A stretch of DNA of 64,000 nt from Leucobacter chromiireducens subsp. chromiireducens (GTDB lineage: Bacteria; Actinomycetota; Actinomycetes; Actinomycetales; Microbacteriaceae), in assembly GCF_016758255.1 (NCBI RefSeq), contig NZ_QYAD01000002.1, positions 434,001 to 498,000 of the forward strand, given 5' to 3'. Position numbers and translations under genes: made by a program. This document shows, piece after piece, positions 1-64,000 of the stretch. The notes under the pieces are model-generated. The model did no database searches, was not told the origin of the DNA, and worked only from the letters and a program-made list of their open reading frames with translations. Each line of letters opens with the position of its first letter. Position 1 is the first letter of the stretch.

Positions 1-2
1 GC

Positions 3-653
3 CACCTCGCCGTAGTGTGGGCGCGAGGCGACGACGGGCAAGTGCAGGGCTTCCTGGTTCCGCAAGACGCGCCGGGCTACCGCGCCAGCACTATCGAGGG
101 GAAGGTGTCGCTCCGCGCGATCTGGCAGGCGGAAATCGAGCTTGACGGTGTGCGGGTCGACGCCGATGCGAAGCTGCCCGGGGCGAACTCGTTCAAGGAC
201 ACCTCGCGCGTGCTCCAGGCGACGCGGTTGGGCGTGGCGTGGGCCGCGCTGGGGCAAGCCACCGCGGTGTACGAGACCGCCGTGCACTACGCGAAGCAGC
301 GCGTGCAGTTCGGCCGACCGCTCGCGGCCTCCCAGATCGTGCAGGCGCGTCTCGCCGAGATGTTGAGCAAGCTGACGGGGCTGCAAACGCTGCTGATGCA
401 GCTCACGCAGGCGGAGGAGCGCGGCGAGCTTTCGGGCCCCGGTGCCTCGCTCGGCAAGTACACCGCCACCCGCACCGCACGCGACATGGCTCGCGATGCG
501 CGCGATCTCCTGGGCGGCAACGGCATCTTGCTCGAGAACCGGGCGGCGCGGCACTTTGCCGACATCGAGGCGCTGCACACGTACGAGGGTACGGAGACCG
601 TGCAGGCGCTCATTATCGGGCGCGAGATCACGGGCCTCTCGGCGTTCGCCTAG
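3..653 (+). CDS. acyl-CoA dehydrogenase (glutaryl-CoA dehydrogenase type), C-terminal part
   Basis: The reading frame is open to the left edge, so the N-terminus lies outside the window and about 217 residues are visible. They cover the end of the middle beta domain and the whole C-terminal helical domain of an FAD-dependent acyl-CoA dehydrogenase. The stretch YAKQRVQFGRPLA and the terminal HTYEGTETVQALIIGREITG are typical of the family. The Glu in YEGT is the position of the catalytic base in glutaryl-CoA and medium-chain dehydrogenases. The family oxidises acyl-CoA esters to enoyl-CoA. Glutaryl-CoA dehydrogenase also decarboxylates, and the tail resembles that subgroup most. The gene converges with the PucR gene, which ends 4 nt inside it. 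Confidence 0.85.
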   Translation, partial: HLAVVWARGDDGQVQGFLVPQDAPGYRASTIEGKVSLRAIWQAEIELDGVRVDADAKLPGANSFKDTSRVLQATRLGVAWAALGQATAVYETAVHYAKQRVQFGRPLAASQIVQARLAEMLSKLTGLQTLLMQLTQAEERGELSGPGASLGKYTATRTARDMARDARDLLGGNGILLENRAARHFADIEALHTYEGTETVQALIIGREITGLSAFA

Positions 654-2206
654 CGCGGGAGCGCGCGCGTTTCGAATGCGAGCCAGAGAAGCGCGCGCTC
701 CGTGGGCGAGTCGAGCGCGACGCCCAGCAGACGTTCTGCGTCGCGCAGGCGGGAGTTCAGCGTCTGCCGATGTACCCCGAGCGTCTCGGCGGCGCGCTCG
801 AGTGCACCATTCGCCGCAAGGAATGCGTGCAGCGCCTCGCGCACGCGTTCGCCGTGTGCCTGGGGGAGCCCGTCGAGCCGGGCCTGCCACTCGCTGAACA
901 CGGGAGGCGACTCGCTGCGCAGGAGCCAGTCGGAGAGCGCGTCCTCGGTGCCGAGCTGTGCGGTGGTGAGCGCGCGCAGCTCGGGGTGGCCCGCGGAAGC
1001 GCGGTGCGCGCGCCGTGCTTCCTCGCACAGCTCGAGTGTGTCGGCTGGCGTGCCGGTGCGGCTCACCCCGGCCCGCCACTCGGCGAGCGCCCCGCGTTCC
1101 GCACGGATGAAGCGGTCGATTGCGTCCGCAGCGGGGCCCGCCTGGGTGGCCGGCAGCACCACGAAGAAGCCATCCTCGGTGGGGGCAAGGAGCGGCGTTG
1201 CGGCGGGCACGCCGACAGTGAGCTCCGCGGCGAGCGCTGCCTTCAGGAGCAGGCCCGCCGCGGGTTCCCTGCGTGCGCGTGCCCCCGCGTGCGTGGCCGG
1301 GCCGAAGAACGCGACGGTGCACCGGGCGGCGCCGGGAGACAGTAGCTCGAAGAGTCGCGGGTCCGCGCTCATGCGCCCGGAGACCGCCTCGGCAATCAGC
1401 TGCTCCCGGAGTGAGGCCGCGAGCCCGGTGCGGGCCACGGTGTCGCGCGAAAGGTCGATGAAGGTGGCGATCGAGCCAATGAGACCCTGCTCGAGCGGGG
1501 TGTATCGACGGCGTCGCACGACGGCGATCGGGGAGCCCGCCGTGCTCGCGAGGTGCAGGTAGAGCGGGCCGATCGACGCGCTCGCCGCGGTGCGACCTGA
1601 GGCCACGTGCCGGGAGAGCTCGGTCGCCACGGCCTGAACTTCAGCAGGGTCGAGCCGCGCGTGCTCGGGCGCAAGCTGCTTGAGCCCGCCCGGCGCGGCC
1701 CACAGGACGGCGGCGTCGAGCTCGCGACCGAGCCGTTCGAGCCCCTGCTCCTGCTGCTCAGGGGTGGCATCCGTGTACGCGAGCCGTTGCTGCACCTCCA
1801 GCATGTGCCGCACCTGATCGAGCTGGCGGTCCGCGTGTCGGCGAGCGACGAACTCGGAGACGGCAATGTACGGCGTGGAGAGGGGAATGCGCAGGAGTGG
1901 GATTCCGTGCGCATCCGCGGCGCGGAGCCAGTCTGCGGGGATCTCCTCGACGATCAGCCCGACGCCAAAGCCGACCGCGGCGACACCCCGCTCCGCGAGC
2001 GCCACGAAGTATCGATCCAGCTCCTCACTCGTGCGCTCGACGAGGCCGGTCGTGAGGAGGAGCAGGTCGCGAGCGAGCCAGGGGCTCGGATCTCGGATCT
2101 CTGCGACGTGGACCTGAGAAACGGAGCGGTGCAGGAGGTGATGTCCCGCGGCGCAGCTGAGCGCGAGGGACCGGTCTGCGAGAAGATCGGCGAGCGTGGG
2201 GGCCAT
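650..2206 (-). CDS. PucR-family transcriptional regulator
   Basis: The 518-residue protein has the PucR layout. An N-terminal PucR sensing domain begins TLADLLADRSLALS and covers about residues 1-130. A GGDEF-like middle region follows. The C-terminal helix-turn-helix, about residues 450-515, contains ALERAAETLGVHRQTLNSRL. The family typically controls purine, ureide, amine or amino-acid catabolism. I chose the ATG at 2206 because the family homology starts there. The frame stays open upstream to 2419 but codes for nothing recognisable and would overlap the divergent gene. It is divergent from the ureohydrolase at 2322, its most likely target. Confidence 0.85.
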   Translation of the reverse strand: MAPTLADLLADRSLALSCAAGHHLLHRSVSQVHVAEIRDPSPWLARDLLLLTTGLVERTSEELDRYFVALAERGVAAVGFGVGLIVEEIPADWLRAADAHGIPLLRIPLSTPYIAVSEFVARRHADRQLDQVRHMLEVQQRLAYTDATPEQQEQGLERLGRELDAAVLWAAPGGLKQLAPEHARLDPAEVQAVATELSRHVASGRTAASASIGPLYLHLASTAGSPIAVVRRRRYTPLEQGLIGSIATFIDLSRDTVARTGLAASLREQLIAEAVSGRMSADPRLFELLSPGAARCTVAFFGPATHAGARARREPAAGLLLKAALAAELTVGVPAATPLLAPTEDGFFVVLPATQAGPAADAIDRFIRAERGALAEWRAGVSRTGTPADTLELCEEARRAHRASAGHPELRALTTAQLGTEDALSDWLLRSESPPVFSEWQARLDGLPQAHGERVREALHAFLAANGALERAAETLGVHRQTLNSRLRDAERLLGVALDSPTERALLWLAFETRALPR

Positions 2207-2321
2207 GTTCACGATGATAGTGAGTGTGTTCGAATACTTCACGCAAACCGTGATGGTGGATGCCGAGAGGAGTCGCCAAGCTGGAACACACAACGCATCA
2301 CCAGCACGAGGAGTTCCCACC

Positions 2322-3209
2322 ATGTCCGCATCCGCACGCAGCTTTGAGCTCATTGGCGCCCCGTTCGACGGTGCATCCACCCTCGGCTTTCCGGGCTCGC
2401 GATTCGCGCCCGAGCGCATTCGTCACGCGCTGGGGTGGATCACGCAGCGCGTGGAGGACGGACGCGTGTTCTCGCTCGAGACGGGGGAGCTTCACGCGGC
2501 ACCTGTGATCCACGATGGGGGTGACGCCGCCGTCGTCGCGCACGACCTGATGACCACCCTCGCTCGTACCAGCGAGCGCGTGAGCGAGAGCGTGCGTGCA
2601 GGACATGTGCCGATCCTGCTGGGCGGCGACGACTGCTTCCTGTTCGCAGGAACGCAGGGACTCCACGACGCTACGAGCGGCTCAGTGGCCGTCATCCACT
2701 TTGACGCGCACCTCGATGTGATGGATGAGAACGTGCAGCAGGGCACCCACAGCCAGTCGAGCGGCATGCGACGCTCGCTCGAGCTGCCGCGTGCGAGCAC
2801 GGAGCACAGCATTCAGGTGGGCCTCCGCCACTTCAACTTCCCGTCCTCGCACGACTACCTCGCGGACTCCGGCCTGGCACGGATCACCGCGGCGGAGTTC
2901 GCCGAGATCGGCACCGAACGAGCTATCGCCCGGATTCTCGAGCGGATCGCCGGCGCCGAGCACGTCCACCTCTCCTTCGATATCGATGCGATCGACCCCG
3001 CGCACGCCCCCGGCGCCGGCGCACTCGAGCCCGGCGGCATCACGTCGCGCCAGGCCATCGACACGATTGCGGCCCTCGCGCCACACTGCGACTCGTTCGC
3101 GGTGACCGAGGTGAACCCCATGACCGACCATCAGGACATGACCGCGACGCTCGCGGCATACCTCTGCTACTACTTCGCGGTGTTCGGCCAGGAGGCCGCG
3201 GCGAAGTAG
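2322..3209 (+). CDS. arginase/agmatinase-family ureohydrolase
   Basis: This 295-residue protein belongs to the ureohydrolase fold, whose members hydrolyse guanidino or formimino groups (arginine, agmatine, guanidinobutyrate, formiminoglutamate) with two Mn ions. The metal motifs DAHLD (about residues 128-132) and SFDIDAIDP are intact, as is EVNPMTD near the end. The first motif, normally GGDH, reads LLGGDDCF, so the His that usually binds one Mn is Asp. The exact substrate cannot be told. Start at the ATG after GAGGAG. It is divergent from a PucR regulator and 63 nt upstream of an MHS transporter, suggesting uptake and hydrolysis of a guanidino or amine compound. Confidence 0.8.
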   Translation: MSASARSFELIGAPFDGASTLGFPGSRFAPERIRHALGWITQRVEDGRVFSLETGELHAAPVIHDGGDAAVVAHDLMTTLARTSERVSESVRAGHVPILLGGDDCFLFAGTQGLHDATSGSVAVIHFDAHLDVMDENVQQGTHSQSSGMRRSLELPRASTEHSIQVGLRHFNFPSSHDYLADSGLARITAAEFAEIGTERAIARILERIAGAEHVHLSFDIDAIDPAHAPGAGALEPGGITSRQAIDTIAALAPHCDSFAVTEVNPMTDHQDMTATLAAYLCYYFAVFGQEAAAK

Positions 3210-3272
3210 TGCGTGTGGCCGCGGCCCCGCCGCCACGCACACCGTGAGACCATGAACAAAGGAGTGAATGCG

Positions 3273-4685
3273 ATGACGATAGGAAGCGACGCGACGAGCG
3301 CGCGCCTCGACACCGGGACCATCAACGTGGTCCGCAAACAGGAGCTGCGACGAGCCGTGCGCGGCACCTTCGTTGGCAACGTGATGGAGTGGTACGACGT
3401 TGGTGTCTTCGGCTACCTCATTGTGACCCTCGGCCCGGTCTTCCTGCCCGACGCCGATCGTGCAACGCAGGTCATCTTCATGCTCGGCACCTTCGCCAGC
3501 ACGTACCTGTTCCGGCCGCTCGGCGGGCTATTCTTCGGCTGGCTGGGGGACAAGATCGGGCGCAAGCGCGTGCTCTTCCTCACGCTCACGCTCGTGGCGG
3601 TCGCCACGTTCCTCATCGGGCTCCTGCCCAGCCACGCGGCGATCGGCTCGCTGGCCGCCGTGCTCCTCGTCGCCCTCAAGATCTTGCAGGGCTTCTCCGC
3701 GGGCGGCGAGTTCACCGGCGCGCTGACGTTCATCACGGAGTCGGCGCCGGACAAGAAGCGGGGCTTCTACGCGGCCTTCCTGGACGGCGGCAGCTACCTT
3801 GGCTTCGTGCTGGGCGCCGCGATCGTCACCGCCATGCAGGTCATGTTCGGCCAGGCGGCGATGGAAGAGGGGCTCTGGCGCGTGCCGTTCCTGATCGCCG
3901 GACCGCTCGGTCTCGTCGCGGTGTACCTGCGAATGCGGGTCGAAGAGTCGCCGCACTTTGCAGCTCTCGCAGCGGAGCAGGCCGCAACAGGTCAGGCCGC
4001 GATTCGGGTCAACCCGCTGCGCGTCTTCGCTGCGAACTGGCGGCCCATGCTGCTCGTCATCCTGCTCGTGGCCGCCGCGAACACGGCGGGATACGCGTTC
4101 ACCTCGTACATGCCCACGTATCTGTCGACCGTGCTGGAACACGATGCGGTGCAGGGCAACCTGTTCTCACTGCCACTGATGCTGCTGATGGCGTGCCTCA
4201 TGCCGTTCGTGGGGATGCTCTCCGACCGCGTCGGCCGAAAGCCGGTGCTCACCGCCGCCGCGGTGTGGATCGTGCTGCTCAGCTTCCCCGCGTTCATGCT
4301 GATCGGGTCTGACGCGCCGCTTGCGATCATCTCGGGTCTCGCGCTGATCGGGATCCCGGTCGCGCTCTACATGGGCACGCTCGCGTCCACCTATCCGGCG
4401 CTGTTCCCGACCGCGTCCCGGAACACGAGTCTCGGCGTCTCGTACAACATCTCGATCGCTCTCTTCGGTGGCACGGCTCCGCTCGTCATCGACACGCTCG
4501 TGCGTGCGACGGGGAACCCAGCGGCGGCCGCGTTCTACCTCATGGGCATGTCGGTGATCGGCTTGATCGCGATCCGCCTCATCCCAGAGACGGCCGGCTT
4601 GCCGCTCGAGGGATCCGAGCCCAACGTCGAGACCGAACTGGAAGCGCACCAGCTGCACACGGCGCGCGTCGCAGCCGGGCGCTAA
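3273..4685 (+). CDS. MFS transporter, MHS (metabolite:H+ symporter) family
   Basis: A 470-residue, 12-helix permease of the ProP/KgtP/ShiA type. Seen are GNVMEWYDVGVFGYL in helix 1, typical of the MHS group, the loop motif GWLGDKIGRKRVL after helix 2, and its repeat SDRVGRKPVL in the second half. Members import organic acids, betaines or related solutes with protons. The ATG at 3273 was chosen because AAAGGAG lies 9 nt before it. An in-frame ATG at 3252 would place the ribosome site inside the gene. It follows the ureohydrolase in the same direction, so it may import that enzyme's substrate. It ends at a strong hairpin. Confidence 0.85.
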   Translation: MTIGSDATSARLDTGTINVVRKQELRRAVRGTFVGNVMEWYDVGVFGYLIVTLGPVFLPDADRATQVIFMLGTFASTYLFRPLGGLFFGWLGDKIGRKRVLFLTLTLVAVATFLIGLLPSHAAIGSLAAVLLVALKILQGFSAGGEFTGALTFITESAPDKKRGFYAAFLDGGSYLGFVLGAAIVTAMQVMFGQAAMEEGLWRVPFLIAGPLGLVAVYLRMRVEESPHFAALAAEQAATGQAAIRVNPLRVFAANWRPMLLVILLVAAANTAGYAFTSYMPTYLSTVLEHDAVQGNLFSLPLMLLMACLMPFVGMLSDRVGRKPVLTAAAVWIVLLSFPAFMLIGSDAPLAIISGLALIGIPVALYMGTLASTYPALFPTASRNTSLGVSYNISIALFGGTAPLVIDTLVRATGNPAAAAFYLMGMSVIGLIAIRLIPETAGLPLEGSEPNVETELEAHQLHTARVAAGR

Positions 4686-4690
4686 AACGC

Positions 4691-4720
4691 CTGAGGGCCC
4701 CGCGTGCGCGGGGCCCTCAG
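4691..4720. terminator. bidirectional hairpin terminator between MHS transporter and CycA-like permease
   Basis: A perfect 13-bp GC-rich inverted repeat (CTGAGGGCCCCGC and its complement) with a 4-nt loop starts 6 nt after the transporter stop codon. It lies 22 nt beyond the stop of the convergent permease, so it could serve both. There is no clear T-run on the plus strand. Confidence 0.75.
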
Positions 4721-4741
4721 GTGGTGCCTGGTGGAGTCGTT

Positions 4742-6172
4742 CTATGCGCCCGTGCCGGGCAGGTCGACTGCCGCGGTGAGCGGCTGCCCGTTGCGCAGCA
4801 GTCGCCGCTTGGTGAACTGCCAGCTCACCGCAAGCGCGATGAACCAGACGGGCGTGAAGAGCAGCGGGAGGCGCGTGTCCTCCGCGAGGAACAGCGTCAC
4901 GAGAATGAACGCAAAGAACGCGAGCACGATCCAGGGCACGACCCGGGGGAGCGGCGTCTTGAACGCCGAGCTTGCGTGGCGCTCGGGGTACTTCCGCAGG
5001 TACTGAATAAAGGAGATCGCGATCATGCTCCAGATGAAGAGAATGAACGTCGAAGCGACGGAAGTAACGAAGGTGAACGCCTCGATGACACTGTCACCGA
5101 GCAGCAGAATCGGTACGGCGGAGAACACGAAGACCGCGGAGAAGAACACCGCGCGCCGGGGCACCCCACGCGAGTCGGTCAGCGCGAATCCGCTGGGTGC
5201 ATGACCATCGTGCGCGAGCGCGTGCATCATTCGTGTGCCCGAGTAGAAGCCCGAGTTGGCGCTCGAGGCCGCGGAGATCAGCACAACGAGGTTGATGGCG
5301 AATGCGGCGGCCCCGAAACCCGCGTAGGCAAACGTCGTGACGAACGGGCTCTGATCCGGATCGAGACGATCCCAGGGCGTGATCGCCATGATCACCGTGA
5401 GCGCACCGATGTAGAAGATGAGCACACGAACCACGATCGAGTTGATCGCGCGGGGGAGGTTATGGTGCGGATCCTTCGTCTCAGCGGCGGCGGTGCCGAC
5501 GAGCTCTACGCCGATGAAGGAGAAGATGCCGAGCTGGAACCCGAGCAGGAAGCCGCTCGCGCCGAACGGGAACATGCCGCCGTGATCCCACAGGTGCGAG
5601 AGCGCCGCCTGCGTGCCGGTGTCGGGGTTCTGGAAACCGGTTGCGAGCAGCACGATGCCGGTTGCGATAAGCGCGAGGATCGCGACAATCTTCACGAGGG
5701 AGAACCAGAACTCGAACTCGCCGAAGAACCGCACGGGCTGCAGATTCAGCACCATAAGCACGGCTGCGGTGATGAGCGCGGGCAACCACGGCGGGATCGA
5801 CGCGTTGATGTAGGAGACGTAGCTCGTGATCGCGATGATGTCGGCCACGCAGATGACCACCCACGTGATCCAGTACGTCCACGACACGAAGTAGCCCGCC
5901 CACGGGCCAATGAGATCCTTCGCGATGTCGCCGAACGTCTTGTAGTTGAGATTCGACAGCAGCAGCTCGCCGAGAGCGCGCATGAGGAGGAACATCATGC
6001 AGCCGATCACGGCATAGATGAAGAGGACGGACGGGCCGGTGAGGCTGATGACCTTGCCCGAGCCGAGGAACAGACCGGTGCCGATTGCGCCGCCGATGGC
6101 GATCAGCTGGAGGTGACGATTGGTGAGGCCGCGCTGCAGTTCTTCGTGCGCGCCAGGAGCGGTGCCGCTCAT
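4742..6172 (-). CDS. cycA: amino-acid permease, CycA-like (D-Ala/D-Ser/Gly type)
   Basis: A 476-residue APC-superfamily permease with about 12 membrane helices. The N-terminal signature NRHLQLIAIGGAIGTGLFLG holds the helix-1 substrate-binding glycines. From memory the whole protein follows E. coli CycA closely, including MRALGELLLSNLNYK, GPWAGYFVSWTYW and SAASSANSGFYSGTR. The substrate is inferred to be a small neutral amino acid. AnsP/AroP-type specificity is possible. The start is the ATG at 6172, 5 nt after GGGAG. An ATG 12 nt further upstream overlaps that site. It lies downstream of a 476-residue paralogue in the same direction, probably a tandem duplication. Confidence 0.82.
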   Translation of the reverse strand: MSGTAPGAHEELQRGLTNRHLQLIAIGGAIGTGLFLGSGKVISLTGPSVLFIYAVIGCMMFLLMRALGELLLSNLNYKTFGDIAKDLIGPWAGYFVSWTYWITWVVICVADIIAITSYVSYINASIPPWLPALITAAVLMVLNLQPVRFFGEFEFWFSLVKIVAILALIATGIVLLATGFQNPDTGTQAALSHLWDHGGMFPFGASGFLLGFQLGIFSFIGVELVGTAAAETKDPHHNLPRAINSIVVRVLIFYIGALTVIMAITPWDRLDPDQSPFVTTFAYAGFGAAAFAINLVVLISAASSANSGFYSGTRMMHALAHDGHAPSGFALTDSRGVPRRAVFFSAVFVFSAVPILLLGDSVIEAFTFVTSVASTFILFIWSMIAISFIQYLRKYPERHASSAFKTPLPRVVPWIVLAFFAFILVTLFLAEDTRLPLLFTPVWFIALAVSWQFTKRRLLRNGQPLTAAVDLPGTGA

Positions 6173-6258
6173 GTGAACTCCCATCCCGAGGGTAGGTTTC
6201 CGATTGTAGCGAGCCGCGCGCGGGGCGGTCGGCTCGGCGGGTGCGAAACAACGCACAT

Positions 6259-6327
6259 ACGCGGAGAACTTCGATATCTCAGTGGACCCCTGAGGGATCG
6301 AATCAGAGATGTCGAAGTTCTCCGCGT
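6259..6327. repeat. long imperfect inverted repeat between the two CycA-like genes
   Basis: Arms of 22 nt (6259-6280 and 6306-6327) match at 21 positions around a 25-nt centre. The right arm ends 15 nt from the stop codon of the upstream permease on the minus strand. It could be that gene's terminator or an mRNA-stabilising stem. It lacks a T-run and is less GC-rich (ACTTCGA core) than the other terminators here. Confidence 0.7.
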
Positions 6328-6342
6328 GGAAGTGAGACTGGC

Positions 6343-7773
6343 TCAGTCCTCCGAGTCCGGCAGCGGAATCGCCGCGGTCAGCGGGCGGCCCTCGCGCTGC
6401 AGCTTCCGCTTGCGCAGCTGCCACAGCACCGTGAGGAGGAGGAACCAGATCGGCGTTGCGAGGAACGGCGGACGCGTGTCCTCACCGTAGAGCAGCGTGC
6501 CGGCAATGAACACGAAGAACGCGAGCACGGCCCACGGCATGATCCGCGAGAGGGGCATCTTGAAGCCCGAGGTGGCGTGGCGCTCGGGGAAGCGCTTGCG
6601 GTACACAATGTAGCTCACCACGATCGAGCCCCAGGTGAAGAGAATCATCGTGGCGCACATCGACGACACGAAGGTGAACGCGGCCACAACGCCGTCGCCG
6701 GCGAAGAGCAGCGGGATTGCGGCGAACAGGAACACCGCGGTGAAGAACACCGAACGACGGGGCACCCCACGCGAGTCGGTGAGCGCGAACGACTTCGGCG
6801 CGTGGCCGTCCTTCGAGAGGCCGAAGAGCATGCGGGTGCCCGAGTACAGGCCGCCGTTGGCGCTCGACGCGGCGGAGGTGAGCACCACGAGCTGGATCGC
6901 CGCCGCCGCGAGGCCGAAGCCCGCGAGGGCGAGCGTCGTGACGAACGGGCTCTTGTCAGCCTCAATCTGGTTCCACGGGGTGACGCTCATGATGATCGCG
7001 AGGGCGCCCACGTAGAAGATGAGGATGCGCAGCACGATCGAGTTGATCGCCTTGGGGAGGGTCTTCCGCGGGTTCTCGGTCTCGGCCGCCGCGGTGCCGA
7101 CCATCTCAACGCCGATGAAGGAGAAGATGCCCATCTGGAAGCCGAGCACGAAGCCTGAGGCGCCCATCGGGAACATGCCGCCGTGCTCCCACAGGTTCGC
7201 GAAGGAGGCCTGCGTGCCCTCGGGGCTCGTGAAACCAGTGATCACGAGGATGAGGCCCACCGCGATCAGGCTGAGGATCGCGACGATCTTGAGGATTGCG
7301 AACCAGAACTCGGTCTCGCCGAACCACTTCACGGGCTGCAGGTTGAGGATCAGCAGCACTCCGGCCGTGATGAGGGCCGGCAACCAGCTCGGGATCTCGG
7401 GGTTGAACCACTGCACGTACGCAGTGATCGCGATGATGTCGGCCACACACGCGATGACCCACGAGAACCAGTAGTTCCACGACACAAAGAAGCCAGCCCA
7501 CGGGCCGAGCATGTCCTTCGCGATGTCCCCGAACGTGTGATAGTTCAGGTTCGACAGCAGCAGCTCGCCGAGGGCACGCATGATGAAGAAGACAAAGAAG
7601 CCGATCACCATGTACACGAAGATGATCGCCGGGCCGGACACGCTGATGAGCTTGCCTGAACCGAGGAACAGCCCCGTACCGATCGCCCCGCCAATGGCGA
7701 TGAGCTGCAGGTGGCGGTTTTTCAGGCCGCGCTGCATCTCACCGCTCGGTGAGGTGGTTGCTGTTGTGGACAT
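6343..7773 (-). CDS. cycA: amino-acid permease, CycA-like (second paralogue)
   Basis: A 476-residue APC permease, the same length as its downstream neighbour and alignable along its whole length. It shares NRHLQLIAIGGAIGTGLFLG, MRALGELLLSNLNYHTFGDI, SAASSANGGLYSGTRMLFGL and the end RPLTAAIPLP. It resembles E. coli CycA (D-Ala/D-Ser/Gly) at least as well as the other copy. It starts 81 nt after the Orn/Lys/Arg-decarboxylase gene on the same strand, so it may be co-transcribed with it. Such linkage often means transport of the decarboxylase substrate or product, but basic amino acids are not the usual CycA substrates. Confidence 0.82.
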   Translation of the reverse strand: MSTTATTSPSGEMQRGLKNRHLQLIAIGGAIGTGLFLGSGKLISVSGPAIIFVYMVIGFFVFFIMRALGELLLSNLNYHTFGDIAKDMLGPWAGFFVSWNYWFSWVIACVADIIAITAYVQWFNPEIPSWLPALITAGVLLILNLQPVKWFGETEFWFAILKIVAILSLIAVGLILVITGFTSPEGTQASFANLWEHGGMFPMGASGFVLGFQMGIFSFIGVEMVGTAAAETENPRKTLPKAINSIVLRILIFYVGALAIIMSVTPWNQIEADKSPFVTTLALAGFGLAAAAIQLVVLTSAASSANGGLYSGTRMLFGLSKDGHAPKSFALTDSRGVPRRSVFFTAVFLFAAIPLLFAGDGVVAAFTFVSSMCATMILFTWGSIVVSYIVYRKRFPERHATSGFKMPLSRIMPWAVLAFFVFIAGTLLYGEDTRPPFLATPIWFLLLTVLWQLRKRKLQREGRPLTAAIPLPDSED

Positions 7774-7854
7774 GACACTCCCTTGTGTGGGTTTCTTGGC
7801 GCGCCCGGATAAGGCGCTGGTATTCGAAGGGTGACCTGGAGATTGTAGTGGGCG

Positions 7855-9387
7855 TTACGCCACGACCCGGAACGTGGCGAGCGCGGGATCAGCCGCGCCG
7901 CGGACATAGCCCGAGGGGGCCGCGCCCGTCGCGCGAAGGAAATCGACGACCTCGGCGCTCAAGATCTCGCCGGGCAGCACGTTCGGCACGCCGGGCGGGT
8001 AGGCAGCGAGCGAGTCCGCGGAGATCCGCCCCACCGCCTGATCGAACGGCACCACCTCGACGGGGCTGTAGAACGCCTCGCCGAGTCCCATTGCGCGCTC
8101 GCACGGGGCGGGCAGCACGATCGGCCGCTCGGGCTCGATGGCCGCTTCGGGAAGCGCCTGCAGCGCGTTCCAGAATCGGTCAACATCGACGGGGGAGATC
8201 GCGCCGACGAGCAGCAGCAGGGCCGATGGGGTCGACAGCTCGGCGTAGACCTTGTGGTCGCGCAGCAGCTGGTAGTGCGCGTCACTGCCGGTGATGCCCG
8301 CGCCGCGCGTGTCGATGAGCACCTTGAACGGGTCGTTCGTCACCGCGTCGGGGCTCGCGAGGATGTCGGGGGTCGCGTCGCGGAAGCGGCGGTCCGCACG
8401 AACGCGGCGACGGATTTCCTCGGCGGTCTCGAGGGCCCGCTCAACGAGCTCGGGGCGCGTCACAATGTTCTTGCGGGCCTCGTCGAGCGAAGCGAGCAGC
8501 AGAGCGCTGCAGCTGGTCGACTGGTGCGAGCGCACCACGCGGTCGACGAGCGGGGCGAGTGCCTCTGCGAACGAGCCGTGGCCGAGCTGGATCATGGCCG
8601 ACTGCGTCAGCGAGCCGACCGCCTTGTGCGTGCTCGACACCACGAGATCGGCACCGAGGCGGGCAGCGTTGACGGGCAATTTCGGGTGCAGGCCGAAGTG
8701 CGAGCCCCACGACTCGTCGACGATCAGCGGGACACCGTGGTCGTGTGCGACGCGCGAGATCGCGGCGATATCCGCGACCGCACCAAAGTAGCTGGGGGAG
8801 ACGATGTACACGGCGGAGCTCGCCGGGTTCTCCGTCAGCACGGCCTCGACCTGCTCGGCGGTGACGCCGTGCGCGGAACCGAGTCCCGTGTCCACGTAGC
8901 CGGTGACGAAGTGGGGCGTGAGGCCCACGTGGGTCATACCGTCGATCACGCTGGAGTGCACGCTGCGCTGCACCACGAGCTCGGTGCCGAGCCCGCGCAC
9001 CACGGTCGTTGCAACATGGTTGCCGCCCGAGGCGCCGTTCGTGATGAACCAGGTGCGGCTGGCGCCCCAGGCCTCAGCCGCGAGCTCCTGCGCACGCATG
9101 AGCGGCGTGACGCGGCCGGGGGTGACGAGCCGCCAGGTCTCCTGGTCCACGCCGCTGAACAGCATGGGGAAATCGACCGCGAGTGCGGCTTCGCCCACGA
9201 GGTTTGCAACGCCAGGGGCGTTCTCCGGGTTCGCCTGGTGGCCCGGAACGTGCAGTCGCTGCCAGTCGTGCTGCGCAAGCGAGCGGATCGCGTCAGCGTA
9301 CGGGGTCTCGTACTGGTGCGCGGGGATAGCAACCGATGCCTCGGCGGGCGTTTCGGGTGCGACGTGTGGAGCGGGGGCGGTCTGCAT
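7855..9387 (-). CDS. PLP-dependent Orn/Lys/Arg decarboxylase family protein
   Basis: A 510-residue fold-type-I PLP enzyme of the short (SpeA/CadA-like, no wing domain) decarboxylase group. Seen are LHVPGHQANPENAPG near residue 45, the phosphate-binding region ITNGASGGNHV, the PLP-pyridine Asp in PLIVDESWGSHFG, and the Schiff-base Lys in SSTHKAVGSLTQS. The C-terminal domain includes VNVLPGEILSAEV, usual for this group. It should decarboxylate a basic amino acid to a polyamine precursor. The choice among Arg, Lys and Orn cannot be made. It is divergent from a LysR regulator 75 nt away and upstream of two permeases. Confidence 0.85.
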   Translation of the reverse strand: MQTAPAPHVAPETPAEASVAIPAHQYETPYADAIRSLAQHDWQRLHVPGHQANPENAPGVANLVGEAALAVDFPMLFSGVDQETWRLVTPGRVTPLMRAQELAAEAWGASRTWFITNGASGGNHVATTVVRGLGTELVVQRSVHSSVIDGMTHVGLTPHFVTGYVDTGLGSAHGVTAEQVEAVLTENPASSAVYIVSPSYFGAVADIAAISRVAHDHGVPLIVDESWGSHFGLHPKLPVNAARLGADLVVSSTHKAVGSLTQSAMIQLGHGSFAEALAPLVDRVVRSHQSTSCSALLLASLDEARKNIVTRPELVERALETAEEIRRRVRADRRFRDATPDILASPDAVTNDPFKVLIDTRGAGITGSDAHYQLLRDHKVYAELSTPSALLLLVGAISPVDVDRFWNALQALPEAAIEPERPIVLPAPCERAMGLGEAFYSPVEVVPFDQAVGRISADSLAAYPPGVPNVLPGEILSAEVVDFLRATGAAPSGYVRGAADPALATFRVVA

Positions 9388-9462
9388 GGGACCAGAGTAG
9401 GTAAAGCCGCGACCCTATGCGGGATATCATGTTTTCGCGCGTGGTGACATAGTCTCTATAAC

Positions 9463-10368
9463 ATGATGACGCTCCAGCAGTTCCGCGTGCTCCTCGCAAT
9501 TCGCGAGCACGGCAGCCTCACCCAGGCGGCCGAGGCGCTCGAGTACGGTGTGCCCACGGTGACCCACCACCTCCGCGCACTCGAAACACACCTGCGCGTG
9601 CGGCTCGTCGAGCGGGATCGCCGCGGCGCACACCTCACCCCGCTCGGAGCGGCGTTCGCCGCGGAAATCGCACCGGTGCTCACACGCATCGAGCGGGCTG
9701 AGCGGGCAGTTGCCGATCAGCGAGATGCGGGGGTGGTCACCCTCCGCGTCGGGACGTTCTCGTCAATCGGTGCCCGGCTCATGCCCGCCGCAATCGCGCA
9801 GTTGCAGCAGCGCACCTCTGTGCGGGTCGAGGTTGTCGAGGCAGAACCGACCGAGGTGCTCCGGCTCCTCCGCGTCGGTGAGGTGCACGCCGGACTCATC
9901 TACGACGTGTCAGACGAGCTCGCGCTGCAGGTGCCCGACGTGGAGCGCACCACGCTGATGTCGGAACCGTACCGGGTGATGGTGGCGAAGAGCGGCCCGT
10001 TTGGTGACCGTGCGGAACTTGATTTTGCCGAGCTGGCAGAGACCGCGTGGGTGTGCAGCCGCAACCCCGATGAGGCGTCAGACCGCGTGCTGCGCCGCGT
10101 GTACCACTCGCTCGGCCTGCCCGTGCGTGAGGTCATGCGCACGGATGACCTCACGATGATCCACGGTCTCGTTGCCGAAGGACTCGGCTGCGCGCTCACG
10201 ACCGCCGCCGCGGTCGACGCCGACTTCGACATCGTGCTGCGGCCGGCGCTGCAGGATCTCGGGGAGCGGCGCGTCTCCTTCGTCACCCGCCGCGGAGCGG
10301 TGCCCCCGGCGGTGCAGTGGCTCGGCGAGATCCTCAGCGCACTCGCCGCGGAGCGCGTCGCGGCCTAG
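9463..10368 (+). CDS. LysR-family transcriptional regulator
   Basis: A 301-residue LTTR. The N-terminal winged helix-turn-helix (residues 1-60) reads FRVLLAIREHGSLTQAAEAL and HHLRALETHLRVRLVERD. The effector-binding domain starts near VVTLRVGTFSSIGARLMP. ATG codons at 9463 and 9466 are equivalent candidates. It is divergent from the decarboxylase gene, the classical LysR-target arrangement, and the 75-nt gap is short enough for a shared regulatory region. The co-inducer is unknown. Confidence 0.88.
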   Translation: MMTLQQFRVLLAIREHGSLTQAAEALEYGVPTVTHHLRALETHLRVRLVERDRRGAHLTPLGAAFAAEIAPVLTRIERAERAVADQRDAGVVTLRVGTFSSIGARLMPAAIAQLQQRTSVRVEVVEAEPTEVLRLLRVGEVHAGLIYDVSDELALQVPDVERTTLMSEPYRVMVAKSGPFGDRAELDFAELAETAWVCSRNPDEASDRVLRRVYHSLGLPVREVMRTDDLTMIHGLVAEGLGCALTTAAAVDADFDIVLRPALQDLGERRVSFVTRRGAVPPAVQWLGEILSALAAERVAA

Positions 10369-10370
10369 CA

Positions 10371-10389
10371 CCCAGCGCTCGCCGCTGGG
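10371..10389. terminator. short hairpin after the LysR gene
   Basis: CCCAGCG (10371-10377), a 5-nt loop, then CGCTGGG (10383-10389), starting 3 nt after the LysR stop. There is no T-run. It directly abuts the tandem repeat at 10388 and lies between convergent genes. Confidence 0.5.
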
Positions 10390-10461
10390 CTATCTCGCCG
10401 CGCGGCAGGCCGATGGCTATCTTGCCGCGCGGCAGGCCGATGGCTATCTTGCCGCGCGGCA
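10388..10461. repeat. 27-bp tandem repeat, 2.7 copies, at the 3' end of the M20 gene
   Basis: Units start at 10388, 10415 and 10442. The first two differ at one base, and the third is the last 20 nt before divergence. Each unit carries a GCCGCGCGGC palindrome core. The third copy encodes the last residues and the TAG stop of the convergent M20 amidohydrolase. Copies 1 and 2 therefore look like duplications of that gene's 3' end, stop codon included. They may fold as small tandem hairpins. Confidence 0.85.
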
Positions 10462-11574
10462 CGCCGCGACGAGCACGTCCGCCGCTGGGCTGAGCCGCGA
10501 GACGTCGTAGCGCATGGCGGGGTCGTGCAGCCCAGGGGTGACGTCCGCGCCGACGCCCAGCATGGCCGCCTGCAGCGCGGGCCGATGCAACGTGTAGCAG
10601 TGGAAATCGTCAGACCCCGAGGTGACCGCGCGCGGCGCGAGCGCGGCTTCACCTGCGACCTCGCGAATGGCGGCGGCGAGCTGCGCTTCGGCGGCGTCTC
10701 CGACGATCGCGGCGGGCACATAGTCCTCCTCGGCAAGCGAGATCTCGACACCGTAGCGGACCTCGAGCGCTCGCGCGATGCGCGCCACACCCTCGCGGAG
10801 TGCGCCCATCACCGAGTTGGACTGCGCGCGCAGATCGATCCCGAACGAGGCGGAACCGGGGATCACATTCAGGTTGCCCGAACCCGCACGAAGTTCCGTG
10901 AACTTCGCCGACGAGGCCACCTGCGGATCCACGCGCAGACCCGCGATCATGCTCGCAAACTCGGTCGCAACCTCAATCGCGTTGACGCCCTGGTGTGGGC
11001 GCGCGCCGTGGTGGTCGGCCCCCGCGATCCTGCCCCGCACGAAACAGCACGAGCCGTGCGAGATGGAGGGCGCGAAGCGGGGAGCTGGGAGCTCGCTGCC
11101 CGGGCGCAGATGCACCCCGAACAGTGTGTCGAGCTGGTCTGCGACGCCGAGCGCGGCAACCGATGCGGCGCCGTTGCCCTGTTCCTCCGCCGGCTGGAAG
11201 ATGGCGCGCACGCCGTGCGAGAGCGCACCACCGAGCTCGTGGAGTCGCAGCACGGTCTCCGCGACAATCGCGAGGTTTGCATCGTGTCCGCAGGAGTGCG
11301 CGAGCACTGTGCCCGCGGCGGTCTCGTGCGCTAGGGCGTCGAGATCGCCACGGAGCCCGACCACGGGCTCCCCGGGCCCCACGTCAACCGTGAAGCCCGG
11401 GAAGTCCGCGAAATGCTGGGGCGTGAGCCCGGCCGCCTCGAACAGCTCCGCGAGGTATGCCGCGGTGCCGTGCTCCTGCCAGCTGGGCTCCGGGTGGGCG
11501 GCGAGGTGCTCGCGGATCCGAATGATCCGCGGCAGCTCGTCGCCCGTGCCCGACGCCGGGTGTGCGAAGGTCAC
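10444..11574 (-). CDS. M20-family amidohydrolase/peptidase
   Basis: A 376-residue M20D-type hydrolase (relatives include HipO and AbgB, which cleave N-acyl amino acids). Metal and catalytic motifs seen: GLRGDLDAL, HSCGHDANLA, FQPAEEQGNG with the catalytic Glu pair, and ADHHGARPHQGVNAIE in the dimerisation domain. The start is taken as GTG at 11574, which overlaps the upstream carrier's stop as GTGA. The frame is open further upstream but would lie inside the carrier. The coupling with the carrier and the enolase-superfamily enzyme points to uptake and processing of an N-acylated or dipeptide-like compound. The last codons lie in the 27-bp repeat. Confidence 0.87.
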   Translation of the reverse strand: MTFAHPASGTGDELPRIIRIREHLAAHPEPSWQEHGTAAYLAELFEAAGLTPQHFADFPGFTVDVGPGEPVVGLRGDLDALAHETAAGTVLAHSCGHDANLAIVAETVLRLHELGGALSHGVRAIFQPAEEQGNGAASVAALGVADQLDTLFGVHLRPGSELPAPRFAPSISHGSCCFVRGRIAGADHHGARPHQGVNAIEVATEFASMIAGLRVDPQVASSAKFTELRAGSGNLNVIPGSASFGIDLRAQSNSVMGALREGVARIARALEVRYGVEISLAEEDYVPAAIVGDAAEAQLAAAIREVAGEAALAPRAVTSGSDDFHCYTLHRPALQAAMLGVGADVTPGLHDPAMRYDVSRLSPAADVLVAACRAAR

Positions 11575-12992
11575 GCCGGCACTCCCCAGATGGCGCCCGC
11601 GACGAGCGCGAGAGCCGCGACGACGAGCCACACCGCGATGAGCTTCCAAATGAACTTCACCCACAGCTCATACGGGATCCGCGCAACCGCGAGATATCCC
11701 ATGAGCGCGCCCGAGGTTGGGATGATCGAGTTGGTGATCGCGTCACCGTACTGGAACGCGAGCACGGCAACCTGGCGGTCGATCCCGAGCAGGTCGGAGA
11801 GTGGCACCATGAGCGGCATCGTGGTTGCGGCCATGCCGCTGCCCGAGGGGATGAAGAAGTTCAGGATCGCCTGGAATACGAACATCCCGATCACCGTGAG
11901 CGTGGGCGGCCAGTGCGAGATGCCGTCGGCGATGAAGTTGACGATCGTGTCGAGCGTCTGCCCGTCCTGCATCACCACGAGGATCGCGCGGGCAAAGCCG
12001 ACGACGAGGGCGCCGAAGACAACAGCGCGCATGCCCTCAACCAGGTTCGTGAACGAGCCGTTGATGCCCAGCCCACCGATGATGCCGGAGAGCATCGCGA
12101 CGATGAAGAAGTTCGCGGCGAGCTGGTCGAGGAACCAACCCCAGTTGAACACGCCGTACATGTTGATGGCGATGCCGAGCGCGAGCAGGATCAGCACGAT
12201 GCTGCGGCGGGCGGTGAGCGGCGGGATCTCCTCGCTCACCGCGTACTCGGTTGAGCCGACGCCGCCGACGCGACCGTAGAGGATGGACGTCTCGGGGTTC
12301 TTCTTGATCCGCGCGGCGTAGCGCATCACGTAGAAGATCGCGAAGGCGAGGATCGGAATGTAGACCGCGGTGCGGAACCAGATGCCTGAGAACAGCGGGA
12401 CCTCGGCGATGCCCTGTGCAACGCCCACCGTGAACGGGTTCATCATGCCGCCGATGAAGCCGGAGGCCGCGCCGATCGCCACCATCGCGGTGCCCACGAT
12501 CGCGTCGTAGCCGAGGGACAGGGCGATGCCGATCCCAATCGGAACAAAGATGATGCACTCCTCCGCCATGCCGGTGGTGAAGCCGAGCACCGAGAACACG
12601 ATCATGACGAGCGGAATGATGAAGCGCTCGCTCTTGCCGATCTTCTGCACGAGACGATTGATGCCCGCATCGATCGCTCCCGTGGCGCGGATCACGCCGA
12701 ACGCGCCGCCCACGAGGAAGATGTAGAACACGATCTGCGCGGCGGCCTGCATGCCGCGAGGGATCGCGGTGAAGATGTCGAAGGGCGCCATGTGCGTCTT
12801 CGCGATGGTGTCGAAGGTGCCGGGCACCACCATCATGCGGCCGTCGACATCAATGCGCTCGAACTCGCCCGAGGGGATGACGTAGGACAGGATGCCCACG
12901 AGGATGACGATCGAGAGGATGATCGCGTAGGTGTGTGGGATCGAGAGGCGGTCGCGTAGGCGGCGCTTCGGGGATTCGGTGATCGTGGTCAT
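11571..12992 (-). CDS. YfcC/DcuC-type carrier (ArcD-like ion transporter superfamily)
   Basis: A 473-residue integral membrane protein with about 12 helices. The N-terminus (LSIPHTYAIILSIVILVGIL, then SYVIPSGEF) and the segment FTTGMAEECIIFVPIGIGIA are characteristic of YfcC-type carriers, which move C4-dicarboxylates, basic amino acids or small peptides. The substrate is unknown. It overlaps the enolase-superfamily gene upstream by 4 nt (ATGA) and the M20 hydrolase downstream by 4 nt (GTGA), so the three are translationally coupled and should act on one compound. Confidence 0.82.
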   Translation of the reverse strand: MTTITESPKRRLRDRLSIPHTYAIILSIVILVGILSYVIPSGEFERIDVDGRMMVVPGTFDTIAKTHMAPFDIFTAIPRGMQAAAQIVFYIFLVGGAFGVIRATGAIDAGINRLVQKIGKSERFIIPLVMIVFSVLGFTTGMAEECIIFVPIGIGIALSLGYDAIVGTAMVAIGAASGFIGGMMNPFTVGVAQGIAEVPLFSGIWFRTAVYIPILAFAIFYVMRYAARIKKNPETSILYGRVGGVGSTEYAVSEEIPPLTARRSIVLILLALGIAINMYGVFNWGWFLDQLAANFFIVAMLSGIIGGLGINGSFTNLVEGMRAVVFGALVVGFARAILVVMQDGQTLDTIVNFIADGISHWPPTLTVIGMFVFQAILNFFIPSGSGMAATTMPLMVPLSDLLGIDRQVAVLAFQYGDAITNSIIPTSGALMGYLAVARIPYELWVKFIWKLIAVWLVVAALALVAGAIWGVPA

Positions 12993-14104
12993 TCGACGAT
13001 CAGCTCCTTCGCTGAGACGGTGAGGCGGTCGAGCGCCGCGGGGTCGAGGGTGACGCCGAGGCCGGGGCGATCGGTGATGTCGACGTAGGGGAGGGGGAAG
13101 TGGAGATCGCCCGGCTCGTCAGAGAAGGCGACGGGGCCGGAGAGCTCCGTGGAGACGATGTTCGGGTGCGCGAGCGCGAGGTGGTAGCCCGCGGCGGAGG
13201 AGACGCTCGTTTCGAGCATGGACCCGATCTGCACGGCGAGGCCGCCGAGCGCCGCCTGAGTGGCGAGGCGCTGGCAGGGCAAGATGCCACCGGACTTCAT
13301 GAGCTTCAGGTTGACCATGTCGACGGACTCGTCGTGGATGAGGCGCGCGAGATCGCCCGTGGTGATGACAGCCTCGTCAGCCATGATCACGGCGCTCGTG
13401 TGCGGGCGGAGGCGGCGGAAGCCGTCGAGATCGTCGGCGGCGATGGGCTGCTCGATCCAGTCGATGTCGTAGGGCTCAATCGCGGCGATCATCCGGCGCG
13501 CGGTCGAAACATCCTGCCAGCCCTGGTTCGCATCGACGCGGATGCGAATGTCGGGGCCGACGGCCGCGCGCACGGCGGCTACGCTCGCGATGTCCTGCGC
13601 GGTGTCGGTGCCGAGCTTCATCTTCAGGTGTGTAAAACCATCGGCGATCGCGGCGCTCGCCTGGGCGGCCACCTCCGCGGGGGGCAGAATGCTGAGCACC
13701 TTCGCGATCATCGGCTGCTCGGGCTTCCGGCCGCCGAGGAGCGCGTGAACCGGGAGGCCCGCGTGCTTGCCGAGCAGGTCCCAGCAGGCGATGTCGAGTG
13801 CGGCCTTCGCGGCGCCGTTCGCGACGAGTGCGGTGTTCATGCGCTCGTGTACCTGGTTCAGGTTGCGCGGGTCGGTGTCGCGCAGCGCCGGCAGCAGGTG
13901 CTGGGTGAGGGCTGCGACGACGGACTCGACCGTTTCGCCGGTGACGTGCTCATCGGGAACCGCTTCGCCAATGCCCTCGAGCCCCGTGTCGGTGCGGAGC
14001 GTCACGATGACGCTCGGCATGACGTCGTAGCGGGCGTAGGAGACGATGAACGGTACCTTCAGCGGTGCCTCGATCACTCGGATGTCGGCGCTGACAATTC
14101 TCAT
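12989..14104 (-). CDS. mandelate racemase/muconate-lactonizing-family enzyme, possible dipeptide epimerase
   Basis: A 371-residue enolase-superfamily protein of the MLE subgroup. The barrel carries the KxK motif (HLKMKLG, about residue 160), the metal ligands in RVDANQGW, WIEQP and MADEA, and the second catalytic Lys in NLKLMKSGGI. Members catalyse cycloisomerisation, racemisation, dehydration or epimerisation of dipeptides. Next to an M20 hydrolase, a dipeptide or N-acyl-amino-acid epimerase role fits best, but this is inference. The ATG at 14104 begins the homology. A GTG at 14119 is an alternative. First gene of a three-gene coupled unit. Confidence 0.8.
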   Translation of the reverse strand: MRIVSADIRVIEAPLKVPFIVSYARYDVMPSVIVTLRTDTGLEGIGEAVPDEHVTGETVESVVAALTQHLLPALRDTDPRNLNQVHERMNTALVANGAAKAALDIACWDLLGKHAGLPVHALLGGRKPEQPMIAKVLSILPPAEVAAQASAAIADGFTHLKMKLGTDTAQDIASVAAVRAAVGPDIRIRVDANQGWQDVSTARRMIAAIEPYDIDWIEQPIAADDLDGFRRLRPHTSAVIMADEAVITTGDLARLIHDESVDMVNLKLMKSGGILPCQRLATQAALGGLAVQIGSMLETSVSSAAGYHLALAHPNIVSTELSGPVAFSDEPGDLHFPLPYVDITDRPGLGVTLDPAALDRLTVSAKELIVE

Positions 14105-14279
14105 ATTGGGAAAACCCACCTCGTCGTTGATTGTGTCGTTTGAGTGTCGGTAATACGAGAGAGTAGGGCGCGCGCCGCCTCGCTGTCAAAGCGACGGGCA
14201 CCCCGATCTTGCTGATGCGCTCCAGAGTGAATCTGGTGCGGCGGGCAGTGGAAGATCGCGACGGGCCGAGGCGGCCGCG

Positions 14280-15716
14280 TCACGCGCCGGTGCCGCGCGG
14301 GTGAAACGACGTGTGCATCTGTGCGGGATCGCCGCTGCCTGCGCGCCGCTGCCGCGCTGCGGCCTCGAGCTCCTCCGAGAGGGCGTAGACCGTGCGCGGG
14401 CGCCCTGCGTCGAGCGGCTGCTCCTGGCCGGCGACGCGTAGCGCCGAGGCGTCGAGGAGCTTGCGCACCGCGCGCTCGGCCGTGCGGGGAGAGGTCTGGC
14501 TCGCTGCCGCCCACTCTGCCGCCGTGAACGGGGCGAAGTCGCGTCCCGCGAGGAAGGCGATCAGGCGCGTCACCGAGCGAGCCTGCATGCCCGCGCTCGC
14601 CGCAAGCTCGATGAGCCACGGCTCGGTGTGCCGGGCCTCCTCCGCGCTGTCTGCCGCCCCCGGATCGCCCAGCAGCGCGTGCACGCGCGAGGCCTCGTCC
14701 ACGAGGAAGGCGGCGGTGTCCGCCTGGGCAATGGCGCGCCGAAGCGCCTGCAGCGCGCGATCCTCCGCCTCGTAGAGATGTTGGCCCACGCCCACGCCGA
14801 GGGACGCGGCGCGCTCGGATGGACCCGCGCGACGCAGTGCCGCGGTGAGCGCCGGCAGGCGGGTATCAAGCTCGCCGCGCGTCGTGTAGAACATGTCGAG
14901 ACCACCCCGCTGCCACGAGGCGAGGCGGTGCTGCACGGGCGTGGCGAAGCGGCCGAGCTCGCCGGCGAGGTGAGCGCGCAGCTCAGTGGCGGGGGAGTCC
15001 GCGTCCGCGGGGGCCGTGGTCGTGAGGTAGACGACGGCGATGAGGCCGCCCTCGAGCCGCTGCACGGACACCCGCTGTTGCGCCGTGCGAATGAGGTCGA
15101 GGTCATGCTGCAGTGAGTCGATCATGAACATGACGGGCTGTCCCGCCGCGTGCAGCCGGTCGTAGACCGCGTGCACACTCGTGATCGCGAGCCGCGCGCC
15201 GGCTTGCTCCGCGCGATCCGCGTGGAATCGCGCAATCTCGTCGACGTCCACGGGGCGCGAGAAGCGCGACTCGTAGACCCAGCGGTAGTCAGTCACCTGT
15301 GCGGGATCGAGGTGGATCCCTGTGTCCCGAGCGACGGCGGCCGCGACTTCCGGGTTCGGCATATCGATGGAGATCTCGGGAATCGTGAGGGGCCGCTGTG
15401 CGAGGTCCCCCGGCCTGACCTTCGGTTGCCCGCCCGCGGTTGCCGCGAGGAGCGAGGCAACGAGCGTGTAGTCGGAGAACCGCCCCACCAGCACGGGCGT
15501 ATCGCCGTCGAGCTCGCGTTCGCGGTGATAGTGCGAGATGGTGCCCGAGAAGCAGACGGCATCGTTCTCCGCGAGCGCGCGGCGGTACTGCTCCGCGGTG
15601 TCGTGCGGGTCCGAGTACGGATACGAGCGCAACGCAATACCCGGCAGCTGCGCCTCGGCCCCGGCAAGGCGGGCAACCGAGTGCGCCGAGCCGATGAATC
15701 CTACGCGTACGCTCAC
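14280..15716 (-). CDS. uncharacterised transcriptional regulator-like protein with C-terminal winged helix
   Basis: A 478-residue protein I cannot place in a named family. The N-terminus (VSVRVGFIGSAHSVARLAG) looks like the first strand and loop of an alpha/beta effector or nucleotide-binding domain. A middle region contains ARLAITSVHAVYDRL and a possible GGDEF-like segment. The end (about residues 385-455) reads as a winged helix: FTAAEWAAASQTSPRTAERAV, then GRPRTVYAL. GTG at 15716 is chosen because the upstream TetR gene stops 4 nt before it and no homology is apparent further upstream. It probably regulates the epimerase-carrier-M20 unit 175 nt downstream, on the same strand. Confidence 0.6.
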   Translation of the reverse strand: MSVRVGFIGSAHSVARLAGAEAQLPGIALRSYPYSDPHDTAEQYRRALAENDAVCFSGTISHYHRERELDGDTPVLVGRFSDYTLVASLLAATAGGQPKVRPGDLAQRPLTIPEISIDMPNPEVAAAVARDTGIHLDPAQVTDYRWVYESRFSRPVDVDEIARFHADRAEQAGARLAITSVHAVYDRLHAAGQPVMFMIDSLQHDLDLIRTAQQRVSVQRLEGGLIAVVYLTTTAPADADSPATELRAHLAGELGRFATPVQHRLASWQRGGLDMFYTTRGELDTRLPALTAALRRAGPSERAASLGVGVGQHLYEAEDRALQALRRAIAQADTAAFLVDEASRVHALLGDPGAADSAEEARHTEPWLIELAASAGMQARSVTRLIAFLAGRDFAPFTAAEWAAASQTSPRTAERAVRKLLDASALRVAGQEQPLDAGRPRTVYALSEELEAAARQRRAGSGDPAQMHTSFHPRGTGA

Positions 15717-15720
15717 ACGC

Positions 15721-16305
15721 TTAGCTTGGCACAGCCTCGCCCGAGGGTGTGGCGTCGAGGCCGAGCGCGGCGAGCGTTTTGCGCACCGCGCCCTGCGCCT
15801 CCGTGGCGGAAAGCTGGCCCGTAAGCCACCGGCCCGAGAGCCCCTCGACAAGGGCGGTGAGCGTCAGCGCGAGCCCCGCAGCATCCGCGTCGGGTGCAGC
15901 CTCAGCGATGAGCGCGCGCACGTCGGCTTGCCAGGAGGCGGTGGAGCGGGCGACTGCGGTGGCCCGATCCCGATCGAAGACCGCCGCAGCACGCAGCTCG
16001 TTCCACGCAGTCGACCCGGCGCGGATACCCGGCTCGTCGCCGAACTCGGAGCACAGCAGTGCGGCCAACCGCGCCGCCGGGGTATGCGTCCCGGAGACCT
16101 CGTCCGCCCGGCGCGTGGCGCTCGCCGTCACCTCGTCGAGCGCGGCCTGCAGTAGGCCATCGCGATCGCCGAAGTGGTAGGGGAGCAGGCCGATCGATAC
16201 GCCGGCCTCGCGGGCAACTGCGCTCATGCGGAAGCGCGCCAGGCCACCCCGCGCGATGACCGCGGCGCAGGCGGCGAGGATGCGTTCACGGGCGTCCTGA
16301 GACAT
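15721..16305 (-). CDS. TetR-family transcriptional regulator
   Basis: A 194-residue TetR repressor. The N-terminal HTH reads MSAVAREAGVSIGLLPYHFG (about residues 30-49), the usual TetR recognition-helix pattern ending in YHF. The rest is a helical ligand domain. Start at ATG 16305 after AAAGAGGAG. It is divergent from the amidase at 16406, and a palindrome in the shared promoter region is a good operator candidate. Its stop lies 4 nt before the next minus-strand gene, so the two regulators may be co-transcribed. Confidence 0.88.
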   Translation of the reverse strand: MSQDARERILAACAAVIARGGLARFRMSAVAREAGVSIGLLPYHFGDRDGLLQAALDEVTASATRRADEVSGTHTPAARLAALLCSEFGDEPGIRAGSTAWNELRAAAVFDRDRATAVARSTASWQADVRALIAEAAPDADAAGLALTLTALVEGLSGRWLTGQLSATEAQGAVRKTLAALGLDATPSGEAVPS

Positions 16306-16336
16306 GCGGGCTCCTCTTTCGTGTGGCGCGGCGGGC

Positions 16337-16373
16337 TTGACACCGCGCCCCGCAGAACTGAAACTATTTTCAG
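16337..16373 (+). promoter_or_regulatory. amidase promoter with palindromic candidate TetR operator
   Basis: TTGACA at 16337-16342 is a consensus -35 hexamer. About 17 nt downstream is the AT-rich GAAACTATTTT. Overlapping that -10 region is the inverted repeat CTGAAA-CTAT-TTTCAG (16358-16373), perfect in both 6-nt arms. The position suits repression of the amidase by the divergently encoded TetR protein. Binding is inference. Confidence 0.6.
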
Positions 16374-16405
16374 GATACCGGTTCGGAACAGGAACGAGGA
16401 AGTGC

Positions 16406-18106
16406 ATGAGCGACCCGACCGCGAAATTTGAGCTGATCGAAGCGACGATCGAAGACGTGCTGAGCGCATTCGAGCGCGGCGAGATCACGAGCGTGTGGCT
16501 CACCGAGCGCTACCTCGCCCGCGCCGCGGCCTACGATCAGGGCCCCGAAGGCTTGCACGCGATCATCGTGCCCAACCCGCACGCGCTCGCCGCAGCGGAG
16601 GAGTCCGATCGTCGCTGGGCTGCCGGCACCGCTCGCCCGCTTGAGGGGGTGCCCTTCACTGTGAAGGATTCCTACATGGTGCAGGGGCTCACCGTGGCCT
16701 CGGGGTCGCCCGCGTTCGAGCATCTCGTCGCGCAGTGGGACGCGTTCTCCGTTGAGCAGCTGCTTGAGGCTGGCGCCGTGCTCGTCGGGAAGACAAACAT
16801 GCCACCGATGGCAGACGGCGGCATGCAGCGCGGCGTCTACGGGCGCGCCGAGAGCCCGTACAACCGCGACTACCTGGCCGCCGCGTACGCCTCCGGCTCC
16901 TCAAACGGCTCGGGTGCGTCGACCGCTGCGAACCTCGCCGTGTTCGGCATGGGTGAGGAGACCGTGTCGTCCGGGCGCAGCCCCGCCTCGAACAATGGCC
17001 TGTGCGCGTACACGCCAAGCTGGGGCGTGCTGTCGATCCGTGGCAACTGGCCACTCTTCCCGGCCCGCGATGTTGTCGTGCCCCACACGCGCACCATGCC
17101 CGACATGCTCCGCCTGCTCGACGTGCTGGTGCAGGACGACGCGAACACCCGCGGTGACTTCTGGCGCAACCAGAGCATCGTCGAGCTGCCGAAGCCGAGC
17201 GCGCATCGCCCGGCAAGCTACCTTGAGGTTGCTGACGCGGACGCGCTCCGCGGAAAGCGCTTCGCGGTGCCAGCGATGTACCTGGGTGAGGATCCGAACT
17301 TCCCGATCGCGGTGCGCCCGAGCGTGCTCGAGCGTTTCGCCGAGGCCCGCGCACGGCTTGAGGAGCTGGGTGCCGAGGTGGTTGTGACGGGCTTCCCCTT
17401 GATCGAGCAGTACGAGGGCGACCGCCCCGGCCAGGAGAACGTCGACGCGCTGGGTGTGCTACCCGCCGGCTGGATGGACACCGAGTTCTCTGACTTCCTT
17501 GCCTTCGGGTGGGACGACTTCCTGCGCGCGAACGCGGATCCCGCGATCCCGAATCTCGGCGTCGTCGATCCCGATCAGATCTTCCCTCAGCCCGAGGGCA
17601 CCCTGCCCGATCGCTACGAAGAGGTTGAGGACTACCCGAACCGCTACCGCGCCACCGTGGCGCTCGCGCAGGCGCCCGGCGGTGTGTCAGATCCGCGCGA
17701 GCGTGCGGACTTTGCGGACGGGCTTCGCGCACTTGTGCAGCTCCGCGAAGATCTCTTCGAGCGCTGGCTGCGCGAGGAGAGCTTCGACGGAGTCGTGTTC
17801 CCCGCGAATGCCGATGTGGGGCGCGAGGACGCAGAGCGAGATGTGGCCGCGGCCGACCACGCCTGGTCGAACGGGGTGTTCTTCTCCAACGGCAACTACG
17901 CGCTGCGCCACCTGGGCATCCCCACGGTGACGGTGCCGATGGGGCTGATGAGCGACATTGGCATGCCGATCGGCCTCACCTTCGCCGGGGCCGCCTACTC
18001 CGACCCGACGCTGCTCGGCTACGCGGCAGCGTTCGAGGCCCCGGGCTCCATGCGCGTTGCGCCCGCGAGTGCCCCCGCGCTGCCGGAGGACATCCTGGGA
18101 AACTAG
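16406..18106 (+). CDS. amidase-signature family protein
   Basis: A 566-residue member of the amidase signature family, which hydrolyses amides through a Ser-cisSer-Lys triad. The Lys is in VPFTVKDSYM (about residue 91). The Gly/Ser-rich stretch is ASGSSNGSGASTAANLAVFG, and the nucleophile region is GEETVSSGRSPASN, where the second Ser aligns with the nucleophile of the usual TGGSxRxP pattern. The protein is longer than a standard amidase (about 470) and its central region (QIFPQPEGTLPDRYEEVEDY) is typical of a large actinobacterial/fungal amidase subgroup. Substrate unknown. Start at the ATG with GAGGAAG upstream. Divergent from a TetR gene and followed by a strong terminator. Confidence 0.85.
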   Translation: MSDPTAKFELIEATIEDVLSAFERGEITSVWLTERYLARAAAYDQGPEGLHAIIVPNPHALAAAEESDRRWAAGTARPLEGVPFTVKDSYMVQGLTVASGSPAFEHLVAQWDAFSVEQLLEAGAVLVGKTNMPPMADGGMQRGVYGRAESPYNRDYLAAAYASGSSNGSGASTAANLAVFGMGEETVSSGRSPASNNGLCAYTPSWGVLSIRGNWPLFPARDVVVPHTRTMPDMLRLLDVLVQDDANTRGDFWRNQSIVELPKPSAHRPASYLEVADADALRGKRFAVPAMYLGEDPNFPIAVRPSVLERFAEARARLEELGAEVVVTGFPLIEQYEGDRPGQENVDALGVLPAGWMDTEFSDFLAFGWDDFLRANADPAIPNLGVVDPDQIFPQPEGTLPDRYEEVEDYPNRYRATVALAQAPGGVSDPRERADFADGLRALVQLREDLFERWLREESFDGVVFPANADVGREDAERDVAAADHAWSNGVFFSNGNYALRHLGIPTVTVPMGLMSDIGMPIGLTFAGAAYSDPTLLGYAAAFEAPGSMRVAPASAPALPEDILGN

Positions 18107-18134
18107 CGCGCTCGGCGCCGCACCGCATCGGCGA

Positions 18135-18174
18135 AACCCCTCCCGGACCCCTGAAGGCTCCGGGAGGGGTTTTT
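18135..18174 (+). terminator. intrinsic terminator of the amidase gene
   Basis: AACCCCTCCCGGA (18135-18147) pairs perfectly with TCCGGGAGGGGTT (18159-18171), followed by a short T-run. A textbook rho-independent terminator 28 nt after the amidase stop. Confidence 0.9.
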
Positions 18175-18198
18175 CGCGGAAGAAAGTTCACATCCGAT

Positions 18199-18229
18199 GT
18201 TGTTAAGGGCAACCTTAGCTAGATAGGAT
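18199..18229 (+). promoter_or_regulatory. candidate promoter with DtxR/IdeR-like iron box for the secreted-protein pair
   Basis: TTGTTA (18200-18205) and TAGGAT (18224-18229) are separated by 18 nt and resemble -35/-10 hexamers. Between them is TAAGG-GCAA-CCTTA. Read on the minus strand, 18199-18217 matches the DtxR consensus TWAGGTTAGSCTWACCTWA at 14 of 19 positions by my count. Iron control is inference from this match alone. Confidence 0.4.
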
Positions 18230-18281
18230 GAACTGTTTTTGCCCGCGTATGCGCGGTTTCAGCGGCGAACAGGAGCCCACA

Positions 18282-20252
18282 TTGACCCCGACGAACAGTC
18301 GCCAAACGCGGAGTTCACGGGTGTCTCCCGTGCGTCGTGCGGCACTTCTTGTGAGCGCCGCACTGTTGCCACTCGGCCTTCTGGTCACCTGCCCCACTGC
18401 TGCGCTCGCTGCGGCGCCCCAGAAAGTGACTGTGAAGGCGAGCGTCGGCACGGATCGGGTGGTCTCAGCGACGGTCACCTGCGCGAGTGCGCGAGCCTGC
18501 GCGGGATCGCTCTCCCTGAAGCTCAGCACCGGTGGGACGAAGACGCTGAAGTATGAGGCGAAGGCCCGCGGAACGAAGACCGTCACGTGGACGCTCAGTA
18601 CCGCGCAACACGGTGCCCTCGTGAAGCGGGGGAGCGCTACGCTCACCGTTACCGGGAAGGCCACGCGTCCGGGCAAGAGTAGCTTTACGCAGCGGGCCAC
18701 AGTCAAGCCAGCAGTCGCCCAGGTGAGTGCGCGCAGCACGAGTTACACGGTTCCCACGACTCGCAAGTTGGCACTGTCACTGAATTGCGCCGCCGCCGCG
18801 GGGTGCGCTGGGACGATCCAGCTTGAGCTCGGCAAGACCGCGCTTGTGAAGACCCCGGTGCAGTTGAAGAAGGGCGCGCAAACGGTCACGCTGCAGCTCA
18901 GCGCGGCTCAGTACAGCAAGCTCACCGAGCAGCCGGCCACCTACACGCTGAATGTGCGCGAAACACAGCCGGATGTGACCCAGCGCACCACTGCGTTGAA
19001 GCTTGCGCGACCTGCAACGGTTCCCGAGCCGAAACCCGAGCCCCCTGTGCGCACGGCGTCGAAAGCGTACGCTGAGCGGAACTGGACCCCGGCGGCAGTG
19101 GACACCTGCCCCGCAGCGCTTCACGCGTCGTACCAGACGATTGGACCGGATGGAAAGATCTATCCCACCTGGCACCCGGCTCAGGTGACTGACCCGGCAA
19201 CGGGTGAGACCTGCAGCTTCGGACACGAGCACGGGGCCGATCCACGCAGCTCGAACATTTTCGACTGGGTTTCGGCGTTCTACGCGCCGAGTGATCTTGC
19301 GCAGGGTGAACCCGTGGGGATCCCGTTTGGCTACACGAGCGAAGAACTTGAGAACTATGGCCATGAGCATGGCGGCATGGCAATGCGGCATGAGGACAAC
19401 GCCGGGCACAAGGTGTTTGTTGCAAATGGCGTGAAGATGCTTGACGCGGATCGCAACTGGCTGCGCCTCGCGGATGGAAGCCAGCTGCTGTGCGACGTTT
19501 TAATCAAGCAGCACCAGGGGAGTTGGTCTCCGGATGCGACCTCAAACAATGCACACGAGAGTGAGTTTGCGGCACGCTGCAACGACGGGACCGAGATCAT
19601 CACGTCGATTCTGACGCGCTTCGGGAATGCAAACGAGATGTTCGGCACCTGTGCGCCGGAGGAAGCGATCGCCACGGTGGGCAGTGTGCTGCCGGCTGGT
19701 GACGGAGGTCGCCGGATCATCCCGACAACCGACTGTGTGCGGAACAATCCCACCGACTGGACCCTGTACGAACTTTGGGAGAGCGACAGCAAGATTGTCG
19801 CCTCGGACGGCACCGTGCTTGCCGCGTTCGACCCCTGGTTCGGAGTGCGTAACCCGAGTCGAATCTACGACCGCGCATCGAGCACCGCGACCACGAACGC
19901 AATCAGCCGGCCCCTCGACTTCGCTTGGTACGCGGACCGGCCGGCCACTGACTACCTGTGGGCGGGGCTGTCTGCGACCGAACGCTTTGACTACGCCGAC
20001 CCGCGCTCGCCATTCAACGGAGCACAGCGCGATTTCTACCTTGGCGAGCTTCAACTGGCGAGTGGGCCGACCGCGGACGGCATGGTCTACAGCGATCCGT
20101 ACGGCGGCTCCGCTCGTGCGGATCGCACGGTGGGCGCGATCCGCCAGCTGATCCGTCCAGGAAGCGTGCTGGGCGACGTTGCGCTGAGCCGCCAAAAGTT
20201 TGACGCAAAGGCTGACTTTGGCAAGAACAACGGGGTGCACGCGCCGAACTGA
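18282..20252 (+). CDS. large secreted protein with two N-terminal beta domains and GHEHG motifs, function unknown
   Basis: About 656 residues with a clear signal peptide: RR near residue 15, a hydrophobic core ALLVSAALLPLGLLVT, and cleavage expected after AALA. The mature part has two similar domains (to about residue 245), each with a Cys-x5-Cys pair (CASARAC and CAAAAGC) and a Thr/Ala-rich beta pattern. A Pro-rich linker leads to a C-terminal domain with two GHEHG motifs (FGHEHGADPR, YGHEHGGMAMRHED), suggesting metal binding. I do not recognise the family. TTG at 18282 with AGGAG 6 nt upstream is preferred. The in-frame ATG at 18228 sits inside the predicted -10 element. The protein is exported and probably acts outside the cell. 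The FG-GAP gene follows 65 nt later. Confidence 0.75.
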   Translation: MTPTNSRQTRSSRVSPVRRAALLVSAALLPLGLLVTCPTAALAAAPQKVTVKASVGTDRVVSATVTCASARACAGSLSLKLSTGGTKTLKYEAKARGTKTVTWTLSTAQHGALVKRGSATLTVTGKATRPGKSSFTQRATVKPAVAQVSARSTSYTVPTTRKLALSLNCAAAAGCAGTIQLELGKTALVKTPVQLKKGAQTVTLQLSAAQYSKLTEQPATYTLNVRETQPDVTQRTTALKLARPATVPEPKPEPPVRTASKAYAERNWTPAAVDTCPAALHASYQTIGPDGKIYPTWHPAQVTDPATGETCSFGHEHGADPRSSNIFDWVSAFYAPSDLAQGEPVGIPFGYTSEELENYGHEHGGMAMRHEDNAGHKVFVANGVKMLDADRNWLRLADGSQLLCDVLIKQHQGSWSPDATSNNAHESEFAARCNDGTEIITSILTRFGNANEMFGTCAPEEAIATVGSVLPAGDGGRRIIPTTDCVRNNPTDWTLYELWESDSKIVASDGTVLAAFDPWFGVRNPSRIYDRASSTATTNAISRPLDFAWYADRPATDYLWAGLSATERFDYADPRSPFNGAQRDFYLGELQLASGPTADGMVYSDPYGGSARADRTVGAIRQLIRPGSVLGDVALSRQKFDAKADFGKNNGVHAPN

Positions 20253-20317
20253 CGCGTCCCGTTCCGCGGGCGGCGTCGCGCCGAACACCCGCGTCCTCTG
20301 AGAGAAACAGGAACACT

Positions 20318-23143
20318 GTGAACAGATCAGTTATGCGCGCCCGCGCTACGCTCGGCTTGGCAGTCGCGCTCGGGCTCGTCTCGAGCGCGTGTGTCACCGC
20401 GCCGGCTCTGGCAGCACCCACCGCCACCCCCGAAGTGACTCCGGCCACGGCCACGAGCCCGGGCGCACCGCCCGTCTCGGAGGTCCGCTGGACCGGTGAA
20501 GCTGGCGGTGACCTCGGCTACGGTTCGAGCCGCTCCTCCTGCGATGTCAATGGAGACGGCTACGCGGACACCGTGGTGGGGGATTGGTGGTGGAAACGGG
20601 GCAACACCGCGAACGCGGGAGCTGCCTATGTGCTGCTGGGCGGGGCAGACCCCGTAGGCGGCGCGATTGGCACCGGAGTCGCGGTTGGCGCGGTTCGGAT
20701 CGATGGCCCGAACATCCCCAACGCCTTTGCCGGAATGAGTGTGTCCTGCGCTGGGGACATCAACGGGGATGGTTTCGATGACGTCATCGTGGGTTCCAAC
20801 CGCACGCAGCGCACCTGGGTGGTGCTGGGGGCAGCCGACTTCGAGCCGGTCGACGTGACCACGCTCGGCACGCGTGGCTTCGAGGTGACCAACTCGGCTG
20901 CGGTCGCCGAGAACGCTGCGCCGGGAGGTGCGGCAAACTTTGGTTTCTGGGTCACCGGCCTGGGCGATGTCAACGGCGACGGCCTCGATGATTTCGCAAT
21001 CACCGACAACCTCTTCAGCAAGCCCGCCAATCCTGCGACAGGGGCGCCCGCCGCTTCGAAAGTGGGACGGGTCTGGGTGATTGCTGGCTCTGAAAACGTC
21101 AACACTATTGATGTTGCCTCCGAAGCAGGTGCGGCTCGCGTGCTCTTCACGATCGACGGGGCAGGTGGGCAGATTATTTCCGCTGAAAATGTCGGTGACT
21201 TCAACGGCGATGGCCTCGCCGACGTGGTGGTCGGCAGCTACGGCGCTACGCCCTGGGGTGCTGCGACGCCAGTGCCCGGAGCGGCCTACGCTGTGTTTGG
21301 TTCCACCACACCGCAGAGCGTCGATGTAGGGGCGCTCGGCGACCGCGGCTTCGCGGTGTACGGGCCGCAGCGCGGCCGGGACCGGCTCGGCACATCAATC
21401 GCGGCGCTCGGAGACATCAACGGTGACGGGAAGGCCGACTTCGTGGTTGGTGGCGACGGCGTTACGAATGCCGCGACCGGCCCGCGCGCTGGTGGAGCAG
21501 CCGTCGTCCTGGGCTCCGACTCCACGCAGACCGTGTTCACCCGTCCCGGTGCGACGAACAACGCGGTCTACCAGTGCGAGGACGCGACCACGAACACGAG
21601 CGGCAGCTGCACGGCGGGCGAAGCGCCGCGCGGATACTGGATTGACGGTGCCGCCGCGGATGACAAGTTGGGTTGGGCCTCTGCAGGGCTCGCCGATGTG
21701 AACGGGGACGGGGTTCCCGAGACCCTGCTCGGCGCATGGGGCCATGATTCCGCCGGCGCAAACGCCGGTGCAATCTATGTGGTCTACGGGCGGCCGGGGT
21801 TCTCGGGAACCATCGCGACTGCGGGGTTGAGCGCTGCGGACGGTTTCCGGATTGACGGGGCAACCGCTGGGGCGCAGCTGGGCCGCTCGGTGGGCGGCGT
21901 GGTCGATTTCGATGGCAACGGGGTGCCTGACGTGTTGGGCGGAGCGAATGGCACCGACTACGCCGCTGTCTACCTCCTCGGTGCGGCGAAGACCCAGATT
22001 GAGCTCGCTGCAAACGAGCTGAGCGTTGGGACAGGGGGAACGATTACCGCGACAGTCTCTGCTCCTCGCACCGGGGCAGGATCCCCGCACGGGACTGTCA
22101 CGTTTGACCAGGCGGGCGCCACGATTGCACAGTGTGAGGCCGTCCCCGTCACCGACGGGAGCGCCACCTGTGCGGTTTCAGAGCTCCCCGCGGGTGGCTC
22201 GCAGACATTTGCCGCGGAGTTCTCCGATGAGAGCGGCAGCTTTGCGCCCGCTCGCGCAGAACTTGTCGCTGAGGTTGCGAAGCTCAGTTCCGCCACGCGT
22301 CTCGGAGGCGATAGCACTGGGACGGCGGGCGATGAGCTCGAGTTCACTGCGACCGTAGCCGCGGGCGCCGGTGGAGAGGTCACGTTCTTTGCGGGGGAGA
22401 CGGAACTGGGTTCGGCTCCCGTGGAGCAGGGCCTCGCCACCTTCGCCTACACGTCCCCGGTCGCCACGACGTTCCAGCTCACCGCAAAGTACTCGGGTGA
22501 CGCGCGCACCAACGCCTCAACCGCGAAACCTCGTCGTGTCACAGTTGGACTGATCCCGGTCACGCTTGGCGCGGTCACGGTCGAAGCCGCAAAGGTCGTG
22601 TACGGCGTTCGGCCGAGCGCAACTGTTCGCGTGACCGGCGCACAGGCCGGAACGGTGTTGTTCAGCGCGGGCTCGCGCGATCTTGGAACGGCGCGCGTCG
22701 TGGGCGGGAAGGCGACGCTCAAGTTGCCAGCGCTGAGTGTCGGCAGCTACCGGATCGGGGCGGAGTACATCGGAGATGATGCCCATTCCGATACACCGCG
22801 GCGCGTGTCGGTGAACACCCTGAATGTGGTGAAGGCCACCGTCTCCTCGGCGAGCGTGACAACGACTCAGGCGAAGTATGGTGCCCGGCCAACGGTCACG
22901 GTGAAGCTTGGCAAGCTGAACAACGGGGCATCCCCCACCGGAAAGCTGGTTGTTGCGTTCGGCTCCGCGAAGCAGACCGTCACTCTCCGCGCTGATCACC
23001 GAGGGGTGATCAAGGTGACCGCGCCGCGTGCGCTCACGGGCAACGTCACGGTGACGGCTGAGTTCCCGGGCTCGGCGAACATCGCCGGCAAGAAGGCCAC
23101 AGCAACCCAGAAGGTCGCGAAGAAACCCGGAAAGAAGAAGTAG
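20318..23143 (+). CDS. secreted FG-GAP (integrin-alpha-like) beta-propeller protein with Ig-like repeats
   Basis: A 941-residue exported protein. The signal peptide ends around ALAAPT. A nearby SSAC is a weak lipobox, so lipoprotein status is doubtful. Residues about 55-545 hold seven FG-GAP repeats, each with a Ca-binding loop such as DVNGDGYAD, DINGDGFDD, DFNGDGLAD or DFDGNGVPD, exactly enough for a seven-blade propeller. Four Ig-like beta-sandwich repeats follow (KYSGDARTN and EYIGDDAHS mark two of them), then a Lys-rich tail KKPGKKK. No LPxTG anchor was seen. Such proteins bind polysaccharide, protein or surfaces. GTG at 20318 follows AGGAA closely. ATG at 20333 is the alternative. Confidence 0.85.
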   Translation: MNRSVMRARATLGLAVALGLVSSACVTAPALAAPTATPEVTPATATSPGAPPVSEVRWTGEAGGDLGYGSSRSSCDVNGDGYADTVVGDWWWKRGNTANAGAAYVLLGGADPVGGAIGTGVAVGAVRIDGPNIPNAFAGMSVSCAGDINGDGFDDVIVGSNRTQRTWVVLGAADFEPVDVTTLGTRGFEVTNSAAVAENAAPGGAANFGFWVTGLGDVNGDGLDDFAITDNLFSKPANPATGAPAASKVGRVWVIAGSENVNTIDVASEAGAARVLFTIDGAGGQIISAENVGDFNGDGLADVVVGSYGATPWGAATPVPGAAYAVFGSTTPQSVDVGALGDRGFAVYGPQRGRDRLGTSIAALGDINGDGKADFVVGGDGVTNAATGPRAGGAAVVLGSDSTQTVFTRPGATNNAVYQCEDATTNTSGSCTAGEAPRGYWIDGAAADDKLGWASAGLADVNGDGVPETLLGAWGHDSAGANAGAIYVVYGRPGFSGTIATAGLSAADGFRIDGATAGAQLGRSVGGVVDFDGNGVPDVLGGANGTDYAAVYLLGAAKTQIELAANELSVGTGGTITATVSAPRTGAGSPHGTVTFDQAGATIAQCEAVPVTDGSATCAVSELPAGGSQTFAAEFSDESGSFAPARAELVAEVAKLSSATRLGGDSTGTAGDELEFTATVAAGAGGEVTFFAGETELGSAPVEQGLATFAYTSPVATTFQLTAKYSGDARTNASTAKPRRVTVGLIPVTLGAVTVEAAKVVYGVRPSATVRVTGAQAGTVLFSAGSRDLGTARVVGGKATLKLPALSVGSYRIGAEYIGDDAHSDTPRRVSVNTLNVVKATVSSASVTTTQAKYGARPTVTVKLGKLNNGASPTGKLVVAFGSAKQTVTLRADHRGVIKVTAPRALTGNVTVTAEFPGSANIAGKKATATQKVAKKPGKKK

Positions 23144-23150
23144 GCGGGCG

Positions 23151-23175
23151 CTGGGCCGGGGCAACCCCGGCCCAG
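23151..23175. terminator. bidirectional terminator after the FG-GAP gene
   Basis: CTGGGCCGGGG, loop CAA, then CCCCGGCCCAG: a perfect 11-bp stem 7 nt after the stop codon and 16 nt beyond the stop of the convergent MarR gene. Confidence 0.8.
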
Positions 23176-23191
23176 TTCCTCCGGCCGCGGA

Positions 23192-23719
23192 CTACTCCTG
23201 GTCTGATGGAAGCGGTTCGGGTTCGAAGCGGTCAACGCTCAGCGCCAGGCGGCGCAGCAGCACGGAGAGTCGATCGCGCTCAGAGCGTGCCAGCCCGCCG
23301 AGGAGGCGCTCCTCCGAATCGCTCAGTCGCGTCATTGCCGCGTCGACGAGCGTGAGCCCGAGCGGCGTCATCTCGACGAGCACGCCTCGGCCATCATTCG
23401 GGTCGGTGAGGCGGAGCACGAGGCCGCGATCCACCATGCGATCGATGCGGTTCGTCATCGTGCCGCTCGACACCATGGTCTGTTGCACGAGCACCTTCGT
23501 GCTTTGGCGGAACGGCTCGCCACCGCGTCGCAGCACGGCGAGCACATCAAACTCCCATGACGCGAGGCCCGAGCGCTCAAACGCGTGCGCGCGTGCGCGG
23601 TCCAGGTGCTTCGTGATGCGCCACAGCCGCGAGAAGATGGCGAGCGGCGCGAGATCCAAATCCGGGCGCGCCGAACTCCAGTCCGCGATGATCCGATCGA
23701 CCTCGTCCTCGTGCTTCAT
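23192..23719 (-). CDS. MarR-family transcriptional regulator
   Basis: A 175-residue winged-helix protein. The N-terminus forms the dimer helix (IFSRLWRITKHLDRARAHAF). The recognition region is VQQTMVSSGTMTNRIDRMVD, and the wing is GLVLRLTDPNDGRGVLVEMT, the classic MarR wing with DxRG. The family senses phenolic or small lipophilic ligands. ATG at 23719 starts MKHEDEVDR behind a G-rich GGGGGG. Its target is not evident. It is divergent from tRNA-Gln and glmU. Confidence 0.87.
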   Translation of the reverse strand: MKHEDEVDRIIADWSSARPDLDLAPLAIFSRLWRITKHLDRARAHAFERSGLASWEFDVLAVLRRGGEPFRQSTKVLVQQTMVSSGTMTNRIDRMVDRGLVLRLTDPNDGRGVLVEMTPLGLTLVDAAMTRLSDSEERLLGGLARSERDRLSVLLRRLALSVDRFEPEPLPSDQE

Positions 23720-23848
23720 CCCCCCATTATCTCGTGCGCTCGCGGGAAGTCGGTGCGCACGCGCGGGAGGGCGGCGCCGATTCTTGCGCGAGGGTGTCAC
23801 GAGCGGTCGCGGATTCTGGCAGACTAGTCGGGTGCTGTTTGGGCACGG

Positions 23849-23920
23849 TCCGCCTTGGTGTAATGGCAGCACGACAGCCTTTGGAGCTGTTAGGTCTAGG
23901 TTCGAATCCTGGAGGCGGAA
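23849..23920 (+). tRNA. tRNA-Gln (anticodon UUG)
   Basis: The 72 nt fold as a tRNA. Acceptor arm TCCGCCT (23849-23855) pairs with AGGCGGA (23913-23919), discriminator A. Anticodon stem ACAGC/GCTGT flanks loop CTTTGGA, giving anticodon TTG (UUG), which reads Gln CAA/CAG. The T-arm holds GGTTCGAATCC. The CCA end is not encoded. It lies 74 nt upstream of glmU. Confidence 0.95.
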
Positions 23921-23994
23921 CTGGTGCGCTGCTGCGGGGGATCCTCGCGGGGCGCACACGGCCGTACCGAGCGGCCGGGAGAAAGGAAACGCAC

Positions 23995-25431
23995 ATGGCT
24001 GAACGCTCACTTGCGGTTGTGATCCTCGCCGCCGGTCAGGGAACCCGCATGAAGTCCTCCCTGCCGAAGGTGCTCCACCCCATCGGGGGCCGCTCGCTGA
24101 TCGCTCACGTGCTTGATACCGCGGCAGGGCTCGCCCCGACGCAGGTGGTCGCGGTGGTGCGCCACGATCGTGACCGCGTCGCCGCCGCGATCCTGGATCA
24201 CGCGCCCGACACGGTGATCGTGGACCAGGATGCCGTGCCGGGCACCGGCCGCGCCGTGGAGCAGGCGCTTGAGGCGCTGCCCGCAGACTTCGACGGCTCG
24301 GTCGTTGTGCTCTCCGGCGATGTGCCGCTCGTCGACACCGCAACCCTCGACCGCCTCGTGACGGGGCACCTCGAGGGCGGCCGAGCGATGACGATGCTCT
24401 CTGCGATCTTCGCGAACCCCACCGGTCTCGGGCGCATCTTGCGGACCGCGGACGGTGCGGTGACCGGCATCGTTGAGGAGAAGGACGCGAGCGACGCCGA
24501 GCGCCGCATCACCGAGATCAATGGCGGCATCTACGTGTTTGCCCGCCGGGCGGTCGCCGACGCACTCGCGCAGATCGACACGAACAACGCCCAGGGCGAG
24601 AAGTACCTCACCGACGCCGCCGCGCGCATCCTCGCCACGGGCGGTGCGGTCGAGGCCGTCGCCACCGACGATCCCTGGCTGATCGCCGGGGTGAACGATC
24701 GCGTGCAGCTTGCGCAGGCGGGGCGCGAGCTCAACGCCCGCATCGTGCAGGCGCACCAGCGTGCCGGCGTGACGATCCAGGATCCCGCGACCACGTGGAT
24801 CGACGCCGACGTGTCGATCGGGGCCGACGCCGAGATTCTGCCCGGCACCTTCCTGCACGGCGCGACCTCGATTGCCGCCGGCGCGATCATTGGGCCGGAC
24901 ACGACGCTGACCGACTGCGAGGTCGGCGAGGGAGCACGCATCCGCCGGAGCGAGGCGACCCTTGCCGTGTTCGCCTCCCGCGTCGAGGTCGGTCCCTTCG
25001 CCTACATTCGCCCGGGCACCGAGCTCGGCGAATCCGGCAAGATCGGCGCGTTCGTTGAGACCAAGAACGCGAAGATCGGCGATGGCAGCAAGGTGCCGCA
25101 CCTGAGCTACGTCGGCGACGCGACGATCGGCACCGGTACGAACATCGGGGCGGGAACCATTTTCGCGAACTATGACGGCGTGCAGAAGCACCAGGCCACG
25201 GTCGGCGACGGTGTTCGCGTCGGATCGAAGAATGTGCTCATCGCTCCGGTTACCATTGAAGATGGCACGTACACGGCAGCGGGTACGGTCGTGCGGAAGA
25301 ACGTTCCCTCGGGTTCGCTGGCGCTGAACGTGGCGCCCCAGCGAAACATCGAGGGATGGGTGGCCGAGAATCGACCGGGCACGAGCACCGCGGAAGCGGC
25401 GCAGCGCGCGAGCGACACGTCAGCCGAGTGA
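23995..25431 (+). CDS. glmU: bifunctional GlmU (GlcN-1-P acetyltransferase / GlcNAc-1-P uridyltransferase)
   Basis: A 478-residue enzyme that makes UDP-GlcNAc for peptidoglycan. The uridyltransferase domain (about 1-235) has the nucleotide motif LAAGQGTRMKSSLPKVLHP, the metal Asp in LSGDVPLVD and EEKDASDAE. A linker leads to a left-handed beta-helix acetyltransferase domain with IRPGTELGESGKIG, ETKNAKIGDGSKVPHLSYVG and NYDG, the active-site and acetyl-CoA regions. The C-terminal tail is about 20 residues longer than in E. coli and disordered-looking. ATG follows GAAAGGAAAC. tRNA-Gln, glmU and prs form a common actinobacterial order, and prs supplies nucleotide precursors. Confidence 0.97.
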   Translation: MAERSLAVVILAAGQGTRMKSSLPKVLHPIGGRSLIAHVLDTAAGLAPTQVVAVVRHDRDRVAAAILDHAPDTVIVDQDAVPGTGRAVEQALEALPADFDGSVVVLSGDVPLVDTATLDRLVTGHLEGGRAMTMLSAIFANPTGLGRILRTADGAVTGIVEEKDASDAERRITEINGGIYVFARRAVADALAQIDTNNAQGEKYLTDAAARILATGGAVEAVATDDPWLIAGVNDRVQLAQAGRELNARIVQAHQRAGVTIQDPATTWIDADVSIGADAEILPGTFLHGATSIAAGAIIGPDTTLTDCEVGEGARIRRSEATLAVFASRVEVGPFAYIRPGTELGESGKIGAFVETKNAKIGDGSKVPHLSYVGDATIGTGTNIGAGTIFANYDGVQKHQATVGDGVRVGSKNVLIAPVTIEDGTYTAAGTVVRKNVPSGSLALNVAPQRNIEGWVAENRPGTSTAEAAQRASDTSAE

Positions 25432-25476
25432 GCGCGGAACAGCGGGAAAACACAGAGTGAGGAAGAACCAGCACTG

Positions 25477-26454
25477 ATGAGCAAGATCGAGATGGCGGGG
25501 CAGAAAAAGCTCGTCCTGATTACGGGCCGGGCATACCCCGAGCTCGCCGAGCAGGTGGCTGCCGAGCTCGGCGCCGAACTCGTTCCCACCGATGCGCGTA
25601 CCTTCGCGAACGGTGAGCTGTATGCGCGTTTCGACGAGAGCGTCCGTGGTTCGGACGCCTTCGTGATCCAGTCGCACACCAACCCGATCAACGAGTGGCT
25701 CATGGAGCAGCTCATCATGGTTGACGCGCTCAAGCGCGCGTCGGCAAAGCGAATCACCGTGGTTGCCCCGTTCTACCCGTACTCCCGCCAGGACAAGAAG
25801 GGCCGCGGCCGCGAGCCCATCTCTGCTCGCCTGATCGCTGATCTCTTCAAGACCGCGGGTGCGGATCGCATCATGTCGGTCGACCTGCACGCCCCCCAGA
25901 TCCAGGGCTTCTTCGACGGCCCGCTCGATCACCTGTTCGCGATGCCCGTGCTGCTCGAACACTTCGAGAAGCACCTGAACCGCGACGACCTCACCGTCGT
26001 CTCGCCGGACATGGGCCGCGTGCGCGTGGCTGACGTGTGGAGTGACCGCCTCGGCGCACCGCTCGCGATCATCCACAAGCGCCGCGACCCCTCGGTTGCG
26101 AACCAGGCATCGGTGCACGGCATTGTCGGCGATGTGAAGGATCGCTGGTGCCTGATGGTTGACGACATGATCGACACCGGCGGCACAATTTCGAAGGCGG
26201 CCGAGGCGCTTAAGGAAGCCGGCGCGCGCGGTGTGACAATCGCGGCGACGCACGCGATCTTCTCCGGCAAGGCCGTTGAGTACCTGTCCCAGGACTTCAT
26301 CGACCAGGTCGTCGTCACCGACACGCTCCCCGTTCCCGAGGAGAAGCAGTTCGAGAAGCTCACCGTGCTCTCGATCGCGCCCCTGCTTGCGAAGGCGATC
26401 CACGAGGTGTTTGAGGACGGCTCCGTGACGAGCATGTTCGAGGGCGCAGCCTAG
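25477..26454 (+). CDS. prs: ribose-phosphate pyrophosphokinase (PRPP synthase)
   Basis: A 325-residue class I PRPP synthase transferring pyrophosphate from ATP to ribose-5-phosphate for nucleotide, His and Trp synthesis. Motifs seen: the flexible-loop/ATP region YSRQDKKGRGREPISARL, the metal region VDLHAPQIQGFFDGPLDHLF, and the PRPP-binding loop LMVDDMIDTGGTI. It starts 45 nt after glmU in the same direction and is likely co-transcribed. The gene ends at a 42-bp perfect palindrome. Confidence 0.97.
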   Translation: MSKIEMAGQKKLVLITGRAYPELAEQVAAELGAELVPTDARTFANGELYARFDESVRGSDAFVIQSHTNPINEWLMEQLIMVDALKRASAKRITVVAPFYPYSRQDKKGRGREPISARLIADLFKTAGADRIMSVDLHAPQIQGFFDGPLDHLFAMPVLLEHFEKHLNRDDLTVVSPDMGRVRVADVWSDRLGAPLAIIHKRRDPSVANQASVHGIVGDVKDRWCLMVDDMIDTGGTISKAAEALKEAGARGVTIAATHAIFSGKAVEYLSQDFIDQVVVTDTLPVPEEKQFEKLTVLSIAPLLAKAIHEVFEDGSVTSMFEGAA

Positions 26455-26483
26455 GCGCCCAGACCCTCGGCCTCGCCGACAAA

Positions 26484-26525
26484 GCCTGAGCCCCGCCCCT
26501 TCAGCTGAAGGGGCGGGGCTCAGGC
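26484..26525. terminator. bidirectional terminator between prs and APC permease
   Basis: A 42-bp perfect palindrome centred on TTCAGCTGAA with GCCTGAGCCCCGCCCC arms, 29 nt after the prs stop and 20 nt beyond the stop of the convergent permease. Confidence 0.85.
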
Positions 26526-26545
26526 ATTGAGTGCGTGTGTGGTGG

Positions 26546-28084
26546 CTAGAGCTCCTCACCCACCACATCGACGAGCTCGGTCCCGTACGCACCGGGCTCC
26601 GTGCCATGCCCAATCTGGCGGTAGATCTCGGGCTTCCGTGCACGGATGACGAGCGCCCAGAGGATGCCGATGATTCCGGCGGCGAAGATCATCCCGGGGA
26701 GGACGAACGTGGACGCATCCGGCTGCTCCTGCCCGAGCATCAGCTGGAAGTTCTGCAGGATCATGACGAACACCCACAGTAGCGCGATGCCCGAGATGAT
26801 GGGGGCGACGAGTGTGGTCCACACGCTCAGCCCGCGCCGGTTGCGGCGGAAGAAGCCGATCACCGCCGCTGCGATCACAGCCATCAGCAGCACGAGGCCC
26901 ATGGCGCCCGTGTTGGTGAGCCACGTGAACATCGTGAGCACGGGGTAGAGGAAGGCGGACTCGCCGAGCGCTGCAGCGCCGCCGAAGGCCTCACCGGCAA
27001 GCGCGAAGCCGACGACCACGACGATGGCGATCACGGTCTGCGCGACCGATCCCGCCCAGGGGGCGCCGGCTCGGCTGGTGCGCGCGAACCACGCGGGGAG
27101 CACGCCCTCGCGCCCGAGCGAGAAGAAGTAGCGCGCAACGGCGTTGTGGAAGGACTGCTGCGCGGCGAAGAGGCTCGTCAGGAAGAGCAACGTCATGACG
27201 TCCGCAAAGAGCACGCCCACCTGGTCGGTCATGAAGACAAACATGAGGTCGGGGCCAAACTCCTGCGATGCAGGTACGATCTGGGCGGGGCCGATGCCCA
27301 CCGAGAATGCCCAGGCGCTGAACGCGTAGAAGACACCAATGATCGCGACGGCGGCGTAGGTAGCCCGCGGCACGGTGCGCTTCGGATCCTTCGCTTCCTC
27401 ACCGTAGATGGCGGCACCCTCGAAGCCCATGAACGCGGCCACGCCGAACACGAGAATGATGCCGAGGGCAGGGCCGAACAGCGCGCCGGGGTTGAGCGTG
27501 GCGGTGGACACACCCTCGGGTGCTGCGCCGATCGCCACGATGTCGAAGATGATCACAACGAGGAACTCGAGGCCGACCAGCACGCCGAGTACCTTCGCTG
27601 AGAGGTCCACCCGGTTCACGCCGAGAATGCCAACGAGCACGATGCACAGCAGAATCCAGAGCCACCAGGGTGATGCGAAGCCGAACTTCGCCTCGAGGAA
27701 CATCGACAGCTGGAATCCGAAGAGTCCGTAGATCCCGATCTGCATGGCGTTGTAGGAGACGAGCGCAATGAGTGAGGCGCCCACGCCGAGCGGGCGGCCG
27801 AGCCCCTGCGCAATGTACGCGTAGAACGCACCGGCGTTTGTGATGTTGCGCCCCATCGCGGTGTACCCGACCGCGAACACGGTGAGGATCACTGCGATGA
27901 GCAGGAAGCCGAGCGGCACCCCGAGCGACTCGGTGACGGCGAACGAGGTGGTCACGCCGCCCGCGACCACGGTGAGCGGCGCGGATGCCGCGATGATCAT
28001 GAGCGTGATCGCGGGCACACCGAGCGTGCGGCGGCTCAGCCCCGGATCGTGCGCCGTTTCGGGCGTCGGTGCGGTGGTGGTCAT
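26546..28084 (-). CDS. APC-superfamily amino-acid/amine permease
   Basis: A 512-residue membrane transporter with about 12 helices. The first helix, PAITLMIIAASAPLTVVAGG, and GFEGAAIYGEEAKDPKRTVP are typical of the actinobacterial amino acid-polyamine-organocation permeases. SLFAAQQSFHNAVARYFFSL is a further family landmark. Substrate unknown. ATG at 28084 follows GGGGAGGAAA. It lies downstream of the DmpA-type peptidase on the same strand, which could supply amino acids or amines, although a hairpin separates them. Confidence 0.83.
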   Translation of the reverse strand: MTTTAPTPETAHDPGLSRRTLGVPAITLMIIAASAPLTVVAGGVTTSFAVTESLGVPLGFLLIAVILTVFAVGYTAMGRNITNAGAFYAYIAQGLGRPLGVGASLIALVSYNAMQIGIYGLFGFQLSMFLEAKFGFASPWWLWILLCIVLVGILGVNRVDLSAKVLGVLVGLEFLVVIIFDIVAIGAAPEGVSTATLNPGALFGPALGIILVFGVAAFMGFEGAAIYGEEAKDPKRTVPRATYAAVAIIGVFYAFSAWAFSVGIGPAQIVPASQEFGPDLMFVFMTDQVGVLFADVMTLLFLTSLFAAQQSFHNAVARYFFSLGREGVLPAWFARTSRAGAPWAGSVAQTVIAIVVVVGFALAGEAFGGAAALGESAFLYPVLTMFTWLTNTGAMGLVLLMAVIAAAVIGFFRRNRRGLSVWTTLVAPIISGIALLWVFVMILQNFQLMLGQEQPDASTFVLPGMIFAAGIIGILWALVIRARKPEIYRQIGHGTEPGAYGTELVDVVGEEL

Positions 28085-28186
28085 GTGGGTTTCCTCCCCG
28101 GTCTCGCGTCTTTGCCGACCAAGCCAGCTTCGGCGCTGGCGGCACATGTGAGTGAGTCTAGGTTCGAGAAACCGTGATCAGAAGCC

Positions 28187-28236
28187 GAAAGCTGTGCCGT
28201 GCGCGCACGGGACATGACCGCGCGCGCACGGCTTTC
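28187..28236. terminator. possible hairpin terminator downstream of the P1-family peptidase
   Basis: CCGTGCGCGC (28197-28206) pairs with GCGCGCACGG (28222-28231), flanked by GAAAGC and GCTTTC. Within it, CCGTGCGCGCACGG (28197-28210) is itself a palindrome, so two folds compete. It lies about 40 nt after the peptidase stop on the minus strand. Confidence 0.4.
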
Positions 28237-28278
28237 CAAATGGATAGTCTGCGAGCCGGGGATCCCGCCTCGCGTCCG

Positions 28279-29430
28279 TCAGCTGAAGGCCGCGCGCACC
28301 TCGTCGTGGGGGAGCGCATAGCTCACGTGTCCGGCGCGACCAACGGTGTCGCGTGCCGCCACGAGGGCGTTCACCACGGCCTCCTCCGTGGCCTGCACCA
28401 CCGCTTCGAAGAATGGGTCGATGCTGCCCCAGGCGACGTGCTCGAGTGTTTCCGTGCTCACGGTCTTGCCGGCCATGGCTGAGCTCAGTCCGCCGGGATT
28501 CGCTGTGGAGAACGCGAGGAAGATGTCGCCCGAGAAGTGGCTGCCCGTGGTGCCCGTGCGCGCGAGGCCGAGCGGCACGCGCCGCGCGAGGGCGCGGCAC
28601 TGATCGGGGAGTAACGGGGCATCGGTTGCGACGATGACGATCACGCTCCCGGCGCCCGGGGTAGCGCTCCGCGGGGCGGTGCTGGAGTCGGCGAGGTCGG
28701 CCTCGAACCAGGGCTCGGTCTCCATCGGGTTCGGCGCCTGCGAATCCTGGCCGAGCGGCTGCCCCTGAATGCGGAGCTCTTTGCGGCCGCCAAAGTTTGC
28801 CTGGAGGAGCACGCCCACAGTCCAGCTTTCCTCGCCTGAACGCACCACGCGGGAGGCGGTGCCCGTACCGCCCTTGAAGCCGTAGCAGTTCATGCCGGTG
28901 CCGCCACCGGTGTTTCCCTCTGCGACAGGCCCGGAGGCTGCGGCGTTCAGGGCTTCGGCCGCGTGCTCGGGGCGCACGGTGTCGGCGTTGATCGAGTTGA
29001 GGTACCCATCCCAGGTCTCGCCGACCGCGGGGAGTATCCATGCGGCTGCGGTTGCGGGGTGGTGCTCCGCCATCCATGCGTCGACCCCGCGGTGCACCGC
29101 GCCAACTGCGTGTGAGTTGGTGAGCGCGATGGGGGCCTGGAGTTGGCCGGACTCCTCGATCCAGCTGCGCCCCGTGAGCTCGCCGTTGCCGTTGAGTACT
29201 GCGATACCCGCCGCGCACGGGAGCCCGGCGTGCTCGCGGCCGCGCGGCAGGATCGCGGTGACGCCCGTTCGGGCAACAACCGGGGAGTCGAAGGAGAGCG
29301 TGACCTGCCCGACGGTCACTCCTGGAACATCCGTGATTGCGTTCCAGGTTCCGGTCTCGCCGTCGAACGGTACGCCCAGTTCGCGCGCCCGTGGCGTCGT
29401 CCCATTCTTGGGCCGCTCAACATTGAACAT
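28279..29430 (-). CDS. P1-family (S58) peptidase, DmpA-like L-aminopeptidase/D-esterase
   Basis: A 383-residue member of the self-cleaving DmpA family, which removes N-terminal residues from peptides, amides and beta-peptides. Conserved stretches: WNAITDVPGVTVGQVTL, NTGGGTGMNCYGFKGGTGTASR, and the autoproteolysis site GAGSVIVIVATDAPLLP, where the Ser after Gly becomes the N-terminal nucleophile of the beta chain (about residue 258). Length matches the family. It is divergent from an APC permease starting 112 nt away, and another APC permease lies downstream, so the block looks like peptide or amide breakdown with amino-acid transport. Confidence 0.88.
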   Translation of the reverse strand: MFNVERPKNGTTPRARELGVPFDGETGTWNAITDVPGVTVGQVTLSFDSPVVARTGVTAILPRGREHAGLPCAAGIAVLNGNGELTGRSWIEESGQLQAPIALTNSHAVGAVHRGVDAWMAEHHPATAAAWILPAVGETWDGYLNSINADTVRPEHAAEALNAAASGPVAEGNTGGGTGMNCYGFKGGTGTASRVVRSGEESWTVGVLLQANFGGRKELRIQGQPLGQDSQAPNPMETEPWFEADLADSSTAPRSATPGAGSVIVIVATDAPLLPDQCRALARRVPLGLARTGTTGSHFSGDIFLAFSTANPGGLSSAMAGKTVSTETLEHVAWGSIDPFFEAVVQATEEAVVNALVAARDTVGRAGHVSYALPHDEVRAAFS

Positions 29431-29541
29431 TGTTTAATCCCCTCGTCTATGCATAAACTGCAGAACACTAGGTGTATCCCGCCGAGACTGATTCGTGTTC
29501 GAATCCTAGCTGGTTTTCACGCCGAGACAAAGGAGTCCGAA

Positions 29542-31038
29542 ATGTCCACCACCCCCGTTCCCCACTCCCCAGTGGATGCCGCCGCCCCCGCGGCTGGGCC
29601 GCCGAGCGGCGCGCTCGCCAAGGGCCGGCTCGGCACGTGGGACATCATCTTCTTCGTGGTGTCGGCCGCCGCGCCACTCACCGTCGTCGTGAGCGGAGCC
29701 ATGACCTCATTCCGCATGGGCGGCGTCGGTGCGCCGGGCGCGATCCTGTTCTGCGCGGTGGTGTTGGTCTTCTTCGCACTCGGCTTCACCGCGATGTCGA
29801 AGAGCGTCCGTAACGCCGGTGCTTTCTACGCGTACGTGTCCCGCGGGCTCGGGAAGCCGCTCGGCATCGGTGCCTCTTCGGTCACCGTTTTCGCCTACAT
29901 CTCTCTCGTGATCTCCTTCTACGGTTTCATTGGCTTCTTCGCGCAGTTCACGTTTGCAGAGCTCCTCGGTATCGACCTTCCGTGGGGCGTGTGGTCGCTC
30001 ATCGCGGTCGCAATCGTTGCGCTCCTCGGCTACCGTTCGATCGACGTGGGGGCGCGCGTGCTCGCGGTGCTCCTCACGCTTGAGGTTGCAATCCTCTTGG
30101 TCCTCGCGGTCGCCGCACTCGCCGATGGCGGTCCCGAGCCCTGGAGTCTCGCGGGATTCGACCCCCAGAACGTCTTCTTCGCGCCAGCAGCCGGTGCCCT
30201 CTTTGTCATGGGCTTTGGCGCCTACCTCGGTTTCGAGAGCACCGCGATCTACGCGGAGGAAGCGAAGCGCCCCGAGCGCACGATTCCACGCGCCACCATC
30301 ATCGCGGTGGTGTTCCTCGGCGTGTTCTACGCCTTCACGTTCTGGATCCTCACCGTGGCGTTTGGTGCGGAAGGCGTCGTCGCACTCGCACGTACCGACG
30401 CGTTCGAGACCGTGGTGATCGAGGGCACGGGGGAACTCGCTGGTGCCTGGGCAGCGTTCGTGATGAAGATCCTCATTGTGACGAGCTTCTTCGCGTGCGT
30501 GCTGTCGTTCCACAACGCGTGCACACGGTATCTCTTTTCCCTGGGTCGGGAGGGGCTCCTCCCGAAGGTGCTTGCGCGCACAAGCCCGAAGACGCACGCG
30601 CCCGCGACCGCGAGCCTCACACTTTCGGTGTTCGCGGCAGTCGGTGTTGTGATCGCGATCCTGGTCGGAGCTGATCCGTTCCTGGGGCTCGCGCTCTGGA
30701 CGTACGCAACCGGAGTGCAGGGGCTCGTCTTCGCGCAGGCGCTCGCAGCGGTGGCCGTGGTCTGGTACTTCGCACGTGACCGGCGCGGTCACAGCGTGTT
30801 CCGCGTTGTCATCGCGCCGATTCTGGGGGCGCTGGGCCTAATTGTGGGCTACGCGCTCATTGTCACGAACTTCGAGGTGGTCACCGGACTCGAGGGCCCG
30901 ATCAACCAAGTGCTCTTGCTACCCACCCCGATCCTGCTCACCGCCGGAGTGATCGTTGGCCTGGTGCTGCGCGCGCGGCGCCCGAAGTACTACGCGGGGC
31001 TCACGGAAACGGTGCGTGTGCCGGATGCCCTAGGCTGA
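29542..31038 (+). CDS. APC-superfamily amino-acid/amine permease
   Basis: A 498-residue, about 12-helix permease of the same subgroup as the one at 26546 (shared SAAAPLTVVVSGAMTSF, GFESTAIYAEEAKRPERTIP, SFHNACTRYLFSLGREGLLP) but clearly diverged. Substrate unknown. ATG follows AAAGGAG. A TetR-type gene starts 4 nt after its stop and is probably co-transcribed. It is divergent from the DmpA-type peptidase. Confidence 0.84.
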   Translation: MSTTPVPHSPVDAAAPAAGPPSGALAKGRLGTWDIIFFVVSAAAPLTVVVSGAMTSFRMGGVGAPGAILFCAVVLVFFALGFTAMSKSVRNAGAFYAYVSRGLGKPLGIGASSVTVFAYISLVISFYGFIGFFAQFTFAELLGIDLPWGVWSLIAVAIVALLGYRSIDVGARVLAVLLTLEVAILLVLAVAALADGGPEPWSLAGFDPQNVFFAPAAGALFVMGFGAYLGFESTAIYAEEAKRPERTIPRATIIAVVFLGVFYAFTFWILTVAFGAEGVVALARTDAFETVVIEGTGELAGAWAAFVMKILIVTSFFACVLSFHNACTRYLFSLGREGLLPKVLARTSPKTHAPATASLTLSVFAAVGVVIAILVGADPFLGLALWTYATGVQGLVFAQALAAVAVVWYFARDRRGHSVFRVVIAPILGALGLIVGYALIVTNFEVVTGLEGPINQVLLLPTPILLTAGVIVGLVLRARRPKYYAGLTETVRVPDALG

Positions 31039-31042
31039 GCGC

Positions 31043-31681
31043 ATGAACGCGACCGAGCGGCGCCGTGGAGAACGGCGCGAAGAGATCATTCGTGCCTTCT
31101 GGCGCGTCGCTCGGACGCGGCCCCGCGGCGGGGTGAACGTGCGTGCGGTCGCCGCTGAAGCGGCGATGAGCCCGGCGAATGTGCTGCATTACTTCTCGAG
31201 TCTCAACGAGCTGCAGATCACTGCGCTTGCGGGCGCCATGGAGCAGTTCGCCGAGCGGCGCCAGGATATCCTCGACCGTTCCGCGTCTGCCGCGGCCCGT
31301 GTGGCTGCCATGATCGAGGCAGGGGTTCCCGACGAAATCAGTGATGAGTTGCGTCAAGTGTACGAAAGCGTGCCTATCCTGGCGGAGCACCCCGAGTACC
31401 TGCCGGCGCACCGGGCGCTTGTCGAGCGGCAGGTCATGCTTTACCGCACGCTCGTGGAGATTGGTGCTGGCACAGGGGAGTTCACGCTCGCGTCGCCGCC
31501 CGGCATCATCGCACGCAACCTGGTTGCGCTCGAAGATGCCTACGATCTGTACCCGCTCGTGGGGGATCGGACCCCGCGCGAGGAATGCCGCGCAGCGGTG
31601 CGCTCGTATGCCGAACTGGCGCTCGGCCTCTCCGCGGGCTCACTCGTGGGCGCACTGACTGGTGCCCCGCAGCCCCGCTAG
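31043..31681 (+). CDS. TetR-family transcriptional regulator (BetI-like)
   Basis: A 212-residue regulator. The HTH is VRAVAAEAAMSPANVLHYFS (about residues 34-53). The C-terminal helical domain has ELRQVYESVPILAEHPEY, resembling BetI-like regulators of amine or amino-acid use. It begins 4 nt after the APC permease stop, so it likely autoregulates that operon and perhaps the divergent peptidase. It ends before a GC-rich spacer with CCTGCC-rich short repeats (31682-31760) in which no gene is evident. Confidence 0.83.
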   Translation: MNATERRRGERREEIIRAFWRVARTRPRGGVNVRAVAAEAAMSPANVLHYFSSLNELQITALAGAMEQFAERRQDILDRSASAAARVAAMIEAGVPDEISDELRQVYESVPILAEHPEYLPAHRALVERQVMLYRTLVEIGAGTGEFTLASPPGIIARNLVALEDAYDLYPLVGDRTPREECRAAVRSYAELALGLSAGSLVGALTGAPQPR

Positions 31682-31899
31682 CCGCCTGCCCACCTGCCGA
31701 GCGCTCCCCACGCGCCGCGCCTGCCCGCCTGCTCACCTGCCCGCCCATCTCCACCCCACCCCGCCCGCAGGGTAGATCGCCTGCGCGGGGGCAGGCTGCT
31801 TCGCGCCGCAACCTACCTTTCGGTGAACGATCTGCCCGGGGCGGACGGAGCCGGAGTCGTGGCCGACAGTGCGGCTCGCGGGCGAGGGCTCCAACGCAC

Positions 31900-31941
31900 G
31901 AAAGGAGGGGTGGGGCGCGTGAACGCCCCACCCCTCCTTTC
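31900..31941. terminator. bidirectional terminator between TetR gene and hpaD
   Basis: A perfect 18-bp stem (GAAAGGAGGGGTGGGGCG with its complement) around a 6-nt loop. It ends 12 nt beyond the hpaD stop, in the spacer shared with the convergent TetR gene. Confidence 0.87.
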
Positions 31942-31952
31942 AGAGTGCCGAA

Positions 31953-33095
31953 TTAGAGAGTGTTGCCGAGCTTGAAGCCCTTCTCGCCCTCTTCGTCACG
32001 GGTGTAGGAGAAGCCGTCGGCGCCGATCGTCACGGCCATCTCCGACGCATCGGTGCGCGCAACGACGGGCTGCGGGTTCCCATCGAGGTCGAGCACGAGG
32101 GAGGCCTCCGTGTACCAGGACGGAACAACCGGGTTGCCCCACCAGTCGCGGCGCTGGTTGTCGTGCACGTCCCAGGTAACAACCGGGTTGTCGGGGTCGC
32201 CCGTGTAGTAGTCCTGCGTGTAGATCTCGACGCGGTGCCCATCCGGATCGAGGATGTAGAGGTAGAACGCGTTCGAGACACCGTGGCGGCCCGGGCCGCG
32301 CTCGATGCGATCAGACATGCGCAGCGCGCCCAGCTTGTCGCAAATCGCGAGGATGTTGTGCTTCTCGTGGGTCGAGAACGCGACGTGGTGCATGCGCGGG
32401 CCGTCGCCTCCGGTTGCCGCCGTGTCGTGGACGGTGGGCTTGCGGCGCAGCCACGCTGCGTACACGGTGCCCTCTTCGTCCTGAATGTCCTCAGTGACGC
32501 GGAAGCCGAGATCCTGGTAGTGCCGCACGGCGCGGGGCACGTCGGGGGTGACCTGGTTGAAGTGGTCGAGACGCACGAGCGCGCCCGGCGTGTACAGGTC
32601 GTAGCGCCACGCGAGGCGCTCCACGTGCTCGACGTCGTAGAAGAACTCGTAGGGGAAGCCCAGCGGATCCTCGACGCGCACCGAGTCACCGATGCCCTTG
32701 GTGAACCCCTCTGCGCGTCGCTCCACCCGGCAGCCGAGCTCGGTGTAGAACGCAACAGCCTTGTCCAGATCCTCAGGCGTGCGCACGCGGTAGGAGAACG
32801 CGGCGACTGCAGCGATGGGGCCCTGGCGCAGCACGAGGTTGTGGTGGATGAATTCCTCGAGCGAGCGCAGGTAGACGGTGTTCTCGTCTTCCTCGGTCAC
32901 CGTGAGGCCGAGGACGTCAACGTAGAACGCGCGCGACGCGGCAAGGTCGGTGACCACGAGTTCCATGTACGCGCAGCGCAGGATGTCCGGCGCGGGCGAC
33001 GCGGGCGTCTTGATCGCGTTGTCGGTCTTGATCGGAGCTTCCTTCGTTACGTAGAAGCCGGACGAGGTCTTTTCACGACCTTTGAGTTCAGACAT
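31953..33095 (-). CDS. hpaD: 3,4-dihydroxyphenylacetate (homoprotocatechuate) 2,3-dioxygenase
   Basis: A 380-residue type I extradiol dioxygenase that opens the homoprotocatechuate ring to 5-carboxymethyl-2-hydroxymuconate semialdehyde. From memory it matches the well-studied Brevibacterium fuscum (Fe) and Arthrobacter (Mn, MndD) enzymes closely. Metal ligands are visible: His in LVRLDHFNQVTPDVPR, His in PRMHHVAFSTHEKHN, and Glu in GHRVEIYTQDYYTGD. GPGRHGVSNAFYLYILDPDG and the C-terminal lid region are conserved. Whether it holds Fe or Mn cannot be told. The N-terminus carries about 20 extra residues (MSELKGREKTSSGFYVTKEA). Last gene of the hpa set, 87 nt after hpaE. Confidence 0.96.
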   Translation of the reverse strand: MSELKGREKTSSGFYVTKEAPIKTDNAIKTPASPAPDILRCAYMELVVTDLAASRAFYVDVLGLTVTEEDENTVYLRSLEEFIHHNLVLRQGPIAAVAAFSYRVRTPEDLDKAVAFYTELGCRVERRAEGFTKGIGDSVRVEDPLGFPYEFFYDVEHVERLAWRYDLYTPGALVRLDHFNQVTPDVPRAVRHYQDLGFRVTEDIQDEEGTVYAAWLRRKPTVHDTAATGGDGPRMHHVAFSTHEKHNILAICDKLGALRMSDRIERGPGRHGVSNAFYLYILDPDGHRVEIYTQDYYTGDPDNPVVTWDVHDNQRRDWWGNPVVPSWYTEASLVLDLDGNPQPVVARTDASEMAVTIGADGFSYTRDEEGEKGFKLGNTL

Positions 33096-33182
33096 TTCGT
33101 TGTCCTTAATCTTGTGAATCTTGAATTCGGTGGGTGCCCGGGCGACGGTGGCGCGAGCGGGGATGAAAGGGTGCGTGCGGCC

Positions 33183-34679
33183 TTACTTGCCCGCGCCGAA
33201 CTTCGGCGAGTGCGCCTCGTTCAGCGTGATGTGCACGGCCTGCTGATCGGTGTAGAAATCGATCGAGCGGTAGCCGCCCTCGTGGCCGAGTCCCGAAGCC
33301 TTCACGCCGCCGAAGGGCGTGCGCAGGTCGCGGACGTTGTTCGAGTTCAGCCAGACCATGCCGGCCTCGACCGACTGCGCGAAGTTGTGCGCGCGCTTGA
33401 GGTTTGAGGTCCAGATGTACGCGGCGAGACCGTACTTCGTGTTGTTCGCCAACTCGAGCGCTTCCTCGTCGGTATCGAACGGGGTGATCGCCACGACGGG
33501 GCCGAAGATTTCCTCCTGGAAGATGCGCGCGTCGGGCTTCACATCAGCGAAGACGGTCGGCGCAACGAAGTTGCCTACGGGGAAGCCCTCGGGGCGGCCG
33601 CCACCGGCGACGAGGCGGCCCTCGCCCTTGCCGATCTCGACGTAGCTCATGACCTTTTCGTAGTGCTCGGGGTGCACGAGCGCGCCCACCTCGGTGGCGG
33701 GATCGTTCGGCAGGCCCACGACCACGTTCTTCGCCCGCTCAGCGTAGCGCTCAACAAACTCGTCGTAGATGTCGCGCTGCACGAGGATGCGGCTGCCCGC
33801 GGTGCAGCGCTCGCCGTTCAGGCTGAAGACACCGAACACGGTGGCGTCAAGCGCGGCCTCGAGGTCAGCATCCGCGAAGACCACGGCGGGGCTCTTGCCG
33901 CCGAGCTCCATCGAGAGGCCCTTCAGGAACGGCGCTGCGTTGCCGAAGATCAACGATCCGGTGCTGCTCTCACCCGTGAAGGAGATGAGGGGAACGTCGG
34001 GGTGCTTCACGAGCGCATCGCCCGCGTCCTCGCCCATACCGTTGACCAGGTTGAAGACACCGTCCGGCACACCCGCCTCGCGGAAGATCTCGCCCCACAG
34101 CGAAGCGGAGAGCGGGGTGAACTCGGCCGGCTTCAGCACCACGGTGTTGCCCGTGGCGAGCGCGGGGCCCAGCTTCCACGACTCGAGCATGAAGGGCGTG
34201 TTCCAGGGGGTGATCAGGCCAGCAACGCCGATGGGCTTGCGGTTCACGTAGTTGACCTGGCGGCCGGGCACCTTGAAGGTGTCGTCGTGCTGCGCGACGA
34301 TGAGGTCCGCGAAGAAACGGAAGTTCTCGGCCGCGCGACGCGCCTGGCCCTTCGCCTGCGTGATGGGAAGCCCCGAGTCGAAGCTCTCAAGCTCGGCGAG
34401 CTGCGCGTCACGCGACTCAACGATGTCGGCGACCTTGTGCAGGATGCGCGAGCGCTCGCGGGGGAGCATCTTCGGCCACGGGCCCTCGGTGAAGGCACGA
34501 CGCGCGGCCGCAACCGCGAGGTCGATGTCCGCCTTCTGGCCGGCGGAGGCCTGGATGTACGTCTCGTTCGAAACGGGATCGAGCACATCGAACTCTTCGC
34601 CGCCAATCGAGTCGACGAACTTGCCGTCGATGAAGTGGCGGATCTTGTCGGGGAGCCCTGCGGGCTTCTGCTGTGTCAT
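33183..34679 (-). CDS. hpaE: 5-carboxymethyl-2-hydroxymuconate semialdehyde dehydrogenase
   Basis: A 498-residue aldehyde dehydrogenase oxidising the ring-cleavage semialdehyde to 5-carboxymethyl-2-hydroxymuconate with NAD. Seen are the oxyanion Asn region ITPWNTPFMLESWK, the NAD-loop FTGESSTGSLI, the general-base Glu in SMELGGKSPAVVF and the nucleophile Cys in NGERCTAGSRILVQ. The N-terminus IRHFIDGKFVDS and the position between hpaD and the FAH-RraA gene support the HpaE assignment over a generic dehydrogenase. Confidence 0.92.
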   Translation of the reverse strand: MTQQKPAGLPDKIRHFIDGKFVDSIGGEEFDVLDPVSNETYIQASAGQKADIDLAVAAARRAFTEGPWPKMLPRERSRILHKVADIVESRDAQLAELESFDSGLPITQAKGQARRAAENFRFFADLIVAQHDDTFKVPGRQVNYVNRKPIGVAGLITPWNTPFMLESWKLGPALATGNTVVLKPAEFTPLSASLWGEIFREAGVPDGVFNLVNGMGEDAGDALVKHPDVPLISFTGESSTGSLIFGNAAPFLKGLSMELGGKSPAVVFADADLEAALDATVFGVFSLNGERCTAGSRILVQRDIYDEFVERYAERAKNVVVGLPNDPATEVGALVHPEHYEKVMSYVEIGKGEGRLVAGGGRPEGFPVGNFVAPTVFADVKPDARIFQEEIFGPVVAITPFDTDEEALELANNTKYGLAAYIWTSNLKRAHNFAQSVEAGMVWLNSNNVRDLRTPFGGVKASGLGHEGGYRSIDFYTDQQAVHITLNEAHSPKFGAGK

Positions 34680-34738
34680 GCTGTCGCCTCCGGTGGTGAT
34701 TGCTGTGGTGTGTGGTGGTCTTGTGGGGGTGTGCGGCG

Positions 34739-35413
34739 CTATGCCGCGGGCGCTGCGTGCTTGTGCTGCTCCTCGGAGTGCGCGAGCACTGCGTCGAGCG
34801 TTGCCGTGCGGTGTGCGCGGGCGGCGAGCTCGATGTCGAGCGGAGATGCCCCCTGCTCGATGAGCTCGAGCAGGCGCTCGTGCTCGGCAACCGATTCACG
34901 CGCGCGGCCGGGCACGAAGCTGAACGAGGAATTTCGCAGCACCTTCATGCGATTCCAGCCGCGATGCACGAGATCGAGGATGTGCGGGTTGGGGCACGTT
35001 TCGAACAGGACGCTGTGGAACTCGAGGTTGAGCTCCGTGAAGCGCTGCGGATCGAATGCGCTCAGCGACTCACGCATGGTCTCGTTGATCGCGCGGGCTC
35101 GAACGACCTGATCGGGCGTAATGAACGGCGCTGCCAATCCCGTGGCTGAGCCCTCGACGAGCGCGAGCGTCTGCATGGTGTGCAGGTACTCGGTCTCCTT
35201 CACGAGGGAGACCTGCGCACCGACGTTGCGCTCGAAGGTGACGAGCTGTTCGGCCTCGAGGCGACGAATCGCCTCGCGCACGGGCACCACCGACATGTCG
35301 AGCTCGGCCGCGATGGGCGCGAGCACGAGGCGGTACCCCGGCACGTACTGCCCGCTGTCAATCCGTTCCCGGATGAGGCGGTACGCGCGCTCGGACTTCG
35401 ACTCGGCGGTCAT
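34739..35413 (-). CDS. GntR-family (FadR/FCD) transcriptional regulator
   Basis: A 224-residue regulator. Residues about 5-70 form a GntR winged helix (AYRLIRERIDSGQYVPG and MSVVPVREAIRRLEAEQLVT). The C-terminal FCD helical domain has the metal-binding His pattern (ELNLEFHSVLFE, and HRTATLDAVLA near the end), suggesting a carboxylate effector. ATG at 35413 is 2 nt after the stop of the FAH-RraA gene, so they are co-transcribed. It most likely binds the identical 12-bp palindromes at 36931 and 38686 and controls the hpa genes. Confidence 0.88.
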   Translation of the reverse strand: MTAESKSERAYRLIRERIDSGQYVPGYRLVLAPIAAELDMSVVPVREAIRRLEAEQLVTFERNVGAQVSLVKETEYLHTMQTLALVEGSATGLAAPFITPDQVVRARAINETMRESLSAFDPQRFTELNLEFHSVLFETCPNPHILDLVHRGWNRMKVLRNSSFSFVPGRARESVAEHERLLELIEQGASPLDIELAARAHRTATLDAVLAHSEEQHKHAAPAA

Positions 35414-35415
35414 GG

Positions 35416-36900
35416 CTATTCCGCACCCGTCTCGGCTTCGTACCGCGCGCGCCACTCGGCGTTCATCGGGAAGAGCCCGTCCACTGCGTGCCCCTCGGCG
35501 ACGCGGTCGGCGACCCAGGCATCAGCGCGCTCCTGCGCAGCCGCCTCGGCAGCGACCTCGGCGAGCAGGAAAGGCGGGATCACGAGCACGCCGTCACGGT
35601 CGCCCATGATGATGTCGCCGGGCTGCACTGCGGCTCCGCCGCACGCAATGGTGACGTCGGTCTCCCACGGCACGTGGCGCCGGCCCAGCACGCTCGGGTG
35701 GGCGCCCTGCGAAAAGACCGAAATGTCGAACTCTTGCACGGCGGCAAAGTCTCGCACGCCGCCGTCGGTGACGATGCCGGCGGCCCCGCGGACCTGCGCC
35801 CGCAGTGCGAGCACGTCGCCGACAGTGCCGGTGGAGGGGATGCCGCGTGCCTCGACGACGAGCACCTCGCCCTCGTTCACGGTGTCGAACGCGCGCTTCT
35901 GCGCGTTGAAGCCGCCTCCGTGCGCCTTGAACAGGTCGGGGCGGAAGGGGATGAAGCGAAGGGTCTTCGCCGTGCCGAGGATGGTGTCGCCCTCGTGGTT
36001 CGGGTACACGCCATCGATAAAGATGTCGACGTAGCCGCGCTTGCGCAGCGCGGCCGACACGGTTGCGACGGCGACGCCCTCAAGCTGCGCGCGAATCTCG
36101 GGGGTAAGCACCTGAGCGGGGGTGCCCTCGAGCGGGGTCGCGCGGCCTGCGGCGACCGCTGCGGCGTGCTCCTCCTCGCTGCCCCACGCCTCGACGCGCT
36201 GCAGATCGTCGGTCTTCGGGGTGTTTCCGAAGTCGCCGAAGGCGGTGGTGCCCTGCGTGACCGTGGTGACGAGTCGCCCGGTGGTGGGGGCGCCCGGCGC
36301 ATTCGGGGCGTCCACCTCAACCTCGACAACATCGCCGGGTAGCACAACGGAGGATCCCGCGGGGGTGCCGGTGAGGATCACGTCGCCGGGCTCGAGCGTC
36401 ATGTGCTGCGAGAGATCTGCAACGAGCTGACCGAAGGGGAACTTGAGGGTGTCGCTCGTGTCGTCCTGAACGAGTGCGCCGTTTACCCAGGTGCGCACGC
36501 GCCAGGCGTCCTGAGTAATGCCGTCGGTCGCGATCGCCGCGGGGCCGATCGGCGTGAAGCCGTCGCCGCCCTTGTTGCGCACGTTCGACCCCTTGTCTGC
36601 GGCGCGCAGATCGTACAGGCCGAAATCGTTGGCTGCCGTGACCTGCGACACGTAGTCCCAGCCGTCCTCGGGGGATACCCAGCGGGCCGTCTTGCCGATC
36701 ACGAGTGCGATCTCGCCCTCGAAAGCGAGAAGCTCAGTTCCAGCCGGGCGCTCGATGGTGCCACCGGTGGGGGCGAGCGACGAGGCGGGCTTGAAGAAGT
36801 AGGAAGGGAATGCAGGCGTGCGGCCGCGCTGTGCGATCCGCGACGGGTAGTTGAGGTGCACGGCAATGATCTTGCCGGGGGTCTCGATTCCGTACGTCAT
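35416..36900 (-). CDS. FAH-family decarboxylase/isomerase fused to RraA-like aldolase/decarboxylase domain
   Basis: A 494-residue two-domain protein. Residues about 1-230 are a fumarylacetoacetate-hydrolase (HpaG-type) domain with metal ligands in LLAFEGEIALVIG and TAANDFGLYDLR and the end GDVVEVEVD. Residues about 265-480 are an RraA/HMG-aldolase-like domain with DGGVRDFAAVQEF and IIMGDRDGVLVIP, a fold known for oxo-acid aldolase and oxaloacetate decarboxylase activity. Enterobacterial HpaG instead joins two FAH halves that decarboxylate and isomerise the tricarboxylate intermediate. I infer that RraA here takes one half's job. ATG at 36900 follows GAGG. ATG at 36915 is possible. Confidence 0.85.
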   Translation of the reverse strand: MTYGIETPGKIIAVHLNYPSRIAQRGRTPAFPSYFFKPASSLAPTGGTIERPAGTELLAFEGEIALVIGKTARWVSPEDGWDYVSQVTAANDFGLYDLRAADKGSNVRNKGGDGFTPIGPAAIATDGITQDAWRVRTWVNGALVQDDTSDTLKFPFGQLVADLSQHMTLEPGDVILTGTPAGSSVVLPGDVVEVEVDAPNAPGAPTTGRLVTTVTQGTTAFGDFGNTPKTDDLQRVEAWGSEEEHAAAVAAGRATPLEGTPAQVLTPEIRAQLEGVAVATVSAALRKRGYVDIFIDGVYPNHEGDTILGTAKTLRFIPFRPDLFKAHGGGFNAQKRAFDTVNEGEVLVVEARGIPSTGTVGDVLALRAQVRGAAGIVTDGGVRDFAAVQEFDISVFSQGAHPSVLGRRHVPWETDVTIACGGAAVQPGDIIMGDRDGVLVIPPFLLAEVAAEAAAQERADAWVADRVAEGHAVDGLFPMNAEWRARYEAETGAE

Positions 36901-36930
36901 GGCTACCTCGCTCATCTCGTTGTATTTCTT

Positions 36931-36942
36931 ATCGTATACGAT
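36931..36942. promoter_or_regulatory. palindromic operator ATCGTATACGAT upstream of the FAH-RraA gene
   Basis: A perfect 12-bp palindrome 31 nt before the chosen start. The identical 12-mer occurs before hpaH at 38686. Length and symmetry suit a FadR-type GntR dimer, and the GntR gene lies in this operon. Binding is inferred. Confidence 0.7.
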
Positions 36943-37068
36943 CCGCTGGGGTTTGTGAAGACCCGTCGGAAGTGTGTGAATTTCGGTGATTGGGATCGGG
37001 GCTGTGCCCAGACCGGCCCTTGCCCGCGGCGGGCGGGGCTGACGGAACGGGCATCAGCGTGCGGGGTG

Positions 37069-37890
37069 CTAGTAGCTTGCCCGGGCCGCGCCCGCGTTGC
37101 CGCCGGTAAAGCGTTCAACGAGTGCCTCGGTTTGGCGGGCCAGGATGGCCACGTCCGCGCCAACCGCGACGAAAGAGGCGCCGGCCTCGATGTATCGCTC
37201 GGCGTCCGCGGGGACAAACGCGTTGACTCCCACCGGCTTGCCCACTGCGACTCCCGCGCGGATGGCGCGCAGCACATTCTCCACGACATCCGGGTGCGCC
37301 TGCTGTCCCAGCAGCCCCATCGATGCCGCCAGATCCGACGGGCCGACAAAGATCGCGTCCACGCCGTCGACCGCAACGATTCGTTCGACGTCCGCTACGG
37401 CCACCGCCGACTCGATCTGCACGGTGAGGCTGATCGTCTCGTCCGCGCGACCGAGATACCCCTCAACCCGGTTCCAGCGGGCCGAGCGGGCGAGCGCCGA
37501 GCCCACGCCGCGCACCCCGCCGGTGGCGGTGCCGTCGGGATACCGTACCGCGCGCACAATCTGCTCGGCTTGCTCCGCGGAATCCACCATAGGGATCAGG
37601 AGGTTCTGTGCACCGAGGTCGAGGTACTGCTTAATCGTGACTGTGTCGCCGAAGGGTGGCCGCACGAGCGGCGCGACCGGGTAGGCCGACATTGCGTACA
37701 GCTGGGCGAGCACCGACTCGAGGCCGTTGGGGGAGTGCTCGGCGTCGAGCAGTACCCAATCGCAACCGCTGCCCGCAACGATTTCCGCGGTGACGGGGCT
37801 GCCTGCGCAGGCCCAGAGGCCGATGAGCGGCCGCTCGGAGGCGTCGAGTCGCGTGCGGAGGGTGGCCGGAAGCTCTACACGAATCGGCAT
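37069..37890 (-). CDS. hpaI: HpaI-type 4-hydroxy-2-oxoheptanedioate aldolase
   Basis: A 273-residue class II (metal-dependent) pyruvate aldolase that splits 4-hydroxy-2-oxoheptanedioate into pyruvate and succinic semialdehyde. Family landmarks: the catalytic His in LLDAEHSPNGLES, Arg in PLVRPPFGDTVTIKQYLDLG, GAQNLLIPMVDSAEQAE, and metal ligands in VQIESAVAV and FVGPSDLAASMG. ATG at 37890 lies inside the end of hpaH (16-nt overlap), so the two are translationally coupled. It belongs to the lower part of the homoprotocatechuate route. Confidence 0.92.
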   Translation of the reverse strand: MPIRVELPATLRTRLDASERPLIGLWACAGSPVTAEIVAGSGCDWVLLDAEHSPNGLESVLAQLYAMSAYPVAPLVRPPFGDTVTIKQYLDLGAQNLLIPMVDSAEQAEQIVRAVRYPDGTATGGVRGVGSALARSARWNRVEGYLGRADETISLTVQIESAVAVADVERIVAVDGVDAIFVGPSDLAASMGLLGQQAHPDVVENVLRAIRAGVAVGKPVGVNAFVPADAERYIEAGASFVAVGADVAILARQTEALVERFTGGNAGAARASY

Positions 37891-38660
37891 GTCACCGACC
37901 CCAGCTCGTTGTAGTCCGCGTGCACCGTGTCGCCGCGCTCCACCCACATGGGCTTCGTGAACGAGCCCGCGAGGATGATTTCGCCGGCCTCAAGGGACTG
38001 GCCGTGCTGTGCAAGCTTGTTGGCGAGCCAGGCAACGCCCATCGCCGGGTGGCCGAGCACCGCTCCGGCAACGCCCGAATCCTCGATCGTCTCGTTGCGG
38101 TAGAGCAGTGCGGGTACCCAGCTGAGATCCACCTCGTCGACCTTCACGGGACGGCCGCCGATCACCATTGCACCCATCGCGGCGTTGTCGCTGATCGTGT
38201 CGACGATCGTGCGGCCCTCGAGCTCGAGGTGCGAGTTCAGTACCTCGAGTGCGGGGACGACATACGCGGTCGCGTCGAGCACGTCGAAGATCGTCGTGCC
38301 GGGGCCGGAGAGCGGCTTGCTGAGCACGAATGCGAGCTCAACCTCGATGCGCACATTGGAGTAGCGGTCGAACTCGAGCACGGAGCCTGACTCGAAGACC
38401 ATGTCGTCGTGGATGACACCGTAGTCGGGCTCCGAGATGCCCGTTGCCACCTGCATCACCTTCGAGGTGAGGCCGATCTTGTGCCCGACAAGCTTCGCGC
38501 CCTGCGCGATGCGACGATCCGACCACACCTTCTGGATGGCGTACGAGTCTTCGATCACCATGTCGGGGTAGCGACTGGTGAGCTTCGGCAGTACCGCGCG
38601 GTCGCGATCTGCCTGCACGAGCTCCTCGGCGATGGCGTCAATCTGGGTCTGGTCGAGCAC
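37875..38660 (-). CDS. hpaH: 2-oxohept-3-ene-1,7-dioate hydratase
   Basis: A 261-residue FAH-fold hydratase that adds water to 2-oxohept-3-ene-1,7-dioate, producing the HpaI substrate. Metal-binding acids are visible in VRIEVELAFVLSK and VVPALEVLNSH. KLVGHKIGLTSKVMQ and HPAMGVAWLANKL are typical of HpaH/MhpD-type hydratases, and length fits HpaH (about 267). The start is GTG at 38660 with AAAGGAGG 4 nt before it. The open frame upstream runs through the operator and is noncoding. First gene of a transcript with hpaI. Confidence 0.9.
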   Translation of the reverse strand: MLDQTQIDAIAEELVQADRDRAVLPKLTSRYPDMVIEDSYAIQKVWSDRRIAQGAKLVGHKIGLTSKVMQVATGISEPDYGVIHDDMVFESGSVLEFDRYSNVRIEVELAFVLSKPLSGPGTTIFDVLDATAYVVPALEVLNSHLELEGRTIVDTISDNAAMGAMVIGGRPVKVDEVDLSWVPALLYRNETIEDSGVAGAVLGHPAMGVAWLANKLAQHGQSLEAGEIILAGSFTKPMWVERGDTVHADYNELGSVTCRFV

Positions 38661-38685
38661 GGGGCCTCCTTTGGTCGTACTTCGA

Positions 38686-38697
38686 ATCGTATACGAT
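38686..38697. promoter_or_regulatory. palindromic operator ATCGTATACGAT upstream of hpaH
   Basis: A second exact copy of the 12-bp palindrome, 26 nt before the hpaH GTG start. It lies within the 301-bp divergent region shared with the ABC importer, so the GntR protein could affect both directions. Confidence 0.72.
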
Positions 38698-38782
38698 CCC
38701 GATCCGGGTGCCAATGGGTCACGCGGCTGTCGCGAAAAAACTCCCGGTGCGCCGGGTGTGTGCGCCGTCGCAAAATCGTTAT

Positions 38783-38796
38783 TCTCGGACCGTAGA
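38783..38796. promoter_or_regulatory. TCTA-N6-TAGA-like site 1 upstream of the ABC importer
   Basis: TCTC-GGACCG-TAGA, 7 of 8 arm positions of the spaced palindrome found repeatedly at 54.8-63 kb. Confidence 0.4.
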
Positions 38797-38815
38797 CGAA
38801 AGTTTGCTTTTTTAG

Positions 38816-38829
38816 TCAACGTTCGTAGA
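38816..38829. promoter_or_regulatory. TCTA-N6-TAGA-like site 2 upstream of the ABC importer
   Basis: TCAA-CGTTCG-TAGA, 7 of 8 arm positions. Its CGTTCGTAGA half is identical to the half-site at 59148 in the distant methyltransferase promoter region. It is 33 nt from site 1, about three helical turns. Confidence 0.45.
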
Positions 38830-38961
38830 ATGAAAGCGACGGCACGCCGAAGTGACGTCCATCACAACGCGGGGGACACCTGTTCGCGGCGGAAATGCGA
38901 TGGCAACGCAACGGAGCCTCATCCCATCAGCACAAGTCCGAAACCGAGAGAAGTAGACACG

Positions 38962-40497
38962 ATGAAGAGAACACTCACGGGAATCGCCGCGCTCGCCGCT
39001 GCGACGCTCGCGCTCACGGCCTGCTCGGGCGGGGGCGGGGCGGCCACCGGCGGCGGCGATGATGCCGCAGCCAAGCCGCTCAGCATTGGCAACTTCCTGG
39101 ACCTCACGTCCTGGGATCCGTCACTCGCCGACGTGGGCTTTGACGGCCCCTATCTGTCGGCCATCTACGACCCGCTCGTCGCGATCGACGGTTCCGGCGA
39201 ACCTCAGCCCGCGCTCGCTACCGGCTGGGAGATCTCCGACGACTTCAAGACCATCACGATGGACCTCCGCAGCGACGCGAAGTTCTCGGATGGCGAGGCG
39301 TTCGACGCCGCCGCCGCAGTGAAGAGCCTCGAGTACCTCCAGCAGGGCGCACGCTCACAGGAGGCCTACCAGAAGGTGGAGAGCTTCGAGGCAGTCGACG
39401 AGGATACGATCGCGATCCACCTCACGCAGCGCGACGACACCATCCTCTACTTCATGGGCCTCGGCCGCAGCTACATGATGGCGCCGGACGCGATCGACGC
39501 CGGGACGCTCGCGGAGACTCCAGTGGGATCGGGGCCGTACACGCTCTCGGCCGACTCGGTGCCGGGTGCCGAGTACCGGTTCGACAAGGTGGCCGATCAC
39601 TGGGCAGCAGCCGACTTCCCGTTCGATCCGCTCTCGGTGAGCCCACTGTCTGATGCGACGGCAATGCTCAACGGCATGGAGAGCGGCCAGTTCAACGTGA
39701 TCTACGGCGACAAGACCGCCATGGATATGGCGCCCGATCGCGGGTGGAACGTGGCCACGGGGCTCTCCATGTGGGTCGGCCTGCAGTTCAGCGATCGCGC
39801 CGGCGCCACCGAGATGGGCAAGCCGCTCGGTGAGCTCAAGGTGCGCCAGGCGCTCAACGTCGCGTTCAACGGGCCCGAAATGGTGGAGACCATCGCACAG
39901 GGCGTTGGTGAGGCAACCAACCAGGTGTTCCCGGTGGGCACGCCGGGCTACGTCCCCGCGCTCACGGGCAAGACGAAGCCGAGCATCGAGACAGCGAAGC
40001 AACTGCTCGCCGAGGCGGGCTACGCCGACGGTTTCGACGTCACTATGCCGATGGCGCCGCCCTTCCAGCCCTGGCAGGCCATCGTCGAGCAGACATTTGG
40101 CGAACTCGGCATCGGTGTGACTTGGAAGGAGACCGATTTCATGCAGTACATGTCGGTCGCTCCCGAGTACCCGATGTTCGTCGGCGTGATCGCGATGGAT
40201 TCGAACCCGATCGCCACGGTTGAGCGCCAGATCGCGAAGCCCCAGTGGTACAACCCGACCCCGGGCCTCGACGCATTCCCCGAGGTCAAGGCGCAGGTCG
40301 ACACCGTGTTCACCGCGGCTCCGGGTGAGGAGCAGACCGCGGCGGTGGAGAAGCTCAACGAGCTGGTCACCGACAACGCGTTCTTCTCGGTGTGGGCGCA
40401 GTCCACGAACACCTACATCTCGGCCGGTGAATTCACCGTCACGCCGGTCACCGGCATGATGTTCCCCACCCTTCGACAGATCGCTCTCTCGAAGTAA
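38962..40497 (+). CDS. ABC transporter substrate-binding lipoprotein, family 5 (peptide/nickel type)
   Basis: A 511-residue extracytoplasmic binding protein. The signal peptide ends in the lipobox LTAC, so Cys21 would be lipidated. A Gly/Asp-rich linker follows. The mature fold shows family 5 features: ISDDFKTITMDLRSDAKFSDGEAFDAAAA, then GSGPYTLS and LGELKVRQALNVAF. The family binds oligopeptides, nickel, glycosides or other solutes. The ligand here is unknown. It heads a four-gene importer divergent from hpaH. A strong hairpin after it probably raises its level over the membrane subunits. An aromatic or phenylacetate-like solute is possible from context only. Confidence 0.9.
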   Translation: MKRTLTGIAALAAATLALTACSGGGGAATGGGDDAAAKPLSIGNFLDLTSWDPSLADVGFDGPYLSAIYDPLVAIDGSGEPQPALATGWEISDDFKTITMDLRSDAKFSDGEAFDAAAAVKSLEYLQQGARSQEAYQKVESFEAVDEDTIAIHLTQRDDTILYFMGLGRSYMMAPDAIDAGTLAETPVGSGPYTLSADSVPGAEYRFDKVADHWAAADFPFDPLSVSPLSDATAMLNGMESGQFNVIYGDKTAMDMAPDRGWNVATGLSMWVGLQFSDRAGATEMGKPLGELKVRQALNVAFNGPEMVETIAQGVGEATNQVFPVGTPGYVPALTGKTKPSIETAKQLLAEAGYADGFDVTMPMAPPFQPWQAIVEQTFGELGIGVTWKETDFMQYMSVAPEYPMFVGVIAMDSNPIATVERQIAKPQWYNPTPGLDAFPEVKAQVDTVFTAAPGEEQTAAVEKLNELVTDNAFFSVWAQSTNTYISAGEFTVTPVTGMMFPTLRQIALSK

Positions 40498-40499
40498 GT

Positions 40500-40536
40500 G
40501 TTCGGGGTGGGGCCGCACGCCGGCCCCACCCCGAAC
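40500..40536 (+). terminator. intercistronic stem-loop between binding protein and permease
   Basis: A perfect 16-bp stem (GTTCGGGGTGGGGCCG and complement, 5-nt loop) starting 2 nt after the binding-protein stop and 36 nt before the permease ATG. Such stems often act as attenuators or 3'-stabilisers that keep binding protein in excess. Confidence 0.75.
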
Positions 40537-40572
40537 GCCCCATCGACCCGTCATCCCACTCCCGGAGACCCG

Positions 40573-41514
40573 ATGCTCACCTTCACTCTCAAACGGCTCC
40601 TGTCCGGCGTGATCCTCTTGGTCGCCGTCGCGACGGGCACCTTCTTCCTCGCGCACGCCGCGATCCCGGACCCGACGCTGGGCCTGCTTGGCAGCGCCGC
40701 CACCCCCGAAGCTCAGGCCACGCTCGCGCAGCGCATCGGCACTGACCGTCCACTGCTCGTTCAGTTCGGCGAGTGGTTCGGCGGCCTCTTCCGCGGCGAC
40801 CTCGGCGTCTCCTGGAAAAACTTCCAGTCGGTCGGCTCCCAGCTCGCGCTGAAGCTTCCCGTGACGCTCTCGGTGGTCTCTGTCGCAATCCTGCTGTCCG
40901 CGCTCCTCGGCGCAGTCCTCGGCGTGGCCGCCGGGCTCCGCCCAAACACCTGGCTCGACAAGATCGTGAAGGCTGCCGCGGTCATCCTCTTCGCGCTCCC
41001 CGGCTTCTGGGTGGCGCTCGTGCTCGTCATGACCTTCGCCGTGAACCTGCGCTGGTTCCCCGCGGTCGGCTACGTCGCGCCCACGCAATCGGTGGGCGGC
41101 TGGGTGCAGTCGATCACGCTGCCGGCCATTGCGCTCGCGCTGGGCGCCATCGTCATGATCGCCGAGCAGCTGCGCAACGCGATCATCCAGGCGGACACAC
41201 AGGACTACGTGCGCACCCTTCGCAGTCGGGGCCTGCCGCCCTGGCGGGTGGTGCTGCACCTGCTGCGCAACGCGGCCCCTGCGTCGCTCACCGTGCTCGC
41301 GCTCATGTTCGTCGGCCTGCTCTCCGGGGCGATCATCGTCGAGCAAATCTTCGCACTGCCCGGCATCGGGCCGCTCACGCAGGCCTCCTCGCAAAACGGC
41401 GATATTCCCATGCTGCTCGGGATCACGGTGATCACTGTCGTGTTCGTCGTCATCGTCAACTTCCTGCTCGATATCCTGCTCGGCTGGATTAACCCGAAGG
41501 CGCGTGCGAAATGA
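40573..41514 (+). CDS. ABC transporter permease (DppB-like)
   Basis: A 313-residue inner-membrane subunit with about six helices. The N-terminus LTFTLKRLLSGVILLVAVAT and LGVSWKNFQSVGSQL are DppB/NikB-like. The EAA loop that contacts the ATPase is DYVRTLRSRGLPPWRVVLHL. ATG at 40573 was chosen at the family's normal N-terminus, as an upstream in-frame start would lie in the hairpin. Its stop overlaps the next gene's start (ATGA). Confidence 0.9.
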   Translation: MLTFTLKRLLSGVILLVAVATGTFFLAHAAIPDPTLGLLGSAATPEAQATLAQRIGTDRPLLVQFGEWFGGLFRGDLGVSWKNFQSVGSQLALKLPVTLSVVSVAILLSALLGAVLGVAAGLRPNTWLDKIVKAAAVILFALPGFWVALVLVMTFAVNLRWFPAVGYVAPTQSVGGWVQSITLPAIALALGAIVMIAEQLRNAIIQADTQDYVRTLRSRGLPPWRVVLHLLRNAAPASLTVLALMFVGLLSGAIIVEQIFALPGIGPLTQASSQNGDIPMLLGITVITVVFVVIVNFLLDILLGWINPKARAK

Positions 41515-43358
41515 CCACTCCGCTCTCAGACACGATCGATACGCGTGGGGGACGCCGCGAGGCGCTCTTCCTGCGCCTGGTGAAGCGCCCGGCCGGCGCG
41601 ATCGCACTCGGTGTGCTTGCGCTCGTGGTGCTCGTCGGCGTACTCGCGCCCTGGCTCGCCCCCTATGACCCGAACCTCGTCGACCTCTCAATCACGCGCG
41701 CGCACCCGAGCGCCGCGCACTGGCTCGGCGGCGATACGACCGGCCGCGACGTTGCAAGCCGCCTGATCTGGGGCACGCAGATCACCCTGTGGGGTGCCCT
41801 CGTGGCGATCTGCACCGCGCTCGTGATCGGTGTGCCCGCGGGGCTCGCCGCCGGCTACTACGGCGGACGGATGGATCGCATCGGCACGTGGATCAGTGAC
41901 GGTCTTCAGTCGATCCCCGGCATGGTGATTCTGCTGATCGTCGGCGCGAACACGGGCAACAACTTCAACCTCCTCATGATCACCGTCGGCGTGTTCATGG
42001 CGCCGGGCTACTTCCGCTTGACGCGCTCCACCGTTCTTGCGGTGCGTGGCGAGGCCTACGTCGACGCCGCGCGGGTAGCGGGGCTCTCGGACCTCCGCAT
42101 CATGGGCCGCCACATCATCACGCAGGTCACCGCGCCGATCGTCATTCAGTCTGCGCTCACCGCCGGCATGGCGATGGGCATGCAGGCCGGTCTCCAATTC
42201 CTTGGCATTGGCGGCGGCACCACCCCCGGGTGGGGCGCCGCGATGAACGAGGGCTTCAAGGTGATGCGCACGGATCCGCTCCTGCTACTGTGGCCCTCGA
42301 TCGCGCTGGGAATCACGATCGCGGCGCTCGCGGTGCTCGGCTCGACACTCGCCGATGTGATCAGCGTGAAGACGCCGACGCTCTCTCGTCGTGAACGCCG
42401 CCGCATCGCCGCGGAGAACGCCGCGAAGCTCCCCGCTGGGGCATCGACCACCACCACAGGCTCGATCTCGGTGGCCGCGGTCGACTCCGCGGTGCGGCTT
42501 GAGAACCTGCGCGTGAGCTACGAGACGCCCGCGGGGGAGGTCGAAGTGGTGCACGGCATCACGCTCGACGTCTCGCCCGGCGAGGTGGTGGGCATTGTCG
42601 GCGAGTCCGGCTCCGGGAAGTCGCAGACCGTGTTCTCGATGCTGGATCTCCTGCCGAAGTCCGGCTACTACACCGCGGATGCGATCTGGATCGGCGGCGA
42701 GGACGTGACCACGCTGTCGCGCCGTGACCGCGCCCAACTGCTCGGGCACGAGATCGGGTACATCCCGCAGGAACCGATGACCAATCTGGATCCGTCGTAC
42801 ACGATCGGGTATCAGCTGGTCGAGCCACTGCGTGCCGTCCACGGCATGAGCAAGGGCGAAGCGCGAGCGCGCGCACTCGAGGTGCTCGGCCGGGTCGGCA
42901 TCGTCGATCCCGATCGAGTGATGAAGTGCTATCCCCACGAGCTCTCGGGCGGAATGGCGCAGCGCGTGCTCATCGCCGGTGCGATCGCCGGCCGCCCCTC
43001 CGTGCTGGTTGCAGACGAGCCGACCACCGCGCTCGATGTGACAGTGCAGGCTGAAGTCCTCGAACTGCTCCGCGAGCTGCAGCGCGAGGGGGACATGGCG
43101 CTCGTCATCGTCACCCATAACTTTGGTGTGGTCGCGGATATCTGTGATCGAGTGGTGGTGATGCGCGACGGCAGCATCGTCGAGATTGACGATGTCGGGC
43201 CCATCTTCGAGCACGCCGAGCAGCCATACACGCGCGAGCTGATTGCCGCCTCGCTCGACACCGCCGCGAGCCGCGCAGAACTCGACGCGGCCCACGCCAC
43301 CATCAGTTCATCCGGAGCGACGGCCGACGCCGCTTCCCACGAGGGGGTTTCCCGATGA
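41511..43358 (+). CDS. fused ABC permease (DppC-like) and ATPase (DppD-like)
   Basis: A 615-residue fusion. Residues about 1-300 form a DppC-type permease (WLGGDTTGRDVASRLIWGTQ, EAA loop AYVDAARVAGLSDLRIMGRH). A short Ala/Thr linker leads to an ABC ATPase from about residue 325 with Walker A GESGSGKS, the Q-loop in GYIPQEPMTNLDPS, signature LSGGMAQRVLIAGAI, Walker B VLVADEP and H-loop VIVTHNF. It overlaps the permease upstream and the second ATPase downstream by 4 nt each. Permease-ATPase fusions of this type recur in actinobacteria. The importer would have one DppB, one DppC-D and one DppF. Confidence 0.92.
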   Translation: MTTPLSDTIDTRGGRREALFLRLVKRPAGAIALGVLALVVLVGVLAPWLAPYDPNLVDLSITRAHPSAAHWLGGDTTGRDVASRLIWGTQITLWGALVAICTALVIGVPAGLAAGYYGGRMDRIGTWISDGLQSIPGMVILLIVGANTGNNFNLLMITVGVFMAPGYFRLTRSTVLAVRGEAYVDAARVAGLSDLRIMGRHIITQVTAPIVIQSALTAGMAMGMQAGLQFLGIGGGTTPGWGAAMNEGFKVMRTDPLLLLWPSIALGITIAALAVLGSTLADVISVKTPTLSRRERRRIAAENAAKLPAGASTTTTGSISVAAVDSAVRLENLRVSYETPAGEVEVVHGITLDVSPGEVVGIVGESGSGKSQTVFSMLDLLPKSGYYTADAIWIGGEDVTTLSRRDRAQLLGHEIGYIPQEPMTNLDPSYTIGYQLVEPLRAVHGMSKGEARARALEVLGRVGIVDPDRVMKCYPHELSGGMAQRVLIAGAIAGRPSVLVADEPTTALDVTVQAEVLELLRELQREGDMALVIVTHNFGVVADICDRVVVMRDGSIVEIDDVGPIFEHAEQPYTRELIAASLDTAASRAELDAAHATISSSGATADAASHEGVSR

Positions 43359-44179
43359 CCGAGTTTGCTCCGCTCCTCTCCGCCCGCGATGTCGTCGTGG
43401 AGTACGGGAGCAAACGCAAGCCCAACCGTGTGCTGCACGAGGTGTCCTTGGACGTTGGCGCGGGGGAATGCGTCGGCCTCGTTGGCGAGTCCGGTTCGGG
43501 CAAGTCCACGCTGGGGAAGGCGATCCTGGGGCTGGTGCCCGTGGCAAGCGGCTCGATCACCTTTGCGGGGCGAGACATCACGCACGCCACACGCGCCGAG
43601 CGGCGTGAGCTCGCCGCCGACATCCAGGTCGTGTTTCAGGATCCCTACGGCTCGCTGAACCCCCAGCTCACCATCGGGGAGATTCTTGCCGAGCCGCTGA
43701 CCGCGGGCGGCGTGGATCGCGCCGCGGCTCGACGCACAGTCGCCGAGATGCTCGATCGCGTGCGGCTCCCCGCTGGGGTGATCGACCGGCTGCCGCGAGA
43801 GTTCTCGGGCGGCCAACGGCAGCGCATCGCGATCGCGCGTGCGCTGGTGCGCGAGCCGAAGCTGATCATCTGCGACGAACCGGTGAGCGCGCTCGACCTC
43901 ACGACCCAGGCCACGGTGCTCGAGTTGCTCATCGAACTCCAGCGCGACACTGGCGTGGCGTATCTCTTTGTGTCGCACGACCTCGGCGTGGTGCGTCGCA
44001 TTTGCCATCGTGTCGCCGTGATGACGCGCGGCGAACTCGTTGAGGTGGGGGACGGAGAGCAGGTGACGCGCGCGCCGCAGCATCCGTACAGCCAGCGTCT
44101 GCTCGCCGCGTCCCCCGTGGCCGACCCGGTGCGCCAGGCCGAGCGGCGCGCGGCGTGGCTGGAACTGCGCGCCGGGTGA
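43355..44179 (+). CDS. ABC transporter ATPase (DppF-like)
   Basis: A 274-residue ATPase completing the importer. Walker A GESGSGKSTLG, Q-loop VFQDPYGSLNPQ, signature FSGGQRQRIAIARAL, Walker B LIICDEPVSALD and H-loop FVSHDLGVV are all intact. HPYSQRLLAASPVADP is the DppF/OppF tail, which usually carries the oligopeptide/dipeptide C-terminal motif. Coupled to the fusion gene through an ATGA overlap. Confidence 0.93.
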   Translation: MTEFAPLLSARDVVVEYGSKRKPNRVLHEVSLDVGAGECVGLVGESGSGKSTLGKAILGLVPVASGSITFAGRDITHATRAERRELAADIQVVFQDPYGSLNPQLTIGEILAEPLTAGGVDRAAARRTVAEMLDRVRLPAGVIDRLPREFSGGQRQRIAIARALVREPKLIICDEPVSALDLTTQATVLELLIELQRDTGVAYLFVSHDLGVVRRICHRVAVMTRGELVEVGDGEQVTRAPQHPYSQRLLAASPVADPVRQAERRAAWLELRAG

Positions 44180-44285
44180 ACCGTGCGCCAGGCCGCGCGT
44201 ACGCCTCGAAGCCCCGGCGATCCGCCCCGTCTCAGGTCACTGCGGCGGGGCGGTACGCTACCACCTTTTCCCGGGGTAGACTAGT

Positions 44286-46424
44286 ATGATGACCTCTTCT
44301 GAGAATGCCGCGCCCGAAGCTGGCGCGACGGCAACCCCCGACACCACTGAGGGCGAGCGCATCACCTTCGCCGAGCTGGGCCTCGCACCCGAGGTGCTCC
44401 GCGCCGTGACCGAGGTTGGCTACGAAACGCCGTCGGCCATTCAGGCCGCCACCATTCCGGTTCTGCTTGAGGGGCGCGACGTTGTCGGCCTCGCGCAGAC
44501 CGGTACCGGCAAGACCGCAGCCTTCGCGCTTCCCGTCCTTTCCCGTATTGAGCCCGGCCAGGGTGTGCCCCAGGCCATCGTTCTGGCCCCCACCCGCGAG
44601 CTCGCGCTCCAGGTGTGCGAGGCCTTTGAGAGCTACGCCACGCACCTTCCCGAGGTGCACCTGCTGCCCGTGTACGGCGGCCAGGCCTATGGCCAGCAGC
44701 TGTCCGCACTGCGCCGCGGCGTGGACATCGTGGTCGGCACCCCCGGCCGCATCATGGACCACCTGAAGCGTGGTTCGCTCGACCTGAGCCAGATCAAGTA
44801 CCTCGTGCTCGACGAGGCCGATGAGATGCTCAAGATGGGCTTCGCCGAGGACGTTGAGACGATCCTTGCCGAGACGCCCGAGGAGAAGCAGGTCGCTCTG
44901 TTCTCCGCGACGATGCCGGCGCAGATTCGCCGCATCTCCCAGCAGCACCTGCGCGACCCGCAGGAGATCAAGATCGCTGGGAAGACGCAGACGAGCTCGA
45001 ACATCACGCAGCGCTACAACGTCGTCTCCTACACGCAGAAGCTCGATGCGCTCACGCGAATCCTCGAGGTCGAAGACTTCGACGGCCTCATCGTCTTTAC
45101 CCGTACGCGTGGTGACTCAGAGCAGGTGGCTGAGAAGCTGCGCGCCCGTGGCTACTCCGCGGCCGCGATCAACGGTGACATCGCGCAGAACGTGCGCGAG
45201 CGCACGGTGCAGTCACTGAAGGACGGTCGACTCGACATCCTGGTGGCCACCGACGTTGCCGCCCGCGGGCTCGACGTTGAGCGCATCAGCCACGTCATCA
45301 ACTACGATCTGCCGATCGACACCGAGTCGTACGTGCACCGCATTGGCCGCACCGGCCGCGCCGGCCGCACGGGCGACGCGATCAGCTTTGTGACCCCGCG
45401 CGAGCGCCGTCTCCTCAGCGCGATCGAGAAGGCCACGAAGCAGCCGCTCACGCAGATGCCGCTGCCCGGCGTCGACGAGGTGAACGCTACGCGCCTGTCG
45501 CGCTTCGACGACGCGATCACCACGGCGCTCGGCGAGACCGCGCGCATCGATCGCTTCCGCGACATCATCGCGCACTACGTGCGGAACCACGACGTGCCGG
45601 AGCCCGACGTCGCCGCCGCCCTGGCTGTTGTCGCGCAGGGTGACACTCCGCTGCTCCTCACCGAGGACGATGATCGTAAGTTCGAGCGCGACCGCAAGCA
45701 GGCCGCACGCTTCCTCGAGGAGGGTGTGAGCGGTGGCCGTGGCGACCGTCCCGCGCGCGAGGATCGGGGCCCGCGCGAGCGTCGCACTGACCTCAAGATG
45801 TACCGTATCGAGGTGGGCCACCGGCAGAAGATCAACCCCGGTCAGATTATCGGCGCGATCGCGAACGAGGGTGGCCTCACCCGCGACGACTTCGGTCGCA
45901 TCCAGGTGCGCGACGACTTCTCGCTCGTCGAGCTGCCGGCCGACCTGTCCGGTGAGGCGCTCGGGAAGCTCTCGGAGACCCGCATCAGCGGCAAGCTCAT
46001 CGAGCTCAAGGAAGATCGCGGCCCGCGCGGTGGCGGCGATCGCGGCGGAGACCGCGGTGGCTACGGCCGCTCGGACCGCGGCGGCGACCGTGGTGGCCGT
46101 GGCGGGTACGATCGCGGCGGTGACCGCGGCGGTCGTGGTGGCTACGACCGCGGAGACCGTGGCGGCTATGGTCGCTCGGATCGCGGCGACCGCGGTGACC
46201 GCGGTGGATACGGCGGCGACCGTGGGGGCCGCGGCGGGTACGACCGTGGCGATCGCGGCGGAGATCGTGGGGGCTACGGCCGCTCCGATCGTGGCGACCG
46301 CGGTGGTTACTCGGACCGGAACGATCGTGGCGGTGACCGCTACGGGAACGATCGCGGCTATGGCTCCGATCGCCGCGACGAGGGTGGCAACCGCGCTGAT
46401 GGCAAGCGCAAGCCACGCTGGTAA
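44286..46424 (+). CDS. deaD: DEAD-box ATP-dependent RNA helicase (DeaD/CsdA-type) with RGG tail
   Basis: A 712-residue RNA helicase. The Q motif region is [16 protein letters not shown], motif [26 protein letters not shown], and [13 protein letters not shown]. After the helicase core a DbpA-type RNA-binding domain ([20 protein letters not shown]) spans about residues 500-575. The last 130 residues are a low-complexity chain of [17 protein letters not shown] and RGGRGGYDR units (DNA 46018-46411), as in actinobacterial ribosome-assembly or cold-shock helicases. Two adjacent ATGs begin the frame. No strong ribosome site is visible, and TAGACT sits only about 10 nt upstream, so a near-leaderless transcript is possible. 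Confidence 0.95.
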
Positions 46425-46438
46425 CATCACGCAGTAGT

Positions 46439-46472
46439 GCAGCGCCCGGTGGGGGATCCCGCCGGGCGCTGC
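46439..46472 (+). terminator. intrinsic terminator of the RNA helicase gene
   Basis: GCAGCGCCCGG pairs with CCGGGCGCTGC across a 12-nt centre, beginning 14 nt after the stop codon. No long T-run. Confidence 0.75.
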
Positions 46473-46564
46473 GTCGTCTCCGGGGGCGCACTTTCTGTGC
46501 ACGGCCGAGCGCGCTGGTGATTCGCGAGCGGGCGTCAATCTGAAGAATTTCGAAAAGATCAGAT

Positions 46565-46583
46565 GAAGATGAGGGTAACCTAA
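46565..46583. promoter_or_regulatory. DtxR/IdeR-like iron box
   Basis: GGGTAACCTAA (46573-46583) matches the half-site GGCTAACCTAA at 10 of 11 positions. The 19-mer fits TWAGGTTAGSCTWACCTWA at 15 of 19 by my count. It lies 80 nt before the ATG at 46663. Actinobacterial DtxR-type repressors use such sites for iron or manganese response. Occupancy is inferred. Confidence 0.5.
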
Positions 46584-46662
46584 ATAAATCGGGTACAGTG
46601 GCCTGTGTGAACCCGCGTTCCCTGACGCGGCTGCACCAGACGTCCGCCGAAAGTGAGCCCCG

Positions 46663-47502
46663 ATGAACCTCAGCCCGAAGCCGGACCGCACGCTGACTGT
46701 GTGGGACGGAGACGAACAGCTGCGTTACAGCTTCGCCGACTGCATGCGCTACCACGGCCCTGAGTTCCCCGGAGGAGTCGCGCACGCTTTTGCCGCCTTG
46801 GCCCGCGCCCTCCCAGAGCTCGCAGCGCGCACACCGGGCGGCAAGGTTGATCGGCGGAGCGTTCACGTGCGCACCCCCTTCGCCGGGCCCGGCGCCCGAG
46901 ATACTTTCGAGCTCGTCACCCGAGCAGCTTCGAGCGGGCGCTACAAGGTGGTGCCAGAGCTCGCGCGCCCCGAACGTGGTGCCACCCTCGCGCGATACCT
47001 GTTTGAGGTCAGCGCGGGGGAAGCGCACGTCACCTGTGTGCTCCGCGAGGACGGGGTCATTGATCCCGAGTACCTGGAGCTCAGCGAGCGCGCCGAGAAG
47101 ACCCTTGCCGAGCTTGAGCAGCTCGAGGCACTCGAGGCTGAGATGCGCGAACGGGTTCTTGCGGGCGCGCCAGCCGAGATTTACCGACTCGAGTACTCGG
47201 TGAGCGCACCCGGGCGAGCGGCCACAGCGATCGAGCCGCAACCGGAGCCCGCCGGTGGGCTAGTCGACGGTTGTGAACACCTTGCTCGCAATACGCCACT
47301 CGCCATCGCGCAGAACCAGTCCGAAGTGATTGCGGAAGTTGGCGCCGAGGAACTGGCGCTCATCGAGCACCGCGTGCGCGATACTGCCCGTCACGACAAT
47401 CCCGTGGATCTCCGCACGGTACTCCGCTCCCGCGGGCGCGGCCGTCGCGATCACGTTCGCGGCGAAGTCGGCACCGCTCATCGTGACGTAGTCGGGGCCT
47501 AG
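46663..47502 (+). CDS. hypothetical protein, C-terminus running antisense through the SnoaL-like gene
   Basis: A 279-residue open frame, of which about the first 200 residues (to near 47260) look like a genuine protein. The segment FADCMRYHGPEFPGGVAHAFAAL recalls the FmdE/FwdE-type HGHxCPG motif with metal residues replaced, and HVRTPFAGPGARDTFELVTR could be its second strand. This resemblance is weak. A Glu-rich helix, LAELEQLEALEAEMRERVL, follows. The last 80 residues are basic, poor in pattern, and exactly antisense to the SnoaL-like gene, so a lost stop or frameshift is likely. ATG is preceded by GAAAGTGAG. An iron-box-like site lies upstream. Confidence 0.55.
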   Translation: MNLSPKPDRTLTVWDGDEQLRYSFADCMRYHGPEFPGGVAHAFAALARALPELAARTPGGKVDRRSVHVRTPFAGPGARDTFELVTRAASSGRYKVVPELARPERGATLARYLFEVSAGEAHVTCVLREDGVIDPEYLELSERAEKTLAELEQLEALEAEMRERVLAGAPAEIYRLEYSVSAPGRAATAIEPQPEPAGGLVDGCEHLARNTPLAIAQNQSEVIAEVGAEELALIEHRVRDTARHDNPVDLRTVLRSRGRGRRDHVRGEVGTAHRDVVGA

Positions 47503-47646
47503 GTAACCCCACATCACGGCGTCCGCGCTGAACGCATCGCGCACCGCCGCGGGGTCTGCGGCAACGCACCCGTCGACGTAGCGCTGCACTGCTGCGCGAA
47601 CTGCGGCCTCCGCGGCATTCTGGGGGGACGATGATTCCTGCGACAT
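47260..47646 (-). CDS. SnoaL-like / nuclear-transport-factor-2-fold protein
   Basis: A 128-residue NTF2-like protein. AVQRYVDGCVAADPAAVRDAFSADAVMWGY is the usual helix-strand start with the acidic/Trp pocket, and a DGEWRIASKVF strand closes the fold, as in SnoaL/limonene-epoxide-hydrolase-like proteins. Some members are enzymes and others ligand-binding, so no substrate can be given. ATG at 47646 follows GAGGAG. It lies downstream of nothing on its own strand closer than the aldehyde dehydrogenase, 73 nt upstream, with which it is probably co-transcribed. Confidence 0.72.
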   Translation of the reverse strand: MSQESSSPQNAAEAAVRAAVQRYVDGCVAADPAAVRDAFSADAVMWGYLGPDYVTMSGADFAANVIATAAPAGAEYRAEIHGIVVTGSIAHAVLDERQFLGANFRNHFGLVLRDGEWRIASKVFTTVD

Positions 47647-47719
47647 GTTGCGCTCCTCGTGTGTCGATACAGCTGTGCGGGCGCGACCTCCTGGCCGCGC
47701 CCGCACCTGGGAAAAGAAA

Positions 47720-49132
47720 CTAGCCGCTGATCACGTGCGGCTCGGCGACGGCCTTCAGGCCCTCGACACCGAACTCGCGGCCGTATCCCGACTGCTTCGC
47801 CCCGCCGAAGGGGATCATCGGGTGCAGCCCGCCATGCGAGTTGATCCAGGTGGTGCCGGCCTGGAGGCGCGCAGCCACCGCGAGCGCCCGCTGGCGGTCG
47901 CTGGACCAGACGGAGGAGCCCAGGCCCACCTCGAGCTCGTTCGCGAGGCGCACGGCCTCGTCAACGTCGGAGTACCGAATGATGGGCAGCGCCGGGCCGA
48001 ACTGCTCCTCGAGTACCAGCTCCTGGTGCGGATCGATGTCGGCGATGAGTGTCGTGGGGTAGAAGTTCCCAACGGCCTCGCGATCGGGATCGCCGCCGAG
48101 CACCACGCGAGCGCCAGACGCCTTTGCGGATTCGACGAGCTGATCGACCACGTCGAACTGCGCCCGGTTTTGCAGCGGGCCGAGCACGTTCTGCTCGTCA
48201 AGCCCCACACCCATCGGCACCGCGGCCGCGACCTTCGCGAGCTCGTCGACAACGGCGTCGTAGATCGAGTCGTGCACGTAGAGACGCTTGAGTGCCGCAC
48301 AGGTCTGCCCGGTGTTGATGAACGCACCCCAGAACAGATCCTCCGCGATAGCCTTCGGATCGGCATCGGGCAGCACGATGCCCGCGTCGTTTCCGCCCAG
48401 CTCAAGGGTGAGGCGTGTGACATTCGCCGCGGAGGCCTCGATGATCCGCTTGCCAACAGGCGTCGAACCCGTGAACATGATCTTGCCGATCTTCGGGCTG
48501 CGGGTCAGCGCATCGCCGACGGTGCGGCCGGGGCCGGGCACGATGTTGAGTACGCCCTCCGGCAGCACCTGATTCATCACGGCGACGAGCGCGACCACGG
48601 AAAGCGTGGTGGTCTCGGCCGGCTTGATCACCACAGTGTTGCCCATGCGCAGCGCGGGCACAATCTGCCAGATCGAAATCATCATGGGCCAGTTCCACGG
48701 TGAGATCGCGCCGACCACGCCGAGGGGGCGGTAGTGCATTTCGGCATACCCGGACTCGTCGTCGACGAGCACCTCAACGGGCAGCGGGGTGTCAGCCGGG
48801 GTGCGCGTCCACGCGACGCAACCGCCCACCTCGAACCGCGCGTTGGGGCCGTTGAGTGGCTTGCCCTGCTCGCGCGAGAGCAGCTCGGCGAGCGGTTCGG
48901 CCGACGCCTCGATCGCATCGGCGACGCGGTGCAGGATGGCGCTGCGCTCGGCATCGGGAAGCGCCGCCCATGCCGGCTGCGCAGCCTCGGCTCGGTCGAT
49001 GGCCGCTTCGAGCGCCGCGACGTCCTGCACGGGTGCGGTGCCGATCAGCTCGCCGGTCGCGGGGTCAAAGACCTCGCGGGTCTCGCCCGAGCTCGGGGTG
49101 ATGGCCGCAAGCAGGCTGTCGTAGGTTTCCAT
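47720..49132 (-). CDS. NAD(P)-dependent aldehyde dehydrogenase
   Basis: A 470-residue ALDH-superfamily enzyme. The Asn-region is GAISPWNWPMMISIWQIVP, the cofactor loop FTGSTPVGKRIIEASA, the general base Glu is in LTLELGGNDAGIVL, and the nucleophile Cys is in NTGQTCAALKRLYVHD. The family oxidises aldehydes to acids. NDAGIVLPDAD and the Thr-Cys-Ala loop recall the YdcW/benzaldehyde or succinate-semialdehyde groups. It could oxidise an aldehyde made by the alcohol dehydrogenase or reductases of this island, or the succinic semialdehyde released by HpaI. It lies 159 nt from the operon upstream on the same strand. Confidence 0.88.
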   Translation of the reverse strand: METYDSLLAAITPSSGETREVFDPATGELIGTAPVQDVAALEAAIDRAEAAQPAWAALPDAERSAILHRVADAIEASAEPLAELLSREQGKPLNGPNARFEVGGCVAWTRTPADTPLPVEVLVDDESGYAEMHYRPLGVVGAISPWNWPMMISIWQIVPALRMGNTVVIKPAETTTLSVVALVAVMNQVLPEGVLNIVPGPGRTVGDALTRSPKIGKIMFTGSTPVGKRIIEASAANVTRLTLELGGNDAGIVLPDADPKAIAEDLFWGAFINTGQTCAALKRLYVHDSIYDAVVDELAKVAAAVPMGVGLDEQNVLGPLQNRAQFDVVDQLVESAKASGARVVLGGDPDREAVGNFYPTTLIADIDPHQELVLEEQFGPALPIIRYSDVDEAVRLANELEVGLGSSVWSSDRQRALAVAARLQAGTTWINSHGGLHPMIPFGGAKQSGYGREFGVEGLKAVAEPHVISG

Positions 49133-49291
49133 GGATCCTCCACTTCGAGTCCGGTAGGTAGTCTCAGGCTACGCGCGCCGCGCGCCCCTGTGCTTGACTC
49201 GGACGGTACTGCGGTTGTCTGTGCGTGACCACTCGGACCGCATGCTGGCCCAGATCGCGCCAGAGATTGGGATCGCGGAGCGCGCGGACAC

Positions 49292-50515
49292 TCATCCCAC
49301 ATCGCGGGGAGCGAGTCGGCGCACCACGCAGACCGCAACAAGCGCGGCGCCCGTTGCACCCGCGGCGATGCTGACGACCATCGTGAGCGCGGAGGTGCCG
49401 GCGAGCGCCGACACGACCGGCGCGGCCACCGCCCCCGCGGTAAACGTCGCCATCCCGAGGAGCGCGGACGCGGTGCCAGCGCGCGAGCCGTGTCCACCGA
49501 GCGCCAGCGTGGTCCCGTTGGGGCCGCCCAGCCCGGCCGCCCCTAGGAAGAGGGCGAGGAGCACGATCACCGTGAGGGCGGGTGCCCCTGAGATCGTTGC
49601 GATCGCGAGCGCGAGCGCCGCGAGCGCCCCCGCGACCTGGCCGATCAGATACATGCGTGCGGTGCCGAAACGCTGCACGAAGACTCGGCTGAGCTGCGCG
49701 CCGCCGAGCTGCGCGAGCGCGTTGACGGCGAACACGACGCTGAACAGCTGCGGGGTGAGCCCGAACTGGCCCTGCAGCACGAAGCTCGACATCGACAGGT
49801 ACGAGAAGAATGCCGCGCCCCCGAGGCAGGCGGCGACCATGAGCGCCACGAACAGGGGGTCGCGCAGCACCGCACCCGCGTGGCTCACGGTAGTGCGCAG
49901 CACGCCGCCGGAGTGCCGACCCGTCGTGAGCGTCTCCCGGAGTCCAAACTGTGCGACGAATACGAGCACCACACCCACACCGGCGAGCACGAGGAAGATC
50001 CCGCGCCAGTCCATGAAGCGGGCGAGCTGCCCGCCGATGACCGGCGCGATGATGGGCGTGAGCGACGTGACGAGCGCGAGCAGCGAGAGCATGCGTGAGA
50101 GTTCGACGCCGTGGAAGAGGTCGCGCGCCACCGCCATCGAAATGACGACGCCCGCGGAACCCGCGACCCCCTGCAGGAGCCGTGCGGCGAGCAACACCTC
50201 AATTGAGGGCGCGAACGCGCACACTGCGGACAGTACCGCGAACAGCACCACGCCGACCACGAGCGGCCGCTTCCTGCCGAAGCGGTCGGAGAGCGGGCCG
50301 GCGAGGAGCTGCCCGAGCCCCAGGCCGATCATGCACACCGACATCGTGGCCTGCGCCAGCGCATCGCTCGTGCCGAGGGAGTGGGCAAGCTGGGGGAGCT
50401 GCGGCAGGTAGAGATCCATGGAGAGCGGACCGAATGCCTCGAGCGCCCCGAGTACGAGGGTGATGCGCAGGAGGCTCATGGGGCGCCCCGCCGCGGCGGA
50501 TCCTGCCCCGCTCAT
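49292..50515 (-). CDS. MFS transporter, Bcr/CflA (DHA1) drug-exporter family
   Basis: A 407-residue, 12-helix antiporter. GPLSMDLYLPQLPQLA in helix 1 is the Bcr/CflA signature. Motif A, GPLSDRFGRKRPLVVGVVLF, follows helix 2, and ARLLQGVAGSAGVVISMAVARDL holds motif C-like residues. Members export bicyclomycin, chloramphenicol, sulfonamides or metabolites such as cysteine. ATG at 50515 overlaps the esterase stop as ATGA. In this operon it may export a substrate analogue or toxic product. Last gene of a five-gene coupled unit. Confidence 0.87.
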   Translation of the reverse strand: MSGAGSAAAGRPMSLLRITLVLGALEAFGPLSMDLYLPQLPQLAHSLGTSDALAQATMSVCMIGLGLGQLLAGPLSDRFGRKRPLVVGVVLFAVLSAVCAFAPSIEVLLAARLLQGVAGSAGVVISMAVARDLFHGVELSRMLSLLALVTSLTPIIAPVIGGQLARFMDWRGIFLVLAGVGVVLVFVAQFGLRETLTTGRHSGGVLRTTVSHAGAVLRDPLFVALMVAACLGGAAFFSYLSMSSFVLQGQFGLTPQLFSVVFAVNALAQLGGAQLSRVFVQRFGTARMYLIGQVAGALAALALAIATISGAPALTVIVLLALFLGAAGLGGPNGTTLALGGHGSRAGTASALLGMATFTAGAVAAPVVSALAGTSALTMVVSIAAGATGAALVAVCVVRRLAPRDVG

Positions 50516-51534
50516 CGCGTGAGGATCCGGCGCCACCAGCTCGCGCGCGCAGCGTTCGCGGCGCGTGAGACTTCAGCGTCGGGGGAGAATCCGGTGAAGC
50601 CGTGGTAGGCGCCCGCCCACACGTGGAGCTCAGCCTCGCCGCCGGCCGCCCAGATGCGCGTGGCGTATGCGACGGTTTCGTCACGGAACACCTCCGCAGA
50701 CCCGACCTCCAGAAACGCTGGCGGGAGCCCCGACAGGTCGGCCGCCCGCGCGGGGGCGCGGTACGCGGAGACCTCGGCGGCGCCACGATCGGTTCCGAGC
50801 GCCGCAGTCCACCCGGTGTGGTTGTTGTTTCGATCCCACGCACCGAAGCCGTCGTATTGCCGCGCGGAGACCGTGTCATTGCGGTCGTCGATCATGGGGG
50901 TGTTGACGAGCTGTCCCGCGATCCCCGGCCCGCCGCGATCGCGCGCGAGGAGCGCGACGGCTGCAGTCAACCCGCCGCCGGCTGAGGTGCCAGAAACCAC
51001 GATGCGATCGGGATCGACGCCGAGCTCCGCTGCGTGCTCCGCGAGCCACACGAGCGCCGCGTAGCAGTCCTCGGCCGCGGCTGGCGCGGGATGCTCGGGG
51101 GCGAGCCGATACTCGACCGCGATCCCGATCACGCCGTATTGCTCGGCGAGCTCGATGAGTTCGCCCGTGCCGAAGAAGCGAGTGCCGAGCACATACCCGC
51201 CGCCGTGAATGCCAAGCACCGCGGGGCGCGGGCCGAGCGCGTGCGGCGCGGCCGGGCGCACAATCGTGATCTCGACATCGGGCGCCCCGAGCGGGCCGGG
51301 GATGAGGCGATCCTCGAACGTGACGTCGCGCCCGGCAACCTGCTCGGCCATCGGCTGAATGATCGTGGCGAAGTGGGCCCGGTTTGCGAGGATGGTGTCT
51401 GCGCGGAGCGGAATTCGTTCGACCAGGTCAAGGAAGAACGCGAGCCCGGCTTCGAGCTCGGGGTCGTGGGGGGCGGGAGCCGGTGGTGTCGCCCCTGCGG
51501 GGTCCGGCTCAGCTGCAGACGAGTGCTCGGTCAT
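50512..51534 (-). CDS. alpha/beta hydrolase, HSL-type esterase
   Basis: A 340-residue hormone-sensitive-lipase-family esterase. The oxyanion motif is IHGGGYVLG, the nucleophile elbow VSGTSAGGGLTAAVAL, the Asp in EVGSAEVFRDETV, and the catalytic His in GAYHGFTGF. VEYRLAPEHPAPAAAEDCYA is typical. It hydrolyses small esters. The natural substrate is unknown. ATG at 51534 overlaps the stop of its paralogue by 4 nt (ATGA), and its own stop overlaps the exporter's start. About 40% similar by eye to the neighbour, so an old duplication. Confidence 0.9.
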   Translation of the reverse strand: MTEHSSAAEPDPAGATPPAPAPHDPELEAGLAFFLDLVERIPLRADTILANRAHFATIIQPMAEQVAGRDVTFEDRLIPGPLGAPDVEITIVRPAAPHALGPRPAVLGIHGGGYVLGTRFFGTGELIELAEQYGVIGIAVEYRLAPEHPAPAAAEDCYAALVWLAEHAAELGVDPDRIVVSGTSAGGGLTAAVALLARDRGGPGIAGQLVNTPMIDDRNDTVSARQYDGFGAWDRNNNHTGWTAALGTDRGAAEVSAYRAPARAADLSGLPPAFLEVGSAEVFRDETVAYATRIWAAGGEAELHVWAGAYHGFTGFSPDAEVSRAANAARASWWRRILTR

Positions 51535-52607
51535 GATGCCTCCGCTCGGCCAAGGATGCGGCGCAGCCACGAGTCCCGGCTCGCGAGCGCCGCGCGCGTG
51601 ATCTCAGCCTCCGGCGCGTACACGTCGAAGCCGTGGCAGCCGCCCGACCAGACGTGCAGCTCTGCGTCGCCGCCCGTCTCCCAGATGCGTCGCGTGTAGC
51701 TCACGTCCTCGTCGCGGAACATCTCGGCGGCCCCCACCTCGACGAACGCGGGCGGGAGCCCTGAGAGGTCATCCGCGCGGGCAGGGGCGGCGTACGCCGG
51801 TGCAGTCTCGGAAAACGCGAGCGCGTCGCCCAGCACGCACTGCCACGCGAGCAGATTGGCGTCGCGCTGCCAGGTGCCGATGCCGTCGTACTGCATGCTC
51901 GACACACTCGTGTTCATGTTGTCGAGCATGGGGCACAGGAGGAGCTGCCCAGCAATCGCGGGGCCGCCACGATCCCTCGCCATGAGCGAGACTGCCGCTG
52001 CGAAGCCGCCACCTGCGCTCCCGCCCATCACGATGAGCCGGGCAGCGTCGCCGCCGAGTTCGGCCGCGTGCGCGGAGACCCAGCTCGTCGCCGCGTAGTT
52101 GTCCTCGACCCCCGCGGGGAAGGGGTCCTCGGGGGCAAGGCGATACTCGACGTTCACCGCAATGACGCCGTGCCGCGCAACGAGGTCTGCCACGCGCTCG
52201 TGCTCCCAGGAACGGTGCCCCACGATCATTCCGCCGCCGTGGAAGTTCACGAGGAGTGGCAGCGCGGCGCGGTTGGCCCCGGCCTCGGCCCCGTTCTCGT
52301 CCTCGCGCGGCGAGAACACCGTGAGCTCGATCTCGGGGGCGCCGGTGGGCCCGGGGATGCGCAGCTCGCGCACGGCGATGCCATGGGCTTTCGCGACGGA
52401 GGCGCCGTCGGGAAACGCTGGCCCGGTGCCGCGGAGCGAAGCGAGCGATTCGCGGGTGAGGGGCGGGGCACCGCTCGTGGCGAGGGCCTCAAGCGCGGGG
52501 ACGACTTCGGGGTCGAACGGTACCGGTGGGATGCTCGGGGATCCGTGGGCGAAGGGACCCGCGGTGCTCGAGCTCCGTGCCTCGCACGGTGTCTGCTGCT
52601 GGGTCAT
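51531..52607 (-). CDS. alpha/beta hydrolase, HSL-type esterase (paralogue)
   Basis: A 358-residue HSL-family esterase with oxyanion motif NFHGGGMIVG, nucleophile VMGGSAGGGFAAAVSL, Asp region EVGAAEMFRDEDVS and His in GGCHGFDVYAPE. It aligns with the next gene over the whole catalytic domain (VEYRLAPEDPFPAGVEDNYA) but has a distinct Pro/Ser-rich N-terminus. ATG at 52607 gives a well-placed AAGGG site. GTG at 52613 would overlap the upstream stop as GTGA and is also plausible. Both esterases in one operon suggest a substrate with two ester or lactone steps, or different chain preferences. Confidence 0.89.
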   Translation of the reverse strand: MTQQQTPCEARSSSTAGPFAHGSPSIPPVPFDPEVVPALEALATSGAPPLTRESLASLRGTGPAFPDGASVAKAHGIAVRELRIPGPTGAPEIELTVFSPREDENGAEAGANRAALPLLVNFHGGGMIVGHRSWEHERVADLVARHGVIAVNVEYRLAPEDPFPAGVEDNYAATSWVSAHAAELGGDAARLIVMGGSAGGGFAAAVSLMARDRGGPAIAGQLLLCPMLDNMNTSVSSMQYDGIGTWQRDANLLAWQCVLGDALAFSETAPAYAAPARADDLSGLPPAFVEVGAAEMFRDEDVSYTRRIWETGGDAELHVWSGGCHGFDVYAPEAEITRAALASRDSWLRRILGRAEAS

Positions 52608-52609
52608 GT

Positions 52610-53575
52610 TCACGGCCCTTCGGGGTCGACGAGGCCGCGGTCGGCCCAGAATGGTTCCACGCTCGCCCGGATGTCCGCGGCGCCGACGCGCTCGAGCAGT
52701 TCGAGGCTGCCGAGGTTTGCCTCGAGTTGCGCAACGCTCGAGGCCCCGAACAGTGTGGTGGCGGTGGCGGGGTGAGTGAGTGTGAACGCGATGGCGAGCT
52801 GGGCGGGGGTCGCGCCGAGCTGTTCCGCGAGCGCGACGAAACCGGGAACGTCGTCGATGATGCGCTGTCGGATTCCGCCGGGATCGCGCCCCACTTCGCG
52901 CTCGGTCGACACCTTCCCTGCGAGGTAGCCGCCCTCCATCACGTCGGAGGCCTGCATCGAGAGCCCACGTGCGAATACGCGCCCGAACGGCTCGCCGTCC
53001 GGGATCGAACGTCGCGACACGCTGTATTTCAGCTGCGCGATCTCAGGGCCTGGGACGCCCTCGGCATCGGCAATGTCGAGCAGCGCGGTTACGTTCGACG
53101 CCGACCAGTTGTTCACACCCCAGGCGCGGATGAGCCCGTCGGCGGTGAGTTCTGCGAGGTTCAGCACGATGTCTCGGAGCGCGAGGTCGTCGCGGCGGAG
53201 GTCCCCGAGAATGACGAGATCGGCGTGCTCGGCACCCACGCGGAAGAGCGCCCCGTCGAGCTGGCTGCGGAAGCCGGTCTGCTCATCCCAGCCCTCGACC
53301 CAGAGCTTCTCTGAGAGGAGGTAGTCGTCGCGTGCCACTCCGGCGGCGCGGGTGATGGCCGAGAAGAGCACATCAGTGAACGCGGGCGGGCCGCCGGGGG
53401 CGGCGTAGACGCCGACATCGAACAGAGTGATGCCGTGGTCGATCGCCGTGCGAACGAGCTGCACGGCATCCTCGAAGTGCATACGGTCATAGATATGCCA
53501 CGATCCGAGCGCGAAGACTGAGGTCTCGAGCGCGCTCGTGCCGATCCGGCGGTGGGGAACCAGCGGGTGCGTCAT
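52610..53575 (-). CDS. aldo-keto reductase family protein lacking the catalytic His
   Basis: A 321-residue AKR barrel. TLFDVGVYAA supplies the Asp and Tyr of the catalytic tetrad, and YLLSEKLWVEG the Lys. Where the family has a strand ending in His (as in LLHWP), this protein has DLVILGDLRRDD. The cofactor end QLAIAFTLTHPATATTLFGA and NLGSLELL is normal. It is clearly paralogous to the AKR at 57237 (shared VFALGSW and DRM near the N-terminus). NADPH-dependent carbonyl reduction is the family role, but altered chemistry is possible. ATG at 53575 follows AAAGGA. Confidence 0.85.
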   Translation of the reverse strand: MTHPLVPHRRIGTSALETSVFALGSWHIYDRMHFEDAVQLVRTAIDHGITLFDVGVYAAPGGPPAFTDVLFSAITRAAGVARDDYLLSEKLWVEGWDEQTGFRSQLDGALFRVGAEHADLVILGDLRRDDLALRDIVLNLAELTADGLIRAWGVNNWSASNVTALLDIADAEGVPGPEIAQLKYSVSRRSIPDGEPFGRVFARGLSMQASDVMEGGYLAGKVSTEREVGRDPGGIRQRIIDDVPGFVALAEQLGATPAQLAIAFTLTHPATATTLFGASSVAQLEANLGSLELLERVGAADIRASVEPFWADRGLVDPEGP

Positions 53576-53613
53576 TGCGTGTCCTTTCATGAACTGGGGG
53601 CGCGAGGGGCGGG

Positions 53614-54732
53614 CTAGGCGCGGCGGGGGAGGCGCGGGTCGATGACCGCCTTGACCTCGCGCAACTCGTGCATGTTGGCGATGCGGTCGGATGCGTCATC
53701 GAGGCCGCACGGCTCAGAGAACAGCTCGTCCCACGGGAATCGGTCGGCGAAGATGCGGAAGAACTCGATCGAGCGGTAGTAGTCGGAGACATCACCGTTC
53801 AGCGAGCCGACGACGGTGAGCTCCTTGCCCATGATCGCCGAGAGGGGAAACGCGTCACCCGTGGGACCCGTGGACCCGACGATGGCAATCGTGCCGCGCT
53901 GCGCGGCCATCCCGACCGCCTCGGGGCCGATGCTTGGCGCTCCCGCGAAGTCGAGCACGAGGTCGGCTCCCTGGCCATTCGTGAGCTCGTGCACGCGCGC
54001 GACCGTGGCCTCCGAACCGCCCGCAATGTCGACCGTGTGGCTCGCGCCGAAGCGCTGCGCGAGCTCGAGTCGGGCAGCGGGGGCGCCGGCGGTGATGACG
54101 GTGCCGGCGCCGGAGATGCTCGCGACCGCGGTGGCAAACAGGCCGAGTGCGCCGGATCCCTGCACCACGACGCGAGATCCGGGCCGCACGCCTCCCGCGC
54201 GATCGAACGCACGGAGAACGGTCTTCGCCGCGCAGCCTGCGGCGGCGGCCCACGTGTCCTTCACCTCGGCGGGAAGCCGGAGCTTCTGGGCGCCCGGGGT
54301 GACGTAGGCGTACTCGGAGAGTCCCGCGGTGGCGTAGGGCGGCACGTCGGTGCGCTGCATGAAGCCGTAGCCGCGCTTCGCGCACGCCACGGGCTCACGG
54401 AGCACCGTGCAGCCAAAACACTCGCCGCAGACCGATTCAGACCAGCCGATGCGATCGCCTACCCCGAGTGGGGCGCCGAGTGCGTCAACGGTGCCCTCGC
54501 CGACGGCGACGATCTCGCCCACCATTTCGTGGCCGAGCATCATGGGCAGCATGCCGGGGAAGCTCATCTTGCCCGCCCAGATCTCGATGTCGGTGCCGCA
54601 GAGCGTGGTGCAGGTGATCCGCACGAGCGCGGCGCCCGGCTCGATCTCCCGGGGAAGGGGAAGGTCCTGCAGTTCGAGCGGGGCTCCATGCGTGGTCAGC
54701 ACCGCAGCACGGGTGGACGTGGGAATCGTCAT
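53614..54732 (-). CDS. zinc-dependent alcohol dehydrogenase (MDR family)
   Basis: A 372-residue medium-chain dehydrogenase. The catalytic zinc site is TLCGTDIEIW and LGHEMVGEIVAVG. The structural-zinc loop contains CGECFGC and a further Cys in EPVACAKRGYG. The NAD(P) fold begins VVVQGSGALGLFATAVAS. It oxidises an alcohol or polyol. The substrate is unknown. ATG at 54732 follows GGAG. First gene of the operon ADH, AKR, two esterases and exporter, all closely spaced or overlapping. Divergent from the amidohydrolase at 54868. Confidence 0.9.
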   Translation of the reverse strand: MTIPTSTRAAVLTTHGAPLELQDLPLPREIEPGAALVRITCTTLCGTDIEIWAGKMSFPGMLPMMLGHEMVGEIVAVGEGTVDALGAPLGVGDRIGWSESVCGECFGCTVLREPVACAKRGYGFMQRTDVPPYATAGLSEYAYVTPGAQKLRLPAEVKDTWAAAAGCAAKTVLRAFDRAGGVRPGSRVVVQGSGALGLFATAVASISGAGTVITAGAPAARLELAQRFGASHTVDIAGGSEATVARVHELTNGQGADLVLDFAGAPSIGPEAVGMAAQRGTIAIVGSTGPTGDAFPLSAIMGKELTVVGSLNGDVSDYYRSIEFFRIFADRFPWDELFSEPCGLDDASDRIANMHELREVKAVIDPRLPRRA

Positions 54733-54797
54733 TGAGGTCTCCAATCCGGGATTCGGCGCGGCCTCGTTGCCTGAGGCGCCGATCGTGTAGGTTTTAT

Positions 54798-54811
54798 TCT
54801 ACACACGTTGA
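54798..54811. promoter_or_regulatory. TCTA-N6-TAGA-like site between ADH and amidohydrolase
   Basis: TCTA-CACACG-TTGA, 7 of 8 arm positions. It overlaps a second palindrome, GTGTAG-N8-CTACAC (54786-54805), whose arms are perfect. It lies in the 135-bp divergent gap. Confidence 0.5.
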
Positions 54812-54867
54812 CCATAAGCGCGAGGGCTGTCTTGACCCCGCCGGTCCGTCCCAACGAAGGGGGAACG

Positions 54868-56301
54868 ATGTTGAATCCTGCGCTGCGCCCACCGCGCGAC
54901 ACTGCTGAGCTCGTGCTGCGCGGTGGGGTGGTCCATGTCATGGACGCCGACGCGCGATGCGAAACGGCGGTGGCGATTGTGGGCGACCGCATCGCCGCGG
55001 TGGGCAGTGATGCCGAGATCTCGACGTGGATCGGACCGCACACTCGCGTGGTTGAGCTTGGGGGCCGCGCAGTGCTCCCGGGAATCAATGACTCGCACCT
55101 ACACGGCTCCTGGCTGGGTGCGCGGTGGCCGCACACTCTGTTTGGGGATCCGGGCGCCGCGGCCGATGCGGAGGGTGATGCGCTCGCTGCCCCGGCGGCC
55201 GGCCCACTCGTGCGCACTCGCGCGGAGCGCCGCGCCGCCATTCTCCGGGCGGGCGAACTGCTCTCGGAGCTCGGGGTGACGAGCTACACCGAGCCCGGCA
55301 TCGGTCCGGGGGAGGACGCGGGGGAGACCGGCAGCTTCCACACAGAGGTGATCGACATCTATCGTGAGCTCGCGGCGGCAGGCGAGTTGCGCCAACGCGT
55401 CACGCTCCTCGCGCTCCACGGGGTGCTCGATGGGCCGAGCGAGGTGGCTACGGTGTGCGCGGGGATTGCGCGGCACGGCGAGCTTGCGGGCGAGAGCGAC
55501 CCCGAGTGGTTCGCGGTTCCCGGCGTCAAGATTTTCGGCGACCTCATTCCGCTCACCCGTCAGGCCTGGACGACGCACAGCTACGACGACGGGACCCACG
55601 GAGACCTCTTGGTGGTGGGCGAGGGAATCGACGCGAAGGCTGCGGGGCTCGGCGAGATGCTCCAGGCGGCGCACCGCGCGGGCCTGCAGGTCGGCCTCCA
55701 TGCCACCGGCGATCGCGCGATCGAGCTTGCGCTCGATGCGTTCGAGGCTGCGGCAGCGGAGTCGGGGGCGCCGAGCGTGCGCGAGCTCGGACATGTCATC
55801 ATTCACGGTGACCTGGTCTCGGCGGAGCAGGTGGCGCGAATGTCCCGGCTCGGTGTATGGCTGAACACGCAGGCGGGCATCGCTGCGCGCACGGGGGAGT
55901 GGCTCGCTGGTGCGCTCGGCGCGGAGGTGGCGAATTTGGCCTGGCCGCTCGAGGTGGCACGTCGCGCTGGGGTGCTGGTGCTCTCCTCAGATGCTCCCGT
56001 GCTGGACTTTGATTGGCGGCGCGGAATCGCCGACGCGGAGGCGCGGGTGCTCGCGACGGGCGGCTCGGCTGATGCGGCGGCGAAGCACGAACGTCTTGCG
56101 GGGTGGCTGCGCTGCTACACCTCCATTCCCGCGGCGCAGGATCGCGCGGCGCAGTGGAAGGGCGCGCTGGAGGCGGGAATGGTCGCTGACCTTGTGGTGC
56201 TCGAGCGTGATCCCTTCGTGGTTGGCGCGGAGGGCTTGCCCGGTGTGGCAGTGGATGCCACGGTGCTCGCCGGGCGCGTGGTGTTCGAGCGCGGTGCCTA
56301 G
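54868..56301 (+). CDS. YtcJ-type metal-dependent amidohydrolase
   Basis: A 477-residue amidohydrolase-superfamily protein of the YtcJ-like group. ELVLRGGVVHVMDADA is the small beta domain. Metal ligands appear in LPGINDSHLHGSW (HxH), a His in QVGLHATGDRAIE, VIIHGDLVS, and the Asp in VLVLSSDAPVLDFD. The end returns to the beta domain (GMVADLVVLERDPF). Members hydrolyse amide, formamide, carbamate or lactone-like bonds. The substrate is unknown. ATG at 54868 follows GAAGGGGG. Divergent from the ADH operon with a shared regulatory site. Confidence 0.87.
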   Translation: MLNPALRPPRDTAELVLRGGVVHVMDADARCETAVAIVGDRIAAVGSDAEISTWIGPHTRVVELGGRAVLPGINDSHLHGSWLGARWPHTLFGDPGAAADAEGDALAAPAAGPLVRTRAERRAAILRAGELLSELGVTSYTEPGIGPGEDAGETGSFHTEVIDIYRELAAAGELRQRVTLLALHGVLDGPSEVATVCAGIARHGELAGESDPEWFAVPGVKIFGDLIPLTRQAWTTHSYDDGTHGDLLVVGEGIDAKAAGLGEMLQAAHRAGLQVGLHATGDRAIELALDAFEAAAAESGAPSVRELGHVIIHGDLVSAEQVARMSRLGVWLNTQAGIAARTGEWLAGALGAEVANLAWPLEVARRAGVLVLSSDAPVLDFDWRRGIADAEARVLATGGSADAAAKHERLAGWLRCYTSIPAAQDRAAQWKGALEAGMVADLVVLERDPFVVGAEGLPGVAVDATVLAGRVVFERGA

Positions 56302-56304
56302 CTT

Positions 56305-56345
56305 GCGTGCGGCCCGGACCGGCGAGCCGGTCTCGGGCCGCACGC
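56305..56345. terminator. bidirectional terminator between amidohydrolase and SDR
   Basis: GCGTGCGGCCCG pairs with CGGGCCGCACGC. Inside, ACCGGC pairs with GCCGGT, giving a long stem with small internal mismatches, 3 nt after the amidohydrolase stop. Confidence 0.8.
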
Positions 56346-56359
56346 ATTGCTTCGGGGCC

Positions 56360-57103
56360 TTAGGTGAGCAGCTGCCCGCCATCGACGGGCAGGCTCACCC
56401 CGGTGATGTGGGCGGCCTTTTCGCTGGCGAGATAGCTCACCGCATCGGCGACCTGCTCAACGCGTGCAAGGTCGCCGAGCGGGATCCGGCTGGCCCATGC
56501 GGCGCGCGCGGGTGAGCCCTCGGGCATACCTTGCTCGAGCATGGGAGTGAGCACGGGGCCCGGGGCCACGGCGTTGACGCGAATGCCGTGGCCGGCAAGC
56601 TCGATCGCGGCCCAGCGGGTGAGGGAGTCGACGGCCGCCTTGCTGGACTCGTAGGCCCCCATTCCCGGCGTGGGTTGGCGGCCGCCGATTGATGAGATGT
56701 TCACAATGCTGCCACCGCCACCCAGCGCGATGCGGTGGCGGGCGAAGGCCTGGGTCATCGCAAACGTGCCGAGCACATTGACCTCCAGGATGGAGCGGTA
56801 CGCCTCGGGCGCGAGGTCGGTGACGGCGCCGTGGACGGACAGGATGCCGGCGTTGTTCACGAGCGTGTCGACACCTCCGCGCTCGGCGAGCGAAGCGAAG
56901 CCTGCCTCGATTGCGGTCGGGTCGGTGATGTCGAGCGAGATGGCGCGCGCAGTGCCGCCGAGCTCTGCGGCCGCCACCTGGGCCGCATCAATGTCGCGAT
57001 CGGCAAGGATGGCGTGATCGCCGTGAGCGGTGACCGCTCGGGCGATTGCCTGGCCGATTCCGCCGGCGCCGCCGGTAATGAGAACGGTGCGTGCTGTAGT
57101 CAT
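56360..57103 (-). CDS. short-chain dehydrogenase/reductase
   Basis: A 247-residue classical SDR. Cofactor motif TGGAGGIGQAIA (residues 10-21), Asp after the second strand (LADRDIDAA, favouring NAD), NNAG, catalytic Ser in VNISSIGG, YESSK with Tyr and Lys, and the PG motif NAVAPGPVLTPM. It interconverts a hydroxyl and ketone on an unknown substrate. It is divergent from the AKR at 57237 and convergent with the amidohydrolase. Confidence 0.9.
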   Translation of the reverse strand: MTTARTVLITGGAGGIGQAIARAVTAHGDHAILADRDIDAAQVAAAELGGTARAISLDITDPTAIEAGFASLAERGGVDTLVNNAGILSVHGAVTDLAPEAYRSILEVNVLGTFAMTQAFARHRIALGGGGSIVNISSIGGRQPTPGMGAYESSKAAVDSLTRWAAIELAGHGIRVNAVAPGPVLTPMLEQGMPEGSPARAAWASRIPLGDLARVEQVADAVSYLASEKAAHITGVSLPVDGGQLLT

Positions 57104-57164
57104 GTGCAGACTCCTGTGTCTTGTGGTCAGCCCAGGCCAGGGCTGGAGGGAACGCGCCTTATAT

Positions 57165-57178
57165 TATACGATTGTAGA
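57165..57178. promoter_or_regulatory. TCTA-N6-TAGA-like site between SDR and AKR
   Basis: TATA-CGATTG-TAGA, 7 of 8 arm positions. The right half continues GTAGAAAATAAAC (57174-57186), identical to 59107-59119. Confidence 0.5.
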
Positions 57179-57236
57179 AAATAAACGAGCGAACCGCGAG
57201 GTGTACCCGCGGTGGCGCGGCTGCGAGGAGGCAGAT

Positions 57237-58241
57237 ATGACATTCACTGGCACGGTTCCGCGGCGAGCGCTGGGCCCGAACGGCCCCGAGGTGCCGGTCT
57301 TTGCGCTCGGATCCTGGAACATCTGGGATCGCATGGCTGCCCCAGCTCGTCGTGCGCTCGTGACGAGGGCGGTGGAGGTTGGGGCCGCGTTCTTCGACGT
57401 GGCGTACTACAACATGGGACCTCATGCCGAGGCTTCGCGCACGGATCTCCTCTTCGGCGAGACCCTGCGTGAGCTGGCGCTCGACCGTTCGGCGTATCAG
57501 CTCTGCGGAAAACTGTGGCTCTGGGAGTATCCCGTGACGGGGTTTGCGGAGCAGATGGATGTTTCGCTGGAGCGGATTGGGGCGGGGCGCGGGGGTCCCG
57601 AGTCGTTCGACACCGTGGTGGTGGGGGACTTTTTCGGTGATATCGATATCGCGCAGGTGGTTCGCGACGTGCACGCTGAGATCCTCCGCGGCAGCTTTGC
57701 GAGTTGGGGGGTTAACAACTGGCCAGCAGGTGCGCTGCAGCTCGCCCTCGACACGGCCGCTGCAGAGGGGCTCACGCCGCCGAGCTTCGCGCAGCTCAAG
57801 TATGGCCTCGTGCGCCGCAGTATGGCGGAGGGAGGGTGCTACGGCGGCTGGTTTGCGGATGGCACGCTCGCGCTGCAGGCCTCTGACGCCTTCGAGGGGG
57901 GAATCCTGGTTGGCAAGTTGGCGCCCGCACGAAAGATCGGTGCGGATGTCGGCGAGATTCGAGACCGAATTGTGGCGATCTACCCTGAGGTGGAGCGCAT
58001 CTCGACGGCGCTTGGGGCGACCCCCGCGCAGCTGGGTCTCGCGTTCTGTCTTGCGAACCCGGCAACCGCGAACGTGCTGTTTGGTGCCTCGCGTGTCTCT
58101 CAGCTGGAGGATAATCTCGGGGCGATTGCGCTCTTGGAGCGCGAAGGGGCCGCGCGGCTCCGTGAGCTCACGGCCGAGCTCTGGCTGGATCGCGAGGTAC
58201 GCGCCGATGGTGTGTGGGCGCCGGCCGGCGCTGGCGACTAG
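57237..58241 (+). CDS. aldo-keto reductase family protein lacking the catalytic His (paralogue)
   Basis: A 334-residue AKR paralogous to the one at 52610. VFALGSWNIWDRM matches VFALGSWHIYDRM there. The tetrad Asp and Tyr are in FFDVAYYNMG and the Lys in YQLCGKLWLWEY. The His-bearing strand is replaced by DTVVVGDFFGD, again ending Gly-Asp. ASWGVNNWPAGALQLALD and ANVLFGASRVSQLEDNL are normal cofactor-side segments. ATG at 57237 follows GAGGAGG. Substrate unknown. Followed by a bidirectional hairpin. Confidence 0.85.
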   Translation: MTFTGTVPRRALGPNGPEVPVFALGSWNIWDRMAAPARRALVTRAVEVGAAFFDVAYYNMGPHAEASRTDLLFGETLRELALDRSAYQLCGKLWLWEYPVTGFAEQMDVSLERIGAGRGGPESFDTVVVGDFFGDIDIAQVVRDVHAEILRGSFASWGVNNWPAGALQLALDTAAAEGLTPPSFAQLKYGLVRRSMAEGGCYGGWFADGTLALQASDAFEGGILVGKLAPARKIGADVGEIRDRIVAIYPEVERISTALGATPAQLGLAFCLANPATANVLFGASRVSQLEDNLGAIALLEREGAARLRELTAELWLDREVRADGVWAPAGAGD

Positions 58242-58256
58242 TCTCTGGGTGACGCC

Positions 58257-58290
58257 GTGTGGCCCCGTGGTGAGTGCCGCGGGGCCACAC
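58257..58290. terminator. bidirectional terminator between AKR and alpha/beta hydrolase
   Basis: GTGTGGCCCCG (58257-58267) pairs with CGGGGCCACAC (58280-58290) around a 12-nt loop, 16 nt after the AKR stop and 13 nt beyond the stop of the convergent hydrolase. Confidence 0.8.
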
Positions 58291-58302
58291 GCGATCGCAC
58301 GC

Positions 58303-59034
58303 TTAGCTCGCGAGGAACTCGACCGCGGCCGAGCGGAACTCGGGGCTGTCAAGCGCGCCTCGATGGTCGCCGGGTACGGTGGTGAAAGATCCCGCCGCGA
58401 GCTCCGCGAGAAGTGCGTCACTCCCCGCGGTCATCGGGTCGTCTCCGCCCGTGACGAGCAGGGTGGGGATCCGCGGCGCCGCTGCCGCGGGAGTGAACGG
58501 TTCTGTCGCGAGGCCGGGAATGAGGCGAGCGAGCGAAGCGGTGTCGCGGCCCGGGGCCGAGATCATTCCGGCCATCATTCCCACCAGCGGGTTCGCGGGA
58601 GTCTCGCCGCCGAGCGCTGCAGCGAGCTCTGCGGCATCCACCGCGGCGAAGGGTTCGCTGGGGCTGACCCCACCGAGTACGAGCCGGCGAATCTGTGGGG
58701 TGCGGGCCGGTAGGTCCCACGCAAGCCTCCCGCCGAGCGAATAGCCGAGAACGTCGATCGTGCCGGCACCCGCCGCTGCGGAGAGCGCGGTGCTCAGTGC
58801 GTCGAGCACCGCCCCTGTGGTCGCCGCAGAGGGGGCCGAGATGGCGGGGCTCTCACCGTGACCGGGGAGGTCGATCGCTACGACTGAGCGGCCGGCCGCG
58901 TGTAGTGCGGCGACCCAGCCGGTCGCGAGAAAGTCGTCCTCTGATGAGGAGGCAAAGCCGTGGAGCAGGGCCACGGGTGGCACGGCTGCGGGGGCAGCGT
59001 GGTCGAGCGGAAAGTGGTGTACGGCAAGCGTCAT
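58303..59034 (-). CDS. alpha/beta hydrolase
   Basis: A 243-residue alpha/beta hydrolase. Oxyanion region ALLHGFASSSEDD, DLPGHGES, nucleophile elbow VLGYSLGGRLAWDL, acid in VTGGDDPMT, and His in VPGDHRGALDSPEF. The size and the DLPGHG loop resemble MenH/BioH-like hydrolases and meta-cleavage-product or ester hydrolases. The substrate cannot be told. It is divergent from the methyltransferase, with two copies of the recurring palindrome between them. Confidence 0.85.
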   Translation of the reverse strand: MTLAVHHFPLDHAAPAAVPPVALLHGFASSSEDDFLATGWVAALHAAGRSVVAIDLPGHGESPAISAPSAATTGAVLDALSTALSAAAGAGTIDVLGYSLGGRLAWDLPARTPQIRRLVLGGVSPSEPFAAVDAAELAAALGGETPANPLVGMMAGMISAPGRDTASLARLIPGLATEPFTPAAAAPRIPTLLVTGGDDPMTAGSDALLAELAAGSFTTVPGDHRGALDSPEFRSAAVEFLAS

Positions 59035-59097
59035 TGCGGAACCTTTCGTGGGCGAAGCCTGGGGACGGAGTGCGGAGGTACCGCGTCATCGCGTTTT

Positions 59098-59111
59098 TCT
59101 ATGCTAGTAGA
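59098..59111. promoter_or_regulatory. TCTA-N6-TAGA site A between hydrolase and methyltransferase
   Basis: TCTA-TGCTAG-TAGA, all 8 arm positions. It extends to TTTTCTA-N6-TAGAAAA (59095-59114). Confidence 0.6.
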
Positions 59112-59143
59112 AAATAAACCCGACGTGCACTGGACTTTGTGTG

Positions 59144-59157
59144 TCTACGTTCGTAGA
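59144..59157. promoter_or_regulatory. TCTA-N6-TAGA site B between hydrolase and methyltransferase
   Basis: TCTA-CGTTCG-TAGA, all 8 arm positions. It extends to GTCTACG-TT-CGTAGAC (59143-59158). Sites A and B are 46 nt apart centre to centre. Confidence 0.65.
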
Positions 59158-59227
59158 CTTTCGGCAGCAAGACTCGGACACCGCCGTCCCGTGCACGCGG
59201 GCGGCCACGACAGTGAAGGACCCCGTC

Positions 59228-60202
59228 ATGACCGCTACTCCCACCCGCATCGTCGATATCGCGATCGGCTTCATGGGCGCGAAGCAGCTCGCTGCCGCGA
59301 CCCGTATCGGCCTGTTTCGCGCACTCGCGGACGGACCCCAGGATCTCGCGGGGCTCGCTTCCGCTACGCAGCACTCGGAGCGCCAGGTGCGCACGCTCGC
59401 TCACGCGATGAACGGCCTTGGGCTCCTCGATCGTGCCGCCGGGCGCTACAGCCTTGCTGAAGACGCGAAACAGTATCTCGCCGGCGGCGGTGAGATCGAT
59501 CTGTCTCCCTTCGTCGCGTTTCTGAACGACATCAGCTACCCGCAGTGGCTCGGCTACGATCGCACCGTCGACACCGACGCTGCGGGCACGCTGGAGCTCG
59601 ACGAGGCGGGCTGGGGCGACTTCATGGCGGGCGTAATGACGTACAACGCCCTGCACGCTGAGCAGTTCGGCGCCGCGTTTGACTTCACGAGTTTCCGAAA
59701 CGCGCTCGACTTCGGCGGGCTTGCCGCAGGCTTCTCGTTCGCCGCCATGGCGCAGAACCCGGAACTCACCACCCGCTTCGTGTACGCGCCGGGCTTCACC
59801 GAGTCGATCGCGGCTGAGGCCGAGCGTGCGGGCTACACGTCGCGCGTGACGGTTGAAGAGGGGGAGACGGAGAGCACCGAGCCCGGCGGGGAGCATGATC
59901 TCGTGCTGCTCACCCACGTGCTTCACCGCTTCGATGCGACGCAGAATCAGGCCATCCTTGCCGCCGCGCGAGGCGCTGCAGTCGCCGGTGCGAAGCTGAT
60001 GCTCCTGGACTTCTTCCTCGACGAAGACGCGACGCAGCGCAGCATCGATGCGCTACACGCGGGAGAGTACTTCAACATCGATGGCACGGTTGTGTACCCC
60101 ATCGCCGAGGTTGAGGGCTGGCTTGCCGAGACCGGCTGGGCCGTCGAGCGACTCGTGTCGCTCCCCGGGAGCCCGCGCGTGCTCGTCGCGACCGCGGTCT
60201 AG
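59228..60202 (+). CDS. SAM-dependent methyltransferase-like protein (dimerisation plus Methyltransf_2 layout)
   Basis: A 324-residue protein with the layout of small-molecule O-methyltransferases. The N-terminal winged-helix dimerisation domain (IGFMGAKQLAAATRIGLFRA, then SATQHSERQVRTLAHAMNGL) precedes a Rossmann domain. The SAM loop reads LDFGGLAAGFSFAAMAQNP instead of the usual DxGGGxG, so cofactor binding may be weakened or altered. LVLLTHVLHRFDATQNQAIL and LMLLDFFLDE match the post-motif strands of the family. ATG at 59228 follows AAGGA. The next gene starts 9 nt after its stop, forming an operon with the phosphotriesterase pair. Confidence 0.8.
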   Translation: MTATPTRIVDIAIGFMGAKQLAAATRIGLFRALADGPQDLAGLASATQHSERQVRTLAHAMNGLGLLDRAAGRYSLAEDAKQYLAGGGEIDLSPFVAFLNDISYPQWLGYDRTVDTDAAGTLELDEAGWGDFMAGVMTYNALHAEQFGAAFDFTSFRNALDFGGLAAGFSFAAMAQNPELTTRFVYAPGFTESIAAEAERAGYTSRVTVEEGETESTEPGGEHDLVLLTHVLHRFDATQNQAILAAARGAAVAGAKLMLLDFFLDEDATQRSIDALHAGEYFNIDGTVVYPIAEVEGWLAETGWAVERLVSLPGSPRVLVATAV

Positions 60203-60211
60203 GGGCGCGCC

Positions 60212-61252
60212 ATGGGGAGTGATCCCGCCGCGGAGGCGCAGCGCGCGCGACTCATTCGCACGCTCGAGGGTCCGATCGACGCCGCATCGATCGGACCCGC
60301 GCTCGCGGCCGAGGTGCTCCTTCACGTCCCGGCGCCCCGCCACGGCAACACCGGCACGCCCGCAAGCGATGCCGCATTCGACCGCGCGCCCGTCACCATG
60401 CACCGCCTCGGCGCACTGCAGCTCGGCGCGATGAACCGCGACGACGAGACGCTGGGTGAGGCGGAAGCGGGGGAGGCGCTCCGGCGCTGGGTGCGCGCGC
60501 TGGCTGATCCCAACGGGGCAGTGATACCGGGAACGCCCCTGGTGGTTGCGCTGGCACCAGAGGTAGGCCGCGAAGCTCGGGTGCCCGGCGCGCTCGGCCG
60601 GTTGGGTGGTGAGAGCGGCGTTGCGATCGTCCGCGGCGCCTCGCCCACGGATCCCGATCTCTCGGACGCGGGCCTCGTGGGGGCGGTGTCGGCCGAGAGC
60701 CCGGCGCTGCTCGAACAAGCGGCGGCACGGGCCGCCGCCGCGGACCTGCCGCTCGCGCTCGCACCAGTGGGCGGGCTGCCGGAACTCAGGCGCGTCCTGG
60801 CGCGGGTCGCCGGCGCCGGGCTTTTCGGCTCGCGTGTGCTGATTACGGGCGTCGCCGGACTCATTGCAGCGGTGCATGCGCCCGGTGTGCCCGGTGTGGG
60901 CGCCGATCCCGATCTGCTTGACCAGCTCATCGAGTTGCTTGGCGAGCATGGTGCCGGGGCGGTATTCGACGACCTTGGCCGTGTGCCCAGCGTGGCGACG
61001 GTGGTCTCGGATCACGACGTCGCGTGCGCCATACTTCGCGCTGCTGAGCAGGGGGTGGGGCACCTCCTCATGGTGAGCGCCGGGGTACGCGCCAAACATC
61101 GCCTGAGCCAGTTCGGCGGGGGCGGGCTTGAATTCGTGCACACCCAGTTTCTGCCCTACCTCGGCGTGTTGGGCGCCTCGCCCGAACTGCTCCATGGGGT
61201 TGGCGGCGCACACCTCGCGCGCTTCTTGCGTGTTGACCGAGAGGACCACTGA
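60212..61252 (+). CDS. degenerate phosphotriesterase-family protein (predicted pseudoenzyme)
   Basis: A 346-residue protein. By eye it aligns with the phosphotriesterase-family protein encoded next: IGPALAAEVLLHVPAPRH against LGPTLMHEHVFLDIRRPAH, and FVHTQFLPYLGVLGASPELL against IVDHFLPTLAEFGVSERAL. Every metal ligand of the partner is replaced: HEH becomes AEV, Glu of VIGEAG becomes Ala in LVGAVS, His of LHMGG becomes Ala (LAPVGG), His of FGHAG becomes Val (ITGVAG), and Asp of LGGDV becomes Ala (VSAGV). The frame is intact, so a structural or regulatory partner is more likely than decay. Its stop overlaps the partner's start (TGATG). Confidence 0.75.
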   Translation: MGSDPAAEAQRARLIRTLEGPIDAASIGPALAAEVLLHVPAPRHGNTGTPASDAAFDRAPVTMHRLGALQLGAMNRDDETLGEAEAGEALRRWVRALADPNGAVIPGTPLVVALAPEVGREARVPGALGRLGGESGVAIVRGASPTDPDLSDAGLVGAVSAESPALLEQAAARAAAADLPLALAPVGGLPELRRVLARVAGAGLFGSRVLITGVAGLIAAVHAPGVPGVGADPDLLDQLIELLGEHGAGAVFDDLGRVPSVATVVSDHDVACAILRAAEQGVGHLLMVSAGVRAKHRLSQFGGGGLEFVHTQFLPYLGVLGASPELLHGVGGAHLARFLRVDREDH

Positions 61253-62355
61253 TGTTTCCGCGGCGCATGGCGACCCCACTTGAAGACTTCGCGATCCCGG
61301 ATCGACGGGGTCTCGTGCAGACGGTGCTTGGGGAGGTGCAGCCAGATGCTCTGGGGCCCACGCTCATGCACGAGCACGTGTTCCTCGACATCCGGCGGCC
61401 CGCGCACTCGCAGAACCCTCGCCCGGGTGAGTGGGCGGAAGCCGCGCAGCAGCCGCTGACGCTCGACAATCTGGCAGCCGTGCGGCGCGGGCAAGTGAAC
61501 TCCGACAACGACGTGCTCGGCGACTTCGAGATGATGCGCGAGGAGGTCTCGGTGTTTGCAACGCAGGGCGGTGGCACGCTCGTTGAGGTCACCCCCGCCG
61601 GTGTGGGGCGCGACCCGCGTGCGCTCGCTCGGCTCAGCCGCGCGACGGGCCTGCACGTGGTGATGGGGTCTGGGTGGTACCAGCAAGATCTCCACCCGCG
61701 AGGCTTCGCCGAGCGCTCGGACGATGAGCTCGTTGCGGAGCTCGTTGCTGACATCGTGGGTGGCGCGAGTGGCTCGGGCGTCCGAGCCGGGGTGATTGGC
61801 GAGGCGGGCGCCGAGGGTGCCCCCGTGCCGCCCGCGGAGATGCGTAGCGTCCGTGCGGCGGGGCGCGCCGCTGCGCTCACCGGCGCGCCCATCACGCTGC
61901 ACATGGGCGGGTTTGGTGAGGAGAAACTCCGGGTGCTCGACGCGCTCGAGGACGCGGGCGCGGATCCGAGTGGGGTGGTCTTCGGCCACGCGGGCACGAT
62001 CGCCGATGACATGTCGCTCGCGCGCCGGCTCCTCGCGCGTGGGGTGACAGTCGAGGCGGACTTCTTGGGCACGACGGGGAGCCCCTGGGGCACGCTCTTC
62101 CCGTTCACCGACCGCGGGGTCGCCCGCGGGTTCGCGGAGCTCGTTGCCGATGGTTGGGGCGCGCAGCTCGTGCTCGGGGGCGACGTGTGTCAGAGTGTGC
62201 AGTTGCGGCGGTACGGGGGCCACGGCTACGGCTACATTGTCGACCACTTCCTCCCGACCCTCGCGGAGTTCGGGGTGTCTGAACGCGCGCTCCAGCACAT
62301 CATGGTTGACAATCCGGCCCGGGTGCTCGCGTTCCGCGCGCCGCGAGGCGCGTAG
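61252..62355 (+). CDS. phosphotriesterase-family metal-dependent hydrolase (PHP/PTER-like)
   Basis: A 367-residue amidohydrolase-superfamily enzyme. Ligands seen: HxH in LMHEHVFLD, a Glu in AGVIGEAGAEG (family members like E. coli PHP use Glu where bacterial phosphotriesterase has carboxylated Lys), His in ITLHMGG, His in VVFGHAGTIADD, and Asp in LVLGGDVCQS. These proteins hydrolyse lactones or esters more often than phosphotriesters. The natural substrate is unknown. ATG overlaps the degenerate paralogue's stop by 1 nt, so the two are made together. It converges directly with the TetR gene, with no gap. Confidence 0.88.
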   Translation: MFPRRMATPLEDFAIPDRRGLVQTVLGEVQPDALGPTLMHEHVFLDIRRPAHSQNPRPGEWAEAAQQPLTLDNLAAVRRGQVNSDNDVLGDFEMMREEVSVFATQGGGTLVEVTPAGVGRDPRALARLSRATGLHVVMGSGWYQQDLHPRGFAERSDDELVAELVADIVGGASGSGVRAGVIGEAGAEGAPVPPAEMRSVRAAGRAAALTGAPITLHMGGFGEEKLRVLDALEDAGADPSGVVFGHAGTIADDMSLARRLLARGVTVEADFLGTTGSPWGTLFPFTDRGVARGFAELVADGWGAQLVLGGDVCQSVQLRRYGGHGYGYIVDHFLPTLAEFGVSERALQHIMVDNPARVLAFRAPRGA

Positions 62356-62952
62356 CTACGGCGTGCGCCGCAGCCGCGCGATGAACTCGGTCACCTGCGC
62401 GTTAAGGGACTCCGCGCTCAGGCGATCGGGGCTCACCACGCGAATGACGGTCGCCCCAATGTTCATCATGACGATCTCATCGGCGAGCTGCGCGTCGGAG
62501 AGCGGGGAGTGGATGTCGCCATCGGCGCGTCCCTCGGCAAGGTAGCGCAGGCACCCCTCGCGCCAGCTGTCGAGGTGGGCGTCGTAGCCGCCAGCGAGCT
62601 CCGTGCTGAACGCGCAGCGCTCCCAGAACGAGAGCAGCACGCGCGCGGCGGTCGCATCCTCTTGTTCGACGGGCAGTGTGTACCGCATGAACATCTCGAG
62701 CGCCGCGATTCCGCGTGCGTCGCCCACGTGGGCGACGAGTCGTTCGCCAAGGCTCGTGAGGGAGCGCTCGTAGGCGCCCTGGATGATTTGGTCTTTGCCG
62801 GTGAAATAGTGCTTGAGTGCACCGTTCGCGAATCCCGCGCGGCCAGCGATCTCGCGCATCGTTGCGGCCTCGATGCCGCCCTCCACGATCAACTGCCAGG
62901 TCACGTCGACAATCTCTGCGCGGCGCTGATCGTGATCGATGATTTTGGGCAT
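62356..62952 (-). CDS. TetR-family transcriptional regulator
   Basis: A 198-residue regulator. The HTH is MREIAGRAGFANGALKHYFT (about residues 32-51), followed by GKDQIIQGAYERSL, similar to BetI-type TetR proteins. The ligand domain has VLLSFWERCAFS. It is divergent from the GMC oxidoreductase, and a partial copy of the recurring TCTA-N6-TAGA palindrome lies 28 nt before its start, which fits autoregulation. I infer that it may be the local regulator of the 49-64 kb island. Confidence 0.87.
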   Translation of the reverse strand: MPKIIDHDQRRAEIVDVTWQLIVEGGIEAATMREIAGRAGFANGALKHYFTGKDQIIQGAYERSLTSLGERLVAHVGDARGIAALEMFMRYTLPVEQEDATAARVLLSFWERCAFSTELAGGYDAHLDSWREGCLRYLAEGRADGDIHSPLSDAQLADEIVMMNIGATVIRVVSPDRLSAESLNAQVTEFIARLRRTP

Positions 62953-62979
62953 GCCCTGTCCTCTCGCCGGCGTTGGTTA

Positions 62980-62993
62980 TCCTCCATTGTAGA
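62980..62993. promoter_or_regulatory. partial TCTA-N6-TAGA site between TetR and GMC oxidoreductase
   Basis: TCCT-CCATTG-TAGA. The right arm is complete and the left arm matches 2 of 4. The surrounding ATTGTAGA also occurs at 57171. Confidence 0.35.
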
Positions 62994-63153
62994 CGGAAAA
63001 ATCCCAGATCACCTGAGTGCGGCGGCTTGTCGCAAACCGCAGAGGTCTTGACTGAGCGGGCACGCCTCTCCGCCCGCCCTCGTGCACGGCGCAACCGCGT
63101 GCCAGCCTCAGAAAGGAAACGCGTGCGATGGTGCCGCGTCGGAGAGGATTCCT

Positions 63154-64000
63154 ATGTCGGCTCAGTCACCCGCTTCCCCTGTTCCCCGGAGCGTCATCGT
63201 TGTGGGGGCCGGCTCCGCCGGTTCCGTGGTGGCCCGCCGCCTCGCCGACGCGGGGGTCTCGGTCACCGTGCTTGAGGCTGGCGGCGAGGACACGAACCCT
63301 GCGATCCATGACCTGAGCCGCATGGGGGAGCTGTGGCACAGCGCGGACGACTGGGACTACTACACGACCCCGCAGCCCGGCGCAGCTGGGCGCCGGATGC
63401 ACCTGCCGCGCGGAAAAGTGCTCGGGGGCTCGCACGCGCTCAACGCGATGATCTGGGTGCGCTGCGCCCCGCAAGACTTCGACCACTGGGCGGAACTCGG
63501 CAACGAGGGCTGGGCCTGGCGAGATGTGCTGCCCGTGTACCGCGAGATCGAGAACTTCTCGGGCGGCGCGTCTGAGCTTCGCGGGGCCGGCGGGCTGCTC
63601 GACGTCACGGATGACTATGCGCTCGCTCCGATCCAGCAGTCGATCATCGAAGCGGGAGTGCAAGAGGGCCTTGAGCACAACCCGGACTACAACGGTACCT
63701 CGCTCGAGGGGATCTCGCAGCAACAGATCACCGTGCGCGATGGGGAGCGCCTAGACACCTACATGGCGTACCTGAAACCAGTGCGGGATCGCGTGACCGT
63801 TGAGGTCGGCGTGCGCGTGGATGAGCTGATCTTTGCGCCGCGGGAGTCGGGCGACGCTGGCGATGCTGCCGGCGAAGGGCCCCGCGTCGTGGGGGTCCGC
63901 GTCACGCAGAACGGCGCGGTGCGAGAGCTGTTCGCGGACGAGGTGATCCTTGCCGCCGGCGCGATCGACTCGCCGCGGGTGCTGCTTCGCTCAGGGATTG
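63154..64000 (+). CDS. GMC-family FAD oxidoreductase (choline-dehydrogenase-like), N-terminal part
   Basis: The frame is open to the right edge, with about 282 residues visible. SVIVVGAGSAGSVVARRLAD is the FAD-binding fold at residues 13-32, LEAGG ends its second strand, and MHLPRGKVLGGSHALNAMIW is the GMC signature 1 region (usually GGSSxxN, here GGSHALN). VILAAGAIDSPRVLLRSGI is signature 2. The family oxidises alcohols such as choline or sugars. The catalytic His pair lies beyond the window. ATG at 63154 follows GGAGAGGA. Divergent from the TetR gene. Confidence 0.88.
   Translation, partial: MSAQSPASPVPRSVIVVGAGSAGSVVARRLADAGVSVTVLEAGGEDTNPAIHDLSRMGELWHSADDWDYYTTPQPGAAGRRMHLPRGKVLGGSHALNAMIWVRCAPQDFDHWAELGNEGWAWRDVLPVYREIENFSGGASELRGAGGLLDVTDDYALAPIQQSIIEAGVQEGLEHNPDYNGTSLEGISQQQITVRDGERLDTYMAYLKPVRDRVTVEVGVRVDELIFAPRESGDAGDAAGEGPRVVGVRVTQNGAVRELFADEVILAAGAIDSPRVLLRSGI

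Follow-up and report, generated by a model that had tools for sequence, protein, structure and literature searches.

Two adjacent, overlapping genes of Leucobacter chromiireducens subsp. chromiireducens, here called A and B, encode paralogous proteins of the phosphotriesterase (PTE) family, of which B keeps all six metal ligands and A keeps none. A is probably a catalytically dead paralogue that is maintained as a partner subunit of B, with which we infer that it forms a complex. The pair lies near the end of the window, by which we mean the whole stretch of 64,000 nucleotides analysed, and is laid out as follows.

60212..61252, + strand: gene A, putative PTE-family pseudoenzyme, 346 aa; the six ligand columns hold A33, V35, A158, A184, G213 and G291 (numbers taken from, or adjacent to, the columns of the orthologue alignment)
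60959..61174, + strand: most conserved segment of A, residues 250-321, strand 7 to loop 8
61250..61254, + strand: TGATG overlap; stop TGA of A at 61250-61252, start ATG of B at 61252-61254, one base in common
61252..62355, + strand: gene B, PTE-family metallohydrolase, 367 aa; ligands H40, H42, E184, H217, H246 and D311

Loss of the metal site and retention of the fold

B matches the PTE family PF02126 at 8e-55 (Pfam) and has the HxH, K/E, H, H and D residues of that family; its nearest solved relatives by sequence are 3k2g and PTER (9efa). All six ligands are retained in 26 of 26 readable B genes. A and B align over most of both proteins, as an earlier note made from the sequence alone had stated, with 28% identity at E = 2e-13 (BLASTP). 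As a single query, A of the window gave no match in Pfam (E <= 1) or in NCBIfam (E <= 0.1), and profiles of its orthologues were therefore used. Eighteen of 24 A proteins match PF02126 at E <= 0.01, the A of the window not being among them, and a profile built from the 24 A proteins, with no B sequence included, matches 3k2g at 8e-42.

In an alignment of 26 A and 26 B proteins, none of the six ligands is present in the A of the window, where the columns are occupied by A, V, A, A, G and G. The earlier note had listed A, V, A, A, V and A; that all six ligands are gone was borne out, whereas the last two places have to be read as G or V, then G. Opposite H246 there is V in the pairwise alignment of A with B and G in the alignment of 26 A and 26 B proteins, and opposite D311 there is Gly in both, the alanine given before being the adjoining residue. 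The glutamate, the third and fourth histidines (H3 and H4) and the aspartate are lost in all 26 readable A genes of the orthologue alignment, which excludes chance as the reason for their absence. The first histidine of the HxH motif is kept in 3/26 A proteins and the second in 6/26, all of them outside Leucobacter; HxH is intact in three of the four Microterricola A proteins and the second histidine is present in all six non-Leucobacter ones. D or E stands in place of H3 in 7/26, and D in place of H4 in all four Microterricola A proteins. These counts leave out the A gene of genome G207, which is split over two contig ends and was not joined, and the B gene of G218, which is interrupted.

An AlphaFold2 model of the A of the window reached a pLDDT of 92.6 and a pTM of 0.91, with an input alignment of 26 A and 14 B proteins, of which the B sequences may favour a PTE-family fold; a Microterricola A protein was modelled with equal confidence (pLDDT 92.7). 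The best match of the window model in the PDB is 3k2g (E = 3.6e-20, TM 0.75), and PTER (9efb) and other members of the family are matched as well. A is thus confidently predicted to be a TIM barrel of the PTE family, the fold on which the pseudoenzyme reading of the earlier note depended. By homology and predicted TIM-barrel fold A belongs to PF02126, and the binuclear metal site of the family is missing from it. Taken with the selection described below, A would fit the description of a pseudoenzyme, that is, a predicted enzyme fold without the catalytic residues that is maintained by selection.

Overlap and distribution of the pair

The intact frame of A and the TGATG overlap with B had both been remarked on before and are confirmed here: one base is shared in the window, and the orthologues are open through their length. 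A GAGAGG motif that resembles a ribosome-binding site lies within A, 7 bases 5' of the B start, and a second in-frame ATG occurs 15 bases past that start. A start codon of B that overlaps the end of A was found in 24/24 Leucobacter and Microterricola pairs and in both pairs from elsewhere (Arthrobacter and G804), these counts concerning a possible start codon of B, from which the start used in the cell may differ. The overlap is exactly four bases in 22/26 pairs and 1, 7, 8 and 10 bases in G000, G201, G214 and G222, respectively; the coordinates of G207 are consistent with an overlap as well.

A search of the window's own genome with A matched only A and B. A is present in 21 of 54 Leucobacter genomes, and the same 21 have an orthologue of B, the 20 others being 72-85% identical to the B of the window. 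Among the remaining 33 Leucobacter genomes, 10 have only distant family members (<=41% identity) and 23 have no match. A and B also occur together in four of five Microterricola genomes, in Arthrobacter luteolus and in one genome of another family (G804). The two-gene order, for which a search in other actinobacteria had been suggested, is therefore common to four lineages, in support of a functional pair. A directly precedes B in all pairs found, so that the constant linkage and co-occurrence expected of a dead/active paralogue pair were both observed. No orthologue of B was found without A among the 54 Leucobacter genomes, nor was any B without A found in the other 395 genomes of the order at E <= 1e-70 (up to five candidates scored per genome).

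Of 199 genomes sampled from the family, three gave a match (that of the window and two of Microterricola; up to 10 candidates scored per genome). A search of 394 genomes of the class gave 32 with a match, and two neighbouring matches were seen only in the genome of the window and in G804 (up to five candidates each). No further pair was found in the order (396 genomes) or the phylum (396 genomes), where up to five candidates were scored per genome, or in the genus (5 genomes) and family (22 genomes) of G804; wherever candidates were capped in this way, pairs may be missed. Ten stretches read from other genomes of the order and class contain single B-like genes only. A scan of genome contigs with the A of the window alone gave nothing, and one with the alignment of A gave 14 loci, 12 of them in Leucobacter; these 12 and the Microterricola locus were already in the genome sets and are counted once. 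Plasmid relatives occur in 164 records and, among the 20 matches listed, are 30-33% identical to the A of Arthrobacter; viral contigs gave no matches.

Gene neighbourhood

The pair forms part of a cluster, further members of which are listed here by position in the window.

53614..54744, - strand: ADH, zinc-type alcohol dehydrogenase
54808..56301, + strand: AMH, PF07969 amidohydrolase
56360..57103, - strand: SDR, short-chain dehydrogenase
57030..58241, + strand: AKR, aldo/keto reductase, open reading frame as listed
58303..59034, - strand: HYD, alpha/beta hydrolase
59228..60202, + strand: MT, O-methyltransferase-like with a dimerisation domain, adjoining A upstream in Leucobacter and Microterricola
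62356..62952, - strand: TetR-family regulator, convergent to B, adjoining the pair in Leucobacter and Microterricola

Leucobacter and Microterricola share, with variations, the gene order amidohydrolase, SDR, AKR, alpha/beta hydrolase, methyltransferase, A, B and TetR; gaps in it fall where the fetched stretch or the contig ends, and SDR and AKR are seemingly swapped in G222. The cluster is rearranged in Arthrobacter, where AKR stands before the pair and the hydrolase and methyltransferase follow it on the other strand. Contig C36 of G804 carries the pair without any of the pathway genes in the 16 kb read, and the neighbours there (six open reading frames scanned) are CopC, CopD, sortase, OsmC/hydrolase and beta-lactamase-like genes. 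Relatives of MT, HYD, AKR, SDR, TetR, the ABC transporter genes and the esterases, the last in several copies, are on contig C1 of that genome (L154 and L155), and its three MT-like matches are all on contigs other than that of the pair. The TetR regulator was not found around the pair in the stretch from Arthrobacter or in that from G804. A and B thus remain joined despite the shuffling in Arthrobacter and the separation from the cluster in G804.

Selection and divergence

The earlier note had argued against simple decay and had named neutral evolution or random frameshifts among the orthologues as what would refute its reading. A simple counting method gave dN/dS values of 0.16-0.43 for A and 0.07-0.25 for B across all 13 species pairs, which were chosen pairs, several of them sharing a species; synonymous sites approach saturation in the most distant ones. 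The A orthologues are therefore under purifying selection, and their frames are open through their length, so that the argument against decay stands. A has a higher dN/dS than B in 12/13 pairs and a lower one in G129/G199. In a tree of 20/26 A, 21/26 B and 11 single relatives, with an arbitrary root and a long branch for the A of G804, the A proteins and the B proteins each group in a clade of their own (100/99 for both).

Constraint is distributed unevenly along A. Among 20 Leucobacter A proteins, mean pairwise identity over residues 250-321 is 0.71, compared with 0.39-0.55 elsewhere, and B is likewise most conserved in this segment (0.91 versus 0.60-0.84 elsewhere, 20 Leucobacter B proteins). 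A is thus maintained, and its final third, like that of B, carries most of the constraint. Between strands 3 and 4, Leucobacter A proteins have a stretch of 4 to 59 residues, with 10 in the window. This stretch (60635-60670 in the window, with its match in L042-L061) seems to be Ala-, Gly-, Ser- and Asp-rich.

Divergence was also compared between genes by means of protein distances in 19 Leucobacter genomes. The correlation of A is r = 0.73 with MT and r = 0.58 with B, the partial correlation of A and B given MT being 0.24. In these 19 genomes the distance matrices do not mark B out as the partner of A, and co-divergence does not point to B. A reciprocal loss of the loop-8 lysine between A and B, looked for by eye in the alignments, was dropped, since G804 has the lysine in both proteins.

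A as a probable partner subunit of B and alternative readings

The linkage of A and B across different genomic contexts, their overlapping frames and the purifying selection on A are best explained together if A is a partner subunit of B. Translational coupling at the overlap would yield the two proteins in matched amounts. Relatives in the PTE family form homodimers, and A may have replaced one protomer of an ancestrally homomeric assembly, its conserved strand 7-loop 8 face contacting B and either stabilising it or completing its substrate pocket. The states of the lineages suggest that the glutamate, H3, H4 and the aspartate would have been lost before these lineages split, and the whole of HxH later, in Leucobacter. 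The interpretation of the earlier note is thus supported in part; A may bind B, or be obligate or regulatory for it, as that note proposed.

Several findings weigh against this pairing or moderate it. The distances of A track those of MT better than those of B. Conservation peaks at strand 7-loop 8 in B too, so that the conservation of this segment in A is partly a trait of the family and no proof of an interface. The faster evolution of A in 12 of 13 pairs and the variable length of its middle indicate that part of A is under weak constraint. In G218 (L046, 6857-7995), B is broken across two overlapping reading frames and the upstream A is intact, by a real loss or a sequencing error; an intact A with an interrupted B is unexpected for an obligate pair, unless the interruption is a sequencing error. 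The stronger proposal, that A and B form an obligate heteromer in which the strand 7-loop 8 face of the dead subunit serves the active site of B, that B alone is inactive or unstable, and that the present lineages are successive stages from an active protomer to a subunit free of a metal site, is tentative and rather doubtful, the more so because B conserves that segment most strongly as well.

If A were instead a new enzyme or ligand-binding protein, a repurposed barrel with a metal-free site near strands 7 and 8, the purifying selection on it would be equally expected, and candidate polar columns for such a site can be named (R257, T263, S266, H268, R293, K295, H296, N304 and Q312, with N304 being G in the A of the window), which hardly vary among Leucobacter A proteins and are for the most part unlike the residues conserved in B. 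However, some of these residues (K, GGNG, SD) are also present in the aligned parts of 3k2g and need not be new, the mid-barrel of A varies freely in length, and an independent enzyme would have no need to remain beside B in all the genomic settings observed; we regard this reading as unlikely. Somewhat less likely again is that A partners another protein of the pathway, such as the upstream methyltransferase, or senses a ligand for TetR, its adjacency to B being a matter of operon history. The correlation of A with MT is the highest of those tested and MT lies directly 5' of A in Leucobacter and Microterricola, but in Arthrobacter and G804 it is B and not MT that A adjoins, and the MT-like genes of G804 are on other contigs.

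The remaining two readings concern the state of A itself. The HxH motif of three of the four Microterricola A proteins, the second histidine of all non-Leucobacter A proteins and the acidic residues at H3 and H4, which are possible metal-binding replacements, would fit an A that still binds metal and is a weak or altered hydrolase in some lineages, the Leucobacter A having become a pseudoenzyme later; yet the glutamate and the final aspartate are replaced by non-ligand residues in 26/26 A proteins, and we consider this very improbable. A decaying duplicate that has stayed in frame by chance would likewise account for the fast evolution of A, its variable low-complexity stretches and the progressive loss of ligands. 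Against this, no Leucobacter or Microterricola A match contains an internal stop, 24 A genes were read whole at 33-55% identity to the A of the window in addition to those of Arthrobacter and G804, dN/dS is below 0.45 in all 13 pairs, and A has near-invariant columns. A decayed gene is scarcely credible on these grounds, the dN/dS values, open frames and conserved columns contradicting it as a general explanation.

Relation to known systems

Dihydroorotase and PTE belong to a common superfamily, and to our knowledge the genes of the trypanosomatid dead/active pairs considered below do not form an overlapping operon pair. In the Pseudomonas aspartate transcarbamoylase (ATCase), an inactive dihydroorotase chain (pDHO) is needed for ATCase activity (PMC7053772). 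That system resembles the one proposed here in that a dead amidohydrolase-type chain is assembled with an active partner (PMC7053772); it differs in that its active partner is of another family, whereas the putative partner of A is its active paralogue, to which it would bind. In trypanosomatids, a dead paralogue activates its active counterpart both in AdoMetDC/prozyme (PMC5201418) and in deoxyhypusine synthase (PMC3663545). As with A and B, a dead paralogue is paired there with an active counterpart; unlike A and B, these enzymes are eukaryotic and of unrelated folds, and activation has been demonstrated for them, while A-B is known from sequence.

The closest structural relatives are in the PTER/3k2g branch of PF02126, which B resembles by sequence and A by fold and which provides the best solved matches of both. 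PTER keeps its metal ligands, in contrast to A, which is without a metal site and tied to an active paralogue. The mouse PTER is an N-acetyltaurine hydrolase (PMC11374699), and a dead partner is not mentioned in the available part of that report (PMC11374699). No active/dead pair of the PTE family was found in the open-licence literature, among the matches listed, and the words phosphotriesterase, amidohydrolase and dihydroorotase are absent from the main text of a review on pseudoenzymes (PMC10211241). Dead/active paralogue pairs are thus already known in other families, and A-B appears from its sequences to be such a pair in the PTE family.

Were the obligate heteromer true, it would be the first in the PTE family. 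Enzyme evolution is often studied in this family. The natural lineages show stages of ligand loss (HxH kept, first histidine lost, both lost) beside a constant active partner, and such staged lineages would allow tests of the passage from a homomeric enzyme to a heteromer with one dead subunit, and of whether that subunit comes to be indispensable. Members of the family that are seemingly inactive when expressed alone may also need a partner.

The surrounding pathway

The conserved cluster probably encodes an uncharacterised catabolic pathway. B alone would carry out the chemistry of the pair, hydrolysing an amide, lactone or ester as a step of that pathway; by analogy with PTER, an amide or related bond is a fair guess for the substrate.

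Two minor observations concern the genes of the cluster. Many orthologues of AKR align only from about residue 60-76, and the true start of AKR is probably later than that of the listed reading frame. The cluster, at about 50500-63000 of the window, has two tandem esterase-like genes in addition to the genes listed above, the comparison of these esterases having covered the Arthrobacter and G804 stretches; its aldo/keto reductases and its dehydrogenases number two each in total.
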